Source: Rubellicoccus peritrichatus (lineage in GTDB: Bacteria; Verrucomicrobiota; Verrucomicrobiia; Opitutales; Cerasicoccaceae). Taken from it: a DNA stretch of 64,000 nucleotides. The notes beneath the pieces are model-generated. The model saw only the letters and a list, made by a program, of their open reading frames with translations, searched no databases and was not told the origin of the DNA. Where the stretch lies: assembly GCF_033100135.1 (NCBI RefSeq), contig NZ_CP136920.1:186001-250000 (forward strand), in the 5' to 3' direction. The translations under genes and the position numbers were made by a program. How positions within the stretch are numbered: position 1 is the stretch's first letter; every line of letters begins with the position of its first letter. This document shows, piece after piece, positions 1 to 64,000 of the stretch.

Positions 1-74
1 GATTCGAAACCAAATGAAAGTCTTCGAAGACAGACGGCCTGAACTCTACTAACAGGAATCAGCCAATAGCTCGC

Positions 75-293
75 TTAGGAGCTACTATCACTGGTATCCG
101 AAGCAGAAGGAGCTGCTGCAGGGTTTGCCCAATCAGCAAAGTCCCTGTAATCCTCTTCCACATATTCGTGGAACTTCACAGGCCCACCAACATCCTGGCG
201 AACATGAGGGTGAAGTTGAACGTTATCAGGGTATTTGCATCCAAAGAGAAGAAGAGTGAATGCAGATAGTAATGTGATGATTAGAGCGCGCAT
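75..293 (-). CDS. small predicted lipoprotein
   Basis: A 72-residue protein with a classic lipoprotein signal: a hydrophobic N-terminal stretch ends in the lipobox LFGC, so Cys19 would be lipidated after signal peptidase II cleavage. The mature part is about 54 residues, acidic and polar, with a Ser/Asp-rich tail and no domain I recognise. It starts at an ATG and has no close partner gene, since a non-coding stretch of about 530 bases lies upstream. Anchoring in the membrane is well supported by the lipobox; the function is unknown. Confidence 0.6.
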   Translation of the reverse strand: MRALIITLLSAFTLLLFGCKYPDNVQLHPHVRQDVGGPVKFHEYVEEDYRDFADWANPAAAPSASDTSDSSS

Positions 294-825
294 TAGGAAA
301 TGCTGGTAAGAAGAGAGGTCATTCGCAAGCCAATTGTTAGTTCCCTCAGCAGGGAAGCATTCGAGGCACGAAACAATATCCCATTCATTATTAGCTGGCT
401 CAATGGCTACCAGTTCAGACAGTGCTGCAGACCATCGTAAAATCCGTACATGAAGGCGGGCAGCCTACCCCTAAACTGCCCGCCATTTATTTTCTACTTT
501 ATCTCGTTGCTTGTTACCCCATCTCCCGTAGGAGAAGTCATAAAAAACTGACGTGAATAAAACCCGCTAATGCCATGTTGTCAAAACTTTTTATCAAAAT
601 TTCCAAAAAAATTTTTAGACATCCCCACAATTGATTTACTCATGGCAAAATTCGGGCCTTAGGGAATAACCACAACATTAGTGAAACTTATTCAAAGTAT
701 CAATTTTTCATCAAAAAAGTCTTCATGAAAAGTTAGACTGTCAATTTCGACTTAAATGTTTATAAAGAAAGGTTCCAAATTGGCATGATTTAAGTCCCCG
801 ATAAATAATTTAAGATTAATAGCAG
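294..825. other. 532-bp gene-free stretch
   Basis: No convincing gene is visible here. The only clear structure is the GC-rich hairpin at 455-484. The right half (about 540-820) is A+T-rich with T and A runs and probably carries promoters for the flanking divergent genes, but I cannot place a specific promoter with confidence. Confidence 0.4.
455..484 (+). terminator. GC-rich hairpin, terminator-like
   Basis: A perfect 9-bp stem, GGCGGGCAG at 455-463 pairing with CTGCCCGCC at 476-484, encloses a 12-base loop and is followed by a T-rich run (ATTTATTTTCT). This fits an intrinsic terminator on the + strand, but no + strand gene is seen immediately upstream in the window, so its client is unclear. 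It could be a remnant or serve a short RNA. Confidence 0.45.
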
Positions 826-1080
826 ATGATATTTTTATTTTGGTCTTTGGTTGCTCTTTTCGGTGTTTTACCGGGATTTCTGGGCATGTACCTCGTTCTC
901 TCCCCCATTGATCACCTGACGGTCCGCTATCAAAATCTACGTCTTTCAATGTCACAAATGCCCTTGAAGGATGAAGACTTCCCCCACATGGGAAGAATCG
1001 TTTTCTTAATCAAGCTGATTGGCTTCCTCATGATTGCCGCCGGTATTGGAGTCATCTCCATTGCTTTGGAAATCAAATAA
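826..1080 (+). CDS. small two-helix membrane protein
   Basis: An 84-residue protein with two predicted membrane helices, about residues 3-26 and 58-81, joined by a polar loop of about 30 residues. It begins at an ATG. The next gene (1188-1460) has the same size, topology and a similar spacing of charged residues in the loop, so the two may be distant paralogues. No catalytic motif is visible and I do not recognise the family. The gene is likely real because of the clear membrane-protein composition and the tandem arrangement. Confidence 0.55.
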   Translation: MIFLFWSLVALFGVLPGFLGMYLVLSPIDHLTVRYQNLRLSMSQMPLKDEDFPHMGRIVFLIKLIGFLMIAAGIGVISIALEIK

Positions 1081-1187
1081 AAACAACCCCTCCTCCCCTA
1101 ACCGTTGCTTCCTTGACAGAATTTGATTGAATTGAGGCAGCAATTCCCACAATATTTTAGGGACATCACTACTTGCATTTCAAGAAC

Positions 1188-1460
1188 ATGGGCGAACTTG
1201 TTAAAATTTTCTACCACCTCTTTTGCAGCTTCATCGTCATAGGCTTCCTAGCGATTGGGATATCAATGCTAGTGACCTCCAAAGAACGTTTGATGGAGCG
1301 CTTTTCAGAGTTCTTTTTCATGTTCACAAATCGATCTTATGACCATGAAAGAGGAAGTTCGGCAAAATACTTCGTCCTTACTGCAAGAGCATCGGGTATT
1401 TTTTCTCTGATGATCGCCTTTGCTGGAGCATGGTTTGTCTGGCAGAAGATTGCTTATTAG
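1188..1460 (+). CDS. small two-helix membrane protein, likely paralogue of its neighbour
   Basis: A 90-residue membrane protein with helices at about residues 6-26 and 65-85 and a charged central loop. An in-frame TTG lies 15 bases upstream at 1173, but the ATG at 1188 gives a more usual start. The layout (helix, basic amphipathic loop, helix, short tail) matches the upstream gene at 826-1080. Function unknown. A gap of about 107 bases separates the two, so co-transcription is possible but not shown. Confidence 0.55.
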   Translation: MGELVKIFYHLFCSFIVIGFLAIGISMLVTSKERLMERFSEFFFMFTNRSYDHERGSSAKYFVLTARASGIFSLMIAFAGAWFVWQKIAY

Positions 1461-1528
1461 CTAAGCACTTCGAATCCAGAGCATAGCCTTTTATAAGCCA
1501 CTCCGTTTCAAGGGCATGCCGTGTGCCT

Positions 1529-2050
1529 TCAAGCACCTGATTTTTCTTTGACAATCGTCAGGACATCATCGGCTTGTTTGGCCGTGGATGCCGACAGATC
1601 GCGCCAGACGATTTTTCCATCTTTGATGAGGAAAGCCTGCCGCTTGGCAAAACTCCCCCTCAAAGGAACGCCAAAAGCCTCAACGACCTTTCCATCTGAA
1701 TCCGCAATGAGCGTGAACGGGAGGTCATATTTCTCCTTAAAAGCTTTCTGATCATCAGGAGTATCAGTACTTACTCCATAAACGGTGATTCCCTCGTCAG
1801 TTATATTGGTGTAAGCGTCCCGTAAGCTACAAGCTTGTGCAGTGCAACCAGGCGTATCTGCCTTAGGATAGAAATACACGAGAACAAATCCTTTTGCTGA
1901 TGGATCAACAATAGTAATCTCCTTACCTTCCTCATCGACAGTCTTAACAACAGGAGCAGGTGCCCCAACCTCCAATGGGCTTGTATTTGCACTACAGATA
2001 AGAGCCGAACCAAGTCCTGCGACTATAGATAGAACCGTTTTAATTTCCAT
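1529..2050 (-). CDS. secreted peroxiredoxin of the BCP/AhpC-TSA class
   Basis: A thiol peroxidase that would reduce hydrogen peroxide and organic hydroperoxides. After an N-terminal hydrophobic export signal (about residues 1-22) comes a thioredoxin-like fold with the peroxidatic motif YPKADTPGCTAQAC; the Cys of TPGCT is the peroxidatic residue and the second Cys five residues later could be the resolving one, the BCP/PrxQ arrangement. The ATG at 2050 is preferred to a TTG at 2068. Most BCP proteins are cytoplasmic, so the signal peptide suggests a periplasmic version that protects the envelope from oxidants. It is not obviously in an operon. Confidence 0.85.
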   Translation of the reverse strand: MEIKTVLSIVAGLGSALICSANTSPLEVGAPAPVVKTVDEEGKEITIVDPSAKGFVLVYFYPKADTPGCTAQACSLRDAYTNITDEGITVYGVSTDTPDDQKAFKEKYDLPFTLIADSDGKVVEAFGVPLRGSFAKRQAFLIKDGKIVWRDLSASTAKQADDVLTIVKEKSGA

Positions 2051-2092
2051 TCGGGAAACAAAGCACAAATCGGTTGCTTTGCAAAGAGCCGA

Positions 2093-2401
2093 TCAAGAAA
2101 TCAAAATCAGCGTAAAGCAGATGGCGGCAGTAAAAACGACAACAAGAGCACCAGTAATAAGAAAACTGCTGGTTGTAGGCTGATTTTCCTTATTGCCAGC
2201 AGATTTCCTGGAAGCAAAGCGAGTGGTATTGCCTTTGGGCTTAGACCGGCCATTACTCAACAAACCCGCACCAATGCTTCCGCTAAAAGAACGTTTCGCT
2301 TTCCCGAATCCCTCGACCGACTTTTTTGAGTAGGTTTCGTGGCTATAAAGACTGACGCAATTCAAGGAGTTCAAGTTTTGCTTAGGTTCTTTTAAAATCA
2401 T
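2093..2401 (-). CDS. hypothetical protein with C-terminal membrane anchor
   Basis: A 102-residue protein starting at an ATG. The first 75 residues are basic, rich in Ser, Lys, Asn and Gly, and probably disordered; the last 22 residues form one hydrophobic helix that runs to the C-terminus, as in tail-anchored proteins. It lies just upstream of the peroxiredoxin gene on the same strand (42-base gap), so the two could be co-transcribed. I do not recognise a family. Confidence 0.45.
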   Translation of the reverse strand: MILKEPKQNLNSLNCVSLYSHETYSKKSVEGFGKAKRSFSGSIGAGLLSNGRSKPKGNTTRFASRKSAGNKENQPTTSSFLITGALVVVFTAAICFTLILIS

Positions 2402-2679
2402 GTCTACAATAGTGCTTCGTCAGGAAAAAATGACAAGTTTTTGAGAGTAAAAAGATCACCTAAGCCCTTGGTATACAACCTACTAGAGAATACATCAAAG
2501 TCGGGGTATGCACCCGATCAAGCCTCATCCGAACCCCCTAGCGATTAACCCAGTGCAAAGCACATGAACGACTGAGTAAAACCCTGTAGCGACAGAATAG
2601 GTCACGCCCTACAAGCTCCCATAAACGCCCCAGCCTGGACTTCCTTGTTATTGGAGATAAGCAGTTTACAGATCAGCCA

Positions 2680-4155
2680 CTAAAGTCTGTCCAAGAAGGC
2701 TTTGAGAGACTCCGCAGTCTTGGGGCCAATCCCCTCTACCTGCTTCAATTCATCGAGACTGGCATGTTTTAATTTCTCAACCGAGCGAAATTTCTCCATC
2801 AGTGCGCGACGTTTTACCGGCCCAAGTCCATCAAAGTCATCCAGTACGGATTCGCGAATCTTCTTACTTCGCAAATCCGCATTGAAACTGTTGGCAAAAC
2901 GATGTGCTTCGTCGCGTATACGCTGCAATAGCTGCAGTCCCGGATCGTGACGTTGCATCTGAACGGGTTCCCGCTCATCCGGGAAGACAACCGTTTCCTC
3001 TCGCTTGGCCAAGCCGATCAACGTTGGTGGAATTAAATCGAGAACCAGAAAGGCTTTTTGAGCCGCGCGGACTTGCCCAAGCCCACCATCAATAACAATC
3101 AAATCGGGAAATGGTCGCCCCTCTTCATGCAACCTGCGATAGCGGCGACCAACGACTTCCTCCATCGCACGGAAATCATCGTTTCCAATAAAACTGCGAA
3201 TGCGAAAGCGACGATAACCCTGTTTATCTGGCCGTCCTCCGACAAACCTCACCATTGAGGCAACAACATGTTCCCCGGAAATGTGAGAAATATCGAAACA
3301 CTCCATAACCAACGGCGCCTCCGACATCTCCAGCGCAAGCTTCAACGCCTCTACGGCCTCATTGGCTTTGACCGATACCACTTTTGGAACACGTGTAAAA
3401 CGGCGACTTGGCTCAATCGTCCGCGTCAGAGCGGCAATGATGTCCCGTAATTCAGCCGCACGCTCAAACCTCTGATCAGCTGCCGATTTCGCCATTTCCT
3501 CCTTGAGGTCGGCCAGCCATTCACGGCTTTTGCCGTCAAGAAAAGCACAAGCCTGCTCAACCCGCGTATGATATTCCTCTTGAGTGACAACTTCTGTCTG
3601 ACGGTAAATTTCTGCCCGCGCATCATCATAAAGACGCCAGCGCCCATCTGAAAGCTTTTCGGGTTTGGCGTCCCCTAACAGGATACCAAACTGAAGCCGC
3701 ATTTCGGCCAAAGTCCGGCGTAGCAAACCCGAATGCGCAAACGGTCCAAAATACCGCGCCCCATCCTCACGTCGATTTCTCGTTAGTCGGAACCGAGGCA
3801 ATTCACTGGAAACATCCACTCTGACGAGCAGAAACTGCTTATTATCAACGAAATCCGTATTGTAACGCGGGCGATACTCCTTGATCAGTTTTCCTTCGAG
3901 GAGTAATGCCTCAGTCTCAGACTTTACCTCAATCGTCTCGATATCATGAACAAGATCGATCATGGCGATGATTTTAGGTTGAGCAATCTGGGTCTTCCGG
4001 GAAGGCTGGAAGTAAGTAGAAACGCGCTTTTTCAAACTCTTGGCCTTGCCAACATAAAGCACAGTCCCAAAGCGGTCTTTCATCAAATAAACGCCTGGAC
4101 GCGACGAGATTCGACGAACCTTCTCCTTGATTGATGCTTTGCGGGATTCCGACAC
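2680..4155 (-). CDS. uvrC: UvrABC nucleotide excision repair nuclease, subunit C
   Basis: UvrC makes the two incisions flanking a bulky DNA lesion after UvrA and UvrB have located it. Domains in order: GIY-YIG nuclease (residues about 12-95, with PGVYLM, VLYVGKAK and the catalytic Glu in LLLEGKLIKEY), a UVR motif that contacts UvrB (about 215-250), the RNase H-like 5' nuclease (about 275-420, with CFDISH and DEAHRFA), and C-terminal helix-hairpin-helix repeats (about 435-491). At 491 residues it is shorter than the roughly 610 of E. coli. The Cys-rich stretch after GPF that binds an Fe-S cluster in many UvrCs is absent. Divergent from cinA, with a family A repeat between them. Confidence 0.95.
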   Translation of the reverse strand: MSESRKASIKEKVRRISSRPGVYLMKDRFGTVLYVGKAKSLKKRVSTYFQPSRKTQIAQPKIIAMIDLVHDIETIEVKSETEALLLEGKLIKEYRPRYNTDFVDNKQFLLVRVDVSSELPRFRLTRNRREDGARYFGPFAHSGLLRRTLAEMRLQFGILLGDAKPEKLSDGRWRLYDDARAEIYRQTEVVTQEEYHTRVEQACAFLDGKSREWLADLKEEMAKSAADQRFERAAELRDIIAALTRTIEPSRRFTRVPKVVSVKANEAVEALKLALEMSEAPLVMECFDISHISGEHVVASMVRFVGGRPDKQGYRRFRIRSFIGNDDFRAMEEVVGRRYRRLHEEGRPFPDLIVIDGGLGQVRAAQKAFLVLDLIPPTLIGLAKREETVVFPDEREPVQMQRHDPGLQLLQRIRDEAHRFANSFNADLRSKKIRESVLDDFDGLGPVKRRALMEKFRSVEKLKHASLDELKQVEGIGPKTAESLKAFLDRL

Positions 4156-4166
4156 TTGGGGTATTT

Positions 4167-4265
4167 AGAAGTAAGAAGGCAGAAGTGAGAAGGCAGAAGA
4201 GCTTTCTATTTGCCATTTTGCATTCGTTATTTCTCATTCAGCAACTTCTGCCCTCTTATTTCTCT
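4167..4265. repeat. family A intergenic hairpin repeat, copy 1
   Basis: Lies between the divergent uvrC and cinA starts. The left arm (4167-4200) is built of two imperfect units of the type AGAAGTAAGAAGGC / AGAAGTGAGAAGGC; the right arm (about 4243-4265) holds the complement, ACTTCTGCCCTCTTATTTC. The loop contains CTATTTGCCATTTTGCATTC, shared with copies at 5632 and 11291 except for an extra stretch here. It would form a long imperfect hairpin in DNA or RNA within the promoter region of both genes. Confidence 0.8.
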
Positions 4266-4337
4266 CCCCTTCAAATCGCTTCAACAGTTGCAATTTCCGG
4301 CCACTCGCATTGTATTTTAGGATTACAAAATTTACTT

Positions 4338-5624
4338 ATGTCATCGGAACTAAAAGTTGACCTCATAACACTTGGCGACGAGCTACTACTCGGAATCCGC
4401 GAAAACGGGCACCTGCACTTCATCGGCCAGGAATTTGGCCGCCATGGCATGTTTTTGCGGCGCAATCTAACCTGTCGGGACACCGCAGAAGAGATCCGGG
4501 AATCTTTTTTATCCAGCTGGAACTCTGCAGATATCATCATCACGACTGGAGGTCTTGGCCCCACCACTGATGACAATACACGCGAGGTAATCGCCGAAAC
4601 TCTTGGGCTTGAACTCGTTTTTGATGAGAGCATTAAGAACGATATCCAGGCACGATTCGATAGGCTTGGTCGTCAAATGAGCGACAACAACCTCAAGCAA
4701 TGCTATCTCCCCAAAGGCGCAGAGAAGCTACCCAATCCCTTCGGCACTGCTCCGGGCATCCATCTCAAACACGATGGCAAGCAACTCTTTATGCTGCCTG
4801 GCCCGAGCTCAGAACTAAGGCCTATGCTGGAGAGCGAAGTCATTCCGCGGCTCTGTGAAAATGGTTTTTGCAACATCAATGACAGTTACCTGCAATTGCG
4901 GACCATTGGCGTTGGCGAAAGTCATCTGGATGAAATGCTTTCGCCAACTTTTGCCCGTTACCCTGAGTTGAATGTCGCCTATTGCGCCCATAACGGACTC
5001 GTTGACGTCCGACTCAGCTCGGTCAACCAAGCCATCGGCGAAAAACAAATTAACGAAATAGCGGAAGAATGCCGTGAAAAGCTGGGGCCGGATTTCATAT
5101 GCTACGGCGGTTGCAGTATTGCAAAGATCATCTTCAACCACCTCCGTGCCGATGAAAAGACGCTGGCTGTAGCCGAGTCCTGTACCGGCGGCCTTCTCTC
5201 TAACGCCTTTACCAATATCCCCGGTGCATCCAAGGTCTTCGCCGGAGGCGTTGTCTGCTACAGCAACGACGCCAAGATGGAAATGCTGGGAGTTCCAGAA
5301 GAAATCCTCATCCAGCATGGAGCTGTCAGTGCCGAAACAGCGGTTGCGATGGCAACCGGCGTGGCCGAACGCATGTCCACCGATTATGCCCTGTCGATAA
5401 CGGGTTTTGCAGGCCCAAGCGGAGGAACACCGGAAAACCCAGTCGGCACGATTTATATCGGTTATTCCTGCCCCTGCGGCACATGGTGCGTCCGAATGCG
5501 TTACCCGGGAGAACGAGTCACGGTCAAAGAACGCGCCGTGACCCGCGCACTGGATGTCATGCGCCGGAAGATCCGTAAGTATAAGGTGGAAGATGCCTTG
5601 GCGACAATGAACGCCTGCGGCTAA
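4338..5624 (+). CDS. cinA: CinA-type competence/damage protein with NMN deamidase domain
   Basis: A 428-residue two-domain protein. The N-terminal part (about 1-170) is a MoaB/Mog-like domain with LGDELLLG and the GGLGPTTDD loop; in CinA proteins it acts as an ADP-ribose pyrophosphatase. The C-terminal part (about 260-415) is the PncC domain, with AESCTGGLLS and TGFAGPSGGTPENPVG, which deamidates nicotinamide mononucleotide in NAD recycling. The reading frame extends upstream to 4131, but that part runs through the family A repeat; homology begins at the ATG at 4338. The downstream NAD(P)HX repair gene nnr may reflect a shared role in pyridine nucleotide maintenance. Confidence 0.92.
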   Translation: MSSELKVDLITLGDELLLGIRENGHLHFIGQEFGRHGMFLRRNLTCRDTAEEIRESFLSSWNSADIIITTGGLGPTTDDNTREVIAETLGLELVFDESIKNDIQARFDRLGRQMSDNNLKQCYLPKGAEKLPNPFGTAPGIHLKHDGKQLFMLPGPSSELRPMLESEVIPRLCENGFCNINDSYLQLRTIGVGESHLDEMLSPTFARYPELNVAYCAHNGLVDVRLSSVNQAIGEKQINEIAEECREKLGPDFICYGGCSIAKIIFNHLRADEKTLAVAESCTGGLLSNAFTNIPGASKVFAGGVVCYSNDAKMEMLGVPEEILIQHGAVSAETAVAMATGVAERMSTDYALSITGFAGPSGGTPENPVGTIYIGYSCPCGTWCVRMRYPGERVTVKERAVTRALDVMRRKIRKYKVEDALATMNACG

Positions 5625-5631
5625 TTTTTAA

Positions 5632-5715
5632 GGCGGAAGTGAGGAGCGCTTTGTATTTGCCATTCTTCATTCAGTGACTTCTACCTTCTCACTTCTGCCT
5701 GCCACTCCCACAACT
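5632..5715. repeat. family A intergenic hairpin repeat, copy 2
   Basis: Fills the gap between cinA and tatC. A short left arm (GGCGGAAGTGAGGAG) is followed by the conserved loop core TATTTGCCATTCTTCATTC and the right arm CTTCTACCTTCTCACTTC. From TATTTGCC to ACTTCT it matches copy 4 (11291-11370) at nearly every base, which marks it as a mobile or gene-converted unit rather than chance low complexity. Confidence 0.8.
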
Positions 5716-5762
5716 TATCGCTCGCCAGATTACTGATTAGCTCATTTGTTGTGACCTGATAA

Positions 5763-6572
5763 ATGGCAGAAGACGAAGAGATTGAACACCTTGATGAAGA
5801 GCATGATGAGGGCATCATGGGCTTCTGGGACCATCTTGAGGATTTGCGCATGGCGATCCTGCGCGGTCTGGCCGGCATCGTTCTCGGGATCATTCTCGTA
5901 GTCATTTTCTTTGTTAAGGTCTTTGGCTTCCTTAGAATGCCTCTCGACTGGGCGCTTGAAGCTGAACCCGGCACGCTCAGTGCATTGACCACAACCAAGG
6001 TCATGGGCGTATTTGGCGTTCTGGTTCAAGTCTGCATGATTGGCGGCATCGCGATCGGACTCCCCTTTGTCCTTTATAATCTGGGACGATTCGTTGCACC
6101 TGGCCTGACTCCGAGAGAGCGCGCAGTGTTAGTGCCCGCCTGCATCAGCACACTGTTCCTCTTCCTGCTGGGTGGCCTCTTCGCCTTTTTCATCGTCTTG
6201 CCCGCAGCCCTGAAGTTCACGATTTTTTTCAATAACATGCTTGGGCTGGAAACGATATGGACGGCTCAAAGTTACTATGGCTTCGTCTCGTGGACGATCA
6301 TCGGCGTCGGCCTGGCTTTCGAGTTTCCCCTTGTCATTATTATCCTGCAATACATTGGCCTGGTCAGCGCCGAACAGCTACGCAGTGGCCGGCGCTATGC
6401 CGTGATCATCATTGTGGTTGCGGCTGCTTTCATCACCCCGGGTGGTGATCCACTAAGTCTGTTTTTCCTGGCAATCCCGATGCTCCTTTTCTACGAGATA
6501 GCAATTGTTATCGGAGAACGCGTAACGCGACAAAAGGAAAAGTGGGAAGCAGAAGATGAGGAAAACTTTTAA
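5763..6572 (+). CDS. tatC: Sec-independent (Tat) translocase subunit TatC
   Basis: TatC is the multi-span core of the twin-arginine translocase that recognises RR signal peptides of folded exported proteins. After an acidic N-terminal stretch comes the conserved FWDHLEDLR motif on the cytoplasmic side (about residues 20-28), then six hydrophobic segments over about residues 30-250. The conserved FALPxxL-like and FEFPLVIIIL segments and a Pro-rich turn (TPGGDPLSLFFLAIP) near helices 5-6 are visible. Length 269 is normal. tatA and tatB are not in the window. Confidence 0.93.
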   Translation: MAEDEEIEHLDEEHDEGIMGFWDHLEDLRMAILRGLAGIVLGIILVVIFFVKVFGFLRMPLDWALEAEPGTLSALTTTKVMGVFGVLVQVCMIGGIAIGLPFVLYNLGRFVAPGLTPRERAVLVPACISTLFLFLLGGLFAFFIVLPAALKFTIFFNNMLGLETIWTAQSYYGFVSWTIIGVGLAFEFPLVIIILQYIGLVSAEQLRSGRRYAVIIIVVAAAFITPGGDPLSLFFLAIPMLLFYEIAIVIGERVTRQKEKWEAEDEENF

Positions 6573-6764
6573 GAGACGCTACGGAGATTCTTCAGCATCC
6601 AAGCTGTAAAAGCATCAATGATTGCTCCGTCGAGCGCGTCGGAAGCTACACTGGACACAGACAACGCCCAACACGACTCCACAAATGGCACAATCAATAC
6701 TGATAAAATTTTCTGTAGATGGTGTTGCACAAGAATTCCGAAGCCTTCATATTAGACCGTCTTA

Positions 6765-8210
6765 ATGGCAGGTTTCATTGTTGTAGCGCTACTCAGTGCC
6801 TTTGCAGTTGGGGTGTGGTTCCTCTATCTCTCTTCGAGACGGGAGATCATCCGTCTGGACGAGGACCGGCAACTACTCCGTCAGGAAAAGCAAATCGTTG
6901 TTGAATTCATGCACAATCTCGTCGAGGCAATCGGCGAAGGTGGTGACCGGCAACAACTCTTCCATCGTGTTGTCCATGCCGCTATTCTCAGCACTGGAGC
7001 ACTGAGCGCATGTGTTTTCGAAAAAACCAACGACAATAAAGTCCGTGGGGTTGCGGTCGAAGGCCTCTTTCCCCCACAGACCAAGCTCCCTCAGAAATCA
7101 TCGGAAAAACTCTCCACCCGGGCCAAGTTCATTGAAAAAATCCTCAAATCACAATCCTACGATCTGGGAGAAGGGATTATTGGATCTGTTGCGAAATCCG
7201 GAGAAGCCGTCCTGATCGGAGATGCCTCGACGGACCCACGTGTCATTCAACATGATGACGCCTCCCTGAAAGTCCGGTCGTTAATTGTCGTGCCCATGAT
7301 GTTTCGTAAAGACGTCATCGGTGTGCTTGCCGTAGCCAACCCTGCCGACGGAACCGCCTTCAGCGAAACGGACTTCTCGCTGGTTGAATCCCTGGCCGAA
7401 CAAGCAGCCATGGCGATCCACAATTCGGATCTGATGCGGGTGCAGATCGAGAAAAACAAGCTGGATTTCGACATCTCGATGGCCAGTTCGATTCAGGGAA
7501 TGATTCTACCCAAGAAATTCCCGGATAATCCGAAAGTCGAAATCGATGCCTTTTACCGGCCTGCTCAAAAGATTGGCGGAGACCTTTACGATGTTTTTGA
7601 AATCCCTGGAGGAAAGATCGGCTTCGCGGTTGCTGACGTTTCCGGTAAAGGCATCTCCGCATCACTCCTGATGGCCATTTGTCAGACCAATCTTCGCCGC
7701 TTCGCCAAAGAATACGAGAGTCCATCCGACGTTCTCAGGGCCTTGAACCGAGAAGTTGGCCCGGAAATGCGACAAGATATGTTCGTCACTTTCTCCTATG
7801 GAGTGATCGATGTGGAAGGCGAAACCCTCACCCTCGCCCGCGCGGGACATGAATTGCCCATGCTGCTCCACCGTGACGTGGGATCGGACAAAGTCACCGT
7901 CGACGCCATCGGCTCTGATGGAATGGCGGTTGGCATGGTGCCAAGTGAAATTTTTGACGTCGTTATTGAGGACAAGGTGATCCCCTTCCGCTCCAATGAC
8001 GCGATCATTTTTTATACGGATGGTGTTACCGAAGCGGTTAATGACGACGGAGTGGAGTTTTCCGACACACGCCTGAAAGAAACCATCAAAACCCTGCGGG
8101 AAAGAAGCGTCAAAGACATGAGCGCCGGCATCGTCGCCAGCGTCGAACGCTTCACCGGACAAAGTGTCTTTGCCGACGACCTAACGCTCATCGCGGTTCG
8201 CAGGCTATAA
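6765..8210 (+). CDS. GAF-domain PP2C-type serine phosphatase (RsbU/SpoIIE-like)
   Basis: A 481-residue signalling protein. One N-terminal membrane helix (about residues 1-20) is followed by a short charged region, a GAF domain (about 50-225) and a SpoIIE-type PPM phosphatase domain (about 245-480). Metal-binding motifs are present: GGDLYDVF, VADVSGKGISASLL and the C-terminal FADDLTLIAV. Proteins of this layout usually dephosphorylate an anti-anti-sigma factor in response to a ligand or stress sensed by the GAF domain. No anti-sigma or STAS partner lies next to it, so the target is unknown. Confidence 0.88.
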   Translation: MAGFIVVALLSAFAVGVWFLYLSSRREIIRLDEDRQLLRQEKQIVVEFMHNLVEAIGEGGDRQQLFHRVVHAAILSTGALSACVFEKTNDNKVRGVAVEGLFPPQTKLPQKSSEKLSTRAKFIEKILKSQSYDLGEGIIGSVAKSGEAVLIGDASTDPRVIQHDDASLKVRSLIVVPMMFRKDVIGVLAVANPADGTAFSETDFSLVESLAEQAAMAIHNSDLMRVQIEKNKLDFDISMASSIQGMILPKKFPDNPKVEIDAFYRPAQKIGGDLYDVFEIPGGKIGFAVADVSGKGISASLLMAICQTNLRRFAKEYESPSDVLRALNREVGPEMRQDMFVTFSYGVIDVEGETLTLARAGHELPMLLHRDVGSDKVTVDAIGSDGMAVGMVPSEIFDVVIEDKVIPFRSNDAIIFYTDGVTEAVNDDGVEFSDTRLKETIKTLRERSVKDMSAGIVASVERFTGQSVFADDLTLIAVRRL

Positions 8211-8269
8211 GAGCTCAAGATATAGTGTAGTGCCTCTAAAATCAATAGGCTGGAAAAAGAAAAAATAAG

Positions 8270-8350
8270 CCGCGGATTAACGCAGATGAAACGCGGATTG
8301 GATTTAAATTATCCTATATTTTATCCGTGAAAATCCGCGTTTCATCCGCG
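8270..8350. repeat. family B intergenic hairpin repeat
   Basis: Between the phosphatase gene and trpB. The left arm 8281-8299 (CGCAGATGAAACGCGGATT) pairs with the right arm 8332-8350 (AATCCGCGTTTCATCCGCG) over 19 positions with one mismatch; a further related unit, CGCGGATTAA, precedes the left arm at 8271. The arms are thus built of reiterated GCGGATxAA-type units, the same design as families A and C but a different sequence. It would give a strong hairpin upstream of trpB and might act as a terminator or attenuator-like structure. Confidence 0.75.
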
Positions 8351-8467
8351 ACTAAGAAAAAATGTTCTGCAGCTTAGCTTGAGATAACAATGTCGATTAA
8401 AACTTGAACAAGCAAAGAACCGACAAGCAGAGTTGCTTTTTCCAGTGAAAACTAAAATTTTAATCCC

Positions 8468-9685
8468 ATGACAACAACAGCGACTCCATCCATCGACCGT
8501 AATGCACTCCCCGATGCCACCGGACATTTTGGACAATATGGTGGGATGTACGTGCCAGAGACTTTGATGACGGCCTTGTATGAACTAAACGAAGCCTACG
8601 AGGAAGCCCGCAAGGATCCGGAGTTTATCAAGGAGCTGGATTACCTCCTGAGGCAATACGCCGGCCGACCTACCGAACTATATTTTGCCGAGCGGCTGAC
8701 GGAACACTGCGGCGGTGCCAAGATTTACCTGAAGCGCGAAGACGGCCTTCACACTGGCGCCCACAAGATCAACAACTGCATCGGACAGGCACTGCTCGCT
8801 CGCCGCATGGGCAAAAAACGAATCATTGCTGAAACCGGAGCCGGTCAACATGGTGTCGCGACCGCCGCAGTCTGTGCGAAGTTCGGACTCGAATGTGTCG
8901 TCTACATGGGAGCTGTCGACATGGAACGTCAGGCCTTGAATGTCTTTCGCATGCGGTTGATGGGCGCAGAAGTCCGAGGCGTTGAGGCCGGGCAAAAAAC
9001 ATTGAAAGACGCAGTCAATGAAGCCATGCGAGATTGGGTCACCAATGTCGGAGACACTCACTATATCTTAGGCTCAGCCCTTGGCTCCCACCCCTACCCT
9101 ATGATGGTTCGGGATTTCCATAAAGTGATCGGCGAAGAAGCCAAACGCCAAATACTGGAAGCCGAAGGTCGTCTGCCTGATGAATTGATCGCCTGTGTTG
9201 GCGGTGGAAGTAATTGCATCGGCCTCTTTTACGAGTTTCTCGAAGACCAAGATGTCCGCCTAGTCGGGGTGGAGGCTGGTGGCCATGGAATTAAACCAGG
9301 AGAACATGCAGCGCGCTTTGAAGGTGGCCGGGTTGGCGTTCTCCAGGGAAGCAAAACTTACATCCTGCAAGACCCCGATGGACAGATCGAACTGACGCAC
9401 TCAGTATCCGCAGGTCTTGACTACGCGGCAATTGGCCCGGAACATGCGCACTACCATGATCTTGGGCGCATCTCCTACGGTTACGCCACCGACGATGAAG
9501 TCATGAAGGCCTTCAAAACCCTAAGCTGCATCGAAGGCATTATTCCTGCGCTGGAATCAACTCATGCCATCGCCTACGCACTGAAGCGCGCGCCCGAAAT
9601 GAGTTCTGCCGAGATACTTATAGTGAACCTGTCAGGGCGCGGCGACAAGGATGTCCAGCAGGCGATGAAGATACTTGGCGAGTAA
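8468..9685 (+). CDS. trpB: tryptophan synthase beta chain
   Basis: TrpB condenses indole with serine, using PLP, in the last step of tryptophan synthesis. The 405-residue length and the motifs are canonical: [14 protein letters not shown] near the N-terminus, the PLP-binding lysine in [10 protein letters not shown] (about residue 98), the phosphate-binding GGGSN loop (about 245-249) and the C-terminal NLSGRGDKD. trpA and the other trp genes are not adjacent; the next gene is nnr, so trpB appears to stand alone. The ATG is preceded by a 257-base gap with a family B repeat. Confidence 0.96.
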
Positions 9686-9724
9686 GCACTTCTGCCTACT
9701 TTCTTCTCACTTCTGACTGTATTT
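9684..9724. repeat. family A repeat, single arm (copy 3)
   Basis: Starts right at the trpB stop codon and holds only the pyrimidine arm: CACTTCTGCCTAC followed by TTTCTTCTCACTTCTGAC. The purine arm and loop core are missing, so this looks like a decayed or half copy of the family A element. Confidence 0.6.
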
Positions 9725-9764
9725 TAAGTTTACAGCGAGTCCTCATTGTATCAGTTTCTAACTG

Positions 9765-11300
9765 ATGCCTGATTATGCCCATCCGATACTGACTTGCGAA
9801 GAAGCCCAAGCCTTCGAAAAAGAACTTCTCCATGGCGATGGCGCAGAGTGGACTGCGATGAATCGGGCAGGCCGTTCAGTCGGGCGCTCGGTTCTTGCTG
9901 ACTATCGGGAGTTAGGGCACCTCCCTCCGCATTGCAGTATTCTAGTCTTAATCGGAAAAGGACATAACGGAGGCGACGCACTCCTGGCTGCTGACGAGAT
10001 ATGCCGGGCAAATCCCGACGCAGAAGTGGCGGTCCTTCCGATGCAACCAGTCGAGCAATGCCGCACTTTAACCCGGCGCGCATTCGATGGTTTGCAACGC
10101 AAAGCCAAAGTCCAATTGATCAATCTTGCCCGTGCTCAGAATGGGCGTTTTGACATCTGCCTTGATGGCTTGCTTGGGATGAATTTCCGCCCACCCGTTC
10201 GTGAGCCTGCGCGAAAAATCATTGATGCCGTCAATGACAACCCGGGCATACGCTTTCGCGCCGCAGTCGATATCCCTTCAGGTTTGGGTGACAGTGCCTT
10301 CAGGGCAGATTTCACTTACGCAACAGGTATCGCCAAAACACCGATTTTCCACGACGAGCATACTCAGCATGTCGGCAGGATAAGATATCTCGACATCGGT
10401 TTCTTTGATAGTAGCTATGACGGACCACAGAGTTTCAATGAAGCTATTATGACCAGTAAAATGCTGGGCTCACTTTCCAAACTCCGCCCTGCCAACAGTG
10501 ACAAACGTACTTTCGGCCATCTTTTTGTCCTTAGCGGCTCCCGCTCAATGCCCGGTGCGCTTCTGATGGGTGTGAAGGCAGCCCTGCGTTCCGGAGTCGG
10601 CCTGCTCACTGCCTTTGCACCGGAATCCGTGGCAGCACAATTCGCTGCCATCGTGCCCGAAGTGATGTGGGTGCCATGGCCGGAAACACCCGACGGTGGA
10701 CTCGCCCTCGAAGGAAGGCATCTCTTACTCGAACGACTCGATCGAGCTGATGCCCTACTGGCTGGATCAGGTGTTGGCAAGGAGCCTGAAACGCTTGAGT
10801 TGATTCGCGAATGCGTATCTTCATTGCCACTACCAGTAGTACTTGATGCTGATACTTTGACACCACAAATTGCTGCAGCTGCCGCAGGGCGGCCATCCGA
10901 CGCAGGTTCTGTAATCACCACACCCCATCACGGTGAATTCAAACGCATGGCCAAGCAGGATAGTACTGTTTACGACTCAGAAGCACTCAGGCAGTTCTGC
11001 CTCGAGCATAATATCGTCACCGCTTTGAAAGGTCCGATAACACGCGTGAGCAACGGCAAACAAATCATCAACGCGACTTTTGGCGGACCAGTCCTCGCTC
11101 GTGGAGGCAGCGGAGATATTCTTGCCGGCATGGTTGGGAGTTTGCTCGCCCAGTCCCCCACCGATGCCTTCGAGGCAACTTGTCGCGCAGTTTGCTGGCA
11201 CGGCCTCGCTGCCAACCGACTGGCTCAACAACAAGGTGCTCAGGCAGTAACGACAACCGACCTTTTGGAACACCTCGCTCCAGTTTTAAGGGGTGAGTGA
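9765..11300 (+). CDS. nnr: bifunctional NAD(P)HX epimerase/dehydratase
   Basis: Repairs hydrated, inactive NADH and NADPH. The N-terminal YjeF_N domain (about residues 1-220) is the epimerase that interconverts R and S NAD(P)HX, with IGKGHNGGDALLA and the DIPSGL motif. The C-terminal ribokinase-like domain (about 240-505) is the ADP-dependent dehydratase, with LSGSRSMPGALL, TPHHGEFKR and GGSGDILAGMVGSLL. At 511 residues it matches E. coli NnrD/E (about 515). A family A repeat lies on each side. The next gene is dprA. Confidence 0.93.
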   Translation: MPDYAHPILTCEEAQAFEKELLHGDGAEWTAMNRAGRSVGRSVLADYRELGHLPPHCSILVLIGKGHNGGDALLAADEICRANPDAEVAVLPMQPVEQCRTLTRRAFDGLQRKAKVQLINLARAQNGRFDICLDGLLGMNFRPPVREPARKIIDAVNDNPGIRFRAAVDIPSGLGDSAFRADFTYATGIAKTPIFHDEHTQHVGRIRYLDIGFFDSSYDGPQSFNEAIMTSKMLGSLSKLRPANSDKRTFGHLFVLSGSRSMPGALLMGVKAALRSGVGLLTAFAPESVAAQFAAIVPEVMWVPWPETPDGGLALEGRHLLLERLDRADALLAGSGVGKEPETLELIRECVSSLPLPVVLDADTLTPQIAAAAAGRPSDAGSVITTPHHGEFKRMAKQDSTVYDSEALRQFCLEHNIVTALKGPITRVSNGKQIINATFGGPVLARGGSGDILAGMVGSLLAQSPTDAFEATCRAVCWHGLAANRLAQQQGAQAVTTTDLLEHLAPVLRGE

Positions 11301-11370
11301 GTAGCAGTAAGAAGGCAGAAGAGATTTATATTTGCCATTTTTCATTCAGTAACTTCTGACTTCTCACTCT
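11291..11370. repeat. family A intergenic hairpin repeat, copy 4
   Basis: Runs from the nnr stop codon to just before dprA. The left arm has GTAAGAAGGCAGAAGAG, the loop has TATTTGCCATTTTTCATTC, and the right arm has AACTTCTGACTTCTCACTC. The loop core is almost identical to copy 2, 5.6 kb away, differing by about three bases in thirty. Confidence 0.8.
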
Positions 11371-11404
11371 ATTTCCCACTTGGCCTTCTCAGTTTAAAAG
11401 TATC

Positions 11405-12544
11405 ATGATAGAAAATCTTAACGCAAAACAGGCACTCATCGTTCTTAACGGGCTTCCCTCTCTTGGTCCGGTCTCACGGCGTCGCCTGCTGGATGCATTT
11501 GATAATGATCCGACCAAAGTATTGTCTGCTGACGTTAAAACACTACAGCAAGTTCAGGGGATCGGCCCTCAGATTGCCAAGGGTGCTGCATCGTGGGCTG
11601 ACAACTTTGATTTAGCCAAGGAAGAGCAGCGAATGATTGACCATGGCGTCGATTTTGTCTGTTCCGATGAAGACGATTATCCGCCACTACTCAAAGAGAT
11701 CTACGATCCACCTGCCGGGATTTATTTCAAAGGACCAGCTCGACCAAAACTCAAAACCGTTGGAATCATTGGAACACGCCATTGCACACTGTACGGCCAA
11801 GCAGTCGCCAAGCGACTGGGCTCTGATTTAGCAAGACTGGGCTTTTGTGTCGTCAGCGGCATGGCGCGAGGGATTGACACTGCCGCCCATCAGGGTGCAC
11901 TCGAAGCCAATGGAGAGACTGTCGCAGTCCTTGGATGTGGTGTTGATATCATCTATCCTCCCGAAAACCTTGACCTTTACAGACAGATTACTGAATCAGG
12001 AGCAGTCATCTCTGAACTCCCTTTTGGGACACCACCAACGCGGAACACCTTTCCCATGCGCAATCGCGTGATCTCCGGAATCTCTCAGGCAATCGTCGTA
12101 GTGGAGTCGGCGGCATCCGGCGGAAGCATGATCACCGCACGTTTTGCCGGAGAACACGGGCGCCACCTCCTGGCAGTCCCCGGGCGGATTGACCAGGAGG
12201 CAAGTCAAGGTTGTCATCAATTGATTCGCGATGGTGCTGTTCTTATGACATCCATTGACGATTTACTGGAGGAACTCTCTTACGCTGGGAATCAAGCCGA
12301 ACTGGATTTGAGCCCAGGAGCCAAAGCCGTGTCCCTACCCGAGAATTGGGAAAAGGGACTGAGCTCCGACGAAAAAACAATCCTCCATACCTTAATCGAA
12401 GGCGACACTCTCATGCCGGATAAGATTGCCGAATCTACCAAGCTACCCATTTCTGGCGTTGCAGCCACTTTGCTGATGCTCGAGCTGAAGAAACGCGTTG
12501 TGAAGCACGCAGACGGGCGCTTTGAGGCACGATTTAGTATGTAG
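11405..12544 (+). CDS. dprA: DNA-processing protein DprA
   Basis: DprA binds incoming single-stranded DNA during natural transformation and loads RecA. The 379-residue protein has an N-terminal helix-hairpin-helix region (about 10-60, with the pattern GIGPQIAKG), the Rossmann-fold core (about 95-290, with GTRHCTLYG, SGMARGIDTAAH and the FPMRNRVISG loop) and a C-terminal DML1-like winged helix (about 315-375). cinA, also linked to competence in some bacteria, lies 6 kb upstream on the same strand. The two together hint at natural competence, but no com genes are present here. Confidence 0.93.
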   Translation: MIENLNAKQALIVLNGLPSLGPVSRRRLLDAFDNDPTKVLSADVKTLQQVQGIGPQIAKGAASWADNFDLAKEEQRMIDHGVDFVCSDEDDYPPLLKEIYDPPAGIYFKGPARPKLKTVGIIGTRHCTLYGQAVAKRLGSDLARLGFCVVSGMARGIDTAAHQGALEANGETVAVLGCGVDIIYPPENLDLYRQITESGAVISELPFGTPPTRNTFPMRNRVISGISQAIVVVESAASGGSMITARFAGEHGRHLLAVPGRIDQEASQGCHQLIRDGAVLMTSIDDLLEELSYAGNQAELDLSPGAKAVSLPENWEKGLSSDEKTILHTLIEGDTLMPDKIAESTKLPISGVAATLLMLELKKRVVKHADGRFEARFSM

Positions 12545-12575
12545 TCTCTAAAGAAAGAGATTAGTAGATACAAAA

Positions 12576-12606
12576 AGGGCGAGTCCGGATTTCTCCAGCT
12601 CGCCCT
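12576..12606 (-). terminator. intrinsic terminator of the PEP-CTERM gene
   Basis: An 8-bp stem, AGGGCGAG at 12576-12583 with CTCGCCCT at 12599-12606, encloses a 15-base loop. Read on the minus strand it is followed by TTTTTG, a classic rho-independent terminator for the gene at 12636-13349. It lies between convergent genes and may also stop dprA transcripts. Confidence 0.85.
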
Positions 12607-12635
12607 GATATAAAGTTGAATTGAAAAGCTACTAC

Positions 12636-13349
12636 TTAAGAACGAGCTTTGCGGCGTCTAACCAGCACAACTGCTAGTGAAGTTGCACCCAGAATCATAG
12701 ACATGGTGAATGGCTCAGGGATTGCAACGAGCTGGAAACCATTGATGACTGCGTTATCACCGCCTGTCGCAAATGTATAAGTACCTGCTATTTCACCAGA
12801 TCCATCAGCTGAAATATTGGCAAAGCGCACATAGTTACTACCTTCTGTCCAGTCAGTCAATGAAGGAGTGGCACCCGAAGACTCCTGCGTATTACCTGCC
12901 AATGTGAAAGATCCACCTTGAGTCGCACTATCCCCCTGCGAAACAATATATATATCCCATTGGGTATTAGCACCCAATCCTGAGAAAGTAATCGTGTTTG
13001 AAGCGTTGTTTGACCATGAATAATTATCAATCAAGTCAAGAGAAGTGTTATCAAAACTCCAGCTATTGCTACCTGTCCAAGCAATTTCAACGGATGACCC
13101 AACACCATCAGTATCGGTGAGGGCTGAGGCTGTTGTTGATCCAGAACTTACGTTTACATTATTCCATGTACTCCCCGAGTAGGCAAATGGACTTACTGGA
13201 GTCGCTCCATTGTAAGCCTGATCGGCGATAGAAACGTTTGGGTTACTACCGTTACTCGGAGCAACAATATTAACGTTGTAAGTCTGCGCGTATGTAGCAA
13301 CGCAAGCGCATGTCGCAGCGAGTGTAGTTATGAATGTGCGTTTTTTCAT
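12636..13349 (-). CDS. secreted PEP-CTERM protein
   Basis: A 237-residue exported protein. An N-terminal signal peptide (KKR followed by a hydrophobic stretch ending near TYAQ, about residue 22) leads into a Ser/Thr/Asn/Gly-rich beta-type region. The C-terminus has the PEP-CTERM signal: IPEPFT, a hydrophobic helix, then RRRKAR. Such tails are recognised by an exosortase in bacteria that make extracellular polysaccharide; no exosortase gene is in the window. The body has no enzyme motif I recognise. It has its own terminator and a 560-base upstream gap. Confidence 0.85.
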   Translation of the reverse strand: MKKRTFITTLAATCACVATYAQTYNVNIVAPSNGSNPNVSIADQAYNGATPVSPFAYSGSTWNNVNVSSGSTTASALTDTDGVGSSVEIAWTGSNSWSFDNTSLDLIDNYSWSNNASNTITFSGLGANTQWDIYIVSQGDSATQGGSFTLAGNTQESSGATPSLTDWTEGSNYVRFANISADGSGEIAGTYTFATGGDNAVINGFQLVAIPEPFTMSMILGATSLAVVLVRRRKARS

Positions 13350-13911
13350 ATTTGTGGGTATATTTGCTTGAGGTGGAATATTCGTGTTAGATTTGTTGAA
13401 AGTTTAACTTTTATAAAATTAATATCAACGTTTTCGGTTAATCTTAAAGTTTAGATGTATAAGCTGTAATTCGGCTCAGTTATGCGGATATTTCTTATAT
13501 CGAGATCGAGATTTGAACAAAGGCACTTACACGTGTCAAGTCATTTATGGTAAGCAACTGTCGTGTTTTGGTAATTTGTTAAAATTAAGGTATTTAAACG
13601 GTTAAGAACGAAGCAAAACTAGATTTACTATTTATAGAATGCTTTTGATCCATAAAGGATGTCAAAGACATTAAACACATAAAACTAGGGGTTACGGTCA
13701 ATATTGAGGGATATGGGCTGATAGCCACAGGATTTACAATAGAAGCTCAAAACCATAAAACAGCTTATACACGTGTCAAGCCTATTAAGAAGCAAGCCGC
13801 ATTAACACAGGAACAATGTATCACTGGTTAAAATTCAAAAAAACGCGCTTCAGCACTCCCAAAAACACAAATTAGCAGAAAAAGCTCATTTCAAGCCCAG
13901 GAAGACTCTCT
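13350..13911. other. 562-bp gene-free stretch with repeated CACGTG sites
   Basis: A+T-rich and without a convincing gene. The sequence ACACGTGTCAAG occurs twice in the same orientation, at 13529-13540 and 13769-13780, each preceded by CTTA or CTTATA. The shared 12-mer has the palindrome ACACGTGT at its core, as in an operator. It probably holds the promoter of the minus-strand PEP-CTERM gene. Confidence 0.4.
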
Positions 13912-14286
13912 TCAGGAGAAAACCAAACGCCCAATGTAGGCCAAAATAAAGAAACCCATTAAAATTAGAACAACCCCAAGCACTACGATAGGAGCCGTAC
14001 GATAGGATTTCTCTTCCTCATCCTCAATACGCTTACGGGTCGCAATAAAACGACCTGTGGCGATAGCCATCACAAGCAAACCGACGGATACCAGAACTAA
14101 ACCCGCCTCTCGCCCTCCATCGCCAATGTCCAATCCCTGAACATCCCCAACGGCCTTGCCGACATTACGCATGATGATATCAAAGCGCTCAATCAGGAAG
14201 CCAAAGGCGATAATTGCGATCCCTGTCCTCAGCCACGCCAGATAAGTGCGTTCATTGGCGGCAAGATCACTGTAGCGCTTGATCAT
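13912..14286 (-). CDS. DUF202 (YidH-type) membrane protein
   Basis: A 124-residue membrane protein with the DUF202 signature near the N-terminus: LAANERTYLAWLRTG, followed by a membrane helix (about 22-40), a second at about 63-83 and a third at about 98-120. The family is widespread, includes E. coli YidH and YidG, and has no established function. It lies on the same strand as ilvD, with about 118 bases between them. Confidence 0.85.
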   Translation of the reverse strand: MIKRYSDLAANERTYLAWLRTGIAIIAFGFLIERFDIIMRNVGKAVGDVQGLDIGDGGREAGLVLVSVGLLVMAIATGRFIATRKRIEDEEEKSYRTAPIVVLGVVLILMGFFILAYIGRLVFS

Positions 14287-14404
14287 AGGGCAGGAAGTTT
14301 TGGATTCAAAGTGCTCAAAGTATCCTCAACAACTGCGACCCTACTTACACGAATCGCAGAACTCAAGAACACTCCGCCTCAAACCTCCTTTGAACTAAAA
14401 CTCC

Positions 14405-16114
14405 CTAAAATAGATCCTTGTCGGTCACAGCACCCTCGCTGGCACTGGTCACAAGCTTGGCGTATTTAGCAAGCACTCCACGTTTCTCCTTTGCAACAGG
14501 TGGCGTGTATGCTGCCATTCTTGCATCGTAATCCTCTTTGGAGATCAGAAGCTCCATCCTGTTTTTGACCGCGTCGATCTCGATCAAATCACCATTCTGA
14601 ACAATGCCAATCGGGCCGCCACAAGCTGCCTCTGGCGTGATATGACCGACATCAAAGCCATGACTGCCGCCAGAGAAACGTCCATCTGTAATCAGGGCAA
14701 CCTCCTTGATCAGGCCACGCCCAGCAACAGCGCTGGTCGGCGAAAGCATTTCACGCATTCCTGGTCCACCAACGGGACCTTCGTTACGGATAACAACCAC
14801 ATCGCCACTGACAATATCCCCACGCAAAATGCCTTTTAAAGCATCCTCTTCGTTCTCATAAACCTTGGCCGGCCCCTTGAAATAGAGACCTTCCTTGCCC
14901 GTAATTTTCCCCACGGCACCAGTCGGCGCAAGATTCCCACGAAGGATACGCAGGTGTGTGTCCGGCTTAATTGGATTATCCCAAGGGCGAACGATATCCT
15001 GTTTGTCCGGATAAGCCGGATAAGATTCAACGCCTTCCAAATCTTCAGCAATGGTGCGACCAGTCACTGTCAGGCAGTCCCCATGAATCATACCGCGGTC
15101 CAGCAGCATCTTCATTAGAGGACGAATGCCACCAATACGAATCAGATGGCTGACGTTGTATTTGCCGAACGGTTTGACGTCACAAAGAACCGGAACACGG
15201 TTGCCGATTTCCTCAAAATCATCAATGGTCAGGTTCACTTCAGCAGCGTGTGCAATGGCCAGCAAATGGAGTACAATATTAGTTGAGCCACCCAGAGCCA
15301 TACCAACAGTAACCGCGTTCTCAAAGGCCTTACGCGTCATGATATCACGGGACGTTATGCCTTTTTTGCAAAGTTCGACCACAGTGGCTCCAGCATTGTG
15401 ACAGTCACCACGTTTGTCCTTGCCGACTGCCAGCTGTGCACTGCTGCCCGGAAGGCTCATCCCCATGGCCTCAATAACGCTCGCCATAGAATTGGCAGTA
15501 TACATACCACTGCAAGAACCCGGCCCTGGAATAGCACACTTTTCAACCTCCTTCAGGCCTTCGTCAGATAGCTCACCTTTGGCGTGCTTACCAACAGCTT
15601 CAAAGACCGAAACGATATCGAGCGGATTCTCTTCTTTGGTGTCACTGGAGACAAATCCGGGAAGAATTGTCCCACCGTAAACAAAGACAGACGGGCGATT
15701 GAGCCGTGCTAATGCGATCATGCAACCAGGCATGTTTTTGTCACAGCCACCAATTGCAACAAGGCCGTCCATCCCCTCTGCTGCAACCGTTGTTTCGATG
15801 CTGTCCGCAATCACCTCACGTGAAACGAGGCTATAGCGCATGCCGGGTGTCCCCATGCTGATCCCATCAGAAACAGTGATCGTGCTGAAATTGATGGCTT
15901 TTCCGCCAGCCTCATTGGCTCCAGCGGTTGCATGCTCCGAAAGCTCCCCCAAGTGCATGTTGCAGGGCGTCAAGTCGCTTGGAGAACCAGCAATGCCAAT
16001 TTGCGGCTTTTCAAAATCTTCGTCTTCGAAGCCGACAGCACGCAGCATCGAACGCGCCGGCGCACGATCAATACCATCAACAACAACACTGGAATATTGG
16101 CGAGAATTAGACAT
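14405..16114 (-). CDS. ilvD: dihydroxy-acid dehydratase
   Basis: IlvD dehydrates 2,3-dihydroxy-isovalerate and 2,3-dihydroxy-3-methylvalerate in branched-chain amino acid synthesis and carries an Fe-S cluster. Cluster cysteines are visible in GGCDKNMPGC (about residues 120-129) and GPGSCSGMYTANSM (about 190-203); TDGRFSGGSHGFDVGH near residue 470 is the conserved C-terminal motif. About 569 residues is normal. The ATG at 16114 (MSNSRQ) is preferred over one three codons upstream. No other ilv or leu genes adjoin it. Confidence 0.96.
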   Translation of the reverse strand: MSNSRQYSSVVVDGIDRAPARSMLRAVGFEDEDFEKPQIGIAGSPSDLTPCNMHLGELSEHATAGANEAGGKAINFSTITVSDGISMGTPGMRYSLVSREVIADSIETTVAAEGMDGLVAIGGCDKNMPGCMIALARLNRPSVFVYGGTILPGFVSSDTKEENPLDIVSVFEAVGKHAKGELSDEGLKEVEKCAIPGPGSCSGMYTANSMASVIEAMGMSLPGSSAQLAVGKDKRGDCHNAGATVVELCKKGITSRDIMTRKAFENAVTVGMALGGSTNIVLHLLAIAHAAEVNLTIDDFEEIGNRVPVLCDVKPFGKYNVSHLIRIGGIRPLMKMLLDRGMIHGDCLTVTGRTIAEDLEGVESYPAYPDKQDIVRPWDNPIKPDTHLRILRGNLAPTGAVGKITGKEGLYFKGPAKVYENEEDALKGILRGDIVSGDVVVIRNEGPVGGPGMREMLSPTSAVAGRGLIKEVALITDGRFSGGSHGFDVGHITPEAACGGPIGIVQNGDLIEIDAVKNRMELLISKEDYDARMAAYTPPVAKEKRGVLAKYAKLVTSASEGAVTDKDLF

Positions 16115-16119
16115 GGGCA

Positions 16120-16150
16120 GCATGCTGAACGCTAAATGCTCAACGCTGAA
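16120..16150. repeat. short reiterated sequence upstream of ilvD
   Basis: Immediately upstream of the ilvD start the unit CTGAACGCTAAATG is followed by CTCAACGCTGAAG, two imperfect copies of about 14 bases. The style (short reiterated units at a gene edge) recalls families A-C, but only one arm is seen, so the assignment is weak. Confidence 0.4.
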
Positions 16151-16389
16151 GCCAAAAATTTAATATTTAGCCGGAGAGTCGCCTCAAAGGAATACTAGAG
16201 AGATTTTGCCAAACTATCGGGAGCGCGAATCTCATCCCTATAGGCCTTAACCTGAATCCGAGTAGTATTAGCCTGCACTGCATTCTAGGGTTTTTTCAAT
16301 GCACTGCAATAAGGCTCATTGGTTTATCCGATTAATTGACATGCTGCTTAGGCCTTTAACACCCTTATAGTGAACTCACTCTAACTATT

Positions 16390-16935
16390 ATGAATACAAT
16401 ACGCCCTTGGGCTTTATTCGTCGGCTTTGCTGTAATCCTGTGCTCAGGCAGTGCTTATGGGGCATTGACAATGACTGTTAATTCTTCGACCAAGACACTC
16501 GCTATTAATGGGACATCAACGGCTGGAACTCCAGACTTCGGTTTTTCCGTGGCTTGGCAGACCACTGTCTTTCCCGTAGCACCCGACGATCAGACCTTGG
16601 ACATATCTGCAGCACTCCAATTAACTGGCACGACACTGTCGGGGGCCGATATTGAGTTCAGTGGGCCAGCAGGTATTGCGACTGTAGGGTTAGCGGGAGA
16701 CGGTGCATTTTCTGAAATATCCGGAACCGGAACCAACATCTCTTACGCAATACTAACCTCAGGCCTTCAACAAAGCCTTGAAACTTATGCGGCTTCCAAC
16801 CCGACCATTGATTTGGAAGCCGGATCAGGCTTTGGAGACATACAAGTGCAACTGGTTCCTGAGCCAAAACTTTATGCATTCGTAGTGGGCTTGGGTGCAC
16901 TTTGCCTCGTCGTCACTTTGCGCCGACGGAATTAG
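16390..16935 (+). CDS. secreted PEP-CTERM protein
   Basis: A 181-residue exported protein: signal peptide over about residues 1-25 (cleavage near AYG), a beta-rich Thr/Ser/Gly body, and a C-terminal sorting tail with VPEPK, a hydrophobic helix and LRRRN at the end. This is the PEP-CTERM arrangement, slightly divergent at the tip. The body resembles no enzyme I recognise. It stands alone between divergent ilvD and the polymerase gene. Confidence 0.8.
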   Translation: MNTIRPWALFVGFAVILCSGSAYGALTMTVNSSTKTLAINGTSTAGTPDFGFSVAWQTTVFPVAPDDQTLDISAALQLTGTTLSGADIEFSGPAGIATVGLAGDGAFSEISGTGTNISYAILTSGLQQSLETYAASNPTIDLEAGSGFGDIQVQLVPEPKLYAFVVGLGALCLVVTLRRRN

Positions 16936-17076
16936 AAACTGGATGTCTTAAGAAAGCCCCGGCAAACAGATACTCATTTATCAAAGGATCAAAAATGTAT
17001 ACTAAATAAGTGAACAAAGGAACACTTATCAACTTGATCCTGAACTGAAACAGCCTACAGTCGCATAAGTAGTCTT

Positions 17077-18303
17077 ATGCCATTGCGTTTCATATTTGTT
17101 GATTTCGATTCCTTCTTCGCCTCCTGTGAGCAACAGATGAGGCCAGAGTTGCGGGGAAAACCGGTCGGGGTTGTTCCAATGATGACGAACTCGACATGCT
17201 GCCTCGCTGCAAGCTATGAAGCGAAAGCCTATGGGATCAGGACCGGTACTGGTGTGGCTGAGGCACGACACCTGTGCCCCTCCATTCAATTTGTTGTCGC
17301 AGACCATGTGCGCTATGTGAAGATCCATGCAAAACTCAACGAGGCAGTGGAAAAATGCATTCCAATCACCGAGGTGAAGTCAATTGATGAGCTTTATGCA
17401 GAGTTGCCTCCAAACTGGCGAGATGAGGAAACGGCCCTCAACATAGCCCATCAAATTAAGAAACGTGTCGCAGAAGAGATCGGAGATTACATCACCTGCA
17501 CGATTGGCATAGGGCCCAATATTTTCCTAAGCAAACTTGGCAGTGGGATGAATAAGCCCTGCGGTTTGAATGTCTTTCACGACAAGGACCTGCCACAGTG
17601 CCTCTACGGACTGAAGCTGAGAGACATTTATGGCGTTGGCCGCAATATGCTCAAACGGCTGCGCGCTCGAAATATCAACACCGTAGAGCAGCTTTGTGCT
17701 GCTAGTCGCCAGAAGCTTCGTTCTATCTGGGGCGGCGTTGAGGGGGAACGGCTTTATGCAGAGCTGCGTGGGGAGATCATTGAGCGCTCCGATTCAGTCC
17801 GCAGACATGTCAGCCATTCTCATATTCTGCCACCCAAAATCCGAAATCGTGAAGACGCCTTTGCCGTGATCCACCGGTTAACTCAAAAGGCCGCCTTGCG
17901 TCTGAGAAAGCTGGAGCACTACGCTGGTAGCCTTTCCATTGGAATTCGCTTTGACCGTCATACCAAATGGAGCGGAGAGGTTCGTTTTTTCCAGACTCAA
18001 CGTACCCCGGTCTTCCTGAAAGCACTACGCCAGCTCTGGGATTCGATGCCAGCTGAATTAGGTGAGCCAATGAAAGTATCGATGGTTCTTGGCCAGTTGG
18101 TTCATGCCAAACAGTTTACACCTTCCCTTTTTTCGGGAGGCTGGGACTTGAAGGGCGAACAGATCGAGCAAGCCATGGACAAGGTCAACCTGCACTATGG
18201 TCCGCGCACCCTATATTATGCTGGTGCTCAGAACGGAATGAACGAAGCACCGATGCGAATTGCTTTCAGTCATATCCCCGACCTGGAAGTGGAGCGGGAT
18301 TAG
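17077..18303 (+). CDS. Y-family translesion DNA polymerase (DinB/Pol IV-like)
   Basis: A 408-residue error-prone polymerase that would copy past damaged template bases. The palm residues are present: FVDFDSFFASCEQ (metal-binding Asp, residues about 8-13) and the SIDE catalytic pair in VKSIDELYAEL (about residue 105). The helix-hairpin-helix motif IYGVGRNMLKRL (about 187-198) and a little-finger domain (about 245-350) follow. The segment after the first motif (MMTNSTCCLAASYEAK) and the sequence DELYAEL rather than DEAYLD depart from textbook DinB, so subfamily assignment is open. No beta-clamp-binding motif is evident at the C-terminus. The start codon lies in a small hairpin (17063-17080). 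Confidence 0.88.
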   Translation: MPLRFIFVDFDSFFASCEQQMRPELRGKPVGVVPMMTNSTCCLAASYEAKAYGIRTGTGVAEARHLCPSIQFVVADHVRYVKIHAKLNEAVEKCIPITEVKSIDELYAELPPNWRDEETALNIAHQIKKRVAEEIGDYITCTIGIGPNIFLSKLGSGMNKPCGLNVFHDKDLPQCLYGLKLRDIYGVGRNMLKRLRARNINTVEQLCAASRQKLRSIWGGVEGERLYAELRGEIIERSDSVRRHVSHSHILPPKIRNREDAFAVIHRLTQKAALRLRKLEHYAGSLSIGIRFDRHTKWSGEVRFFQTQRTPVFLKALRQLWDSMPAELGEPMKVSMVLGQLVHAKQFTPSLFSGGWDLKGEQIEQAMDKVNLHYGPRTLYYAGAQNGMNEAPMRIAFSHIPDLEVERD

Positions 18304-18308
18304 TGACT

Positions 18309-19718
18309 CTAAATATCGTAATACATCGAGTATTCGTAAGGGTGCGGACGCAAACGAATGGCATCATATTCACCCATCTTCATCTCGAGGTAATTGTTGA
18401 TAAAGTCCGTTGTAAATACATCACCCTTGAGCAAAAATTCGTGATCATTGCGCAGCGCCTCAAGAGAAAGCCGAAGACTGTCAGGCAAGCAAGGCAACTC
18501 AGACGATTCTTCCGGAGGCAGATCGTAAAGATTCCGATGCATGGGCTCACCGGGATCAATCTCGTTTTCGATTCCATCCAGTCCAGCCATCATCAAGGCA
18601 GAAAAGGCAAGGTAAGGATTTGCAGACGGATCGGGACAACGGAATTCCACGCGAATCGCACCGGGCGCACTGGAATAAGTAGGGATCCGGCAAATCGCCG
18701 AGCGGTTTCGCGCGGAATAGGAAAGAATAACGGGTGCTTCGTAGCCCGGAACCAACCGCTTGTAGCTATTGTTGGTCGGATTACAGATCGCACAAAGAGC
18801 GGGTGCATGCTTGAGCAAACCACCAATGTACCATAGCCCCTCCTGAGAAAGGTTGGCATAACCATCACCGGCCATGAGCGGTTTTCCATCCTTCCACAGC
18901 GATTGGTGGGTATGCATGCCACTGCCATTGTCACCGTAGATTGGCTTGGGCATGAACGTGGCGGACTTGCCAAAGCGATGCGCCACGTTTTTGACGACAT
19001 ACTTGTAGGTCATCATCATATCGCCCATGCGGAGCATTGTGTCGTAACGCAGGTCAATCTCACACTGGCCACCTGTTGAAACTTCATGATGCTGGGCTTC
19101 TATTTTGAGGCCAAGCTCCATCATGGTCAGAACCATTTCGTTGCGAAGATCCATCAGGCGATCAGCAGGAGGGGCTGGCAAATAGCCCTCTTTATGCCGA
19201 ATCTTGTGCCCGAGATTAGGAAACTCTTCTTTGCCGGTGTTCCACTCACCTTCAGCGGAATCGACTGCATAAAAGGATTCGTTCGACGTGACGTTATAGC
19301 GCACATCATCGAAAACGAAAAATTCGGCCTCTGGACCAAAATAGGCCGTATCGGCAATACCGGTTGAACGAAGATACTCTTCTGCCTTCTTGGCAACACC
19401 ACGCGGACTGCGATCATAAGGCTCTCGTGTGATGGGATCTTCGATATCACAGACCAAACTGAGTGTCGTAGCCTCCACAAAGGGATCAACCCAGGCAGTT
19501 GAGGAGTCCGGCATCACGAGCATATCGGAAGCCTCCACTGCCTTCCAGCCCCGGATGGATGAACCATCAAAGCCCAAACCATTCTCGAACAAACCTTCGC
19601 TCAGTTCAGCGACGGGAATTGAAAAGTGCTGCCAGGAACCATGAATATCGCTGAATTTTAAATCAACGATCTTGACGTCTTTGGCTTTGGCGAGAGCAAT
19701 AACTTCCTTTGGACTCAT
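18309..19718 (-). CDS. glnA: glutamine synthetase type I
   Basis: Assimilates ammonium into glutamine with ATP. The 469-residue length and motifs are those of [11 protein letters not shown] near residue 50, [10 protein letters not shown] (metal-binding Glu), the ATP-binding [12 protein letters not shown], and NRSAICRIP. The tyrosine in NLYDLPPEE is at the site adenylylated in enterobacterial GSI-beta, so regulation by GlnE is plausible. The frame extends upstream to 19838, but homology starts at the ATG at 19718 (MSPKEV). The upstream region is shared with the divergent O-antigen-ligase-like gene. Its end faces the polymerase gene with only 5 bases between stops. Confidence 0.96.
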
Positions 19719-19827
19719 AACAAATGACCGAGATTCTGAAGTCGTCCGCACACAAATACGATTGCGGAATTCAATGAATTGCGGTTTAGGCCTAAGTGAC
19801 AAGGAAATAAGCCTTACAAGTTCGATA

Positions 19828-21819
19828 ATGCCCAGCAAGCTACGCTACCTTTCCCGATCCCGAATCACTTTTTTCGGTAATGTGACTCTGTCCAACTGCC
19901 TTGACTGGTTGGTCACCCTGAATCTGGCCGGCCTTCTAGCCATCATAACGCTTCAATTGGGCGGGGTGCGGGCGGAGACTCAACTGCTGGGGCTCTGGCT
20001 CTGCTCAACCCTCCTGATCCTTCATGGCTTTTGGGTTCTAACAGCCAAATCAAGTGAGAAAATCGCTATCAATGGCCGCGTTCTGGCGTTCATTCCTTTG
20101 ATTATTTATCTGATTGTATCGTGGCAGTTCCTTTCTCCCACTCCCTGGACGGCTGCAACAGAGGCTTTGATGTGGGTTCAAGCGTTTGTTATTCTATGGG
20201 TAAGCGTTCACAACCTCCACAGTCGCAATCACATCTGGTTCATATTTTTAATCCTTGGCGGAGTTGCTCTGGGTGGGGTAATGATGGCCTTCAACCAATA
20301 TTTCAGGCAACCTGAATGGTTACCCAAGCTCTATAATCCGTTGGAAGGAGAATCGTTTCGAATTCGAGGCCACGCCCAATATGCCGGTCGTGCAAGTGGG
20401 CCATTTGGCTCACCAAACAGTTTTGCCGGCTTGATGATCCTGGCATTCTTTCCAGCCGCTGTCGCCGCATTCTCAAAGCATCTGATGGGCATACTGCGTC
20501 TATTTTCAGCTTATATCGGAGCAATGGCTTTGGTTGGACTCATTTTAACCATCAGCCGGGGTGGGATGTTGGCCATCTTGCCGTGCTTATTCCTTCTACC
20601 ACTGGTCGTGCGGGCCAAAAGAAGAACCACCTTGCTTGTCTGGGTGCTGATTCTTGTCAGCTGCATGGCTTTTGTTGTTTCTCTCTTCTACTTTTCACCA
20701 CGCATGCAGGAAAGGTGGGAGACCTTTGCAGAAAATTCCGGAGAGACGACCCGTCCCCAAATGTGGGAAGCAGGAATGCAAATCTTCAGCGAGAATCCTG
20801 CGACAGGGAGTGGGCTTGGTACCTTTCGCTACTTTTTTGAGCTGAATCGCCCGGAGGGTTTCCTCTTAAGTCCTGTCCATGCTCACAATGACTATGTCGA
20901 AGCATTGAGCGATTTGGGAATAATCGGCTTTGCCCTGATCTTTCTACCTGCTCTTTACTTTATATATCTAGGTATCCGTTCATGGTGGAAACAGCCCGAT
21001 TTGATTGCCTTGGATGAACGAGGTGAAAATAGGCGAAGGTTAAGGCGCATGCCTGTAACCAAACTATTCCTGGGGGCGGTTCTATTATCCATATTTGCCC
21101 TGGCTCTTCACGCGATGGTTGAATTTCACCTGCATGTTACGGCACTGCTTTTCTGGATCGCTTTCTTCTTTGGAATTCTCCTCAAATGCACTCCGCCCAA
21201 AGCGATCAGGATGCCTAATCGTATTTTAACAAAGCTGGTATATCTTGCAGTGGCTTTGGCAGCGGGCCTCTTGTTAACTGTAGGGAATCAGAATCGCTAC
21301 ATTGCCAATATATATGCCTTTGAAGGCGAGCGTATGGCCAAAGAATTTGCCAGCAATTTCGATGAATTAAGAGGCAATGAGCAGTTCGTTGAGAGCAGGA
21401 TCGAATTCCTCGAAGCGGCCTTGGAGAAGAATCCGGAACATGGAGATGCACGATCGCATCTTGCTCTTGCCTATGCCGACAAGTCCTACACTGACCCGAT
21501 GCATCGTATCGAACTGGGTCAAACTGCAGAGGAGCATGCCCGTATCGCAATTGAGGCATTCGATGCATCTCCCCATTACTGGGTGAACCTCGGTGAGGCC
21601 CTTTTTCTTCAGGAACGATGGGCTGAAGCTGGAGAAGCCTACGAAACAGCTGTCGAGCTCTCACCCAACAATCCAACCGTGTGGTATTACTATGCAAATT
21701 GGCTGAATGGAGAATCCGGCCGCCGGGATGATGCCATGAAAGCCATTGAACGGTCACTCAAGCTTGATCCACACAATGACAAAGCCATAGACCTCCGGCG
21801 CAAAGTACTGATTCCTTGA
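19828..21819 (+). CDS. O-antigen ligase-like membrane protein with C-terminal TPRs
   Basis: A 663-residue protein with about ten to twelve membrane helices over residues about 15-480 and a soluble C-terminal part (about 520-663) containing TPR-like repeats ([27 protein letters not shown]). The Wzy_C/WaaL-type region is marked by [10 protein letters not shown] and by [14 protein letters not shown] in a periplasmic loop, where O-antigen ligases carry a functional His. It probably transfers or polymerises surface glycans. The frame is open from 19672, but that part overlaps glnA on the other strand; the ATG at 19828 is preferred. Sugar supply could involve Glf, 7 kb away. Confidence 0.85.
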
Positions 21820-21833
21820 GATCCGATGGAATT

Positions 21834-22691
21834 CTAAGATGATGGTGAAGGCTCAATCTCTTCAGCCGTATCCGAGGCATCTGCAATATCTGTAGTCTCG
21901 TCCAGATCTGAGTTCTGAGCTGGTTCTGAGGTCTTAAGGAGCTCTGGCGTTCCTGAGCTGTCTTCAGGAATTGGCTCACTCGCAGGAAGTCCAACATCAG
22001 TATCCGATATCGGCTCCTCCCGGTTGGTCGCCTTGCGAATCCATTCGGTGATCTGCCCGGATGAAAGCACATCCGATGCGGGCAACTCTTCAATCGAGCG
22101 CGTGCCAGTGTATTCTAAAAACTTGTCCGCCGTACCATACTGGATCGGTCGCCCAGGTAAATCCGCACGCCCGACAATATGGGCCAGCTCCAGCTCAAGC
22201 AACTTGTTCAGTGCACTATCAATCGAAACACCGCGAATTGCCTCCATTTCGGCCCTCGTAACAGGTTGCCGGTAAGCAATAATGGCGAGCGTTTCCATCG
22301 CAGCCTGGCTCAATTTCATCGGCTTGGGCTCCTTGCGAAAAAGTCTTACCCAGTCGGCATACTCCGGGGCTGTGGTCAATCGATAACCGGCAGGACCTTG
22401 AACCAAACGATAGACATCGTCCTTATCAATCAACTCCTGGGCAATGGCATCCATACCATCGCGAATCTGGGTTGCGGTTAACAAAGACGGAACCTGACGC
22501 ATAATGCCATCAAGCTCGACTTGCTCGCTCTCACCACTTTGTGGAGCACCTTCAACAATCGGTTCTTCCTCCGGCTCATCATCCGCCTGCTCGTGATAGC
22601 GCGTGATCACCGCCTGGATATCGCGTATCGAAAGCGGCTCTGAGGTTGAAAACAACAGCGCCTTAAGGATTTTTTTGAGGTTAAAGACCAT
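21834..22691 (-). CDS. scpB: segregation and condensation protein ScpB
   Basis: ScpB is the winged-helix kleisin partner of the SMC-ScpAB condensin that organises the chromosome. The 285-residue protein begins at the ATG at 22691 (MVFNLKKIL), four codons after a TTG. Two winged helices are seen, about residues 5-115 and 120-195, with the family signature ETLAIIAYRQPVTRAEIE-like (here ..TRAEMEAIRGVSID). The last 80 residues are acidic, rich in Ser, Glu and Asp, and likely disordered. scpA is not adjacent. Confidence 0.92.
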   Translation of the reverse strand: MVFNLKKILKALLFSTSEPLSIRDIQAVITRYHEQADDEPEEEPIVEGAPQSGESEQVELDGIMRQVPSLLTATQIRDGMDAIAQELIDKDDVYRLVQGPAGYRLTTAPEYADWVRLFRKEPKPMKLSQAAMETLAIIAYRQPVTRAEMEAIRGVSIDSALNKLLELELAHIVGRADLPGRPIQYGTADKFLEYTGTRSIEELPASDVLSSGQITEWIRKATNREEPISDTDVGLPASEPIPEDSSGTPELLKTSEPAQNSDLDETTDIADASDTAEEIEPSPSS

Positions 22692-22803
22692 CAGGAATTT
22701 CAATGGAAATCATGATTGCGGAAACCGTGCAAGGTAAAGGCTGAAAGTTCCAGTTAATACATTAAAGCTGTCTTGAAGTTGCACCAGACTCGTGACGCAC
22801 TTA

Positions 22804-22868
22804 TTTAGACAGAATTAACGGAATTAGAAAAATTTTTAGTAACCCAATTCCGTTAATTCTTTCTAAAG
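22804..22868. repeat. A+T-rich inverted repeat
   Basis: Between scpB and the YqgE gene, AGAATTAACGGAATT (22811-22825) is followed 20 bases later by its perfect complement AATTCCGTTAATTCT (22846-22860). The pairing continues outward with TTTAGAC / TTTCTAAA, giving arms of about 22 bases. No U-tract is obvious on either strand, so a terminator role is uncertain. Confidence 0.6.
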
Positions 22869-22882
22869 ACCAGCTCTTTGGA

Positions 22883-23452
22883 TCAATTCAGTGATGGATC
22901 ATCCGGGACATCACTAAGGAAGAGTAATTCTGGTTGGATCTTGCTGATCATCTCACGCCACATGTCATCACCATCCACTTCCTGGATGCTCGGATCGCTG
23001 ACTGGCGATATTAACCAGGCGTTTTGCTCCCGCTCATGATTGAGCTGACCTTTGCCCCATCCGGAATAACCCATGAAAGCACGAACCTGGGTTGCTGGCT
23101 CAATCTCGATGAGTTCTTTGGCCTTATCCTCAGAAATACCGAAATGCATGCGGAAAATCCCGACTTCGGGCTGCCAGTGCCAGGCTGCCAGCAGAATTTG
23201 ATCGGTCTGAACCGGACCTCCCATGTAGATGGGGACATCTGCGAGCGTGCCGATTGCGAAATCAATGCTCTGCTCCCCCAGAGTCTTACCGATGGGCTTA
23301 TTAATAACCACGCCAAGCGTCCCATCTTCAGGAGAGTCTGCCGAAACCAGCACCACTGAGTGCTTGAAATTAGGGTCAACCAGAGAGGGATGGGCAATAA
23401 GCAATGAGCCAGAAAGATTATCGCCCATCGCTTCTTTGAAATCCATGCGCAT
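22883..23452 (-). CDS. YqgE/AlgH family protein (UPF0301)
   Basis: A 189-residue cytoplasmic protein of the YqgE/AlgH (DUF179) family. The N-terminal signature is clear: GSLLIAHPSLVDPNF, SVVLVSADSPEDGTLGVVINKP. Family members have a known fold but no settled biochemical role; AlgH was tied to alginate regulation in Pseudomonas. It sits between scpB and the deaminase gene on the same strand, with 36 bases to the latter, so a loose operon is possible. Confidence 0.9.
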   Translation of the reverse strand: MRMDFKEAMGDNLSGSLLIAHPSLVDPNFKHSVVLVSADSPEDGTLGVVINKPIGKTLGEQSIDFAIGTLADVPIYMGGPVQTDQILLAAWHWQPEVGIFRMHFGISEDKAKELIEIEPATQVRAFMGYSGWGKGQLNHEREQNAWLISPVSDPSIQEVDGDDMWREMISKIQPELLFLSDVPDDPSLN

Positions 23453-23488
23453 ATATTAAAAAATTAGATGCATTCTGTCAAGGTCACC

Positions 23489-24001
23489 TCAAAGCTGAAT
23501 CAGTGAAATACCAGCTTCCTCAAACAGCTCCTTAGCAATCGGGTCATTCCTGTAATCATTATGGTATTTCACTGCTTTGACCCCGGCAGCGATAATGATC
23601 TTCGCGCAATTCACACATGGGAAGTGAGTGATGTAAGCCGTTGCTCCCTGGACTGAGATCCCCCTTCGGGCAGCATCAGCAATCGCATTTTGTTCCGCAT
23701 GAACGGTCGCCTGCTCATGACCATCCCGAACCCGGGAAAGATGCGGTGAGCCGGGCAAAAAACCATTGTAACCAGCAGCAATGATTCGATTACGGTGCTC
23801 ACCACCAGACACCAGAACGCAACCAACATTAAGCCGTTCGCAGGCAGAGCGTGATGCAATGAGAAACGTTGTCGCCATGAAATACTCATCCCAAGACGGT
23901 CGTCCATTCCATCCAGCTACTAGCTCGGCAACAGAATCGATGCGATTCTCAGCGACATCGGAATCAATATTTGGAAGCTCTTCCTTGACCACGTCTTTCA
24001 T
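23489..24001 (-). CDS. dCMP deaminase-like zinc enzyme
   Basis: A 170-residue member of the cytidine/deoxycytidylate deaminase superfamily. The zinc site is complete: HAEQNAI (His and catalytic Glu) and PCVNCAK (two Cys). The spacing and the GHEQATVHAE context match dCMP deaminases (ComEB type), which make dUMP for thymidylate synthesis. An N-terminal stretch of about 25 residues is acidic and not part of the fold. The ATG at 24001 directly borders a family A repeat. Confidence 0.88.
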   Translation of the reverse strand: MKDVVKEELPNIDSDVAENRIDSVAELVAGWNGRPSWDEYFMATTFLIASRSACERLNVGCVLVSGGEHRNRIIAAGYNGFLPGSPHLSRVRDGHEQATVHAEQNAIADAARRGISVQGATAYITHFPCVNCAKIIIAAGVKAVKYHNDYRNDPIAKELFEEAGISLIQL

Positions 24002-24010
24002 GCTTTATGT

Positions 24011-24112
24011 TAAGAGTGAGAAGTGAGCAGTAAGAAGGCAGAAGTCAATATATGGCTTTGATTCTGAGGCATGAACAAACGTCTGCCTTCTCACTTCATA
24101 CTTCTCACTTTA
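24011..24112. repeat. family A hairpin repeat, copy 5 (divergent loop)
   Basis: Between the divergent deaminase and rhomboid genes. The left arm (24011-24045) holds GAGTGAGAAGTGAGCAGTAA and then GAAGGCAGAAGT; the right arm (24080-24112) holds ACGTCTGCCTTCTCACTTC and then ATACTTCTCACTTT. Arms of about 33 bases can pair with few mismatches. The loop (about 24046-24079) is unlike that of copies 1, 2 and 4, which suggests the arms, not the loop, define the family. Confidence 0.8.
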
Positions 24113-24168
24113 AAATTCATTGATTAAACATTCTGCTTTAGCCTTTCTCAGACCAAAGATAAAACAGA

Positions 24169-25116
24169 ATGTTAGGAGTTAATCAGAATCAAGCGGAATC
24201 CCTCGATTTGCCCGAGGGCCAGGTCGCGGTAGCAGCATTCCGCCGCCGGAAGCCAGCAGAGGATTATGCACTGGTCATTCTGGCGATGAAACTCCCCTAC
24301 TGGCTTCATCATCATGAGAAACGTTACTATCTTTGTGTTGAAAACGACCAGGCGGAGGCTGCTTTAGAACAACTGGAACGCTATCATAAAGAGAGCCGGG
24401 GCTGGCCCAGTATTCGCAGTTTGTCCATCGAACATGGTTCGGCCCACCCTGTCTCGCTTGTTATTTATGCGCTTATCCTGATGGGCTTTTTCTACGCCCA
24501 GGAGCAAATCCCGAATCTGGACCGGAAGGGAATGATGGATACATTCGCTATCAGTAAACAGACACAGTGGTGGCGGCCAATCACAGCACTGACGCTGCAT
24601 GCCGACATTGGCCATCTGGCCGGAAATGTTCTATCAGGTATCTGCTTCGGTCTGCTGATTAATCGAATTTTTGGTTATGGCCTCGGCTGGCTGCTGATTA
24701 TACTGAGTGGCGCACTCGGAAACCTAATGACGCTCTGGGTCCACCTTCCGCAGAGGCATCTGGCACTGGGAGCGTCAACCGCGATTTTTGGAGCGCTTGG
24801 CATCCTCGTTGGGCACGCCGTGGTGACTCACTTTGTCACCAGCGAACGCGGTGCCTGGAAGAGAAGCGTCATTCCAATCATTGGTGGTTTGACTGTGCTT
24901 GGCCTGACCGGCTTGGCCGGAGATAATGTCGATATCTCCGGCCATGTTTGTGGCTTCATCGTTGGATCTCTTTTTGGTCTGACGATCAGTCGGTTTGCAC
25001 TCAAAAAGATTCCTGACAAGGCAGCCCAGGCAGCTCTTGGCGTCATTTGCCTTGTCCTTTTAACCACTGCCTGGATTGCTGCTTTAACCAAGGGCTTTAG
25101 CCAAAGTCTTTTTTAA
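24169..25116 (+). CDS. rhomboid family intramembrane serine protease
   Basis: A 315-residue membrane protein. The rhomboid core spans about residues 85-310 with six or seven helices. The catalytic Ser is in GASTAIFG (Ser203) and the catalytic His in SGHVCGF (His259), the normal dyad. HADIGHLAGNVLSG is the usual HxxxN segment. The first 80 or so residues form a soluble domain with no motif I recognise, as in many bacterial rhomboids. It would cleave membrane-anchored substrates within the lipid bilayer; the substrate cannot be inferred. Confidence 0.92.
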   Translation: MLGVNQNQAESLDLPEGQVAVAAFRRRKPAEDYALVILAMKLPYWLHHHEKRYYLCVENDQAEAALEQLERYHKESRGWPSIRSLSIEHGSAHPVSLVIYALILMGFFYAQEQIPNLDRKGMMDTFAISKQTQWWRPITALTLHADIGHLAGNVLSGICFGLLINRIFGYGLGWLLIILSGALGNLMTLWVHLPQRHLALGASTAIFGALGILVGHAVVTHFVTSERGAWKRSVIPIIGGLTVLGLTGLAGDNVDISGHVCGFIVGSLFGLTISRFALKKIPDKAAQAALGVICLVLLTTAWIAALTKGFSQSLF

Positions 25117-25182
25117 AGTGAATTGATATTCACAACTACCTGTTAGGTTAGACCTAAAGATGGCTGACCAAGACTTAGCAGA

Positions 25183-25225
25183 TGCATATGACCCGTGTGC
25201 AACAAGACCATAAGCGTCATATGCA
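25183..25225. terminator. hairpin between convergent rhomboid and gcvT genes
   Basis: TGCATATGAC at 25183-25192 is repeated in inverted form, GTCATATGCA, at 25216-25225, a perfect 10-bp stem with a 23-base loop. The position between convergent stop codons fits a transcription end, but no clear U-tract follows on either strand. Confidence 0.35.
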
Positions 25226-25227
25226 GA

Positions 25228-26331
25228 CTACTTATTCAATGGTGGTTTGGCCACCGATAGCTTGAGGCGTTTGTTTCTCACGTCAGCTTCAAGTCCATCC
25301 ACGTTGGTTCCAGCTAAAATCAATGCACTGCCGATCGGTTTATCCAGAACAGGCGATTGCGTACCAGAGACAACAATCCCGACTTCACGATCACCAGAGA
25401 AAACGGGACTTCCCTGACGGGCAATTCGGCGATCTTCGACGATGAAGTGCACCAGCTTACGCTCGGTCCCATTGCTTTTTTGAGCTTCGAGCATACCACG
25501 ACCGACAAAATCGCTATCCTTGCTCAATTTGACCGTCCAGCCAAGACCGGCTTCAAGCGGAGAAATCGTATCATCGATCTCATGTCCGTAAAGCGGATAG
25601 CCAGCCTCCAAACGAAGGCTGTCACGACAACCCAGACCGGCAAGCTCAAGGCCATGGGCTTTGCCTGCTTTTAAAAGATGGCGAGCCAGTGGCATTGCAG
25701 ACTCAGGACGGCAATAAAGCTCTACCCCATCTTCGCCTGTATAGCCAGTCCGGCTCACAATCAATGGTCCTTCACCAGCATTGACGGAATGCGCCTCCAA
25801 TTCACTGAAACGAAAACGCTTCAGGCTTTCAATATCGCTATGAAAGCCTGCATCCTCAAGAATAGCAAAGGCACGTGGGCCTTGCAAAGCCAACTGAGCC
25901 CACTGGTTCGACTCGTCAATGACTTCGCAATCGAAATCTTTCGCAAAACGCTTCAGCCAGGCGACATCTTTATCCTTATTGGAAGCATTCAAAACAACCA
26001 TGAGGTTGATCGCCGAATGACGGTAAATAATAACATCATCAACAACCCCACCTTCCTCATTGCAAAGTGGAGAATAGACTGCCCCCCCATCAAGGACACA
26101 GGAAACATCATTAGTCGCCACGTGGTTGAGCATCTCAAGAGCCTGCGGGCCCAGCACTCGCGCTTCCCCCATGTGACTGACGTCAAAAAGACCGGCATGC
26201 TTCCGCACAGCCAAATGCTCCTGAAGGATGCCGGCATACTGGACAGGCATCTCGTAGCCAGCAAAGGGGACCATGCGTCCACCATGTTCCAAATGAAAAT
26301 CAAAGAGTGGTGTCTTAAGCAGATCAGACAT
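25228..26331 (-). CDS. gcvT: aminomethyltransferase (glycine cleavage T protein)
   Basis: GcvT transfers the methylene carbon from the lipoyl arm of GcvH to tetrahydrofolate and releases ammonia in glycine breakdown. At 367 residues it has normal length. The N-terminal FAGYEMPVQYAG and DVSHMGEARV and the central GYTGEDGVEL are family signatures; the Asp of DVSHMGE-type segments and the folate-binding region are retained. gcvH and gcvP do not adjoin it in the window, and the upstream glf gene is unrelated. Confidence 0.94.
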   Translation of the reverse strand: MSDLLKTPLFDFHLEHGGRMVPFAGYEMPVQYAGILQEHLAVRKHAGLFDVSHMGEARVLGPQALEMLNHVATNDVSCVLDGGAVYSPLCNEEGGVVDDVIIYRHSAINLMVVLNASNKDKDVAWLKRFAKDFDCEVIDESNQWAQLALQGPRAFAILEDAGFHSDIESLKRFRFSELEAHSVNAGEGPLIVSRTGYTGEDGVELYCRPESAMPLARHLLKAGKAHGLELAGLGCRDSLRLEAGYPLYGHEIDDTISPLEAGLGWTVKLSKDSDFVGRGMLEAQKSNGTERKLVHFIVEDRRIARQGSPVFSGDREVGIVVSGTQSPVLDKPIGSALILAGTNVDGLEADVRNKRLKLSVAKPPLNK

Positions 26332-26436
26332 ACAAACAGTCTCTGCTCAACTGACCAATGGAGCAAACTTTTTCAACCAAAACCGGTGCTGAAGTAGGAC
26401 AAAAAATAGCTTTCATAACACTGTTTGAGCATTGCA

Positions 26437-27600
26437 TCAAACCACGGCCGGTTTCGCCATATCTTCAAAACGCTTGAGAGCCATACCCACCACTTGATCC
26501 ATATTATAATAGCGATAGGTTGCAAGACGACCGACAAAGGTAACTTTTTTCTCCTGCTTGGCCATTTCCTCGTATTGACGGTAAATTGTTGCGCTGTCTG
26601 CTGCAGGAATCGGGTAATACGGCTCCTTACCCGGGCCAAAATCTTCCGGGAATTCGCGAACAATAGTAGAGTTATCCGTAGCCTGCCCGGTTGCATGCTT
26701 CATCTCAACGATACGAGTATAATCGTGTTCATTTGGATAATTGACCTGCAACGTGGGCTGCCAGAAACCTTGCTTACCGGATATGTCGACACGCTCCCTG
26801 AGCTGGGTCGGCTCAAAGGATTCGACCTCAAAACGCAAGGAGCGATAAGGAAGGCGTCCGAATTTATAGTCGTAGAATTCATCAATGGCACCAGTGAAAA
26901 CCAGATGCTCAAAATCGACATTCTGACAAACCTCACGATAGTCCGTGTTGAGCAAAATCTTGAGTTTATTGCCACAAGCTCTGGCCAGATTACGAAAAAG
27001 CACACGATAGCCGTGCTTGGGCAAAGCCTGGAACTCTTCCCTAAGATAGCGGTCATCACGATTAGTTCGGATCGGAATCCGGCCGCAAACCGACTTATCC
27101 AAATCCCGTGGATGTCGGCGCCACTGTTTCAGCGTATAACCTTCAAAAAACTTCTTATAGAGTTCCTGTCCGACCTGAGAAATAATGACTTCCTCTGAGT
27201 TGACTGGCTCATCAATTGGGACACGTTTTTCGGCAATCCAAGCCTCAAACTCCTCCGTCGTGCTTTCACGACCAATGAGTTGCTCGAAAGTCTTCAAATT
27301 GATGGGAAAACTCCAATACCGACCTTCAGTAAAAGAACTAACCTGATACTTGACCTCGTGCCACTCAGTGAAGCGTGAAAGATATTCCTTTATCTTGGGC
27401 GAATTCGTCCGAAAGTAATGCGGTCCATAGGGATGATAAAGGACGCCAGCGTCGGAATATTCATCATGTGCATTCCCTCCTATGTGATCACGCTTTTCAA
27501 CCACCAGGCAGGTCTTGCCAAGCGTATTGGTAATCCGCTCGGCCATAACCAGTCCGGAAAAACCCGCACCAACAATCAGATAGTCAAACTTCCAAGGCAT
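26437..27600 (-). CDS. glf: UDP-galactopyranose mutase
   Basis: Glf interconverts UDP-galactopyranose and UDP-galactofuranose with reduced FAD, supplying Galf for surface glycans. The 387-residue protein starts at an ATG (MPWKFDY); a GTG lies three codons upstream. The FAD-binding fold opens with LIVGAGFSGLVMAERI and VVEKRDHIGGNAHD; the conserved PHYFRTN and RRHPRDLD-type segments and C-terminal GRLATYRYYNMDQ complete the pattern. Presence alongside an O-antigen-ligase-like gene in the same window suggests galactofuranose in the surface polymer. Confidence 0.94.
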   Translation of the reverse strand: MPWKFDYLIVGAGFSGLVMAERITNTLGKTCLVVEKRDHIGGNAHDEYSDAGVLYHPYGPHYFRTNSPKIKEYLSRFTEWHEVKYQVSSFTEGRYWSFPINLKTFEQLIGRESTTEEFEAWIAEKRVPIDEPVNSEEVIISQVGQELYKKFFEGYTLKQWRRHPRDLDKSVCGRIPIRTNRDDRYLREEFQALPKHGYRVLFRNLARACGNKLKILLNTDYREVCQNVDFEHLVFTGAIDEFYDYKFGRLPYRSLRFEVESFEPTQLRERVDISGKQGFWQPTLQVNYPNEHDYTRIVEMKHATGQATDNSTIVREFPEDFGPGKEPYYPIPAADSATIYRQYEEMAKQEKKVTFVGRLATYRYYNMDQVVGMALKRFEDMAKPAVV

Positions 27601-27763
27601 ACTAATCACTCTTCATGGCAGCATTTGGTAAAGAGTCAATGGCACTCATAAAACTTTCTAAATCACATCAGCGTCTCGCTACTGGATCAAATAATTGCTT
27701 AATGGTTCCACAATCTCACTTGCTATCTAATAAATCAGGACTATCGTCCCCAAGGAAACACCT

Positions 27764-29008
27764 ATGAGAAGACTGATCGGCGCCCTCGTAATTTGCTCAT
27801 TCACCAGTTTTTTATTTGCCGGCACTCCACTGCGAATTGAGCCAATCCCTGACAAAACCCTCTCTGTCGGCGGATCAATGACTGTCGCAATTGACGACTA
27901 TATAGGCTTTTACCTTCCGGAAGCACCTCGTGTTCAAGTCGTTACAAATCTAGGAACAATCCCGCTGGAATTAACTCCAGATCGTGCCCCCAAAACAGTC
28001 GAAAATTTCCTGAATTATGTGTTCGACGGCGACTATACCGACACCCTTTTCCACCGCTCCGCGCCAGGGTTTGTCATTCAAACCGGTGGCTTCGCTCTAA
28101 TTCAGAGCGAAGAGCAAAATTCCATTGATCCGATTGCGACGGATGAGCCAGTGGTCAATGAGTTCAATGTCTCAAATACCTTAGGAACAATCGCCATGGC
28201 AAAACTCGGTAACGATCCCGACAGCGCAACGAGCCAGTGGTTTATCAACCTGCAGAACAACGGCAGCACACTCGACGGACAGAACGGAGGATTTACTGTT
28301 TTCGGAAGTGTAACTGGAGATGGCATGGATGTCGCAAATGCCATCGCAGCCCTGCCAAGATTCAATTTTTCGAGTTTCTTTAACCTTCCACTAAATGAGC
28401 TCCCACTCCAAAACTACGATGAGAGCGTTGGGTTGACGATTCCCAACCTGATTATTGTCTCAGACGTCTCTGTCATTCCAGAAGATCCAGCACAAGTCGA
28501 TGCAGCGGAACTGACCGATATCGAGATTGTCAGTAACTCAGCCCCGAACTTTGTTGCTGCAACCATTGATGGTCGGAATTTGATTTTAACGGCTTCAGCT
28601 GAATCGACAGGGAGCACTGAAATCAAAATTCGAGTCACTGGTGACGGTCAAACCATCGAGAGCACTTTTACTGTAACGACCAGCGGTGCAGGCATTACAA
28701 CCGTTTTCCCTGGTTCTGCTGAAGCCGGAAATGACTGGTGGTTCAGCTCATGGCTTGATTTCTTCTATGCTGGTTCGTGGCCTTGGGTCTACCACCCTGC
28801 TCACGAATGGCTGTATCTTGCTGCGAGTGAATCAGAATCATTCTGGGCTTTCGACGATGCAATAGAACTTGGCTGGATGTGGACCAGCGACGAGCTCTAC
28901 CCTTCCTTTTTTCACGCTACAAGTGGTGAATTTATCACCTACGACAATACCAATACTGCACAACGCTGGTTTTTCTTCCCCAGTTCCGGATGGCAACGAA
29001 TTGACTAA
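27764..29008 (+). CDS. secreted cyclophilin-type peptidyl-prolyl isomerase with Trp-rich tail
   Basis: A 414-residue exported protein with a signal peptide (about 1-20). The cyclophilin domain (about 60-240) has LFHRSAPGFVIQTGG, SQWFINLQNN and GGFTVFGSV; it would catalyse proline isomerisation in the periplasm or outside. A beta-type region of about 70 residues follows, then a Trp- and Tyr-rich tail (about 325-414) with WWFSSWLDFFY, SWPWVYHP and WMWTSDELYP. A similar Trp-rich module opens the protein at 62264-63640. AAGGA lies upstream of the ATG. The histidine kinase gene follows after 29 bases. Confidence 0.9.
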   Translation: MRRLIGALVICSFTSFLFAGTPLRIEPIPDKTLSVGGSMTVAIDDYIGFYLPEAPRVQVVTNLGTIPLELTPDRAPKTVENFLNYVFDGDYTDTLFHRSAPGFVIQTGGFALIQSEEQNSIDPIATDEPVVNEFNVSNTLGTIAMAKLGNDPDSATSQWFINLQNNGSTLDGQNGGFTVFGSVTGDGMDVANAIAALPRFNFSSFFNLPLNELPLQNYDESVGLTIPNLIIVSDVSVIPEDPAQVDAAELTDIEIVSNSAPNFVAATIDGRNLILTASAESTGSTEIKIRVTGDGQTIESTFTVTTSGAGITTVFPGSAEAGNDWWFSSWLDFFYAGSWPWVYHPAHEWLYLAASESESFWAFDDAIELGWMWTSDELYPSFFHATSGEFITYDNTNTAQRWFFFPSSGWQRID

Positions 29009-29037
29009 ACCATCCATCAAAATTCCTACCTAGAATC

Positions 29038-30183
29038 GTGAGTATAACGAACCAGACCATTGCAGCCGAGCCCGTTGTCGTTCTCGGAGAATTATCAAGA
29101 GGCATTTGCCATGATTTAAAGAATTTCCTGACTGCCATCCAAGGCAATGCGGAGATGGCACGCAGAACTGGCACAAGTGGAGAGGAGCCACTCGAACGTT
29201 CACTTGAGAAAATCACTGAAGCCGCCCTGGCAGCCAGCGATCTTTGTAACCAAGTCCTGGCTTACTCCCGACAAGGAGCTCTCCCCCGAAGCGTCTTTAA
29301 TTTCAGCAAACTTGTTGAGCGAACAGCATTGATGCTGCATGACGCATCGCAGACTAATATAAAAGTCACAGTTAAGACAGACGGTCCGGATGCAATCGTT
29401 GAAGCCAGTGAAAGTCAAATTCGTCAAATTGTATCTAACCTGATCGCCAACGCCTTTCACGCCGTAGGTGAAAAGGGAGGAACGGTAACTCTCACAGTAT
29501 CTGCCTCAAAAGAAAGCGGTACCGCAGAATTGGAAGTCAGCGACACAGGGCCAGGAATTGCATTCGAAAAGCAAACTCAACTCTTTGAGCCCACCTTTAC
29601 AACAAAAGCTTTCGGTGTCGGCAATGGATTAGGCCTCATGCTGGTAAAGCGCATCGCTGAAGAGCATGGTGGAGCTGTCAGTTGCAAATCAGAACCAGGT
29701 AAAGGCTGCAGCTTTCAAGTCACAATTCCTCTGACTGACAAAGTCATTGTCGAAAGCCCGCAAGATGACAAATCAGCAAGTTCATTGCACCGCAAATACA
29801 ATGTTCTCCTCGTGGATGACGAAGAATTCATGAGAAGTCTCGGCATTGATATTCTACAAAGTCTGGGCTACCGAGTCACCGTCGCCTCAACGGGACGCGA
29901 AGCATTTGAATTGATCCAAAAAAACCCGGATTATTTCGACGTAATCCTAAGTGATTCACGAATGCCCGAAATGTCAGGCGAAGAACTCGCGTTGGAAACG
30001 AGAAAGATTCGCCCTAATCTGCCTTTCATCCTCGTCACCGCTTTTGCCTCAATTGATGGTGAACGACGCACTAAGAAATGCGGCATCCATGGTATCGTAG
30101 CCAAGCCCTTCCTTATTGAAGACCTTAAAAAAGCACTGGACCAGGCACTCTCTCAAAGAGAGAAAGATTTGACTCCGTGCTAA
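29038..30183 (+). CDS. soluble hybrid histidine kinase with receiver domain
   Basis: A 381-residue signalling protein starting at a GTG 29 bases after the cyclophilin stop. A dimerisation/phosphoacceptor segment (about 12-80) has CHDLKNFLTAIQGNAEM with the likely phospho-His. The ATPase domain (about 120-235) has N box NLIANAFHAV and DTGPGI, and GNGLGLMLVK. A receiver domain (about 258-378) has the acidic pair in VDDEEFM, the phosphoacceptor Asp in ILSDSRMPEM and the Lys of AKPF. There is no sensor or membrane segment, so the input must come from a partner. Confidence 0.9.
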   Translation: MSITNQTIAAEPVVVLGELSRGICHDLKNFLTAIQGNAEMARRTGTSGEEPLERSLEKITEAALAASDLCNQVLAYSRQGALPRSVFNFSKLVERTALMLHDASQTNIKVTVKTDGPDAIVEASESQIRQIVSNLIANAFHAVGEKGGTVTLTVSASKESGTAELEVSDTGPGIAFEKQTQLFEPTFTTKAFGVGNGLGLMLVKRIAEEHGGAVSCKSEPGKGCSFQVTIPLTDKVIVESPQDDKSASSLHRKYNVLLVDDEEFMRSLGIDILQSLGYRVTVASTGREAFELIQKNPDYFDVILSDSRMPEMSGEELALETRKIRPNLPFILVTAFASIDGERRTKKCGIHGIVAKPFLIEDLKKALDQALSQREKDLTPC

Positions 30184-30242
30184 ACAATCCAATCGCACTA
30201 CAGCAGACCACTAGCCGTTTAAACAAACGGCATCAGTAGCAA

Positions 30243-30689
30243 CTACTGACTAGCGAACATCACGAACTTGATCTTTGCTGAGCCACATGCGTTCAAAACA
30301 TCGATTGAGCGCTTATGCAGGGAATCCTGATCAGCAATGATGGTTACAGAGGTTTTGAGACCACCACGGTCATTCGCTGCCTTGAGACGTTGTAATGTCT
30401 TAGTCAATTCAGGCATATTACGGCTCTCATAATGATCCATTTGAGCGCCATTCAATAAAACCTCTCCACTGGCCAAAATCTCGACAACCTGCTCTTGAGG
30501 CAGCTTTGCATCCGGATCTGGTGGAACATTAGCCGGAAGCTTAATACCCATATCAGCCTCTTCCTTGATCAACGCAGTCGTGACCATGAAATAAATGAGC
30601 AACAGGAAGACGATATCAATCATCGGTGTGAGATCGAAGCCCTCCTGGTCGGCCAAATAGTTATGTGGTTTTTTTCTTCTTCTGGCCAT
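30243..30689 (-). CDS. ExbD/TolR-type transport energiser, second copy
   Basis: A 148-residue inner membrane protein with a short basic cytoplasmic N-terminus, one membrane helix (about 20-42) carrying the functional Asp of the LTPMIDIVFLLLIYF motif, and a periplasmic domain. ExbD and TolR subunits pair with ExbB or TolQ to couple proton flow to envelope work. Its ATG overlaps the stop of the upstream exbD by one base (TAATG), a sign of translational coupling. It is the last of five genes reading leftward from 36104. Confidence 0.9.
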   Translation of the reverse strand: MARRRKKPHNYLADQEGFDLTPMIDIVFLLLIYFMVTTALIKEEADMGIKLPANVPPDPDAKLPQEQVVEILASGEVLLNGAQMDHYESRNMPELTKTLQRLKAANDRGGLKTSVTIIADQDSLHKRSIDVLNACGSAKIKFVMFASQ

Positions 30690-31090
30690 TACTCTTGGAA
30701 AGTTGCGAAGATGATATCAAAGACGCCGTTCTCAGCACAAGTTTGCATGACGTCCTGGACATGCTCATGGGCGACATTGGAGTCCGCACGTAAATATACA
30801 CGAAAACCGGGAATGGTGTTATTGTCATTCCTGACACGTTGCCCAAGTTGCTCTAACGTCACATTGGCGAGGCCGATAAAGATATCACCGGACTCCTGCA
30901 GAGAAACCTGCATCCGTCCCTTGGTTTCATCTGGCACCTTGGATTTATCAGCCTCAGGAAGTTCGACTTCGACTTTATCAGTAATTTCTGCCGCAACAAC
31001 CATGAAGAAAATGATGAGCAGAAAGACCACATCGATCATCGGTGTAAGGTCGAATTCTTCGTCTTTTAGTTCTGGTACGTCAGCCTTCAT
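30689..31090 (-). CDS. ExbD/TolR-type transport energiser, first copy
   Basis: A 133-residue protein with the same plan as its neighbour: about 14 cytoplasmic residues, one membrane helix with the essential Asp in DLTPMIDVVFLLIIFF, then a periplasmic domain of about 95 residues. The two ExbDs differ strongly outside the helix, so they are not a recent duplication and might form a heteromer. It follows the exbB gene by about 33 bases. Confidence 0.92.
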   Translation of the reverse strand: MKADVPELKDEEFDLTPMIDVVFLLIIFFMVVAAEITDKVEVELPEADKSKVPDETKGRMQVSLQESGDIFIGLANVTLEQLGQRVRNDNNTIPGFRVYLRADSNVAHEHVQDVMQTCAENGVFDIIFATFQE

Positions 31091-31123
31091 GTTTTTTGCT
31101 TAAATGATTCTGAAAGTAAGGAA

Positions 31124-31894
31124 TCAACCTTCAGCGTGACGACGAATACCACGAATCATCTCGTAGTAAAGATCACCAACGAGTTTGGAAACACGGGAGG
31201 CGATTTTGCCGTAACGGTTCTTGAAGAAGAAGTAAAAGAACATCGCTGGAATCGCAACGATCAGTCCAGATGCAGTGGTGATCAAAGCCTCAGAGATGTT
31301 GTCCGCGAGAACCTGCGGCTGCCCCATACCTTGAGCTGCAATGGCGCGGAAGGCTTTAACCATACCGGAAACAGTTCCCAGCAGTCCAACCATCGGCGAT
31401 AAGGTCGCGACAATTGAAAGATAATTAATCATGACGAAAGGAGCGGCCAACTCTTCAGTGGAAGACTCTTCCATCGCTTCCTTAACGGCATCTGGATCAA
31501 GGTGCTCGTCATCAACACGCTCCAAACCAGCATAAATGATGTTGGTGATGACAGTGGGATTATCATCGCAAATCTTCTTGGCGTGATCGAGGTGCAGGTT
31601 GTGCATGGCAGGCTTGAGCTCATCAGCAAGGTCCGGACGCAGGAACGCTTTTTCACGGATCATGAGGAAGTTGTAGATGATCAATCCGACCCCGCATATG
31701 GAGAGGAAGAGAAGAACATACATGGCCCAGCCACCAGCCTTGAATAAGCCGATCAGACTAACGCTTTCCGGCGCAGCAGGTGCTGCCTGCGCAGCTGCAT
31801 CAGCAGCTTCCTGGGCGAAAGCCATGCCCGAAGTCATAGCGACAAAGGCAAAGCCTATGCAGAACAAGGTGAGGAATCTTCGCATCGAGTGCAT
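31124..31894 (-). CDS. MotA/TolQ/ExbB proton channel family protein
   Basis: A 256-residue protein. A cleavable signal-like segment (about 1-27, ending AFAQ) and an Ala/Pro-rich stretch precede three membrane helices: about 48-70, 138-165 and 185-215. The conserved SPMVGLLGTVSGM and ALITTASGLIVAIPAM segments identify the ExbB/TolQ family. With the two ExbD-like genes downstream it would form a proton-driven motor complex. The leader segment is found in longer ExbBs. No TonB, TolA or Pal gene is in the operon. Confidence 0.93.
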   Translation of the reverse strand: MHSMRRFLTLFCIGFAFVAMTSGMAFAQEAADAAAQAAPAAPESVSLIGLFKAGGWAMYVLLFLSICGVGLIIYNFLMIREKAFLRPDLADELKPAMHNLHLDHAKKICDDNPTVITNIIYAGLERVDDEHLDPDAVKEAMEESSTEELAAPFVMINYLSIVATLSPMVGLLGTVSGMVKAFRAIAAQGMGQPQVLADNISEALITTASGLIVAIPAMFFYFFFKNRYGKIASRVSKLVGDLYYEMIRGIRRHAEG

Positions 31895-31941
31895 TACTTT
31901 ATATATATTTTAGGATTAATTCTTATTCCTTAGACGGTTAA

Positions 31942-33066
31942 TCAACTGGGTTCGGTATCGGTTTCAGTGGGTTTAGGAACACTCTTGGGCGGTAAAGCAT
32001 CCAATTGTGTTTTAGATTTTTCTCCCCACATTGTCTTCGGATAAAAAAGCAAAACTTCACCATAAATCTCTCGAGCCGTATCCGGCTTTTCAAGAATTTC
32101 ATAACAATATCCGGCGGTATAGGTAATTTCAGGAGCCCAATCGGAGCCCACATCCGTATAAACAACTCCACGGCTGATCTGGGCCATTGCGGCTATTGGT
32201 TGCTCTTCAATGAGCAATATTTTTCCCTGAATGAGTTGCTTCAGAGAGTAGCCCGTTTCCCCGGGTTTAATGTCGCCTGCTTGCTCTAAGAAAAGACGAG
32301 CTGACTCCAGGCGGTCTAATTCAACATTACAATAAGCAATCCAAAGCACGGATTTCTCAGCTTCTGGAGTCCCTTTAACCTGCTGAATACGTTGATATAG
32401 AAAAAGTGCCTCCTCAATATTGCCATCCTTACGAAGGGAATTCGCAAAATATAAGATGCGTGGGAGGATGCTCCCCTCTCCGGTCAGAGGCAGCTTATCA
32501 AGTAAAGCCATTGCTTCACGGTTCTTTTTCTGCTCCACCAGTCTCTCAACCAACTGAATCGCGTAAGTACTGAATACCGGCGAAAGCTTTGTCAGTGGAA
32601 TACGCTGAAAGAAAGCGACAGTTTCATCATCATTACCCTCACTGTTAATCAGTGCATACGCAAAACGCTCCACATAAGGATGAATATTAAAACGATTCTG
32701 TGGAATTTCCAGATAAGGAATCAAAGGATAAATCCCTGAGCGCATTCCTTGGACAGCTACCTCGAAATCTTCCAAATCAATGGCTTGCATAGCCTCCAAC
32801 AGCTTCTTTGGAGCCATGTAATAAAGCAAGAGACCTTCAGTATCGAGGGGAACACCGATCTCTCTGTTGTCGTTCATATTATAACGGAAAATCAAATCAC
32901 CGCGATCCTCTCCAACGAGAAACAGCTTCGTATCTGCACCACCAGTACGATTCGTAACAGGAATTGGCTTGTTACCATACTGCTTGAAATAATCAGTACC
33001 ATCCTGTCCGTAAGCAGAACTGAGGAAAACGAGGATCAGAGTGCAAACTAGGGATAACTTTCTCAC
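31942..33066 (-). CDS. periplasmic TPR-type protein of the ExbBD operon
   Basis: A 374-residue exported protein with a signal peptide (about 1-20, ending SAYG). The rest is mostly helical with degenerate tetratricopeptide-like repeats, for instance around VLWIAYCNVELDRLESARLF and YTAGYCYEILEKPDTAREIY. It begins at a GTG that overlaps the stop codon of the upstream TPR gene by four bases (GTGA), so the two are co-translated. In this position a TPR protein may connect the ExbBD motor to a periplasmic or outer membrane partner, but that is an inference. Confidence 0.8.
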   Translation of the reverse strand: MRKLSLVCTLILVFLSSAYGQDGTDYFKQYGNKPIPVTNRTGGADTKLFLVGEDRGDLIFRYNMNDNREIGVPLDTEGLLLYYMAPKKLLEAMQAIDLEDFEVAVQGMRSGIYPLIPYLEIPQNRFNIHPYVERFAYALINSEGNDDETVAFFQRIPLTKLSPVFSTYAIQLVERLVEQKKNREAMALLDKLPLTGEGSILPRILYFANSLRKDGNIEEALFLYQRIQQVKGTPEAEKSVLWIAYCNVELDRLESARLFLEQAGDIKPGETGYSLKQLIQGKILLIEEQPIAAMAQISRGVVYTDVGSDWAPEITYTAGYCYEILEKPDTAREIYGEVLLFYPKTMWGEKSKTQLDALPPKSVPKPTETDTEPS

Positions 33067-36000
33067 AGTGCTTGCCTTGCGTTATTGATTTCGTCGTAGA
33101 GAGGCGAATTCTCGAATTGTGGAGAATTTAAAAATTCGTCATAGGTATTTTTCGCGTCCTCAGCTCGTCCCATCCGTTCAAGGGTTTTACCACTTTGCAA
33201 ATAAGCGGCCCCAGACCATTCTGTAAAAGCTCCATGCCCAATGTATGTTCGTTCAAAGAACGTTTGAGCCATTGGTAACTCATCCTGCTCAAAGTACGAC
33301 ATTCCAGATTTGAAAAGCGCTTCTGCATGAGGTGTTCCACGCCATTCGCGATTTGCCAGGACTCGCTCGTATTGTTCACGAGCATCAGCTGCACGCTCCA
33401 TTTTGCGATAGACATCACCTTGGTTCATAACCGCACTCACGATCGCAAGTTCTGCGGGGAAACGCGCCTCAGCCTCTTTATAAAAATATAGTGCATCATC
33501 GTAATTACCAAGGGACTGCTCAACATCACCCAAGCCCATAAGCGCATCCAGGACAAACTCCGACTCCGCATGCTCGTCTAGTACTCTTTGATAAGCACCC
33601 TTTGCAAGTTGCGGATCAAATTCACGATTCTTATTACCCATCCAAATTAGAGTACTTGGGCTACCATAGGAGAAATCTTCTTCGGTGAAAACTTGACCGG
33701 CATTCAATTCCACATCCATTTGCTCCAAAGCCATTTGTAGGCGAAGTGCAAGCGTTCTCTCTTCATGCTCTTTGGCGATTCCATATGCCGTCTCAAAGGT
33801 TTCCTCAGGCGTACTAACAGGCAGACTGGATTTCATCTCGCGAAAAACCGCAATCTGATCATTAAGCGAGGCAGCATCATCGATCAATGATTCACGATAG
33901 GCTTTGTCATAGAAAGGGCGTTTGACCTCTTCACTGATTTTGGGGTTCTCAGCAAGATAGTCAAAAAGTGCCCTACGATCTTCAGCAATCAAAGTGCGAA
34001 ATTCTCGCTCCAACTGAACTTTCTCAAGGAAGCCAAGATTCGCATTAATCATCTCAAGATTTGTGTAATACTTGATTGGGTATTCCTCAATAATGAGGTC
34101 AATGCCGTTTGCTTTGGGGCTGTCACCAAAACGCTCAATTGCACTCCAGTATTCTTCAAGAGCTCGCCCAGGCTGCCCCTGCAATTCACGGGCGCGACCA
34201 AGCTGGTAGATCGCCGTCGTCAAGTCACCACTCTCGCGATAATTGTTGACGAAATTCTCCAATTTGAGGGCCATTTCATCATAGCGCTTATTGGCTTCAA
34301 GCAGTTCAGCAGCCCGGAAATAAGAATTCTGAATAAAACCGATATTGTCCGTGTATTTTTCCACATTGTTGTAGTGGTCCAATGCTTTCGGGACGTCCGG
34401 GACTGAAGCTTCCAGATCACCAAGAAAGTACTCTGCCTCACCACGAAGATTGGAGTCAGAATAGCGGGCAACGAATGTCTCAAATGTATCCCGGGCTGCA
34501 TCCATTTCCTGCAATCCGAATTGGCAGATGCCTCTCCGATACAGAGAGTCCTCCGCATAGGCGCTACCCGGATACTTCCTCAAGACCGTCTCAAAATATC
34601 CAAATGCCTTTTCATAATCCTGCTCGAAGAGATAACCCATGCCAGTCCAATAGTTGAGGCCATCCTGCATGATGACACCAGGGTATTTCTTAATATATTC
34701 AGTGAACAGATCAACCATCCCCGCATAATCCTGATCTTTAACAAATTGTGACCCCATCAGGAACACGATTTGGGAGCAATAGCGGTTATCCGAATTCTGC
34801 TCGATGAACTTTTTACCCAAACCGAAGAAGTCCTGAGTCCGCCCCTTCTGCTGATAAAACTGTGCCAGTTTTACGATCACATCATCACGATATTTCACCC
34901 ATGCAGGATCATCCATGTAAGATTCGCCCAAACGGATAACTTCATCGGTCATCCCAATGTTAGTGGCACCAGTGAATGCAGCATAATAGAAGTCCTGCAC
35001 ATTGGCATGATTCGGATAATCGTTGATTAGCTCAAGATAAGCCCAAAACGACTCCCAGTCGCGACCAGTTAACAGATAATTACGGGCAATACGGACCCTG
35101 AGCTCAGGCGTATAAGAGGTCATTGACTTTAATGCCTTAATCTGAGCATCAGTGTTGTAAATCTCTGTCTCAAGCTCAACTGCACGCTCAGAAGTGGAAC
35201 CAGTTGAAGACTTCAACAACTCAAGCTGACCACTTAGATCGCGAGAACGATTTTCCTGCCAGGCCAAGATTTCCTCAACGGTAAGGACCATGCGATACAT
35301 CAACATCGCCTCATTATAATCTTTTTCTTTGGCAAGTTTGTCTCCCGCGTCAATAAGCGCTACGTTAAATTGTAATTTGTAGCGTGCCGGAGACTCACCA
35401 ACCAAGAATGGGAACAAATCGATCGCACTCTGAAACTTACCTTGATTGATATACGCCTCCATTAACGCCGCCGCCGCCGCTGCTTTGTCATCGGGATCGC
35501 GACTTGCATCGAAAAACTTCTTGAACCATGGCTCACCATTTTTCCAGTCTTTGGCGATGTAGTAAGCTTGAGATAGCTTTTTCAGTGCCTCAACACGCTG
35601 TTGAGAATTTAGACGAACCTCCAGTGGCGGTCTAAGCAGTTTCTTGTAAATTTCCGCTGCCTTTGTCCATTGCTGTAAACCGCGGTAGGCATCAGCAGTA
35701 GCAAGGCTCGCGATCACCGTGAAGCTACCATTGGGAAATTCCTTATCAAGGCGATCAAACCATTTAATCGCCTCCTGAAGTAGATTATTGGACTGGCTAC
35801 TCCCGTATTCCACCAGGTATCCAACTCCGAGGTAGAAATAAACTGCTTCAAGCCGTTTCTTCGTTTCTGGATCCTCCGCCTCAAACCGACTGACTAATTC
35901 AGTCAAGTAAGGCCGAGCCTGTAGATACTGTTGGGAATCGACGAGTTCGACAGCTTTAGTTTGCAGCTGTGACAACGTCAGTGACTCGGCTTGACCGTGT

Positions 36001-36104
36001 AAGAAAACCGCTCCCGGCAACCACAGGGTCAAAACAAAGATGTATTTAAGGATATATTTTCGTGCTAACACGAGGGGCGAATACCTGAGAAGGTTATTGT
36101 TCAA
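33063..36104 (-). CDS. large periplasmic TPR-repeat protein of the ExbBD operon
   Basis: A 1013-residue protein and the first gene of the operon. A hydrophobic N-terminus (about 18-38) acts as a signal peptide; the start is a TTG at 36104, or a GTG at 36071 that gives a tidier signal. Most of the remainder is built of many TPR-like repeats, recognisable by patterns such as YFYLGVGYL, ALMGLGDVEQSLGNYDDALYFYKEA and LYRRGICQFGLQ. Such arrays serve as protein-binding scaffolds, similar to YbgF/CpoB or BamD-like repeats but far longer. The partner is unknown. Confidence 0.82.
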   Translation of the reverse strand: MNNNLLRYSPLVLARKYILKYIFVLTLWLPGAVFLHGQAESLTLSQLQTKAVELVDSQQYLQARPYLTELVSRFEAEDPETKKRLEAVYFYLGVGYLVEYGSSQSNNLLQEAIKWFDRLDKEFPNGSFTVIASLATADAYRGLQQWTKAAEIYKKLLRPPLEVRLNSQQRVEALKKLSQAYYIAKDWKNGEPWFKKFFDASRDPDDKAAAAAALMEAYINQGKFQSAIDLFPFLVGESPARYKLQFNVALIDAGDKLAKEKDYNEAMLMYRMVLTVEEILAWQENRSRDLSGQLELLKSSTGSTSERAVELETEIYNTDAQIKALKSMTSYTPELRVRIARNYLLTGRDWESFWAYLELINDYPNHANVQDFYYAAFTGATNIGMTDEVIRLGESYMDDPAWVKYRDDVIVKLAQFYQQKGRTQDFFGLGKKFIEQNSDNRYCSQIVFLMGSQFVKDQDYAGMVDLFTEYIKKYPGVIMQDGLNYWTGMGYLFEQDYEKAFGYFETVLRKYPGSAYAEDSLYRRGICQFGLQEMDAARDTFETFVARYSDSNLRGEAEYFLGDLEASVPDVPKALDHYNNVEKYTDNIGFIQNSYFRAAELLEANKRYDEMALKLENFVNNYRESGDLTTAIYQLGRARELQGQPGRALEEYWSAIERFGDSPKANGIDLIIEEYPIKYYTNLEMINANLGFLEKVQLEREFRTLIAEDRRALFDYLAENPKISEEVKRPFYDKAYRESLIDDAASLNDQIAVFREMKSSLPVSTPEETFETAYGIAKEHEERTLALRLQMALEQMDVELNAGQVFTEEDFSYGSPSTLIWMGNKNREFDPQLAKGAYQRVLDEHAESEFVLDALMGLGDVEQSLGNYDDALYFYKEAEARFPAELAIVSAVMNQGDVYRKMERAADAREQYERVLANREWRGTPHAEALFKSGMSYFEQDELPMAQTFFERTYIGHGAFTEWSGAAYLQSGKTLERMGRAEDAKNTYDEFLNSPQFENSPLYDEINNARQAL

Positions 36105-36341
36105 ACAGAAAACGACTTATGGGAAAAGGAGAAGGAGACACCGTTAAACCACCTCATGACAAGACTTTTCTCTTCAATTAACATGAATCTATTCAATTAT
36201 AGCGTAAAATTCAAATTTGAACCGGGTGGACTTAAAAAAATTGACTGCCTGATCTCTCAAGCAAGTCTAGCCACTGTTATTCGTCAATAATATCCAAAAG
36301 TTAATAGCCACTTTAGTAAAGTGAGCTAACTCATTTCATTT

Positions 36342-37469
36342 ATTCTAATTCATCGCTACATTTTCCGTCAGGTTTTACTCGCGACAGTCATCGCGGTGGG
36401 CTTGTTCGTCTTCGTATTGGTCGCAGGCAACGCAATACGCGAGGTTCTCGGATTGCTGGCTTCCGGCCGCCTGACCTGGGCAGACTTTGGCTACTTTCTG
36501 GCCATCCTGATTCCAGGCGTTGTTCCTTATGCGCTGCCGCTTGGATTGCTTTTTGCTACATTGCTGGTTCTTGGCCGGCTTTCCGCCCAAAGTGAAATCC
36601 TGGCGATGAAAGCCGCAGGCCTAAGCCTCTGGCGCATTGCCGCCCCCATATTACTCATTGCAATCCTCGGGACGGGCCTGGCACTCATTATTGGCTTCTA
36701 CTATGCTCCATTGGCTGATTCGACTTATAAAAAGAAGCTGACCAATATTGTCCGAAATGATCCGCTACGCTTTATCCAGCAAAGAACTTTCATTAAGGAC
36801 TTTCCCGGCTTTGTGATCTACGTCGACAGTCGATCTGGCAATGAGCTCAGGGACTTTTACATTTGGGAGCTCACAGAAGACGGTAAAGTCCACATTTTTG
36901 TTCAAGGTGCACGAGGCAATATCAACTACTCAGAAGAGGATGATGCCATCATCCTGACCATTATTGAAGGCACTGGCGAACAACGCAAAGCCGATGATGC
37001 AGAGAATCTCCAGGATACAATTCCTGTGGTTAGCTATGAGAATGCATCCGTCAGTTTATCTTTAGACCGCATACTGGGGAGTGAAGAGCAAAACCAAAAA
37101 CTTTCACTCATGACACTCGATGAGCTGCTAGACAAGCGACGTTTGGCGATCCAAGCGCCATCATCAGACGAAAGCCTCACAGAGCAAATGAATGTTCAAG
37201 TTGCGATTCAAAAGAAAGTCGCATTCTCGTTTTCAGTCCTGTCGCTCTGTATTTTTGCCATCCCTCTTGGGATCAAGGCCAGTCGTTCGGAGACTTACGC
37301 AAATCTGGGCATAGCTCTCGCCCTGGCTCTCGTCTATTTCATGCTGACGATTATGATTTCCTGGACAGAGAAAACGCCGTCAGTGCGACCTGACTTGCTT
37401 CTGTGGATACCAAATTTCATTTTCCAGGCCTTTGGTTTTTATATGCTTTATCGGGCAAATAAGCACTAG
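36342..37469 (+). CDS. LptF/LptG-family permease of lipopolysaccharide export
   Basis: An inner membrane protein of the YjgP/YjgQ family, the transmembrane part of the LPS-extracting ABC transporter. Six helices are expected: about three near the N-terminus, with a periplasmic beta-jellyroll domain in the middle, and three at the C-terminus (about 280-370). The first GTG is at 36396, but the conserved opening of the family (here LIHRYIFRQVLLATV) lies upstream in the same frame, which runs back to a stop at 36327 without ATG, GTG or TTG. I therefore place the start at an ATT (36342), which is tentative. The stop codon abuts a MITE-like element. Confidence 0.75.
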   Translation: MLIHRYIFRQVLLATVIAVGLFVFVLVAGNAIREVLGLLASGRLTWADFGYFLAILIPGVVPYALPLGLLFATLLVLGRLSAQSEILAMKAAGLSLWRIAAPILLIAILGTGLALIIGFYYAPLADSTYKKKLTNIVRNDPLRFIQQRTFIKDFPGFVIYVDSRSGNELRDFYIWELTEDGKVHIFVQGARGNINYSEEDDAIILTIIEGTGEQRKADDAENLQDTIPVVSYENASVSLSLDRILGSEEQNQKLSLMTLDELLDKRRLAIQAPSSDESLTEQMNVQVAIQKKVAFSFSVLSLCIFAIPLGIKASRSETYANLGIALALALVYFMLTIMISWTEKTPSVRPDLLLWIPNFIFQAFGFYMLYRANKH

Positions 37470-37631
37470 GCTGTGTTTTCAAATTAGTTCATGTCGAAAT
37501 CCTCGCCGCTTTTTAGCTTAAAATCCATGTCCTCTCCTCGACAAATCTTGGCTTGCCTCGGTTCGAAGCCTGTATTTTGGGGCGAAAAATCAGCTTCGGC
37601 TTCTCGTTCCATAATTTGAAAACACAGCCTA
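37467..37631. mobile_element. MITE-like element with perfect terminal inverted repeats
   Basis: The first 20 bases, TAGGCTGTGTTTTCAAATTA at 37467-37486, are the exact reverse complement of the last 20 at 37612-37631. Interior sequence continues as an imperfect palindrome, so the whole element can fold on itself. There is no coding capacity. The outermost TA on each side is probably the duplicated target, leaving an element of about 161 bp. It sits precisely at the stop codon of the lptF-like gene, 11 bases before the next start codon; removing it would still leave a TAG stop. A transposase to move it is not in the window. Confidence 0.8.
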
Positions 37632-37642
37632 GGCCATAAGCA

Positions 37643-38584
37643 ATGACTCAAGCACAGCGCCAGGCCCTGGCAAAGCGTATGGGCGAGGAAAACCTCAAGA
37701 AACGCCTAAAGCGTCAGCAATTGCATGAGGCTGGCGAGGCCTGGCAAGGACGGGGCTTATTTCGCTTTGAACATCTCATCCCAACACGCGCCACCATTCT
37801 TGCTTTAACTAAGGTAACAGGCCTGTATGCTCGAGGTCATCGCAACTATCTCGACATTCAGGTCGTCGAGAACGAGATCCACCTGGCAGAGTTGCCCAAG
37901 GCGTTCGACGGTATGCGCATTCTGCAAATCGCCGATCTTCACACCGATTTGGACCCTGCCTTGCCCGATGCATTAATACCCCTCATCCAAGAGCTCAACT
38001 ATGACATCTGCATCAACACCGGAGACTTTCGCAATCGTACCAAAGACAGCCATAGCGCTTCGATGGAAGCAACAGCCAGGATCTATGATCACATTCACAG
38101 TCCTTGCTATGGCATATTCGGGAATCACGATTTTGCGGAAAAAATCGAAGATCTGGAAAATATGGGCATTCAGCTTCTATTAAATGAGAGCATCCCAATC
38201 AGCAAAAACAGCGAACAAATATGGCTCAGCGGAATCGACGATCCCCATTTTTACCAGTCACACGACATAAAGCGTGCTCGACAAAGCATCCCCAATGATG
38301 CTTTCGCCATCATGCTTTCCCACTCTCCGGATACTTATCCGGAAGTGGAAGCCGCTGGTTACCAGTTTATGCTAAGTGGTCATACTCACGGCGGTCAAAT
38401 ATGCCTGCCAGGGGGACACGCCCTCTCGGGACATGTCAAGGCTCCTCGACAGATGTGGCGTGGGGCCTGGCAATATAAAACGCTCAAAGGATACACTTCG
38501 CCAGGAACAGGTTCTGGCACAGTTCCACTTCGCTACAACTGCCCACCGGAATTAACCATCCACATCCTCAGAAAAATGATGTAA
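37643..38584 (+). CDS. calcineurin-like metallophosphoesterase
   Basis: A 313-residue protein with the full set of metallophosphoesterase motifs: QIADLHTD (motif I), NTGDFRNR (II), GNHDF (III), LSHSPD (IV) and SGHTHGGQ (V), over about residues 90-290. The C-terminal layout is that of YkuE/YpbG-type enzymes, which act on UDP-diacylglucosamine-like or other phosphoester substrates. The first 80 residues are basic and helical with no signal peptide. In the uninterrupted state it would follow the lptF-like gene by about 10 bases, so a link to lipid or LPS metabolism is conceivable. Confidence 0.88.
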   Translation: MTQAQRQALAKRMGEENLKKRLKRQQLHEAGEAWQGRGLFRFEHLIPTRATILALTKVTGLYARGHRNYLDIQVVENEIHLAELPKAFDGMRILQIADLHTDLDPALPDALIPLIQELNYDICINTGDFRNRTKDSHSASMEATARIYDHIHSPCYGIFGNHDFAEKIEDLENMGIQLLLNESIPISKNSEQIWLSGIDDPHFYQSHDIKRARQSIPNDAFAIMLSHSPDTYPEVEAAGYQFMLSGHTHGGQICLPGGHALSGHVKAPRQMWRGAWQYKTLKGYTSPGTGSGTVPLRYNCPPELTIHILRKMM

Positions 38585-38659
38585 GCGCTTATTTAAAGCT
38601 TCCAAACTCTTCCAAAAATATGTCATTTTCCTTCAAGCAATAACCCCTTTAAAAAGAAA

Positions 38660-40306
38660 ATGGCAACAAAGACACGTAAAAACAAAGCCGATAAAACAAT
38701 CTTACTCGTTGCGAATGGCGACTTGAGACTTTCTGCAAATCAGAGCTGCTGGGAAGAGCAGGCCAAGATGGAGAACGAGCTCCGCCACGTCGTGGAAGGC
38801 TTCGGTTATAAACTCAAAAGAGCGCATCCTTTTAAGGAGGAACTAGGCCACGGCTTCATCAGTAGCCAGAAAGAAGGCCTTGAAGTCTTCTCAAAGATCA
38901 ATCGCAACACACCAGTCATCATCGCCGAAGCAGTCTGGCAATACTCACACCACCTGCTCGCCGGTCTCATTTCCCATGAAGCTCCTATCCTGACTGTTGC
39001 CAACTGGAGCGGAACCTGGCCAGGGTTGGTTGGAATGCTTAATCTCAATGGCTCACTAACCAAAGCAGGTGTCGACTACTCTACACTTTGGAGCGAAGAT
39101 TTTCTGGCCGACAACAAGTTTCAGAAGAACCTCGCCAAATGGCTGAAGGAAGGCGAAGTCAATCACTCGACTTCTCACGCCAAGAAGTATTCTCCGAAAA
39201 AGATATCAAGTCGCTGCAAGAAAGTGGCTGAGAAAATCGCTGAAGACCTTGATCGCAACAAAACCATAATCGGCGTCTTCGATGAGTTCTGCATGGGAAT
39301 GTACAATGCGACCATTCCGGACGAGTTACTTTTCCCGACGGGTATCTGCAAAGAACAGCTAAGCCAAAGTGCACTCTACGCAGGCATGAAAACCGTCACC
39401 AAGAAGGAAGCCGAGGAGGTTTTTAACTGGATCGTAAAACGTGGTTTCAATTTTAACTTTGGTAAGAACAGCAAGACGGAACTGACCAAGGCCCAGGTTC
39501 TGGAACAGTGCAGGATGTACATAGCCGCCTGTCGTATTGGCGACGAATACGGCTGCGAAGCCATCGGCATCCAGTATCAGCAAGGGTTAAAAGACATTTG
39601 TGCAGCCAGTGACCTGGTCGAGGGCATGCTCAACAGCAGTGATCGCCCACCAGTGAAGAATGTAAAAGGTGAGATCATCAATGAAGGGCTCCCCTATCCT
39701 CATTTTAATGAAGTCGATGAATGCTGCGGTGTTGATTCGTTGATGACCAATCGCGTCCACCGTGCATTGAAACAACCGCCAGAAACCACACTTCATGATT
39801 TGCGCTGGGGTGACTGGGATCAAAGCGGCACTACCGATGAATACGTTTGGGTTTTTCTCATCAGCGGTTCTGCTCCAGTCGAACATCATATCGGCGGCTG
39901 GAAAGGCAGCAATGGCTATCGTCAGCCACCGATTTATTTCCCCCTCGGTGGCAGCACGTTACAAGGTGTCGCCAAACCAGGCGAGATCGTCTGGAGTCGT
40001 GTATTCATACAAGATGGAAAACTGAAGATGGATCTTGGCCGCGCCAAAGTCATTGAACTTCCAGCCGAAGAAACACAACGTCGCCTCGATGAAACCACAC
40101 CGCAATGGCCCATCATGCACGCGGTCACCTATGGAGTTTCTCGTGATCAGATGATGGCTCGCCATCAGGCCAACCACATCAATGTGGCCTATGCCACTTC
40201 AGCCGCAACCGCCGACCAGTGCCTTTATGCCAAGGCTGAACTGGCTCGGCTGCTCGGGATGGAAGTAGCACTTTGCGGTACTGATGCCAAAGGCAAAAGG
40301 CTGTAA
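38660..40306 (+). CDS. L-fucose/L-arabinose isomerase-like protein
   Basis: A 548-residue cytoplasmic protein. The pattern [15 protein letters not shown] followed by [24 protein letters not shown] resembles the N-terminal domain of sugar isomerases of the fucose isomerase-like family (COG2407), and [13 protein letters not shown] is a plausible active-site segment with an acidic residue. The C-terminal domain has [23 protein letters not shown]. The family converts aldoses such as L-fucose to ketoses. The neighbouring lactonase, sugar transporter and rhamnulokinase support a role in deoxysugar catabolism. The substrate is not shown by sequence alone. Confidence 0.65.
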
Positions 40307-40626
40307 AGGACAGCTTTTTTCTGGTCACAAAGATCACGAAGCGAGCACAAAGAACGCAAAGTCGCTGGGCCGAGTGTAACTAATCAGCTGCAAATGAGTG
40401 GCTCTAAAGCGGTACGCCTATTCAAACAAGTTTACAGCTAATTACATCGCTGTGTCTCTGTGGCTCCGTGAGAGAACTAACGTCGCGTTTATAACTGCGA
40501 AGACACAAAGAAAAATTAAAACTTAGTGTTCTCTGTGCCTACTCTGTGAGCTCTGTGGCCAAAAACACTTCACACTGGAACTTAGCCTTGGCGAAACGCC
40601 AGAAAGTTTCCATTGTGCGATCAACA
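40307..40626. repeat. family C reiterated intergenic sequence
   Basis: This 320-base gap is largely built of family C units. At 40323-40361 there is a purine arm: TCACAAAGATCACGAAG, then CACAAAGAACGCAAAG. Complementary arms follow: TGTGTCTCTGTGGCTCCGTG (40451-40470) and, after another purine stretch (GCGAAGACACAAAGAAA, from 40497), TGTTCTCTGTGCCTACTCTG and GAGCTCTGTGGCC (40523-40560). The core unit is CACAAAG or its complement. This suggests two nested or adjacent hairpins, which probably lie in the 5' region of the lactonase gene. Confidence 0.7.
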
Positions 40627-41508
40627 ATGAAAGAAACCGCCGCTGAAACCATACTTGAAGCTCAGGCAGTCCTTGGAGAAGGTGCTTGCTGGGACCATGC
40701 AAAACAGCGCCTTTACTGGCTCGATATTCTCAGCTGTGAGGTGCACATATTTGATCCAGTGACTGGTAAGGACATCATTCATAAAACACCTTATCATGTC
40801 ACACTGGTCCACCCAACGGAGAAAGGTGACCTGATTCTCGGAACCAAAATGGGGATTGCCCGAATGGACCCCGAGACCGGTGCTTTCCAGGAGTTAGTTG
40901 ACCCGGAAGCCGATATCCCTACCAATCGATTCAACGATGGCAAGCCTGGTCCCAATGGAAGACTTTATGCTGGTACAATCGCCTATGATGGATCGGACAA
41001 GCAAGCCAACTTCTGGCGAATTGAAACCGATCTGTCCTACTCCAAATTGCTTGACCACGTAGGCAACTCCAACGGCCTCGGCTGGTCGCCCGATGAAAAG
41101 ACTCTCTACTGGATTGACACCAAGACCAGTCGCGTCAGCGCTTTCGATTATGACCGTGACTCCGGAAGTATTTCGAACCAACGATGCGTCGTTGAAGTTC
41201 CACGCGAAATTGGCCGTCCTGACGGTATGACGGTGGATGCCGAAGGCTTCCTCTGGACAGCACTCTGGGCTGGATCAGGCGTTGCTCGCTGGAATCCTGC
41301 AACCGGCGAAATGGTAGAGAAAGTGACCTGCCCTGCCCACAATGTAACTTGTCCCACTTTCGGTGGCCCCAATCTCGACATCCTTTATTTCACGACGGCA
41401 AAGAAAGGCCGTGTTGATGCCGAGCCAGATTCCGCAAATGCATCGGGCAACCTATTCGCCGCCAAACCCGGCGTAAAGGGAATGCCAGGTTATGTTTTCA
41501 AAGGATAG
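40627..41508 (+). CDS. SMP-30/gluconolactonase family protein
   Basis: A 293-residue six-bladed beta-propeller of the SMP-30/LRE family. Metal-site residues are in place: the Glu of LGEGACWD (about residue 16), the Asn of NDGKPGPNGRLYAGT and NSNGLGWSPD, and the Asp of RPDGMTVD. Such enzymes open sugar lactones after dehydrogenation of the sugar. The reading frame continues upstream to 40546, but this lies in the family C repeat; the ATG at 40627 gives a normal N-terminus. It belongs functionally with the isomerase, transporter and kinase of this locus. Confidence 0.9.
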   Translation: MKETAAETILEAQAVLGEGACWDHAKQRLYWLDILSCEVHIFDPVTGKDIIHKTPYHVTLVHPTEKGDLILGTKMGIARMDPETGAFQELVDPEADIPTNRFNDGKPGPNGRLYAGTIAYDGSDKQANFWRIETDLSYSKLLDHVGNSNGLGWSPDEKTLYWIDTKTSRVSAFDYDRDSGSISNQRCVVEVPREIGRPDGMTVDAEGFLWTALWAGSGVARWNPATGEMVEKVTCPAHNVTCPTFGGPNLDILYFTTAKKGRVDAEPDSANASGNLFAAKPGVKGMPGYVFKG

Positions 41509-41768
41509 CTGGAATAAACAGAGAGTAGCATCCCTCCTGCTTTTCTCCAGCAACTGGCAGCGCTCCTAGCTTCGTTTTTGCTTCAACACGGCCGAGTGCT
41601 CCACCCCATTGAAGCAAAAGCGAAACCGTCTCTATTCAAAACAGTTATCAGCCTATTTGGCGACATATGAAATCCATTGACGGTTGTCATAAATCTTATT
41701 TAAATAAGTAGGAAAGAAAGACACTCGAAATAAAACGAATTACTACTGAGCTGCTCTTACCCCCATAT

Positions 41769-43430
41769 ATGACAGACGAATCTTCGAACAAGCGGGCTAG
41801 CTTACCCGATAGCATCCACGAACTACTAATTGAAGTAGAAGACGCGTTTGAAAAGGCCGTCATCAAGCCATTGAGCAGCTTCATTGTCGGAACCATTGCC
41901 GCTATGTCCGGTATTCTTTTTGGTTTCGACGCATCTATCGCAGCAGCAGCTGGCGACGCGTGTAACGAGCATTTCGGCATCACCAACGATCCCTTTCTAA
42001 TGGGACTTTGGGTCGGGTGTGTTCCTCTTGGAGCGCTATTTGGCGCGCTTTTCGGCGGTAAAGTCGCCAACTCTATGGGGCGGCGCAAAGGGCTGCTGTT
42101 AAATGCGGTTCTCTTTATAGGAGGCATTCTGCTCGCATCGATGGCCCCAACTTTCAATATATTCATTGCTGCTCGATTATTAATGGGCGTGGCCATTGGT
42201 AACTCAGCTGTGATCACACCGATGTACATGGCAGAGGTTGCTCCACCGGAATCCAGAGGTCGCATCCTGTTCATGTATCAGTTGTCTATTGTGGTCGGTA
42301 TTCTGATATCTTTCATCGTAGGTGTCGGTGTTGATACATTTGTTACCAGCACAGACATTTCATGGCGGATCATGATTGCGATCGGACTGGTACCAGCCAC
42401 CATTTTTCTACTTGGCATGCTCAAGATGCCCGACAGTCCACGCTGGTTGATCGAGCAGGAACTCCATAAAAAAGGGCACGAAGTTCTTCTTAGGATGATG
42501 GGCAAATATGAAGCCCGTGATACCTTTGCCGACATCCATAATGCAGCCATCCGCAAAGAAAAAGTCAGCATATCAGCGATTTTCAGTCGAACGATCTTTC
42601 CAGTGATATTGTTGGGCGTTTGTTTGCAGTTTTTCCAACAGGCAACTGGCATCAATGCTGACATGTATTTCGGTCCGGAAATCTTCCGCCAAGGCGGATT
42701 TGATAAATCTGCCAGCATGTGGGCTCAAGTAGCAATGGGAGTCGTCAATCTGGTCGCAACCATAACTTCAATTTTCATGGTTGATAAGCTGGGCCGAAGA
42801 AAGCTCATGATGATAGGTGTCAGCGGCATTGTGCTTATGCTATGTGCGCAAGCCTACCTTTTCCATCGTTTTGAAGAGAGTAAAAAGCCATCCTCTCAAA
42901 CCACTTCCGTATCAGCCAGCCATGTCACATCAGATTCAGCTGGACAGCGGTCTACCCTGCCAAATGCTGCAACGGCAGTAGGCCATAAAGCCATGAGCGA
43001 CAACTACAGATTGGGACAGGCCAAGACTGTAGCAGACGAAACCCCTACCAAAACAACAGGATCAAAAACAATAACCTACCTGATCTTCTTTAGCATACTT
43101 CTTTACATAGTCTTTTTTGCAATCAGCGCTGGACCACTCGTTTGGTTGATGATTTCAGAAGTTTTCCCTATTCGCTTCAAGGGTATTGGCATGTCAATCG
43201 CCGTGGCTTCTAATTGGTTCATGGACTATTTTGTCAGCCAGCTATTTCCGATAATGAAGCAAGCTCTTGGTATGCCAACCACGACATTGATCTATGCTGG
43301 CTTTACCACATTCGGTCTTGCACTGGCATTTAAATTCCTTCCAGAAACGAAAGGTGTCCCTCTCGAGAAAATCGAAGAGAATATCTATGCTGGAAAACCT
43401 TTGCGAGAAATTGGCCAGCCCAAAAAATAA
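41769..43430 (+). CDS. sugar porter of the major facilitator superfamily
   Basis: A 553-residue transporter with 12 predicted helices. Signatures of the sugar porter family are present: GGKVANSMGRRKG between helices 2 and 3, PPESRGRILFMYQ after helix 4, DKLGRRKLMMIG between helices 8 and 9, SEVFPIRFKGIGMS after helix 10 and PETKGVPLEKIEE at the end. A hydrophilic insert of about 70 residues, rich in Ser and Thr, lies between helices 9 and 10 (about residues 370-440), which is unusual. It probably imports the sugar handled by the neighbouring isomerase and kinase. Confidence 0.92.
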   Translation: MTDESSNKRASLPDSIHELLIEVEDAFEKAVIKPLSSFIVGTIAAMSGILFGFDASIAAAAGDACNEHFGITNDPFLMGLWVGCVPLGALFGALFGGKVANSMGRRKGLLLNAVLFIGGILLASMAPTFNIFIAARLLMGVAIGNSAVITPMYMAEVAPPESRGRILFMYQLSIVVGILISFIVGVGVDTFVTSTDISWRIMIAIGLVPATIFLLGMLKMPDSPRWLIEQELHKKGHEVLLRMMGKYEARDTFADIHNAAIRKEKVSISAIFSRTIFPVILLGVCLQFFQQATGINADMYFGPEIFRQGGFDKSASMWAQVAMGVVNLVATITSIFMVDKLGRRKLMMIGVSGIVLMLCAQAYLFHRFEESKKPSSQTTSVSASHVTSDSAGQRSTLPNAATAVGHKAMSDNYRLGQAKTVADETPTKTTGSKTITYLIFFSILLYIVFFAISAGPLVWLMISEVFPIRFKGIGMSIAVASNWFMDYFVSQLFPIMKQALGMPTTTLIYAGFTTFGLALAFKFLPETKGVPLEKIEENIYAGKPLREIGQPKK

Positions 43431-43496
43431 CTGGCTGGTAACCAAATCATTTTCAGGCTTTCTTTTTGCCCCATCGTTCCAGTAGAAAATTCTTAC

Positions 43497-43901
43497 GTGG
43501 TAACCATAGGCATTGAATCAGTTCTTGAGACCTGTCTTTACGTCGATGACATCGACGCGGCTGAGACATTTTATGGTGAGATTCTCGGGCTTGAATTCTA
43601 CAGTAAGGAAGCAGACAAGTTTGTTTTCTTCCGCGTTGGCCCTGCAATGCTCCTCATTTTCATCCCCGAAGCCAGTGCAGCCGGAGATCACGAACTGCCC
43701 AATCATGGAGCAAAGGGAGTCCAACATATTGCATTCAGTGTTTTAGAAGAGGAGCTGGACGAGTGGCATTCTCATTTGGAGGCGCAGGAAATTGACATAG
43801 AGCAAGATCATACCTGGCCCAATGGAAAACGGTCGCTCTATTTTCGTGACCCGGCAGGCAACAGTATTGAATTAGCCTCAATTACGATCTGGAGTAAATA
43901 G
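43497..43901 (+). CDS. VOC (glyoxalase/dioxygenase fold) protein
   Basis: A 134-residue single-domain protein of the vicinal oxygen chelate superfamily. The pattern LYVDDIDAAETFYGEILGLEF, the metal-type His of QHIAFSV and the Glu of DPAGNSIELAS are all visible. It starts at a GTG. Members include glyoxalase I, dioxygenases and fosfomycin-resistance enzymes; a glyoxalase-like role would make sense beside a deoxysugar pathway that yields lactaldehyde or methylglyoxal, but the exact reaction is not clear. It lies 66 bases after the transporter gene. Confidence 0.88.
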   Translation: MVTIGIESVLETCLYVDDIDAAETFYGEILGLEFYSKEADKFVFFRVGPAMLLIFIPEASAAGDHELPNHGAKGVQHIAFSVLEEELDEWHSHLEAQEIDIEQDHTWPNGKRSLYFRDPAGNSIELASITIWSK

Positions 43902-43976
43902 TTTCCAATTTAAGAGCTTTTGGAAGCTTATGATTGATTTTGAAAGAATTATCCGATAAAGCTAACCCCAATTTCA

Positions 43977-44783
43977 ATGACTAATAAGCAGCGCCTAGAC
44001 TTGATCGAAAAATTCATACGTGAGCATAAGTATGCTGATCTCCATACCTTGGCTCAGAAATTCGACATAAGTTTGTCAACGGTAAGACGAGCTCTAAACG
44101 ACCTGGAAACAAACGGTATCGTCAGAAGACATCACGGTGGCGCAAGTCTCGTCGAAGACGAAGCATCGACAGGTGGCTATGATTTCATTACACAGGATGA
44201 TCGTCAGTCGGATGAAAAACATCTGATCGCACAATCCCTCTGCGAATTAATAGAACCAGGTATGACTGTATTAATTGACGGGGGAACAACGACCTATGCT
44301 GCAGCACGCCAACTGGTGGAAAAACGACTGATCATCATTACCAATAGCCTGCCCATTGCAGCACTTTACAGTGAAGTCGGCTCATGCGAAACCATCGTAA
44401 CCGGGGGGACTGTTTATAATCGCCTTGGTATCCTTTATGGCCCGGCTTGTGAGAAAGCAATCAGTCATGTCCATGCAGATGTCGCGATCTGCGGGTCAGC
44501 AGGTATCACCGCCAACGGTATCTGGAACAATAACAGCTTCATCATCTCCACCCAGCAGCGCATGATGGAGTCAGCTGATAAAACCTACTTTGCCATCGAC
44601 GCAACCAAGCACAACCGACGTGTACTTCATCAGTCTTGTGAGCTCTCGGACCGCTTCACCTTGATCACCGACGCACCTCCTCCTAAAGATCTCCGGGAAG
44701 CGCTTGATGAAGCAGGAACGCCAGTGATCATTGCCGAAGCAATACCCAATCGAGACAGCGAGCCCGAAAAAGATCCATCCTGA
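43977..44783 (+). CDS. DeoR family transcriptional regulator
   Basis: A 268-residue repressor. The N-terminal winged helix (about 1-60) has the DeoR signature LAQKFDISLSTVRRALNDLE and VRRHHGGA. The C-terminal sensor domain (about 75-250) is of the isomerase-like DeoRC fold, with LIDGGTTTYAAARQL and the conserved GGTVYNR. Family members usually repress sugar catabolic operons and respond to a sugar phosphate. Placement between the transporter and the rhamnulokinase points to control of this locus. Confidence 0.93.
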   Translation: MTNKQRLDLIEKFIREHKYADLHTLAQKFDISLSTVRRALNDLETNGIVRRHHGGASLVEDEASTGGYDFITQDDRQSDEKHLIAQSLCELIEPGMTVLIDGGTTTYAAARQLVEKRLIIITNSLPIAALYSEVGSCETIVTGGTVYNRLGILYGPACEKAISHVHADVAICGSAGITANGIWNNNSFIISTQQRMMESADKTYFAIDATKHNRRVLHQSCELSDRFTLITDAPPPKDLREALDEAGTPVIIAEAIPNRDSEPEKDPS

Positions 44784-44812
44784 AGTCGCAATCACCTCTA
44801 AAGTCCAAACAC

Positions 44813-46228
44813 ATGAAAAGAACTCACTGTGCAGCAATTGATCTCGGAGCCACCAGCGGCAGAGTTATTGTTGGTTCCTATTCCAATGATGGCCTGGAAC
44901 TAACCGAAGTTCGTCGTTTTCCCAATGCATTCCACAGATTGGGAAAAAATGAGTACTGGGACTTGGGCGGTTTTTTCAGTGAGATAAAAAAAGGCCTGAT
45001 TGAAGCAAAAAAGATTTTCCCAGAACTGGCCTCATGCGGTGTCGATACCTGGGGCGTCGACTATGCAATGGTTGATCGATCCGGACGCCTCGTCTTTCCG
45101 GTCCACGCCTACCGCGATGAACGCACCGAACCATTGCTCAAAAAACTAAAAAGCAGTGGAAAAGATAAAAATATCTACGACTGGACCGGCATCCCTGGCA
45201 TCAACTACAACACTACTTTACAACTTGCCGAAACCATAGCGAAGTACCCGCACCTGAAAGATGTAGTCGACAGAGTTCTTTTGCTCGCCGACTATTTTAA
45301 TTATCAACTCTGCGGAGCCATGGCCAACGAGTTCTCACTCGCCAGCACAGGCCAGCTACTCCAAATCGATGGAGACCATTTTTCAAAAGAAACACTCGAT
45401 TTTTTTGACATTCCAAAGAGCTGGTTTGCTGGCCCAACCAAAGCTGGGCGAAAACTCGGTAAGGTTTCAAGTGTGGAAGGCCTTGATGATGTCGAAGTCG
45501 TCCTGGTCCCTGGCCATGATACATCCTGTGCCTTTGAGGCCATCCCTCAGATTGGCAATGATATCCTGATTTCTGCCGGCACTTGGCTGCTAACAGGTGG
45601 ATTGACAGAGAAACCCGCCACAGGAGAAGAGGCCTTTGAGCTTGGAGTATCCAATGAGCGTGCAGGCAATGGTGGGCATCGTCCCAATAAAATCCTCCTG
45701 GGACTCTGGCTTTTGGAAAAGACCCTGCCCGCCTTTGAAACACGACCTTCCTCTGAAGCCGAATGGAAAGCGCTTATCGAAGCAGCAGAGGATGAAGCTG
45801 CCCCAGGTTTCTCCATCGATACCAGCGACCAGACACTCTTCAACCCAACTGACATGAAGGCTGCCATCGATGCAAACTTGAAGCGTCAGGGAGTCAGCGA
45901 GCTTCCACAAACTCTCCCTGCTTACACGAGACTGATTTGCGACTCCCTTGGACGTAGCGTTGCACAGACTGTCGAAAAGTTTTCGCGAATGACCAGCACA
46001 CAATTTGATAATGTGGCAATTGTTGGTGGCGGCTCCAAAAATCGTCTCCTATGCCAGCGTATTGCTGACTTCTCCGGCCTTCCAGTAACAAGTTACAACC
46101 TTGAAGGAACCGCTGTCGGAAATATCGGTTATCAGTTGCTTGGTCTCGGGCGCATCGATAGTCTCGACACATTTAGGGCAAATGTGTCAAAAGACTTAAC
46201 GAAGCATGTTTACGAACCCAAGACCTAA
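44813..46228 (+). CDS. rhaB: rhamnulokinase-like FGGY carbohydrate kinase
   Basis: A 471-residue sugar kinase. The N-terminal IDLGATSGRVIVG and GVDTWGVDYAMVD (about residue 75-88) are typical of RhaB, as are YRDERTEP and DYFNYQLCG. The C-terminal ATPase part shows VPGHDTSCAF, SAGTWLL and IVGGGSKNRLLCQRIADF. It would phosphorylate L-rhamnulose (or fuculose/xylulose-like ketoses) formed by the isomerase. The ORF ends inside the next gene with a 23-base overlap. rhaD aldolase is not in the window. Confidence 0.88.
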   Translation: MKRTHCAAIDLGATSGRVIVGSYSNDGLELTEVRRFPNAFHRLGKNEYWDLGGFFSEIKKGLIEAKKIFPELASCGVDTWGVDYAMVDRSGRLVFPVHAYRDERTEPLLKKLKSSGKDKNIYDWTGIPGINYNTTLQLAETIAKYPHLKDVVDRVLLLADYFNYQLCGAMANEFSLASTGQLLQIDGDHFSKETLDFFDIPKSWFAGPTKAGRKLGKVSSVEGLDDVEVVLVPGHDTSCAFEAIPQIGNDILISAGTWLLTGGLTEKPATGEEAFELGVSNERAGNGGHRPNKILLGLWLLEKTLPAFETRPSSEAEWKALIEAAEDEAAPGFSIDTSDQTLFNPTDMKAAIDANLKRQGVSELPQTLPAYTRLICDSLGRSVAQTVEKFSRMTSTQFDNVAIVGGGSKNRLLCQRIADFSGLPVTSYNLEGTAVGNIGYQLLGLGRIDSLDTFRANVSKDLTKHVYEPKT

Positions 46229-47132
46229 CCCGATCCGAGTTGCGCTAATCGTCAGTCTCGCCATTTTAACGCTCACTGGCACGCTGACTGCCCAAACCAT
46301 AACAGTCAGAGAAGTTATCAGAGGATACCTAAAGGCTCAAGGTGGGGAAGATCGCCTGGAGAAGGTCCAGAGCATTAAGATAGAAGGCACCGTTACCCAA
46401 GGTGAAGCTAACTACAGGCTGCTTCAGTTCAAAAAGTTACCAAATCTGGTTCGCTTGAATATCTCAGGAGAGAACAAGAACTTCTCCATGGGCTACAATG
46501 GTAAAACCGCTTGGATTAAGCCAAGTAAAGCACCTCAGTCTATCCCGATGGAAGCCGAAGCTGCAGAAACATTTATTGCCAACGCAACGCTATTCAGCCA
46601 ACTCTACACACTTCGCGACAGACAAGATTCGATCAATCTTTTAGGAGAATCCACCGTCAAAGGTGAGCCGTGCTATGAATTACAGGTCAAGACACTCGAA
46701 GGTAGTGAAATGATTTATTTTCTTGGCAAAAACGACTTTCTGGAACGAAAGGTAAGCCAATTCGTAAAATCGGAAAACGGAGTCATTCGTAACGAATCGT
46801 TTTTTTCCGATTTTCGGGAAGTCCCCCCCCTTACCATTCCTTTCCTGATCGAGTCTTATAGCGAAGGCGAGCTTTCATCCATTGTTAAAATCAAAGCCGC
46901 CAAATTAAACGCCGGAGTATTCAACAGCTACTTTAATCCTCCTGGCGGTTTAACATCTCTGGATGAACTGAAAGAACAGGGCACAAGCACAGAACCGAAT
47001 ATCACAAATCAAAGAGAAAGATCAATTGGACTCAATTTAGCCCCTCAAGAAGAAGAAACTCCCATCCTTTCCTCTGAGCCGATAAGATTGCTTCAGGAAG
47101 ATGAGGATACGGAATTTGATATTAGTCCTTAA
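46206..47132 (+). CDS. LolA-like secreted protein
   Basis: A 308-residue exported protein with an N-terminal signal (about 12-30, ending LTAQ). The mature part starts with VREVIRGYLKAQGGEDRLEKVQSIKIEGTV, a pattern of the outer membrane lipoprotein-sorting (LolA/LolB-like) superfamily, and shows a beta-sheet fold of about 220 residues followed by a disordered acidic tail. Its start codon lies within the 3' end of the rhaB gene, so translation is probably coupled. How a LolA-like protein relates to sugar uptake is unclear. It may bind a lipid or glycan in the periplasm. Confidence 0.75.
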   Translation: MFTNPRPNPIRVALIVSLAILTLTGTLTAQTITVREVIRGYLKAQGGEDRLEKVQSIKIEGTVTQGEANYRLLQFKKLPNLVRLNISGENKNFSMGYNGKTAWIKPSKAPQSIPMEAEAAETFIANATLFSQLYTLRDRQDSINLLGESTVKGEPCYELQVKTLEGSEMIYFLGKNDFLERKVSQFVKSENGVIRNESFFSDFREVPPLTIPFLIESYSEGELSSIVKIKAAKLNAGVFNSYFNPPGGLTSLDELKEQGTSTEPNITNQRERSIGLNLAPQEEETPILSSEPIRLLQEDEDTEFDISP

Positions 47133-47334
47133 GCAAGCCAGTCTTTTCAATAGGGACTTATTTATCAGACTGTGATTTATACGATAAAGAAGTATAAGTT
47201 CCACCAGGCTCCCTGAGGTTATCCGATATATACACAGATAATTGTTTGAATCGCTCCAAACATCCGAGCAGTCTCTTTCATTGACGCAATAGGCGAGCTG
47301 CCGTTTTTATACTTAAACAGACAATTTATCTACG

Positions 47335-48387
47335 GTGAGCAAACGTATAAATATTCGATCATTTTCAGAAAAGATTGGTTATTCAGCAGCCACGGTTTCA
47401 CGTGCGCTGAATCCGCAAACTGCTCATTTAGTTAAAGAAAAAACCCGTTTAAAGATCCAGGATCTTGCCGCACAGCATGATTTCGTTCCACATCCTGGAG
47501 CACGTATCTTGCGCCGCACCAGCCCTGCACCAATCGCCGTCCTCCTCCTGCAACTTGAGCATCTCTTTCTTAGTGAATATTATTCCAGATTGTTAATGGG
47601 CATACTCCGGGAAACATCGCTAAAAGGACAGGCCGTCTACGCTATGGACTTCAAGGCCAACCCATCTAACTTCAGAGAACAGCTGAATGCTGCAACGGTC
47701 GGATGCAGCGGAATCATTTATCTTTCGGATCCTTTGAACTCCGAAATGCTGAAACAACTGGAACTGCTCCATCAACCGTTTGTATGTGCCACCGGAAACC
47801 TGACCGTAGGTATTAATGAGAAGAAGGTCAAACCTCCCGTATTCGGCCTGGATGAAATAGCTGGAGGACATTTGGTTGCGGAACATTTAATCGGATTGGG
47901 CCATAAAAAAATTGCTCTGATAAATGGGCCAAATACTAATCACGATGCGCAGAGGCGACGCAAAGGCTTTGAACTGGCAATGAAGGAGAAGTCGCTTCCC
48001 CTTCCGCCTGAATGGAACTTCACGACAGGCTTTAACTTTGAGGCAGGTTTCGAAATGGCCAAAGAGATAAAAACACTCCTGTCTGAAGTTACAGCTGTAG
48101 TATGCGGTAGTGATGAAATTGCTTTAGGATTAATTCATGGACTTGAAGCCGAAGGCATCAATTGCCCCCAGGATGTTTCAATTACAGGCTATGACGACCT
48201 ACTCTGGGCTTCACGATATACGCCCGCACTCACCACCGTTAGACAACCTTTAATGGACATGGCAGTTTCTGCCGTTCAGATGATTTCAGATCTTCATGCC
48301 AAACCATCCGGGGCCAACAAGGTAAAGAGTAAGTTTTTCAAGCCAGAGCTTATCTTACGCGAAACAACAGCAGCGCCAAATCGTTAA
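47335..48387 (+). CDS. LacI family transcriptional regulator
   Basis: A 350-residue repressor starting at a GTG. The N-terminal helix-turn-helix (about 1-55) reads IRSFSEKIGYSAATVSRALN, the standard LacI motif, followed by the hinge helix with PHPGARILRR. The periplasmic-binding-like ligand domain spans about 62-340, with AEHLIGLGHKKIALINGP and VTAVVCGSDEIALGLIHGLE. A sequence resembling a LacI-family operator lies 34 bases after its stop, ahead of the downstream operon, so it probably regulates those genes. Confidence 0.93.
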   Translation: MSKRINIRSFSEKIGYSAATVSRALNPQTAHLVKEKTRLKIQDLAAQHDFVPHPGARILRRTSPAPIAVLLLQLEHLFLSEYYSRLLMGILRETSLKGQAVYAMDFKANPSNFREQLNAATVGCSGIIYLSDPLNSEMLKQLELLHQPFVCATGNLTVGINEKKVKPPVFGLDEIAGGHLVAEHLIGLGHKKIALINGPNTNHDAQRRRKGFELAMKEKSLPLPPEWNFTTGFNFEAGFEMAKEIKTLLSEVTAVVCGSDEIALGLIHGLEAEGINCPQDVSITGYDDLLWASRYTPALTTVRQPLMDMAVSAVQMISDLHAKPSGANKVKSKFFKPELILRETTAAPNR

Positions 48388-48420
48388 TAATCATCGAATT
48401 GGATTTGTTTGAGTCAAAAA

Positions 48421-48434
48421 TGAAAACGGTTACA
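48421..48434 (+). promoter_or_regulatory. putative LacI-family operator
   Basis: TGAAAACGGTTACA is an imperfect 14-bp palindrome around a central CG, the general form of LacI/GalR-family operators. It lies between the lacI-type gene and the prepilin-like gene, 8 bases before a likely -35 box. Confidence 0.6.
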
Positions 48435-48442
48435 TTTCTGCA

Positions 48443-48470
48443 TTGACTTATCCCACTAAAGCCCTAAGAT
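48443..48470 (+). promoter_or_regulatory. putative sigma70-type promoter
   Basis: TTGACT at 48443-48448 and TAAGAT at 48465-48470 are separated by 16 bases and match the -35 and -10 consensus fairly well. Transcription would begin near 48478 and lead into the ATG at 48494. The operator lies just upstream. Confidence 0.5.
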
Positions 48471-48493
48471 ACATCCTTATAACCCCGCATTGT

Positions 48494-49246
48494 ATGACAA
48501 TGAACGAATCACAATTCACGCTCCCTTCCTCTTTCCATCGCTCAGGATTCTCACTCGTTGAACTACTCGTAGCCATTGCAATCATTGGTGTGATTGCGGC
48601 AATTTTAATACCGACAGTCCATAAAGTCCGCCAAAACGCCAATGAAGTTAAAGGAGTAAATAACTTACGGCAGATTGGTTCCGCGATTGGCCTTTTTGCC
48701 AACGAGCATGCGAATAACTTCCCGCCAGCAGTCTCGCCCACAACAGACTACGCTACGATTTTGTCACCTTATCTAGGTGGTAAAGGGACGACCTGGCAAG
48801 ATGTCTCTGAACGATCAGAAGTATTCAAAGACCCAAATTCCGATGACCAGAGGGGAACTTATCATTATGCGGCAAATCCCAACTTCATGCAGGATATCCA
48901 GAGGTGGGACCTTGAATCTCCAAGGCCCTCGGATTATGAACGCCTTGTCTCTCGCTTAAAAGCAACACGCCCTATAGAACAAATCCTGCTCGCTGATGCT
49001 TCACAAGTTGGATCCTATAATAACAGTTCAGCTACACTTTACTCAGTGAGTGGCATATGGACTCCTGCACCAAATGCAGGCAGTGAAAATCCTGTCAGTC
49101 GCGGTCCGGATGTGGATGGAGCAGGCGGCCACCTGAGATGGCGCGCAGCCAATGGTAATGGAGTCAAATGCCTTTTTGCTGATGGACATGTCCAGATTAT
49201 GCTGGAGGGAGAATTGTTACAAAAGCATTTCCAAATAGACCGCTGA
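48494..49246 (+). CDS. prepilin-like protein with type IV N-methylation signal
   Basis: A 250-residue protein. The prepilin peptidase motif GFSLVELLVAIAIIG (about residues 16-30) is followed by a long hydrophobic helix and a globular region ending with the CLFADGHVQI motif found in the large DUF1559-like pseudopilin families of Verrucomicrobia and Planctomycetes. In such proteins the domain follows a type IV pilin-like helix. The ATG at 48494 is chosen because the upstream part of the frame covers the putative promoter. It leads a four-gene cluster that ends with the GH5 gene. Confidence 0.88.
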   Translation: MTMNESQFTLPSSFHRSGFSLVELLVAIAIIGVIAAILIPTVHKVRQNANEVKGVNNLRQIGSAIGLFANEHANNFPPAVSPTTDYATILSPYLGGKGTTWQDVSERSEVFKDPNSDDQRGTYHYAANPNFMQDIQRWDLESPRPSDYERLVSRLKATRPIEQILLADASQVGSYNNSSATLYSVSGIWTPAPNAGSENPVSRGPDVDGAGGHLRWRAANGNGVKCLFADGHVQIMLEGELLQKHFQIDR

Positions 49247-49296
49247 CCCAGTCATCTAAGCCCTTTGATAACGATACAAATTTAAAAGTACAACCC

Positions 49297-49830
49297 GTGA
49301 GAACAATAAGTCACATTTCGATAATCCTAGCTATCCTACTGACGGCAGCAGCAGCTCAAGCTGATACAATCGTCAAGTCATTTGAAAACGATGCCGACTT
49401 CGACTATGACTACAGTAGTTGGGGCAACGCTGAAACACCTAGCCAGACAACGCCAACCAAAGATGGGATAGAGATCGGCGGAACTGCCACGAATGAAGGC
49501 GGCGCAGGAAGTAAGGTGTCACTCGATCTATCAAAAGAATCATATATTGATGTGACAGCAATGACCTTGCCTGGAAACACAGGAAAAAAGTTCAATGTGA
49601 TCCTGTTTACTGCCGGCGGTGGATCTTCAGGCTATCAGTTTGATTTAACCGATTTTGACAGGCCATCCTTCACCACAATGAGCAAGTCTCTCACCGATCC
49701 AACGTTTGTTGACAGAACAAATGGAGCCGTCGATCTCTCGGATGTAACTTCAGTGCAGGTTCAGGGGGACTACGGTAAAACTGTTGATGCCATCAAGATG
49801 AAGCTCAAAGAGATCAAGGCAACGCATTGA
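49297..49830 (+). CDS. secreted protein, paralogue of the next gene, without sorting tail
   Basis: A 177-residue exported protein starting at a GTG, with a signal peptide of about 22 residues (ending AQAD). The body matches the next gene in many positions: F-D-Y/F-D-Y, GIEIGGTATN, NVILFTAGG and SGYQFDLTDFD. It stops without the PEP motif, hydrophobic helix and Arg cluster of its neighbour, ending in a Lys-rich stretch. It may be released from the cell surface while the neighbour is anchored or processed. The function is unknown; the size and composition suggest a beta-sandwich. Confidence 0.75.
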   Translation: MRTISHISIILAILLTAAAAQADTIVKSFENDADFDYDYSSWGNAETPSQTTPTKDGIEIGGTATNEGGAGSKVSLDLSKESYIDVTAMTLPGNTGKKFNVILFTAGGGSSGYQFDLTDFDRPSFTTMSKSLTDPTFVDRTNGAVDLSDVTSVQVQGDYGKTVDAIKMKLKEIKATH

Positions 49831-49882
49831 AGGTAACTTTCCTCCCCTAAATAAAAAACTCCTAAAGTACATCTATAACACC

Positions 49883-50488
49883 ATGAAAATGATAAAAACC
49901 ATTACGTCAACTGCACTGTTACTCTGTGCAACATCTCTAGCTCAAGCCACTGTTGTTATCCAATCATATGCGTCCAATACAGGCTTTGACTTTGACTACG
50001 GCACATGGCCGGGCCAGTTGACTCTAAGCACCACTGGTATCGAGATAGCTGGAACAGCGACGAATTCAGGCGGCGGTGGAAACAATCTTTCTCCTCTTGA
50101 TCTCACAGGAGAATCCACTCTCGAAATAACAGCTCAAATCTTACCAGGTAATGCGAGCAGCAATTTCAATGTAATACTCTTCACAACCCCAGGAACAACT
50201 CCGGGGGTCAGTTCCGGCTACCAGTTCAGCTTTGCTGATTTTAATGGAGCCTCATTCACTAATGTTGGCCTCTCACTAGCAAGCCCAACCTTCAATGGCG
50301 CTAACGGCCCTGCGGACTTATCGAATATAACTCAAATTCAAATCCAAGGTACATTCGCTGACACAAATGCATTTGCTTTGAAGGTACAATCTGTTCAGGC
50401 AGTCCCGGAACCAGCAAACATAGCATTAGTGCTGGGTACTTCCTTCCTTGGTTTTGTAATTTTCCGTCGCCGCATTCTGCAGCGATAA
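49883..50488 (+). CDS. secreted PEP-CTERM protein, paralogue of the previous gene
   Basis: A 201-residue exported protein with a signal peptide (about 1-22) and a body like the upstream gene (FDFDYGTWPG, GIEIAGTATNSG, NVILFTTPG, SGYQFSFADFN). It ends with the PEP-CTERM tail: VPEPANIALVLG, a hydrophobic helix and FRRRILQR. It probably arose by tandem duplication with the gene before it. In the LacI-controlled cluster it may help bind or degrade polysaccharide at the cell surface. Confidence 0.85.
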   Translation: MKMIKTITSTALLLCATSLAQATVVIQSYASNTGFDFDYGTWPGQLTLSTTGIEIAGTATNSGGGGNNLSPLDLTGESTLEITAQILPGNASSNFNVILFTTPGTTPGVSSGYQFSFADFNGASFTNVGLSLASPTFNGANGPADLSNITQIQIQGTFADTNAFALKVQSVQAVPEPANIALVLGTSFLGFVIFRRRILQR

Positions 50489-50520
50489 ACCTCATTCAAC
50501 CACCTCATCATTAAATAAAC

Positions 50521-51627
50521 ATGCATCGAGCTTTTCATGCTCTGTTTGCTGTCATAAGTATTATGTCGTCAGGGTGTACCGAGACAAAAGACTACACATT
50601 TCAGCGCGGTGTTAACATTAGCCACTGGTTATCACAAAACCACGGTGATCGCACCTATGCGGCTGATTGGTTTACGGAGGAGGATGTCCAGTGGATCGCA
50701 AATCAGGGATTCGACCATATTCGTATCCCGATTGATCCCAAGTATTGGATGGATGGTTCGGGTGGCCTGAATGAAGAAGCAATAGTGCCTTTCGATCAAG
50801 CAAGCGAATGGGCAAAGCAACACGGGCTGGGCGTTATCCTCGACATGCACTACCTGCCTGGGGCCAATTTTCATACCAAGGAAAATTCGCTCTTCACCGA
50901 CCCCGAGCTACTTGAAGAAGTAGCCGATTTCTGGTCATTGATTGCAGAACGATACGCCAGTGCAGGACCTTGGTTGCGGTTCGAATTACTCAATGAACCC
51001 GTGGCCGAAGAAAACAAACAATTGAATCCGGTAATGGCCAGGCTGCTGGATGCGATTCGAGAATCGAATCCTACACGTGTGGTTTACCTTACTTCAAACA
51101 AGTGGAGTAGCTTCAATACAATTTGGGATCTCCGCCTGCCTGATGATCCCAACATCGCCTTGACCCTGCATTTCTATGAGCCGTTTCCATTTACACATCA
51201 GCGCACGGAATGGACCGACTTGAAGCCCTCAATGCCTCAAGTCGATTTCCCTGGAATCGTTCCAGACTTAAAGGACTTACTTCCGGCGGGGCATTCCTGG
51301 CTTTCATTGACAGGACAACATATCAATGCGGAGAATTCAGTTGATCCGAAATTTGAAGAGCTTGCCAAATGGGCTAAGAAAAACGCACCCAACCTAGAAA
51401 TCCATATAGGTGAGTTTGGCGCATACAACACAGCAACCCCTGAATCCATCCAGAACTATTACGCAGCAGTCGTGGAGGCTTCAGAAAGACATGGATTCGG
51501 CTGGGCCATGTGGGATTACCAGGGAGGGTTTGCAATTCGTGGATCGAACAATCTTCCAACTACTGCAATGAAAGGCATAGAGGAAGGCATCAACGCTTCT
51601 GTTGAGCTTTCCACGGTGAATCCCTAG
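50521..51627 (+). CDS. glycoside hydrolase family 5 lipoprotein
   Basis: A 368-residue (beta/alpha)8-barrel hydrolase. The N-terminal lipobox-like MSSGC (Cys near residue 19) suggests anchoring as a lipoprotein. GH5 motifs are visible: GFDHIRIPI, the acid/base Glu in FELLNEP (about residue 160) and the nucleophile Glu in HIGEFGAYN (about residue 298), plus the Trp-rich WAMWDYQGG near the end. Such enzymes cut beta-glucans or related beta-linked polymers; the exact glycan is unknown. It is the last gene of the cluster following the LacI regulator. Confidence 0.9.
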   Translation: MHRAFHALFAVISIMSSGCTETKDYTFQRGVNISHWLSQNHGDRTYAADWFTEEDVQWIANQGFDHIRIPIDPKYWMDGSGGLNEEAIVPFDQASEWAKQHGLGVILDMHYLPGANFHTKENSLFTDPELLEEVADFWSLIAERYASAGPWLRFELLNEPVAEENKQLNPVMARLLDAIRESNPTRVVYLTSNKWSSFNTIWDLRLPDDPNIALTLHFYEPFPFTHQRTEWTDLKPSMPQVDFPGIVPDLKDLLPAGHSWLSLTGQHINAENSVDPKFEELAKWAKKNAPNLEIHIGEFGAYNTATPESIQNYYAAVVEASERHGFGWAMWDYQGGFAIRGSNNLPTTAMKGIEEGINASVELSTVNP

Positions 51628-51644
51628 AAGAAGGAATTTATTCT

Positions 51645-51677
51645 CCTTATGATAACACGATTAGTGCTATCGTAAGG
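51645..51677. terminator. bidirectional terminator-like hairpin
   Basis: CCTTATGATAACAC (51645-51658) pairs with GTGCTATCGTAAGG (51664-51677) over 14 positions with two imperfect pairs and a 5-base loop. It lies between the convergent GH5 and sdhB genes. There is no strong U-tract, so efficiency is uncertain. Confidence 0.45.
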
Positions 51678-51707
51678 GGAAACTCTTTCGAAGGTTTTAC
51701 AGTCAGC

Positions 51708-52469
51708 TCAACCTGCCTTATTCAAGAAACGTCTGACCTTTGCTCCAGCGTAATCGCGGTTCATCTTGGCAATAAAGTCGAGATTGATTTCCTTAGGGCA
51801 TACAGACTGACATTCGCCGTAGTTTGTGCAATTGCCGAAACCGGCTTCATCCATCGCACCAACCATTCCAATGACACGCGTATCCTTCTCAGCCTTGCCT
51901 TGGGGAAGCATATTCAGCTGACTCGACTTGGCGGATGTGAAAAGCATGGCCGAACCATTTGGACAAGCCGCCACACAGGCACCGCAACCAATGCATGCGG
52001 CAGCGTCCATGGCCTTGTCCGCAATCGGCTTTGGAATAGGAATCTCGTTGGCATCCGGAGCACTTCCTGTTCTTGCTGTGATAAATCCACCCGCCTGGAT
52101 GACTTTGTCGAAAGCAGTACGATCAACTACCAGATCCTTGATCACTGGAAAAGCTTTTGCACGCCAAGGTTCAATCGTGATCGTATCACCATCCTTGAAA
52201 CTACGCATGTGCAGCTGGCAAACTGTGGTTGCCCTTTCAGGACCGTGCGCATTGCCATCAATGGTCAACGAGCACATTCCACAAATGCCCTCGCGGCAAT
52301 CATGGTCAAACGCAACAGGCATGTCGCCCTTCTCAATCAACTCTTCATTGAGAATATCAAGCATCTCAAGAAACGATGACTCCTCAGATACATCGTTAAG
52401 GTCGTAATCCGCGAAGCCGCCAGGAGTGTCGTTGTTCTTTTGTCGCCAGACTCTTAGATGAAGTTTCAT
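51708..52469 (-). CDS. sdhB: succinate dehydrogenase iron-sulfur subunit
   Basis: The 253-residue electron-transfer subunit of complex II. It carries three cluster motifs in order: a [2Fe-2S] site in CREGICGMC (about residues 59-67), a [4Fe-4S] site in [12 protein letters not shown] (about 150-161) and a [3Fe-4S] site in [12 protein letters not shown] (about 205-216). It passes electrons from the flavin in SdhA to quinone at SdhC. Third gene of sdhCAB, separated from sdhA by 38 bases that contain half of a family A repeat. Confidence 0.96.
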
Positions 52470-52474
52470 GGGTT

Positions 52475-52510
52475 TAAAAAAGTAAGAAATTAGAAGTGAG
52501 AAGGCAGTTA
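52475..52510. repeat. family A repeat, single arm (copy 6) inside the sdh operon
   Basis: Only the purine arm is present, AAGTAAGAAATTAGAAGTG followed by AGAAGGCAG, and it ends at the sdhA stop codon. It therefore lies in the transcribed region between sdhA and sdhB. No complementary arm is seen nearby, so it cannot form the hairpin of the complete copies. Confidence 0.6.
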
Positions 52511-54496
52511 CTTATATGAACGCGTTGTAAATTTGACCTCTTCGTAAATTAACTTTTCTTTATGAAGTTTCGGTTCCTTGCCTTCGCCCTGATTTTCCCA
52601 AACACCAACGAATGCAAAGTTGTCATCATCGCGAACTGCCTCACCTTCCGGTGATTCGTGTTCGGTTCGGAAATGACCTCCACAGGACTCATCCCGCATC
52701 AAGGCATCACGGCACATCAACTCACCAAAGTCGATGAAGTCAGCAACACGACCTGCGCGTTCAAGCTCGATATTCAATTCATTCGCTTCACCAGGCAAAC
52801 GGAGATTGCTCCAGAACTCTTCGCGCAACTCAGGGATCAGCTTAAGTGCTTTTTCAAGGCCTTCCTTGTGGCGGGCCATCCCACAATACTCCCACATGAT
52901 GTGACCAAGGCGTTTGTGGAAACTACGTCCGCTTTCCTTGCCGTTGATCGACATCAATTTATCAATGCGTTCTTTGACCTGCGTTTCAACAGCTTCAAAT
53001 TCCTTCGCTTCAGTTGTCACCTTGCCGGCAGCTGCAATCCCCTGACGGCCAAGGTAATCACCCAGCGTATAAGGCAGAACAAAATAACCATCAGCCAAGC
53101 CCTGCATCAGGGCAGAAGCACCAAGGCGATTTGCTCCATGGTCGGAGAAGTTCGCTTCACCGGCAACAAATAGCCCCTCGATGTTGCTTTCCAGATTATA
53201 ATCCACCCAGAGGCCACCCATTGTGTAGTGAACCGCTGGATAAATCATCATCGGCGTTGAATAAGGATCATCACCCGTGATACGATTGTACATATCAAAC
53301 AGATTGCCATAGCGCTCCTTAATCGCATTGTGGCCATCACGTTTAATTGCATCACGGAAATCCAGATATACGCCAAGGCCGGTCGAAGCAACACCGCGGC
53401 CATCATCGCAGGCTTCCTTGGCGGCGCGGGAAGAAATATCACGTGGAGCAAGGTTGCCAAAGCTCGGATACTTACGTTCCAGATAGTAATCGCGCTCGTC
53501 TTCGGAAAGTGAATTCGGATCCAGCTCACCCTTACGAATTTTCTCAGCCGTAGCCTTATCCTTTGGCGCCCAAACGCGACCATCGTTACGCAAAGACTCC
53601 GACATCAAAGTCAGCTTTGACTGCTGATCGCCATGAACCGGAATACAAGTCGGGTGAATCTGGGTGTAGCAAGGATTCGCAAATCCCGCACCGCGCCTGT
53701 AAGCACGGAAAGCCGCAGTGACGTTGCAACCCTGAGCATTGGTCGAAAGGAAGTAAGCATTGCCATAGCCACCAGTCGCCATAACCACACAATCACCAGC
53801 CCAGCGCTCAATCTTACCGTTGGTCAGATTACGGGTGATAATGCCTTTGGCATGACCGTCCACCAGCACGAGATCAAGCATCTCATGGCGTGTGTACATC
53901 TTGACCTGCCCGAGACCGATCTGACGGCTCAGTTGCTGGTAAGCACCGAGAAGCAACTGCTGTCCCGTCTGGCCACGTGCATAAAATGTTCTGGAAACCT
54001 GAGCACCACCGAAAGACCGATTGGCAAGGAGGCCACCGTATTCGCGGGCGAAAGGCACACCCTGAGCAACCATCTGGTCGATAATATTGACCGAGGCTTC
54101 AGCGAGACGATGGACGTTCGCTTCCCGACTGCGATAGTCACCACCTTTTACTGTATCATAAAAAAGGCGGTAAATACTGTCTCCGTCATTCTGATAATTC
54201 TTGGCTGCATTGATACCACCCTGGGCAGCAATCGAGTGCGCGCGCCGTGGGCTGTCCTGATAACAGAAACAGGAAACATGATATCCCATTTCTGCCAGCG
54301 ATGCTGCGGCCGAAGCACCTGCCAAACCAGAGCCAACAATGATGACATGGTATTTGCGACGATTGGCCGGATTGACCAGTTTGATGTGGTCCTTGTGGTT
54401 ATTCCACTTGTCGGCCACATGGCCTTCAGGGATTTTTGAGTCCCAGGGAAAATCTGTGCTGCTGCCCATGTTGGTGCGATTTGGATCGTCGATCAT
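52508..54496 (-). CDS. sdhA: succinate dehydrogenase flavoprotein subunit
   Basis: The 662-residue FAD-binding, succinate-oxidising subunit of complex II. An FAD-binding Rossmann motif ([19 protein letters not shown], about residues 49-67), the [12 protein letters not shown] segment with the His that covalently holds FAD, and the active-site region with [13 protein letters not shown] are present. At 662 residues it is the longer type typical of the Bacteroidetes/Verrucomicrobia class that pairs with a single cytochrome b subunit. It follows sdhC by 15 bases. Confidence 0.96.
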
Positions 54497-54511
54497 GGTA
54501 ATGAATATCCG

Positions 54512-55315
54512 CTAGTGTGATTTGTTATCTGCGACTGCCGCAGTTGAGACCAAAGGAGGTTGTGAAGCCCATTTCTGCTCCATCTCCGCCAGGTAGCTTT
54601 TACCGAAACCGAAGACCATGACAGATGCAGGAATAGAGGCAAATCCGAGAAAGATGATCCAGCCGAAGCCATGCGCGATAACATTGAGCCGTTTGCGCCA
54701 GATTTCATTTCGAAACCCGAAGGACTGAAACATACTGGCAACACCATGACTCAAGTGCATGCAAAGCAGTGCGACTGCCACAATGTAGATGATAGAAAAA
54801 AGAGGTTCGGAAAACCCATCGACCATCATGGCAAAAACGTCAAAGGCCTGGATCTGCACATGAGCGACTTCAATCGACGCCTCACCGATTGTTTTGTTGT
54901 AGTCTTCAGGAACCACACGAGTGGTAAACTGGAGAATGTGCAGAACGATAAAAGCCAGAATAACGACTCCAGTCACCGGCATAGTTCGCGCTGCATAGGT
55001 GGCAACATTGCTGTGCTTTTGCGCATATGCATCAGGACCACGCGCACGCTTGTTCTCTGTTGTCAGCAGAATCGCCATCCAAACATGAACCGCCAAACAT
55101 CCCAGCAGCACCAAACGGATCGCCCACAGCGAAAAGGGATGCCCTGGAAGATGATGCAAATGATAGGCGTATGAATTAATCACATCCGGCCCCAGAAAGA
55201 ACTGGAGGTTGCCAAGCATGTGCCCGAGAATAAAAAGCACCAGAAACAAGCCACTTCCGGCCATCAGATACTTTTTCGTCAACGAGGAAATGACGACTTT
55301 GCGTGCTTCGCTCAT
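54512..55315 (-). CDS. sdhC: succinate dehydrogenase cytochrome b subunit
   Basis: A 267-residue five-helix diheme cytochrome b558 type subunit that anchors complex II and reduces quinone. Helices lie at about 15-40, 58-82, 110-132, 165-190 and 200-225. Candidate haem-ligating histidines are in GHMLGN, AVHVWM, LHILQF and MHLSHG, one in each of four helices, as in class B succinate:quinone oxidoreductases. It is the first gene of the operon; a 309-base gap with hairpin-like sequences lies upstream. Confidence 0.93.
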   Translation of the reverse strand: MSEARKVVISSLTKKYLMAGSGLFLVLFILGHMLGNLQFFLGPDVINSYAYHLHHLPGHPFSLWAIRLVLLGCLAVHVWMAILLTTENKRARGPDAYAQKHSNVATYAARTMPVTGVVILAFIVLHILQFTTRVVPEDYNKTIGEASIEVAHVQIQAFDVFAMMVDGFSEPLFSIIYIVAVALLCMHLSHGVASMFQSFGFRNEIWRKRLNVIAHGFGWIIFLGFASIPASVMVFGFGKSYLAEMEQKWASQPPLVSTAAVADNKSH

Positions 55316-55624
55316 AAGTGATTCAAGTTAAAGCTAGAAATTGGTTGTAAAATGCTGATGTTACGTCGATTCCATCTTCTAATGACGATCTATCTTAACA
55401 GATAAACAAAAAACCGTCATATTAGAAGCAGATGCCCTCTTTATTAGTATTGCGAATTGACACAATAATGCGCCTTCATGGAGACTGAGTCTCAGAAGCG
55501 AGAACAAGAAGGATTGAAGTCCCATAATCATCTATTCGAATTCCTTGCTTTTACAGGCAAACAAATATGCTCTTAAACGATCTCAATATGGAGCATATTG
55601 GAAGCATAAGCCATCTACTGAATG
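55316..55624. other. 309-bp gap upstream of sdhC
   Basis: No gene is seen. On the minus strand this is the sdh promoter region. CTTCTAATGACG (55376-55387) and CGTCATATTAGAAG (55415-55428) form an imperfect stem with a smaller TATCT-TAAC-AGATA hairpin in between. CAATATG-GAG-CATATTG (55584-55600) is a short palindrome. Any of these could be regulatory. Confidence 0.4.
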
Positions 55625-57481
55625 TCAATCACCCGGGAAATAAGATTCCAAAAGGGCGATCAATTCCAACTCATTGCTGTTACGTGCTGCCTCAAGTGGG
55701 GTTTCACCGTCTTCGCAAGGATGATTAACCGAAGCACCCGCTTCGAGCAGAACCTTCGCAACTTCGAGTCGATCCGCAATCGAAGCCAAACTTCGACACG
55801 CAAACCAAAGCGGCGTGTTGCCAAGTTCATTGGCCCCATCAACCGCCATCCCCTTCTCAAGCAGCAACCGAACAATCTCGACTCGACCACAACATGCAGC
55901 CACAGCAAGCACACTGAGGCCATCAATCGGGACAAGCTGATGGATCGATTCAGGAGACTCTGATAAAAAGTGTTTCACTGTCTCGATCTCGCCAGCACGA
56001 GTTGCAGCCAAAATACTGTCCTTTACTCCAGCTTCCAGAAGGAGCTGGCGAATCTCACTTGCATCAGGATCGCCGACCGGACGAGTCTCATAGGCATTGA
56101 GCAATTCAAGCGGTGTCTCACCAAGCGGGTTTTGCTGGTTGGGATCAGCCCCCTGCTCCAGCAGGTATTGAACAATTTCTGGCAGGCATGGATACACTGC
56201 CAAATGCAAAGGCTTACGCGGTGCAGTACATTGATCGACGGATAGACCGCGTTCGGCCAAAAGCCGGGTTGCCTCAAGGCTCTTGCCCTCAATGATCGCT
56301 GCAGGCCAAAGATCAATCCCCAAAGCTTCGGGATGTGCATCGATAAGTTCGTTTGCCGATTTAGTATCACCACGACGTAAAGCTGTCTTCAATTTTGTTT
56401 TAACATCGAGCGGTTTCAACAACTCAAGAATCTCAGTATTCTTGTTGTAGAGTTCCATCACGGAAACCGGCCCAATGCGTTCGTCGAATCTTTTCACTGT
56501 AGCACGAACGCTCGTATCAAGCCACTCCCCCACTCGTTCAGTTAAGAGAGGAAGTGCTTCAGCTTTCCAGTGATCATAGGCTGCCGCGGCATGAAATACC
56601 GGAGTCTGCCCCCCAACCCCATCAATCACCATGGCGCGAACATTGATATCGGCTCCGTGATCAAGCAGAACATTGATACATTCTATCTCTGCATACTCGG
56701 CTGCCAGATGAAACAAGGTCGCACCTTTTAGCGAGATGTTACCATAAGGCATATCCGGAAACTGGCGATGGACCAGGCCGGGATCATCCCTAAGCATCTG
56801 CTTCAGTAACTTCGCATCACCCTTGTGAATCGCCATCATCGGCGGTGTGACTTCTGGCGGCATGTAGGCCCCATGCTTTTCGAGGATTTCAATGCAACGA
56901 TGCTTATGCTCATTTCGCCCACGCACATACGAACCTAAAGTATGCCCCATTGGGCTCGCCTGACCATACTTCGACTTGATCGGCGAAAATGTCACATCGC
57001 AACCATGGTCGATCATGAATTGCAAAGCGTCCGCATTGAGCCCTTCTCCAGTTACCAGGACAATCGGTCCATAATCCGAGCCGTACTGGCCGTCAACATC
57101 GGCCCCATGCTCAACCAGCAGTTCTGCCAATTCTCTGCGCTTGGGAAAGTACAAAGCCCGCGCCAGGCCAAGATCGAGATCATGCTGGGTGAACTTACCG
57201 GATGCCAGGATTTCACGTACTCGATCAATATCATCTTCATTAACCGCCTTGGGAAGTGCTTCCCAGTCGTACTTGACGTTGGAAAGCTGATCCGCTCCGC
57301 GCAACATGGTTTCCACCACATGCATGAGCTCACCCCAGTTCCTGCAACCATACTCCTGCGCCATCTCGTACTGGACATCAGCAAGGGTGCGACCTTCGGC
57401 TAATCGTTGGCGACGTTTGGCCTGCTTGCGCAGGTGTTCTGCGGACGGCTTTACGGGAAGCCGCTTGCGTGCATTGGACAT
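55625..57481 (-). CDS. ankyrin repeat protein
   Basis: A 618-residue protein. The N-terminal segment (about 10-60) reads PSAEHLRKQAKRRQRLAEG..LADVQYEMAQEYGCRNWGELMHVV, a leader pattern (L-K/R-KQAK, then A.Q..IA.EYG..SW) that I associate with many bacterial ankyrin proteins. At least ten ankyrin repeats follow in the rest, marked by pairs such as LLDHGADINVRA, LLEQGADPNQQN and LLEKGMAVDGANELGNTPLWFA. No enzymatic domain or signal peptide is seen, so it probably acts by protein binding in the cytoplasm. It starts at an ATG with an A+G-rich stretch before it. Confidence 0.9.
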   Translation of the reverse strand: MSNARKRLPVKPSAEHLRKQAKRRQRLAEGRTLADVQYEMAQEYGCRNWGELMHVVETMLRGADQLSNVKYDWEALPKAVNEDDIDRVREILASGKFTQHDLDLGLARALYFPKRRELAELLVEHGADVDGQYGSDYGPIVLVTGEGLNADALQFMIDHGCDVTFSPIKSKYGQASPMGHTLGSYVRGRNEHKHRCIEILEKHGAYMPPEVTPPMMAIHKGDAKLLKQMLRDDPGLVHRQFPDMPYGNISLKGATLFHLAAEYAEIECINVLLDHGADINVRAMVIDGVGGQTPVFHAAAAYDHWKAEALPLLTERVGEWLDTSVRATVKRFDERIGPVSVMELYNKNTEILELLKPLDVKTKLKTALRRGDTKSANELIDAHPEALGIDLWPAAIIEGKSLEATRLLAERGLSVDQCTAPRKPLHLAVYPCLPEIVQYLLEQGADPNQQNPLGETPLELLNAYETRPVGDPDASEIRQLLLEAGVKDSILAATRAGEIETVKHFLSESPESIHQLVPIDGLSVLAVAACCGRVEIVRLLLEKGMAVDGANELGNTPLWFACRSLASIADRLEVAKVLLEAGASVNHPCEDGETPLEAARNSNELELIALLESYFPGD

Positions 57482-57686
57482 AATAAACCCTTTCTTTGTT
57501 GGGCCGGCGTCCGCTAAGTCGGCAAGAAACGGTTTCTAAGACTGTGTATTTTAAGCAGGTAGGTTGGACCTTTTCCGCGGACGGGCTGCACCCTGAAATG
57601 CGATGGAGATCACAGTCTTTGTCCCGTCTTTGGTCAAGGGAGAAATAGCATCTGACGCAACATTAGCCACAGGCATAAGGAGCAAT

Positions 57687-58268
57687 TTATTCCGACAATA
57701 ACTTAGAAATTCGCTGTTGAAGCGCAGGGATCACCTCATCTTTAAACCAAGGATTCTTCTTTAACCAAATGTTATTACGCGGGCTTGGATGTGGCAGCGG
57801 GATAACCTTCGGCCAATAGTCCTGCCAATTACGAACGGTTTCCGTGAGGTTTTTCTGCTTGCTGGTTAAATGATAGTCGTGGGCGTATTTACCGATAACC
57901 AAATTCAACTCAAGCTTGGGTATACGGGCTAATAGCTGTTCACGCCACGCTGGCGCGCATTCAGGCCGAGGTGGCAGATCGCCCGACTTGCCAGTACCTG
58001 GATAACAAAAGCCCATTGGGAGAATGGCGACTTTCTTTTCATCATAAAAAGTCTCATCCGACACTCCCATCCACTCTCGCAAGCGTTCGCCACTCGCATC
58101 ATCGAAGGGAATGCCTGTAGCATGAACTTTTCTTCCCGGTGCCTGGCCAGACACCATAATCCGCGCCTTGGGGTGGAGTTGTAAAACAGGACGTGGTCCA
58201 TCCGGCAAATGAGTTTCACAAATCCTGCATGCACGGACTCTCGCTAACAATGATGTGTGTGCTTCCAT
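57687..58268 (-). CDS. uracil-DNA glycosylase superfamily protein
   Basis: A 193-residue protein of the UDG superfamily. The motif SGQAPGRKVHATGIPFDD (about residues 39-56) corresponds to the GExPG..E...G.PF motif of family 4-type glycosylases, and HPSPRNNIWL (about 160-169) is the C-terminal His motif. A CRIC pair near residue 15 is reminiscent of the Fe-S Cys of family 4 enzymes, but only two of the four Cys are obvious. It may excise a damaged base, or have another role in DNA repair. Confidence 0.82.
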   Translation of the reverse strand: MEAHTSLLARVRACRICETHLPDGPRPVLQLHPKARIMVSGQAPGRKVHATGIPFDDASGERLREWMGVSDETFYDEKKVAILPMGFCYPGTGKSGDLPPRPECAPAWREQLLARIPKLELNLVIGKYAHDYHLTSKQKNLTETVRNWQDYWPKVIPLPHPSPRNNIWLKKNPWFKDEVIPALQQRISKLLSE

Positions 58269-58429
58269 AAAAGAGACGCCATTTATGACGTATCAACTTC
58301 CTTTTGCTTACAATTAACTTCAATCAGTCTCGGTATGTATCGGCAGATTTCGAAGATTCACGCAAATGGATCCAATCAACGAGTCGTCAAGCCGCATAAA
58401 CCAGAAAAATGATAAACGGAAAATTAATC

Positions 58430-58515
58430 ACGCTCGCTTCGCTCAAGTCGTAAAGACGCAGGGTATATAAATATGCTTATCTTCTTCACGACTTTGCGGC
58501 TTTGCGTGAGACAAT
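58430..58515. repeat. family C-like reiterated sequence
   Basis: In the gap between the methyltransferase and the UDG-like gene, CTCAAGTCGTAAAGACGCAG is followed about 30 bases later by CACGACTTTGCGGCTTTGCG and TGAG. The purine arm has the core GTAAAGACGCA and the other arm its approximate complement, as in the family C region at 40323-40560, though with a different spacer. Confidence 0.55.
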
Positions 58516-58558
58516 TATATGGTGCACTTCAGCCTAAATCCATTATCGATATTATCGA

Positions 58559-59377
58559 TCATTGAGGCTTACGCCCTACGACCGTGTAAGCAGTCAAAGA
58601 TGCGGCGAAACAACCCCTTTCCGTTTTCTTGGCGAGCTCGCTAATCCAACTCTGCCCGACTTTCTCTGTAATCAGCTTTTCTGATACAGCACGTTCCACT
58701 GTTTGCCTTAGAAAGTATATCTTGTCTGCAGTTTCAAAGTCGGTGATAAGTGAAACACTTGGATAAGCAATCACATCCCTCAATCCAGCATCGACAAAGT
58801 AAGTTGTCAGGTATCTCCCAATCCAAGTATTGGTCAAGGAACCAGTCCACAAGTTTTCGATAATGCGGGTCAATTCCATGTCATCGGAATTCACAGAAAA
58901 GCTACCCCAGTCATTGTCATAGGCCAGCAAGAGACCACCCGGCTCAAGAACCCGGACAAGCTCTTTGATTGCTTCCCTGGGTTGCGGGACATGCTGGAGC
59001 ACACGGTCAATGCGACACTTTGAAAAGTAACCCTCACCGAAAGGAATCGTCTTGATATCGCCATGAATAAACTGGACAGGCAGTTCACTGCTCCGCTTAT
59101 CCGCCCATGCCTCTTTGAGCATCGCCACGCTGGAATCCATGCCTACAACAGAACCATCAGAGACCTTTTCGGCCATGCGAAAAACATCGTCTCCAATTCC
59201 GCATCCTGCATCAAGGACGTTATCATTCGGCATCAACTTCAGTCGCTCATAACTCTGACGTTTGATCGCAACGTAGTATGGCAATGAATCCAAAGTCGAC
59301 AAACACCGTGAATAGACATTTTCATTTCCAGTCTTGTCAACGTTCCTGAATCCAACAGCTACATTTTCCTTACTCAT
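58559..59377 (-). CDS. class I SAM-dependent methyltransferase
   Basis: A 272-residue methyltransferase. The SAM site is standard: VLDAGCGIGDD (motif I, about residues 54-64), GMDSS (II), and DRVLQHVPQPREAIKELVRVLEPGGLL (post-I to III). Overall the layout is UbiE/UbiG-like, small-molecule type. Its ATG lies only 6 bases after the stop of the DUF3095 gene, so the two form an operon. The substrate is unknown. Confidence 0.9.
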   Translation of the reverse strand: MSKENVAVGFRNVDKTGNENVYSRCLSTLDSLPYYVAIKRQSYERLKLMPNDNVLDAGCGIGDDVFRMAEKVSDGSVVGMDSSVAMLKEAWADKRSSELPVQFIHGDIKTIPFGEGYFSKCRIDRVLQHVPQPREAIKELVRVLEPGGLLLAYDNDWGSFSVNSDDMELTRIIENLWTGSLTNTWIGRYLTTYFVDAGLRDVIAYPSVSLITDFETADKIYFLRQTVERAVSEKLITEKVGQSWISELAKKTERGCFAASLTAYTVVGRKPQ

Positions 59378-59383
59378 ATCGTA

Positions 59384-60541
59384 TTAATTTTCCCCAGCAC
59401 GGAGCTGTGCTTTTAAATGCTTGGCTGCCATGGCATAACCTCCGTTGCCGCCATCGATGAAGTGAATATGCTCCCCCTCACCCAACCAGTCGACAAAACA
59501 AGTCATCAGAGAATTATCTGATTCATGAAGCCCATAATATATTTTCCCATCATGATATAGATCATCCAGGAATGACTGAATACGTTTTGCCTGCTCAGCG
59601 CTACAATCAAGTACCATCCTCAGCATATCATCAAACTTCCGGTAGTCCGAATGGGTGTTAAAGGAATCAGCGTACTGTTTCGGATTAAAGATCAAAGGCG
59701 GGATCCCCAGCCGGAAGATCAAAACCGAAGCAGCGATCTCAACAACGCGCCTGATGAAGGCAAAAGACCACGGCGAGGCATGCAGGCGCTTCTCATTCTG
59801 ATAGCTTTCTCCAAAACTATTATAACTCATCTGTGAGGTGTTAACCGGGTTGGCCTGGTCCAGTTGCCCTTCAAATACGTTATCAAGTGCCTCGATAACC
59901 TGCCGGTAAATCGCATCGCCGTTCTCACCTCTGGCGGAGACTAAAAGAGACAATGTCCGGCCGCGTTTTGCCGGGATAGGTTTCCAGCGGCATGAGAGTT
60001 TTTGCAAATTTGTGCTTCCTGAAATATCGGACTCAAACTCATAACGCCCGGGATCGCCTTTCACTTTTTTCTCTGCAAGGGAAAGGCCACCTCCCCGGAA
60101 AAAAGCGACTGACTTTTTGCCAACCAAAAGGAACTTCGCGACCTCAATAAAACTCCCTTCATCGACCAACTCATCGACCCCCACCAATCCCGTCCTCAAC
60201 TCCAGACCAAACTGGGATTCGGATAGTTTCTTCAGTGCAGTTAACTCAACCTTAGCCTGCTCTTCATATTCTGCCGGTATCAACAGTGTGGCACCGTCTC
60301 CACCAAAAACATAGGGAAATTCCAAAGCCCCCAAAGCATTGTGTGCTGACACAATCGTGGCGGCACCTATCGTATTCACATCCTTGTAACGCCCTGCTTC
60401 AATTGCCTTGGTCGAGCCTTTGACATCTGTAATGATAACCTTCCAGTCCTCGGGAACCGCTTTAAAATTCGCATCCCGGGTCATGCCTTTGAAATCAGTA
60501 AAGCCTTGGAGGTCTTGGTAAAAGTCGATCGATTTCATCAC
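59384..60541 (-). CDS. DUF3095 family protein
   Basis: A 385-residue cytoplasmic protein that matches DUF3095: it begins FYQDLQGFTDF and has VIITDVKGSTKAIEAGRYKDVN and the GGDGATLLIP segment. The latter two resemble the nucleotide cyclase fold (an Asp at the start of the domain and the GGDG turn), so the family may be cyclase-derived. A long middle and C-terminal half has no known domain. It forms an operon with the methyltransferase downstream. The biological role is not established. Confidence 0.8.
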   Translation of the reverse strand: MMKSIDFYQDLQGFTDFKGMTRDANFKAVPEDWKVIITDVKGSTKAIEAGRYKDVNTIGAATIVSAHNALGALEFPYVFGGDGATLLIPAEYEEQAKVELTALKKLSESQFGLELRTGLVGVDELVDEGSFIEVAKFLLVGKKSVAFFRGGGLSLAEKKVKGDPGRYEFESDISGSTNLQKLSCRWKPIPAKRGRTLSLLVSARGENGDAIYRQVIEALDNVFEGQLDQANPVNTSQMSYNSFGESYQNEKRLHASPWSFAFIRRVVEIAASVLIFRLGIPPLIFNPKQYADSFNTHSDYRKFDDMLRMVLDCSAEQAKRIQSFLDDLYHDGKIYYGLHESDNSLMTCFVDWLGEGEHIHFIDGGNGGYAMAAKHLKAQLRAGEN

Positions 60542-60712
60542 TCAGGATTGCGTCATCAAGTGAGAACAGTTCCAGCCCATTCTACAATCCTCATCTTCAT
60601 CTTAGTTATCAATACGCCCTGATGAAGATGAGGATTAAGCTTGGGAAATTGAGGCAAGGATCAACGACTTTTTATACTGGCGTCCGGCGGCATGAAGCAT
60701 TCTCATCATTGA

Positions 60713-61291
60713 ATGTTGATGCGTGTGACACAGTTTGGCGAGCCAGTGCTCAAACAAGCAGGGAAGAAAGTCGAGGTCTTCGATGAGGCCTTGAAAAAAC
60801 TCTCCGAGGATATGTTTGAAACAATGTACGCCGAGGAAGGCATTGGGTTAGCGGCCCAGCAGATCGACAAAGCGATCCAGATGTTTGTCATCGACCTGTG
60901 TGTCCGTGAGAAGGACATTGATTTCAGCTATACACTGGATGGCCGCACACCACCACTTGAACTCATCATGCCGATGGTCATGATCAATCCGGAAATTGAA
61001 ACATCTGGCGAAGAGCTACCCTATGAAGAAGGTTGTTTGTCATTTCCAGGCATACGTGGAAATGTTATTCGTCCCAGTGTCGTGCGGGTCAAATATCAGG
61101 ACATTACCGGACAATCACATGACCTGGAATGCGATGGCATCTTCGCCCGCGTGATCCTGCATGAGAATGACCACATCGAAGGCACGCTTTTTATTGAGCG
61201 CATGCACCCGGATGTTCTACGACCTCTGGAATCCAAGTTAAAAAAGCTGAAACGCAAGACCAGGGACTTCCTCAAACGCCGGGGAGGATAA
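60713..61291 (+). CDS. def: peptide deformylase
   Basis: Removes the N-terminal formyl group from new proteins. The 192-residue enzyme has all three metal-site motifs: GIGLAAQQ (about residues 43-50), EEGCLSFPG (about 103-111, Cys ligand) and HENDH (about 146-150). The long acidic insertion around residues 64-84 and the C-terminal Lys/Arg-rich tail are normal variants. There is an ATG at 60713 and a second one two codons later. No fmt gene adjoins it. Confidence 0.95.
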   Translation: MLMRVTQFGEPVLKQAGKKVEVFDEALKKLSEDMFETMYAEEGIGLAAQQIDKAIQMFVIDLCVREKDIDFSYTLDGRTPPLELIMPMVMINPEIETSGEELPYEEGCLSFPGIRGNVIRPSVVRVKYQDITGQSHDLECDGIFARVILHENDHIEGTLFIERMHPDVLRPLESKLKKLKRKTRDFLKRRGG

Positions 61292-61415
61292 GCACATGAT
61301 GCACTTTGCATTTTTCATTTGCTGTTTAGACTATTGTCGCAAATTCAACGCCTTTGTGCCGTTTGAAGACGTTTGTTGTTGATTAGGGAATCCGGTAGGC
61401 TACAGGTTCACCTCA

Positions 61416-62177
61416 ATGGAGATCGAACAAGTTGCCGCCCAATTATTCACACTTCGGGATTTTGTTAAAACCCCGGAAGACATCGCCAAGAGCCTGGAGA
61501 AAGTTGCTGCGATTGGCTACAAGGCCGTTCAAGCCAGTGCACTTGGCCCAATCGAGCCAGAAGAGCTCAAAAAAATCGCACGGGACAATGGGCTGACCAT
61601 TTGCGCGACTCATGAATCCGGAGATTTGATTCGTCAGGAGCCTGAGAAGGTCGTCGAGAAACTCGCCGAACTCGATTGCAAGTACACAGCTTATCCCTAC
61701 CCGGCAGGAGTGGATTTCACTTGCACAGAATCAGTCAGCTCGCTCATCGCCGATTTGGAGAAAGCAACTTCCGTGCTGAAAGCCGCAGGACAGGTTCTGA
61801 CCTATCACAACCACCACCATGAGTTTCAGAAACTGAATGGAGAAATCATCCTCGATAAGATTTACAATGAATGCTCGATCGATGGTGAGATTGATACCTA
61901 TTGGATCCAGTACGGCGGTGGGGACTCAACAGCCTGGTGCAACAAACTGAAAGGTCGCCTGCCGCTCATTCACTTGAAGGATTACAAAATTACTGCTGAG
62001 CCAGCAATCGACATGGCTGAAATTGGTAACGGTGTGCTCGATTTCAAATCCATCATTCCCGCAGCGGAAGCAGCCGGTTGCCAATGGTTCATTGTTGAGC
62101 AGGACAGTTGCCCGGGCGACCCCTTTGACTCCCTCAAGCAGAGCTTTGACTACATCAAGGCGAATCTGGTGGAATAA
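61416..62177 (+). CDS. sugar phosphate isomerase/epimerase family protein
   Basis: A 253-residue TIM-barrel protein of the AP-endonuclease-2-like superfamily (IolE/IolI/Hyi type). It starts EIEQVAAQLFTLRDF and has the metal-site YHNHHHEF (about residue 130-137), the Asp/Glu of LDKIYNE, the HLKDY segment (about 188) and the Glu of WFIVEQD (about 230). Members isomerise or epimerise sugars or inositol derivatives. It stands alone with a strong terminator behind it, so the substrate cannot be deduced from neighbours. Confidence 0.9.
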   Translation: MEIEQVAAQLFTLRDFVKTPEDIAKSLEKVAAIGYKAVQASALGPIEPEELKKIARDNGLTICATHESGDLIRQEPEKVVEKLAELDCKYTAYPYPAGVDFTCTESVSSLIADLEKATSVLKAAGQVLTYHNHHHEFQKLNGEIILDKIYNECSIDGEIDTYWIQYGGGDSTAWCNKLKGRLPLIHLKDYKITAEPAIDMAEIGNGVLDFKSIIPAAEAAGCQWFIVEQDSCPGDPFDSLKQSFDYIKANLVE

Positions 62178-62209
62178 AAACTCTATCCTGCAGCTCCAGG
62201 CATAGTGAG

Positions 62210-62242
62210 ATCCCTGTCATTGGATTTTGACAGGGATTCTTT
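62210..62242 (+). terminator. intrinsic terminator
   Basis: ATCCCTGTCA (62210-62219) and TGACAGGGAT (62228-62237) form a perfect 10-bp stem with an 8-base loop, followed by TCTTTTTATT. It is a textbook rho-independent terminator for the isomerase/epimerase gene. Confidence 0.88.
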
Positions 62243-62263
62243 TTATTCACATGATACACCGTA

Positions 62264-63640
62264 ATGCATAAAACACTTCTCACTCTAAGTCTGCTATTTA
62301 GTTTCTTCTCCATTATTAAAGCTGAGTCTGGCTGGTTCCATGTAGGGCCTGAGTATCCCTGGGTTTGGAGCAACAGTGCCAACGCATGGAATTATGTCTT
62401 TGTTCCCGCCGAAGGGCTGGAAATACAGCTCAATGGCGAAGGGGATTCCCTGACATTCCCCTTCCTGGAAACAGACTGGGTTTATGTGAATTCCGAATTC
62501 CCCTGGATGTGGTCAAGCGCAGACATATCATTGATGCTGGCCAACCAGCCTCAAGGCCTGGTCTGGACCTACAATACGGCCAATGATCAGGTGGAACTCT
62601 GGGGGCACAGTCTCGAAGGCTCAAAGATTGTTGAAAAGCTAGCTGAGCTTCGGGTGGAATTTGGACTCACCGCTGTCGTGGCCGGTGTCTGGTCCGGCAT
62701 CGACGAAGTCGTGACCGCTGCGGTTGGTGAAACCGTAACGGACTTTCCCGCCGAAAAAACGATGCTTTATCGTGTGGGCGGCGTTTGCATTAATATGCTG
62801 ATCACAGTCATGCTCCAAGGTGTGGATAACGGCGACTTCGCACTCGATGACACCATCGATCAATGGCTGCCCGATCTGGTCAACGCCGACAAGGTAACGC
62901 TCCGTATGCTGGCCAACTGCACCGCTGGTTACGACGACTACGTCTTTACCAAAGCATTCGACGATGCGTTCTTTGCCAATGTATTTCGCGGCTTCACCGC
63001 TGATGAGCTGATTGATTTTGGGATGGCGCACAGCCCAACCTATGAGCCGGGAACCGATTGGCACTACTCCCACACCACCTTTGTTGTCATCGGGAAAATC
63101 CTTTCCATGGTCTACAACAAGCCAGTCAGCCAGTTGCTGGAAGAACAAGTCTTTGAACCACTCGGCCTTACCAATACTTACTATGTAACAGGACCGGAAT
63201 TCCCAGGCCAGCCGCTCCATGGCTTCACCACCGAGCGCGAAATTTTTGAAGACTCGACATTCTGGAATCCATCCTGGACCTCCTATACAGGCTCTGTGGT
63301 TTCCAGTGCGATTGACGTTAGCCGCTTTGCCCGCGCCTGGGGCACAGGTGAATTGATTTCCCAGTCTTCCTTCGAGCAAATGATTGCCCCAACCACGGTC
63401 GGAATCGGCCCCAATACAGCCAGTCGCTACTACGCATTAGGCATGGGTGTGGTTGGCGATGGAGAGTGGCTGTTACAAAATCCAAACTTCGGAGGCTACC
63501 AGGGCGCCATGGCCTACAATCTCGAGGATGGAACCACAATCGTCGTATCCTGCACATTGGGACAGAACTCGGACTTCACCGTCCACCACGGCATGGAAAT
63601 CTATAACGCGCTGGTGGAACTGCTGGGCTCGGACGGATAA
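62264..63640 (+). CDS. serine hydrolase (beta-lactamase fold) pseudoenzyme with Trp-rich N-terminus
   Basis: A 458-residue exported protein with a signal peptide (about 1-20). Residues about 21-110 hold two Trp-rich units (GWFHVGPEYPWVWS and DWVYVNSEFPWMWS). The rest, about 120-455, aligns with the beta-lactamase/transpeptidase-like family, as shown by LDDTIDQWLPDL, the AGYDDY region and FEPLGLTNTYY. The catalytic motifs are changed: SxxK reads GVCI (Gly173 instead of Ser), the NHTSG position reads NCTAG, YSN reads YSH, and the C-terminal HxGG-type motif reads NFGGYQG. It is probably catalytically dead and may bind peptidoglycan or other ligands. Confidence 0.85.
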   Translation: MHKTLLTLSLLFSFFSIIKAESGWFHVGPEYPWVWSNSANAWNYVFVPAEGLEIQLNGEGDSLTFPFLETDWVYVNSEFPWMWSSADISLMLANQPQGLVWTYNTANDQVELWGHSLEGSKIVEKLAELRVEFGLTAVVAGVWSGIDEVVTAAVGETVTDFPAEKTMLYRVGGVCINMLITVMLQGVDNGDFALDDTIDQWLPDLVNADKVTLRMLANCTAGYDDYVFTKAFDDAFFANVFRGFTADELIDFGMAHSPTYEPGTDWHYSHTTFVVIGKILSMVYNKPVSQLLEEQVFEPLGLTNTYYVTGPEFPGQPLHGFTTEREIFEDSTFWNPSWTSYTGSVVSSAIDVSRFARAWGTGELISQSSFEQMIAPTTVGIGPNTASRYYALGMGVVGDGEWLLQNPNFGGYQGAMAYNLEDGTTIVVSCTLGQNSDFTVHHGMEIYNALVELLGSDG

Positions 63641-63807
63641 GCGATTAGACAAGTAACCACTCAGGTGGGGACACGAGGGTCTGAGGACAAAAATACCCAT
63701 GAGGTGCCCTTGTTTGTCATCTTCTTAACTTTGTTCGCAGATTTCGTTTTCGACATTGCTTTTATCCGCCTATAAGTGAACACTAGAGCATACCATTAAA
63801 ACGCAGT

Positions 63808-64000
63808 ATGCCAAAGTCTACACTTCATTATTCCATCGAGCCTTTCACCGCTATTGGTGCGGAGGATTCGGCTGAACCCACCTATATTGGGCGTGTGGCC
63901 AATTCACAGACCATCAACGAGAAGGCTCTAGTCCAACGACTGGTCGATCGCTATGGCGTCAGTGAGGCAGCGGCCAAGACCGTGCTATTGGGCTTGCGCA
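63808..64000 (+). CDS. HU-like DNA-binding domain protein, truncated by the window end
   Basis: Translation from the ATG at 63808 gives 64 residues: a beta-strand and a loop (HYSIEPFTAIG, PTYIGRV), then a helix pattern (NEKALVQRLVDRYGVSEAAAKTVLLGLR). This is the layout of the HU-like proteins with an N-terminal extension known from Bacteroidetes and Verrucomicrobia (HU-HIG type). The gene runs off the right edge, so length and C-terminus are unknown. Confidence 0.65.
   Translation, partial: MPKSTLHYSIEPFTAIGAEDSAEPTYIGRVANSQTINEKALVQRLVDRYGVSEAAAKTVLLGLR

Follow-up and report, generated by a model that had tools for sequence, protein, structure and literature searches.

The window (the whole 64,000-nucleotide stretch that was analysed, spanning bases 186001-250000 of a genome of 5.8 Mb in one contig) contains an LptF/LptG-family permease gene and, downstream of it, a calcineurin-like phosphoesterase gene; a short element lies between the two, and its left end overlaps the stop codon of the permease gene (Table 1). 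Between positions 37300 and 37800 there is a single inverted repeat with 21-nt arms (37466-37486 and 37612-37632) that are 100% complementary and spaced 125 nt apart. Without the TA duplication, the element is 161 bp long (37469-37629) and has perfect inverted ends of 18 bp, or of 21 bp if TA and the outer C/G are counted. The perfect complementarity of the arms confirms the exact inverted ends that a first-pass annotation of this DNA had reported; of the 20-bp terminal repeats that it proposed, the perfection holds and the length does not, being 18 bp once TA is counted as target.

Table 1. Features of the lptF-like/phosphoesterase locus (positions in the window)
Feature	Position	Strand	Evidence
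LptF/LptG-family permease gene; TAG stop at 37467-37469 overlaps left end of element	36396..37469	+	PF03739, E 4e-59
Left TA of target duplication, bases 1-2 of the lptF-like TAG stop	37467..37468	.	TA on both sides in 44/52 copies
Left terminal inverted repeat GGCTGTGTTTTCAAATTA	37469..37486	+	
Interior; imperfectly palindromic, central dyad CTCGACAAATCTTGGCTTGCCTCGG conserved	37487..37611	.	
Right terminal inverted repeat, reverse-complementary to the left one without mismatch	37612..37629	-	
Right TA of target duplication	37630..37631	.	
Calcineurin-like phosphoesterase gene, downstream	37643..38584	+	PF00149, E 6e-11

Rejoining the flanks at one TA gives ...AAG CAC TAG GCCATAAGCA ATG..., in which the lptF-like gene retains its TAG stop and the phosphoesterase gene starts 10 bases past it. 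The joined flanks thus bear out two earlier proposals, namely that insertion recreated the TAG stop and that it separated the phosphoesterase gene, which would otherwise begin about 10 bases after that stop. The element folds better than shuffled sequences (RNA z = -4.8 on the + strand and -6.1 on the - strand), as expected from the imperfectly palindromic interior described before, and the low z of the element is in part due to the terminal inverted repeats themselves. A coding function was rejected: the window copy has a short open frame that the other copies lack, and no reading frame is conserved between copies, in agreement with the lack of coding capacity noted previously. The element is therefore short, non-coding and bounded by perfect terminal inverted repeats, as are miniature inverted-repeat transposons (MITEs).

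Copies of the element

Copy counts rest on searches of the genome. The search of the window's own genome returned 12 matches, of which six are full length (161-165 bp; 100, 95, 82, 80, 75 and 74% identity); further copies are more diverged or consist of the shell only. A covariance model built from 20 copies gave 15 matches in this genome and 33 in G008, a genome from another genus of the same family with the highest copy number, a few entries being the same palindromic copy on the opposite strand. The end sequence GGCTGTGTTTTCAAA, allowing up to 2 mismatches, occurred 67 times in the own genome vs 12 times for the reversed control, so that a genome search for the terminal sequence, which had been suggested as a check, does find other copies. 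Repeated copies at unrelated sites, together with a target duplication, support the earlier description of a MITE-like, mobile element. The further copies also run counter to the refuting condition named in that annotation, which required that no others exist. Recent movement, which had been read from the perfect ends, is weakly supported for the window copy, whose nearest sister copy is 95% identical; truly recent bursts are evident in G008.

The order of the lptF-like and phosphoesterase genes was not conserved in the nine relatives examined. One sister copy in G008 lies at the ribD stop, ahead of rdgB, and in three congeners of G008 ribD and rdgB abut without the element, these loci being too diverged for a base-exact empty site.

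Several end pairs in the own genome enclose different palindromic interiors of 169-296 bp; therefore, the ends double as a shell for other bodies. The other, longer palindromic interiors (GGTAGCGGCCAGCGTCCCGCTGGCCGCTACC; GGTAGGGCGCAGTCTCCAGACAAG...) are found at genome positions 13457-13629, 471937-472147, 1643253-1643522, 1092997-1093264 and 5280817-5281112, and look like nested independent repeats. Two solitary ends (L043 and L049; 1841117-1841151 and 1157175-1157209) are both cut off at the same point, 35 bases in (...CATGTCGAAATC), as if by a shared breakage or a one-ended event. G008 also has internally shortened, 89-bp versions (L084:1379-1467, L161:1514-1602, L177:1511-1599), one of which directly abuts the end of an IS5 copy with TA in common. 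Because many draft contigs of G008 terminate within an element copy (e.g. C3, C8, C12, C17, C33, C35 and C39), the copy number of the element seems to break the assembly.

Target site and position relative to genes

The 52 distinct copies provide 104 ends; TA is flanked on its outer side by C or T at 100 of them and followed inwards by G at 102. TA is present on both sides in 44 of the 52, which agrees with the earlier reading of the outer TA as a duplicated target, and a 4-bp duplication fits none of the 11 informative copies, i.e. those with TA on both sides that can tell 2 from 4 bp. From the outer C/T and the lack of fit to 4 bp, we conclude that the target is YTAR, mostly CTAG, and that the duplication is the 2-bp TA. 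E. coli IS5 also targets YTAR, mostly CTAG, and duplicates 4 bp (PMC5493358); the copies examined here have this target without the 4-bp YTAR duplication.

About half of the copies lie within a stop codon. With flank pairs rejoined by script and genes called with a simple ORF finder, a TAG stop hosts 25 of 43 non-coding insertions and TAA stops host three more; related copies in this sample are not fully independent of each other. In a background of 400 kb from both genomes, TAG stops make up 20 of the 69 CTAG sites in non-coding DNA and 41 of the 479 YTAR sites, giving an excess among the copies with p values of 0.002 and 4e-14, respectively. The stop-codon effect is mostly from the CTAG target itself, and an approximately twofold excess remains. 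Neighbouring genes are convergent at 28 of 55 copies vs 12 of 66 background CTAG sites and divergent at 3 of 55 vs 19 of 66, and the orientation of the copies is balanced (15 left vs 12 right). Because the element begins with G, an in-frame TAG is rebuilt after insertion. We infer that the stop-codon bias is caused by selection and not by a targeting device; a true targeting bias is a possible cause of the excess.

Conservation of the body across the order

A search of 87 genomes of the order gave matches in ten genomes from five families, mostly full length (163-168 bp). Across the order, the body is constant in its length, in motifs near both ends and in the central dyad; the ends vary widely (e.g. 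TAGGGCGTGTTAACACT in G039 and TAGGGAGTGTGTGTG in G040), and their sequences differ with the IS5 lineage. Changes are paired on both sides of the palindrome at the centre (columns 70-95, 77-88 and 79-86) and at the inner ends (18-148 to 20-146). A contig of Saccharibacillus (Firmicutes) holds one 164-bp copy of the same design (L211:7283-7446; 62.8 bits, E 3e-13), which suggests transfer or a wider spread, and further elements with window-type ends are present in an Opitutaceae MAG. Spread by plasmids or phages was considered and gave no match; matches of viral contigs to the end sequence were single, unpaired and probably due to chance.

The length of 163-168 bp and the central dyad kept across five families, the two-sided changes in the stem and the better folding than shuffles raise the idea of a structured functional element, i.e. 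a two-way terminator or an mRNA 3' stabiliser, that is under selection at gene ends and is also mobile. The bias to 3' ends and convergent genes points in the same direction, and a role at transcript ends has been proposed for ERIC-type repeats (PMC2229807). However, the element contains no terminator-type hairpin followed by a T run, its orientation is unbiased, no known RNA family was matched in Rfam, and target choice together with purging would also give the site bias. We therefore regard such a function as somewhat unlikely; it is compatible with transposition by IS5-family transposases, the explanation that we favour.

Probable transposase partner

In the 5.8-Mb own genome (estimated to be 97.5% complete), there was no match to PF01609, PF13358 or NF033580, and neither an IS5/IS4 nor an IS630 transposase came to light; thus, the active transposase predicted to exist elsewhere in the genome was not found with these models. 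Looking for a transposase with the same ends, as had also been proposed, was successful in relatives, where it is of the IS5 family, and not in the genome itself. An end pair 983 bp long at 5502874-5503856 of the own genome was rejected as an autonomous element, having a poor left end and none of the transposase families searched for.

Ends that match those of the element were found on insertion sequences of the IS5 family (NF033580; PF13340+PF01609) in the same bacterial family. Specifically, contig 16 of G003 carries an 885-bp element with perfect ends TAGGTAGTGTTTTCAAA and an IS5-family transposase inside (NF033580, E 4e-78; Pfam DUF4096 and DDE_Tnp_1), and its left end, which runs on to TTA, equals TAGGCTGTGTTTTCAAATTA of the window copy except for the two bases after GG. 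The match of the best IS5 ends to the window copy is therefore imperfect, the differences being confined to the NN of TAGGNNGTGTTTTCAAATTA. Further NF033580 loci have the ends TAGGTGGTGTCTTCAAATTACGAG and TAGGTTCTGTACGCAAACC (G009), TAGGCAGTTTCTTCAAAATC (G004) and TAGGCCGCGTGGACAAAA (G008), and for each NF033580 end type miniature elements with similar ends are present in the same bacterial family. The ends are thus in common with an autonomous IS5_3 element of the same bacterial family, not of the same genome. Between the ends, no resemblance to the IS5 sequences examined is evident, and therefore the element is not a simple internal deletion of IS5.

The TA duplication and the CTAG preference would also suit a MITE of the IS630/Tc1-mariner type, similar to pneumococcal RUP, which has been attributed to IS630-Spn1 by its ends and TA target (PMC2229807). 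However, a search for PF13358 in the own genome and the 87 genomes of the order did not detect it in the own genome or in G008, which is richest in copies, and 30 IS630 loci from 21 PF13358-bearing genomes of the order lack the GGNNGTGTYTTCAAA-type ends that the IS5_3 loci have. No IS630 transposase with the same ends was found in the genome or its near relatives, and this origin, which is largely refuted, is very improbable. A palindrome that arose by chance or was inherited vertically at the lptF locus is refuted with near certainty by the chance of a 21-nt inverted repeat (~3e-6 per 64 kb), the many copies at unrelated sites and the relatives of G008 with a site that lacks the element.

A miniature element probably moved in trans

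We suggest that the element is probably a copy of a non-autonomous miniature transposon (MITE) that has been moved in trans by IS5-family transposases (NF033580, transpos_IS5_3). From the shared ends, we infer that the IS5 transposase acts on the ends of the element. In this scenario, IS5_3 transposases would recognise GGNNGTGTYTTCAAA-type ends and act in trans on the miniature element, whose insertion point would be the TA within YTAR (in most cases CTAG), with only TA being duplicated. Landing in an in-frame (C)TAG stop would rebuild TAG and would be harmless, and such insertions would hence be kept, while insertions into coding and promoter DNA would be lost; as a consequence, copies would gather at stops and between convergent genes. 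Because no transposase is detectable in the own genome, the window copy is probably stranded now and its mobilisation here historical. With the element, genomes that probably belong to Verrucomicrobiota gain a MITE family that is linked to a specific transposase class. It also shows how mobile DNA that targets YTAR and begins with G can settle in TAG stops cost-free, a simple route into gene-dense genomes.

Variable tips

In 21 near-identical copies of G008 (examples of 163 bp are L160:1503-1665, L174:1572-1734 and L175:1499-1661), the dinucleotide after GG differs in 21 of 84 cells over both ends and end position 11 in 13 of 42, compared with 4 of 588 in the remaining end and 17 of 2709 in the interior. 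A dependence of the variable dinucleotide on the flanking target bases was rejected, there being no association. Chimeric G008 elements join two subfamilies (L163:1458-1621 and L137:1501-1663), and L162:1513-1675 bears the end of another subfamily. Our guess is that the tips are repaired, or exchange template, in the course of transposition, and that this gives rise to their variation. More speculatively, and in our opinion unlikely, the ~161-bp body would be an old independent parasite or module of constant length that exchanges its ends to follow whatever IS5 lineage is at hand, and at each jump the dinucleotide that lies two bases in from the tip would be rewritten. If true, IS5-type transposition would include a step that is so far undescribed, in which the tips undergo end repair or template exchange, and the body would be kept for its palindromic structure. 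The near-identical G008 copies, variable at set end positions, provide material for studying IS5-type end processing.

Comparison with known systems

The element is a genuine MITE copy with IS5-type ends, of a family that is apparently undescribed, being absent from the literature searched, which covered few subscription papers. It resembles RUP of Streptococcus pneumoniae, which is moved by IS630-Spn1, in being non-coding (RUP, ~100 bp), in its TA duplication and in having the ends of a full insertion sequence (PMC2229807); unlike RUP, its partner is of the IS5 family and absent from searches of the host genome, and its 161-bp body is kept across bacterial families. With ERIC/IRU (127 bp) and YPAL/RU-2 (~168 bp) of enterobacteria it shares a near-palindromic body of constant length and intergenic copies, and with ERIC also TA termini (PMC2229807, PMC2759123); compared by description, it differs from them in its long (18 bp) ends that match a known insertion-sequence class and in its occurrence in a different phylum. 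Correia/NEMIS elements of Neisseria likewise have long terminal repeats (24 bp) and a TA duplication (PMC2229807), whereas the element has a conserved central dyad and the 155-bp Correia form has a reported IHF site; an informal comparison noticed no sequence likeness between them. Finally, the element duplicates 2 bp rather than the 4 bp of E. coli IS5 and is without a transposase, yet it shares the YTAR, mostly CTAG, target of that insertion sequence (PMC5493358), and its partner transposases in relatives match the NCBI IS5 models.
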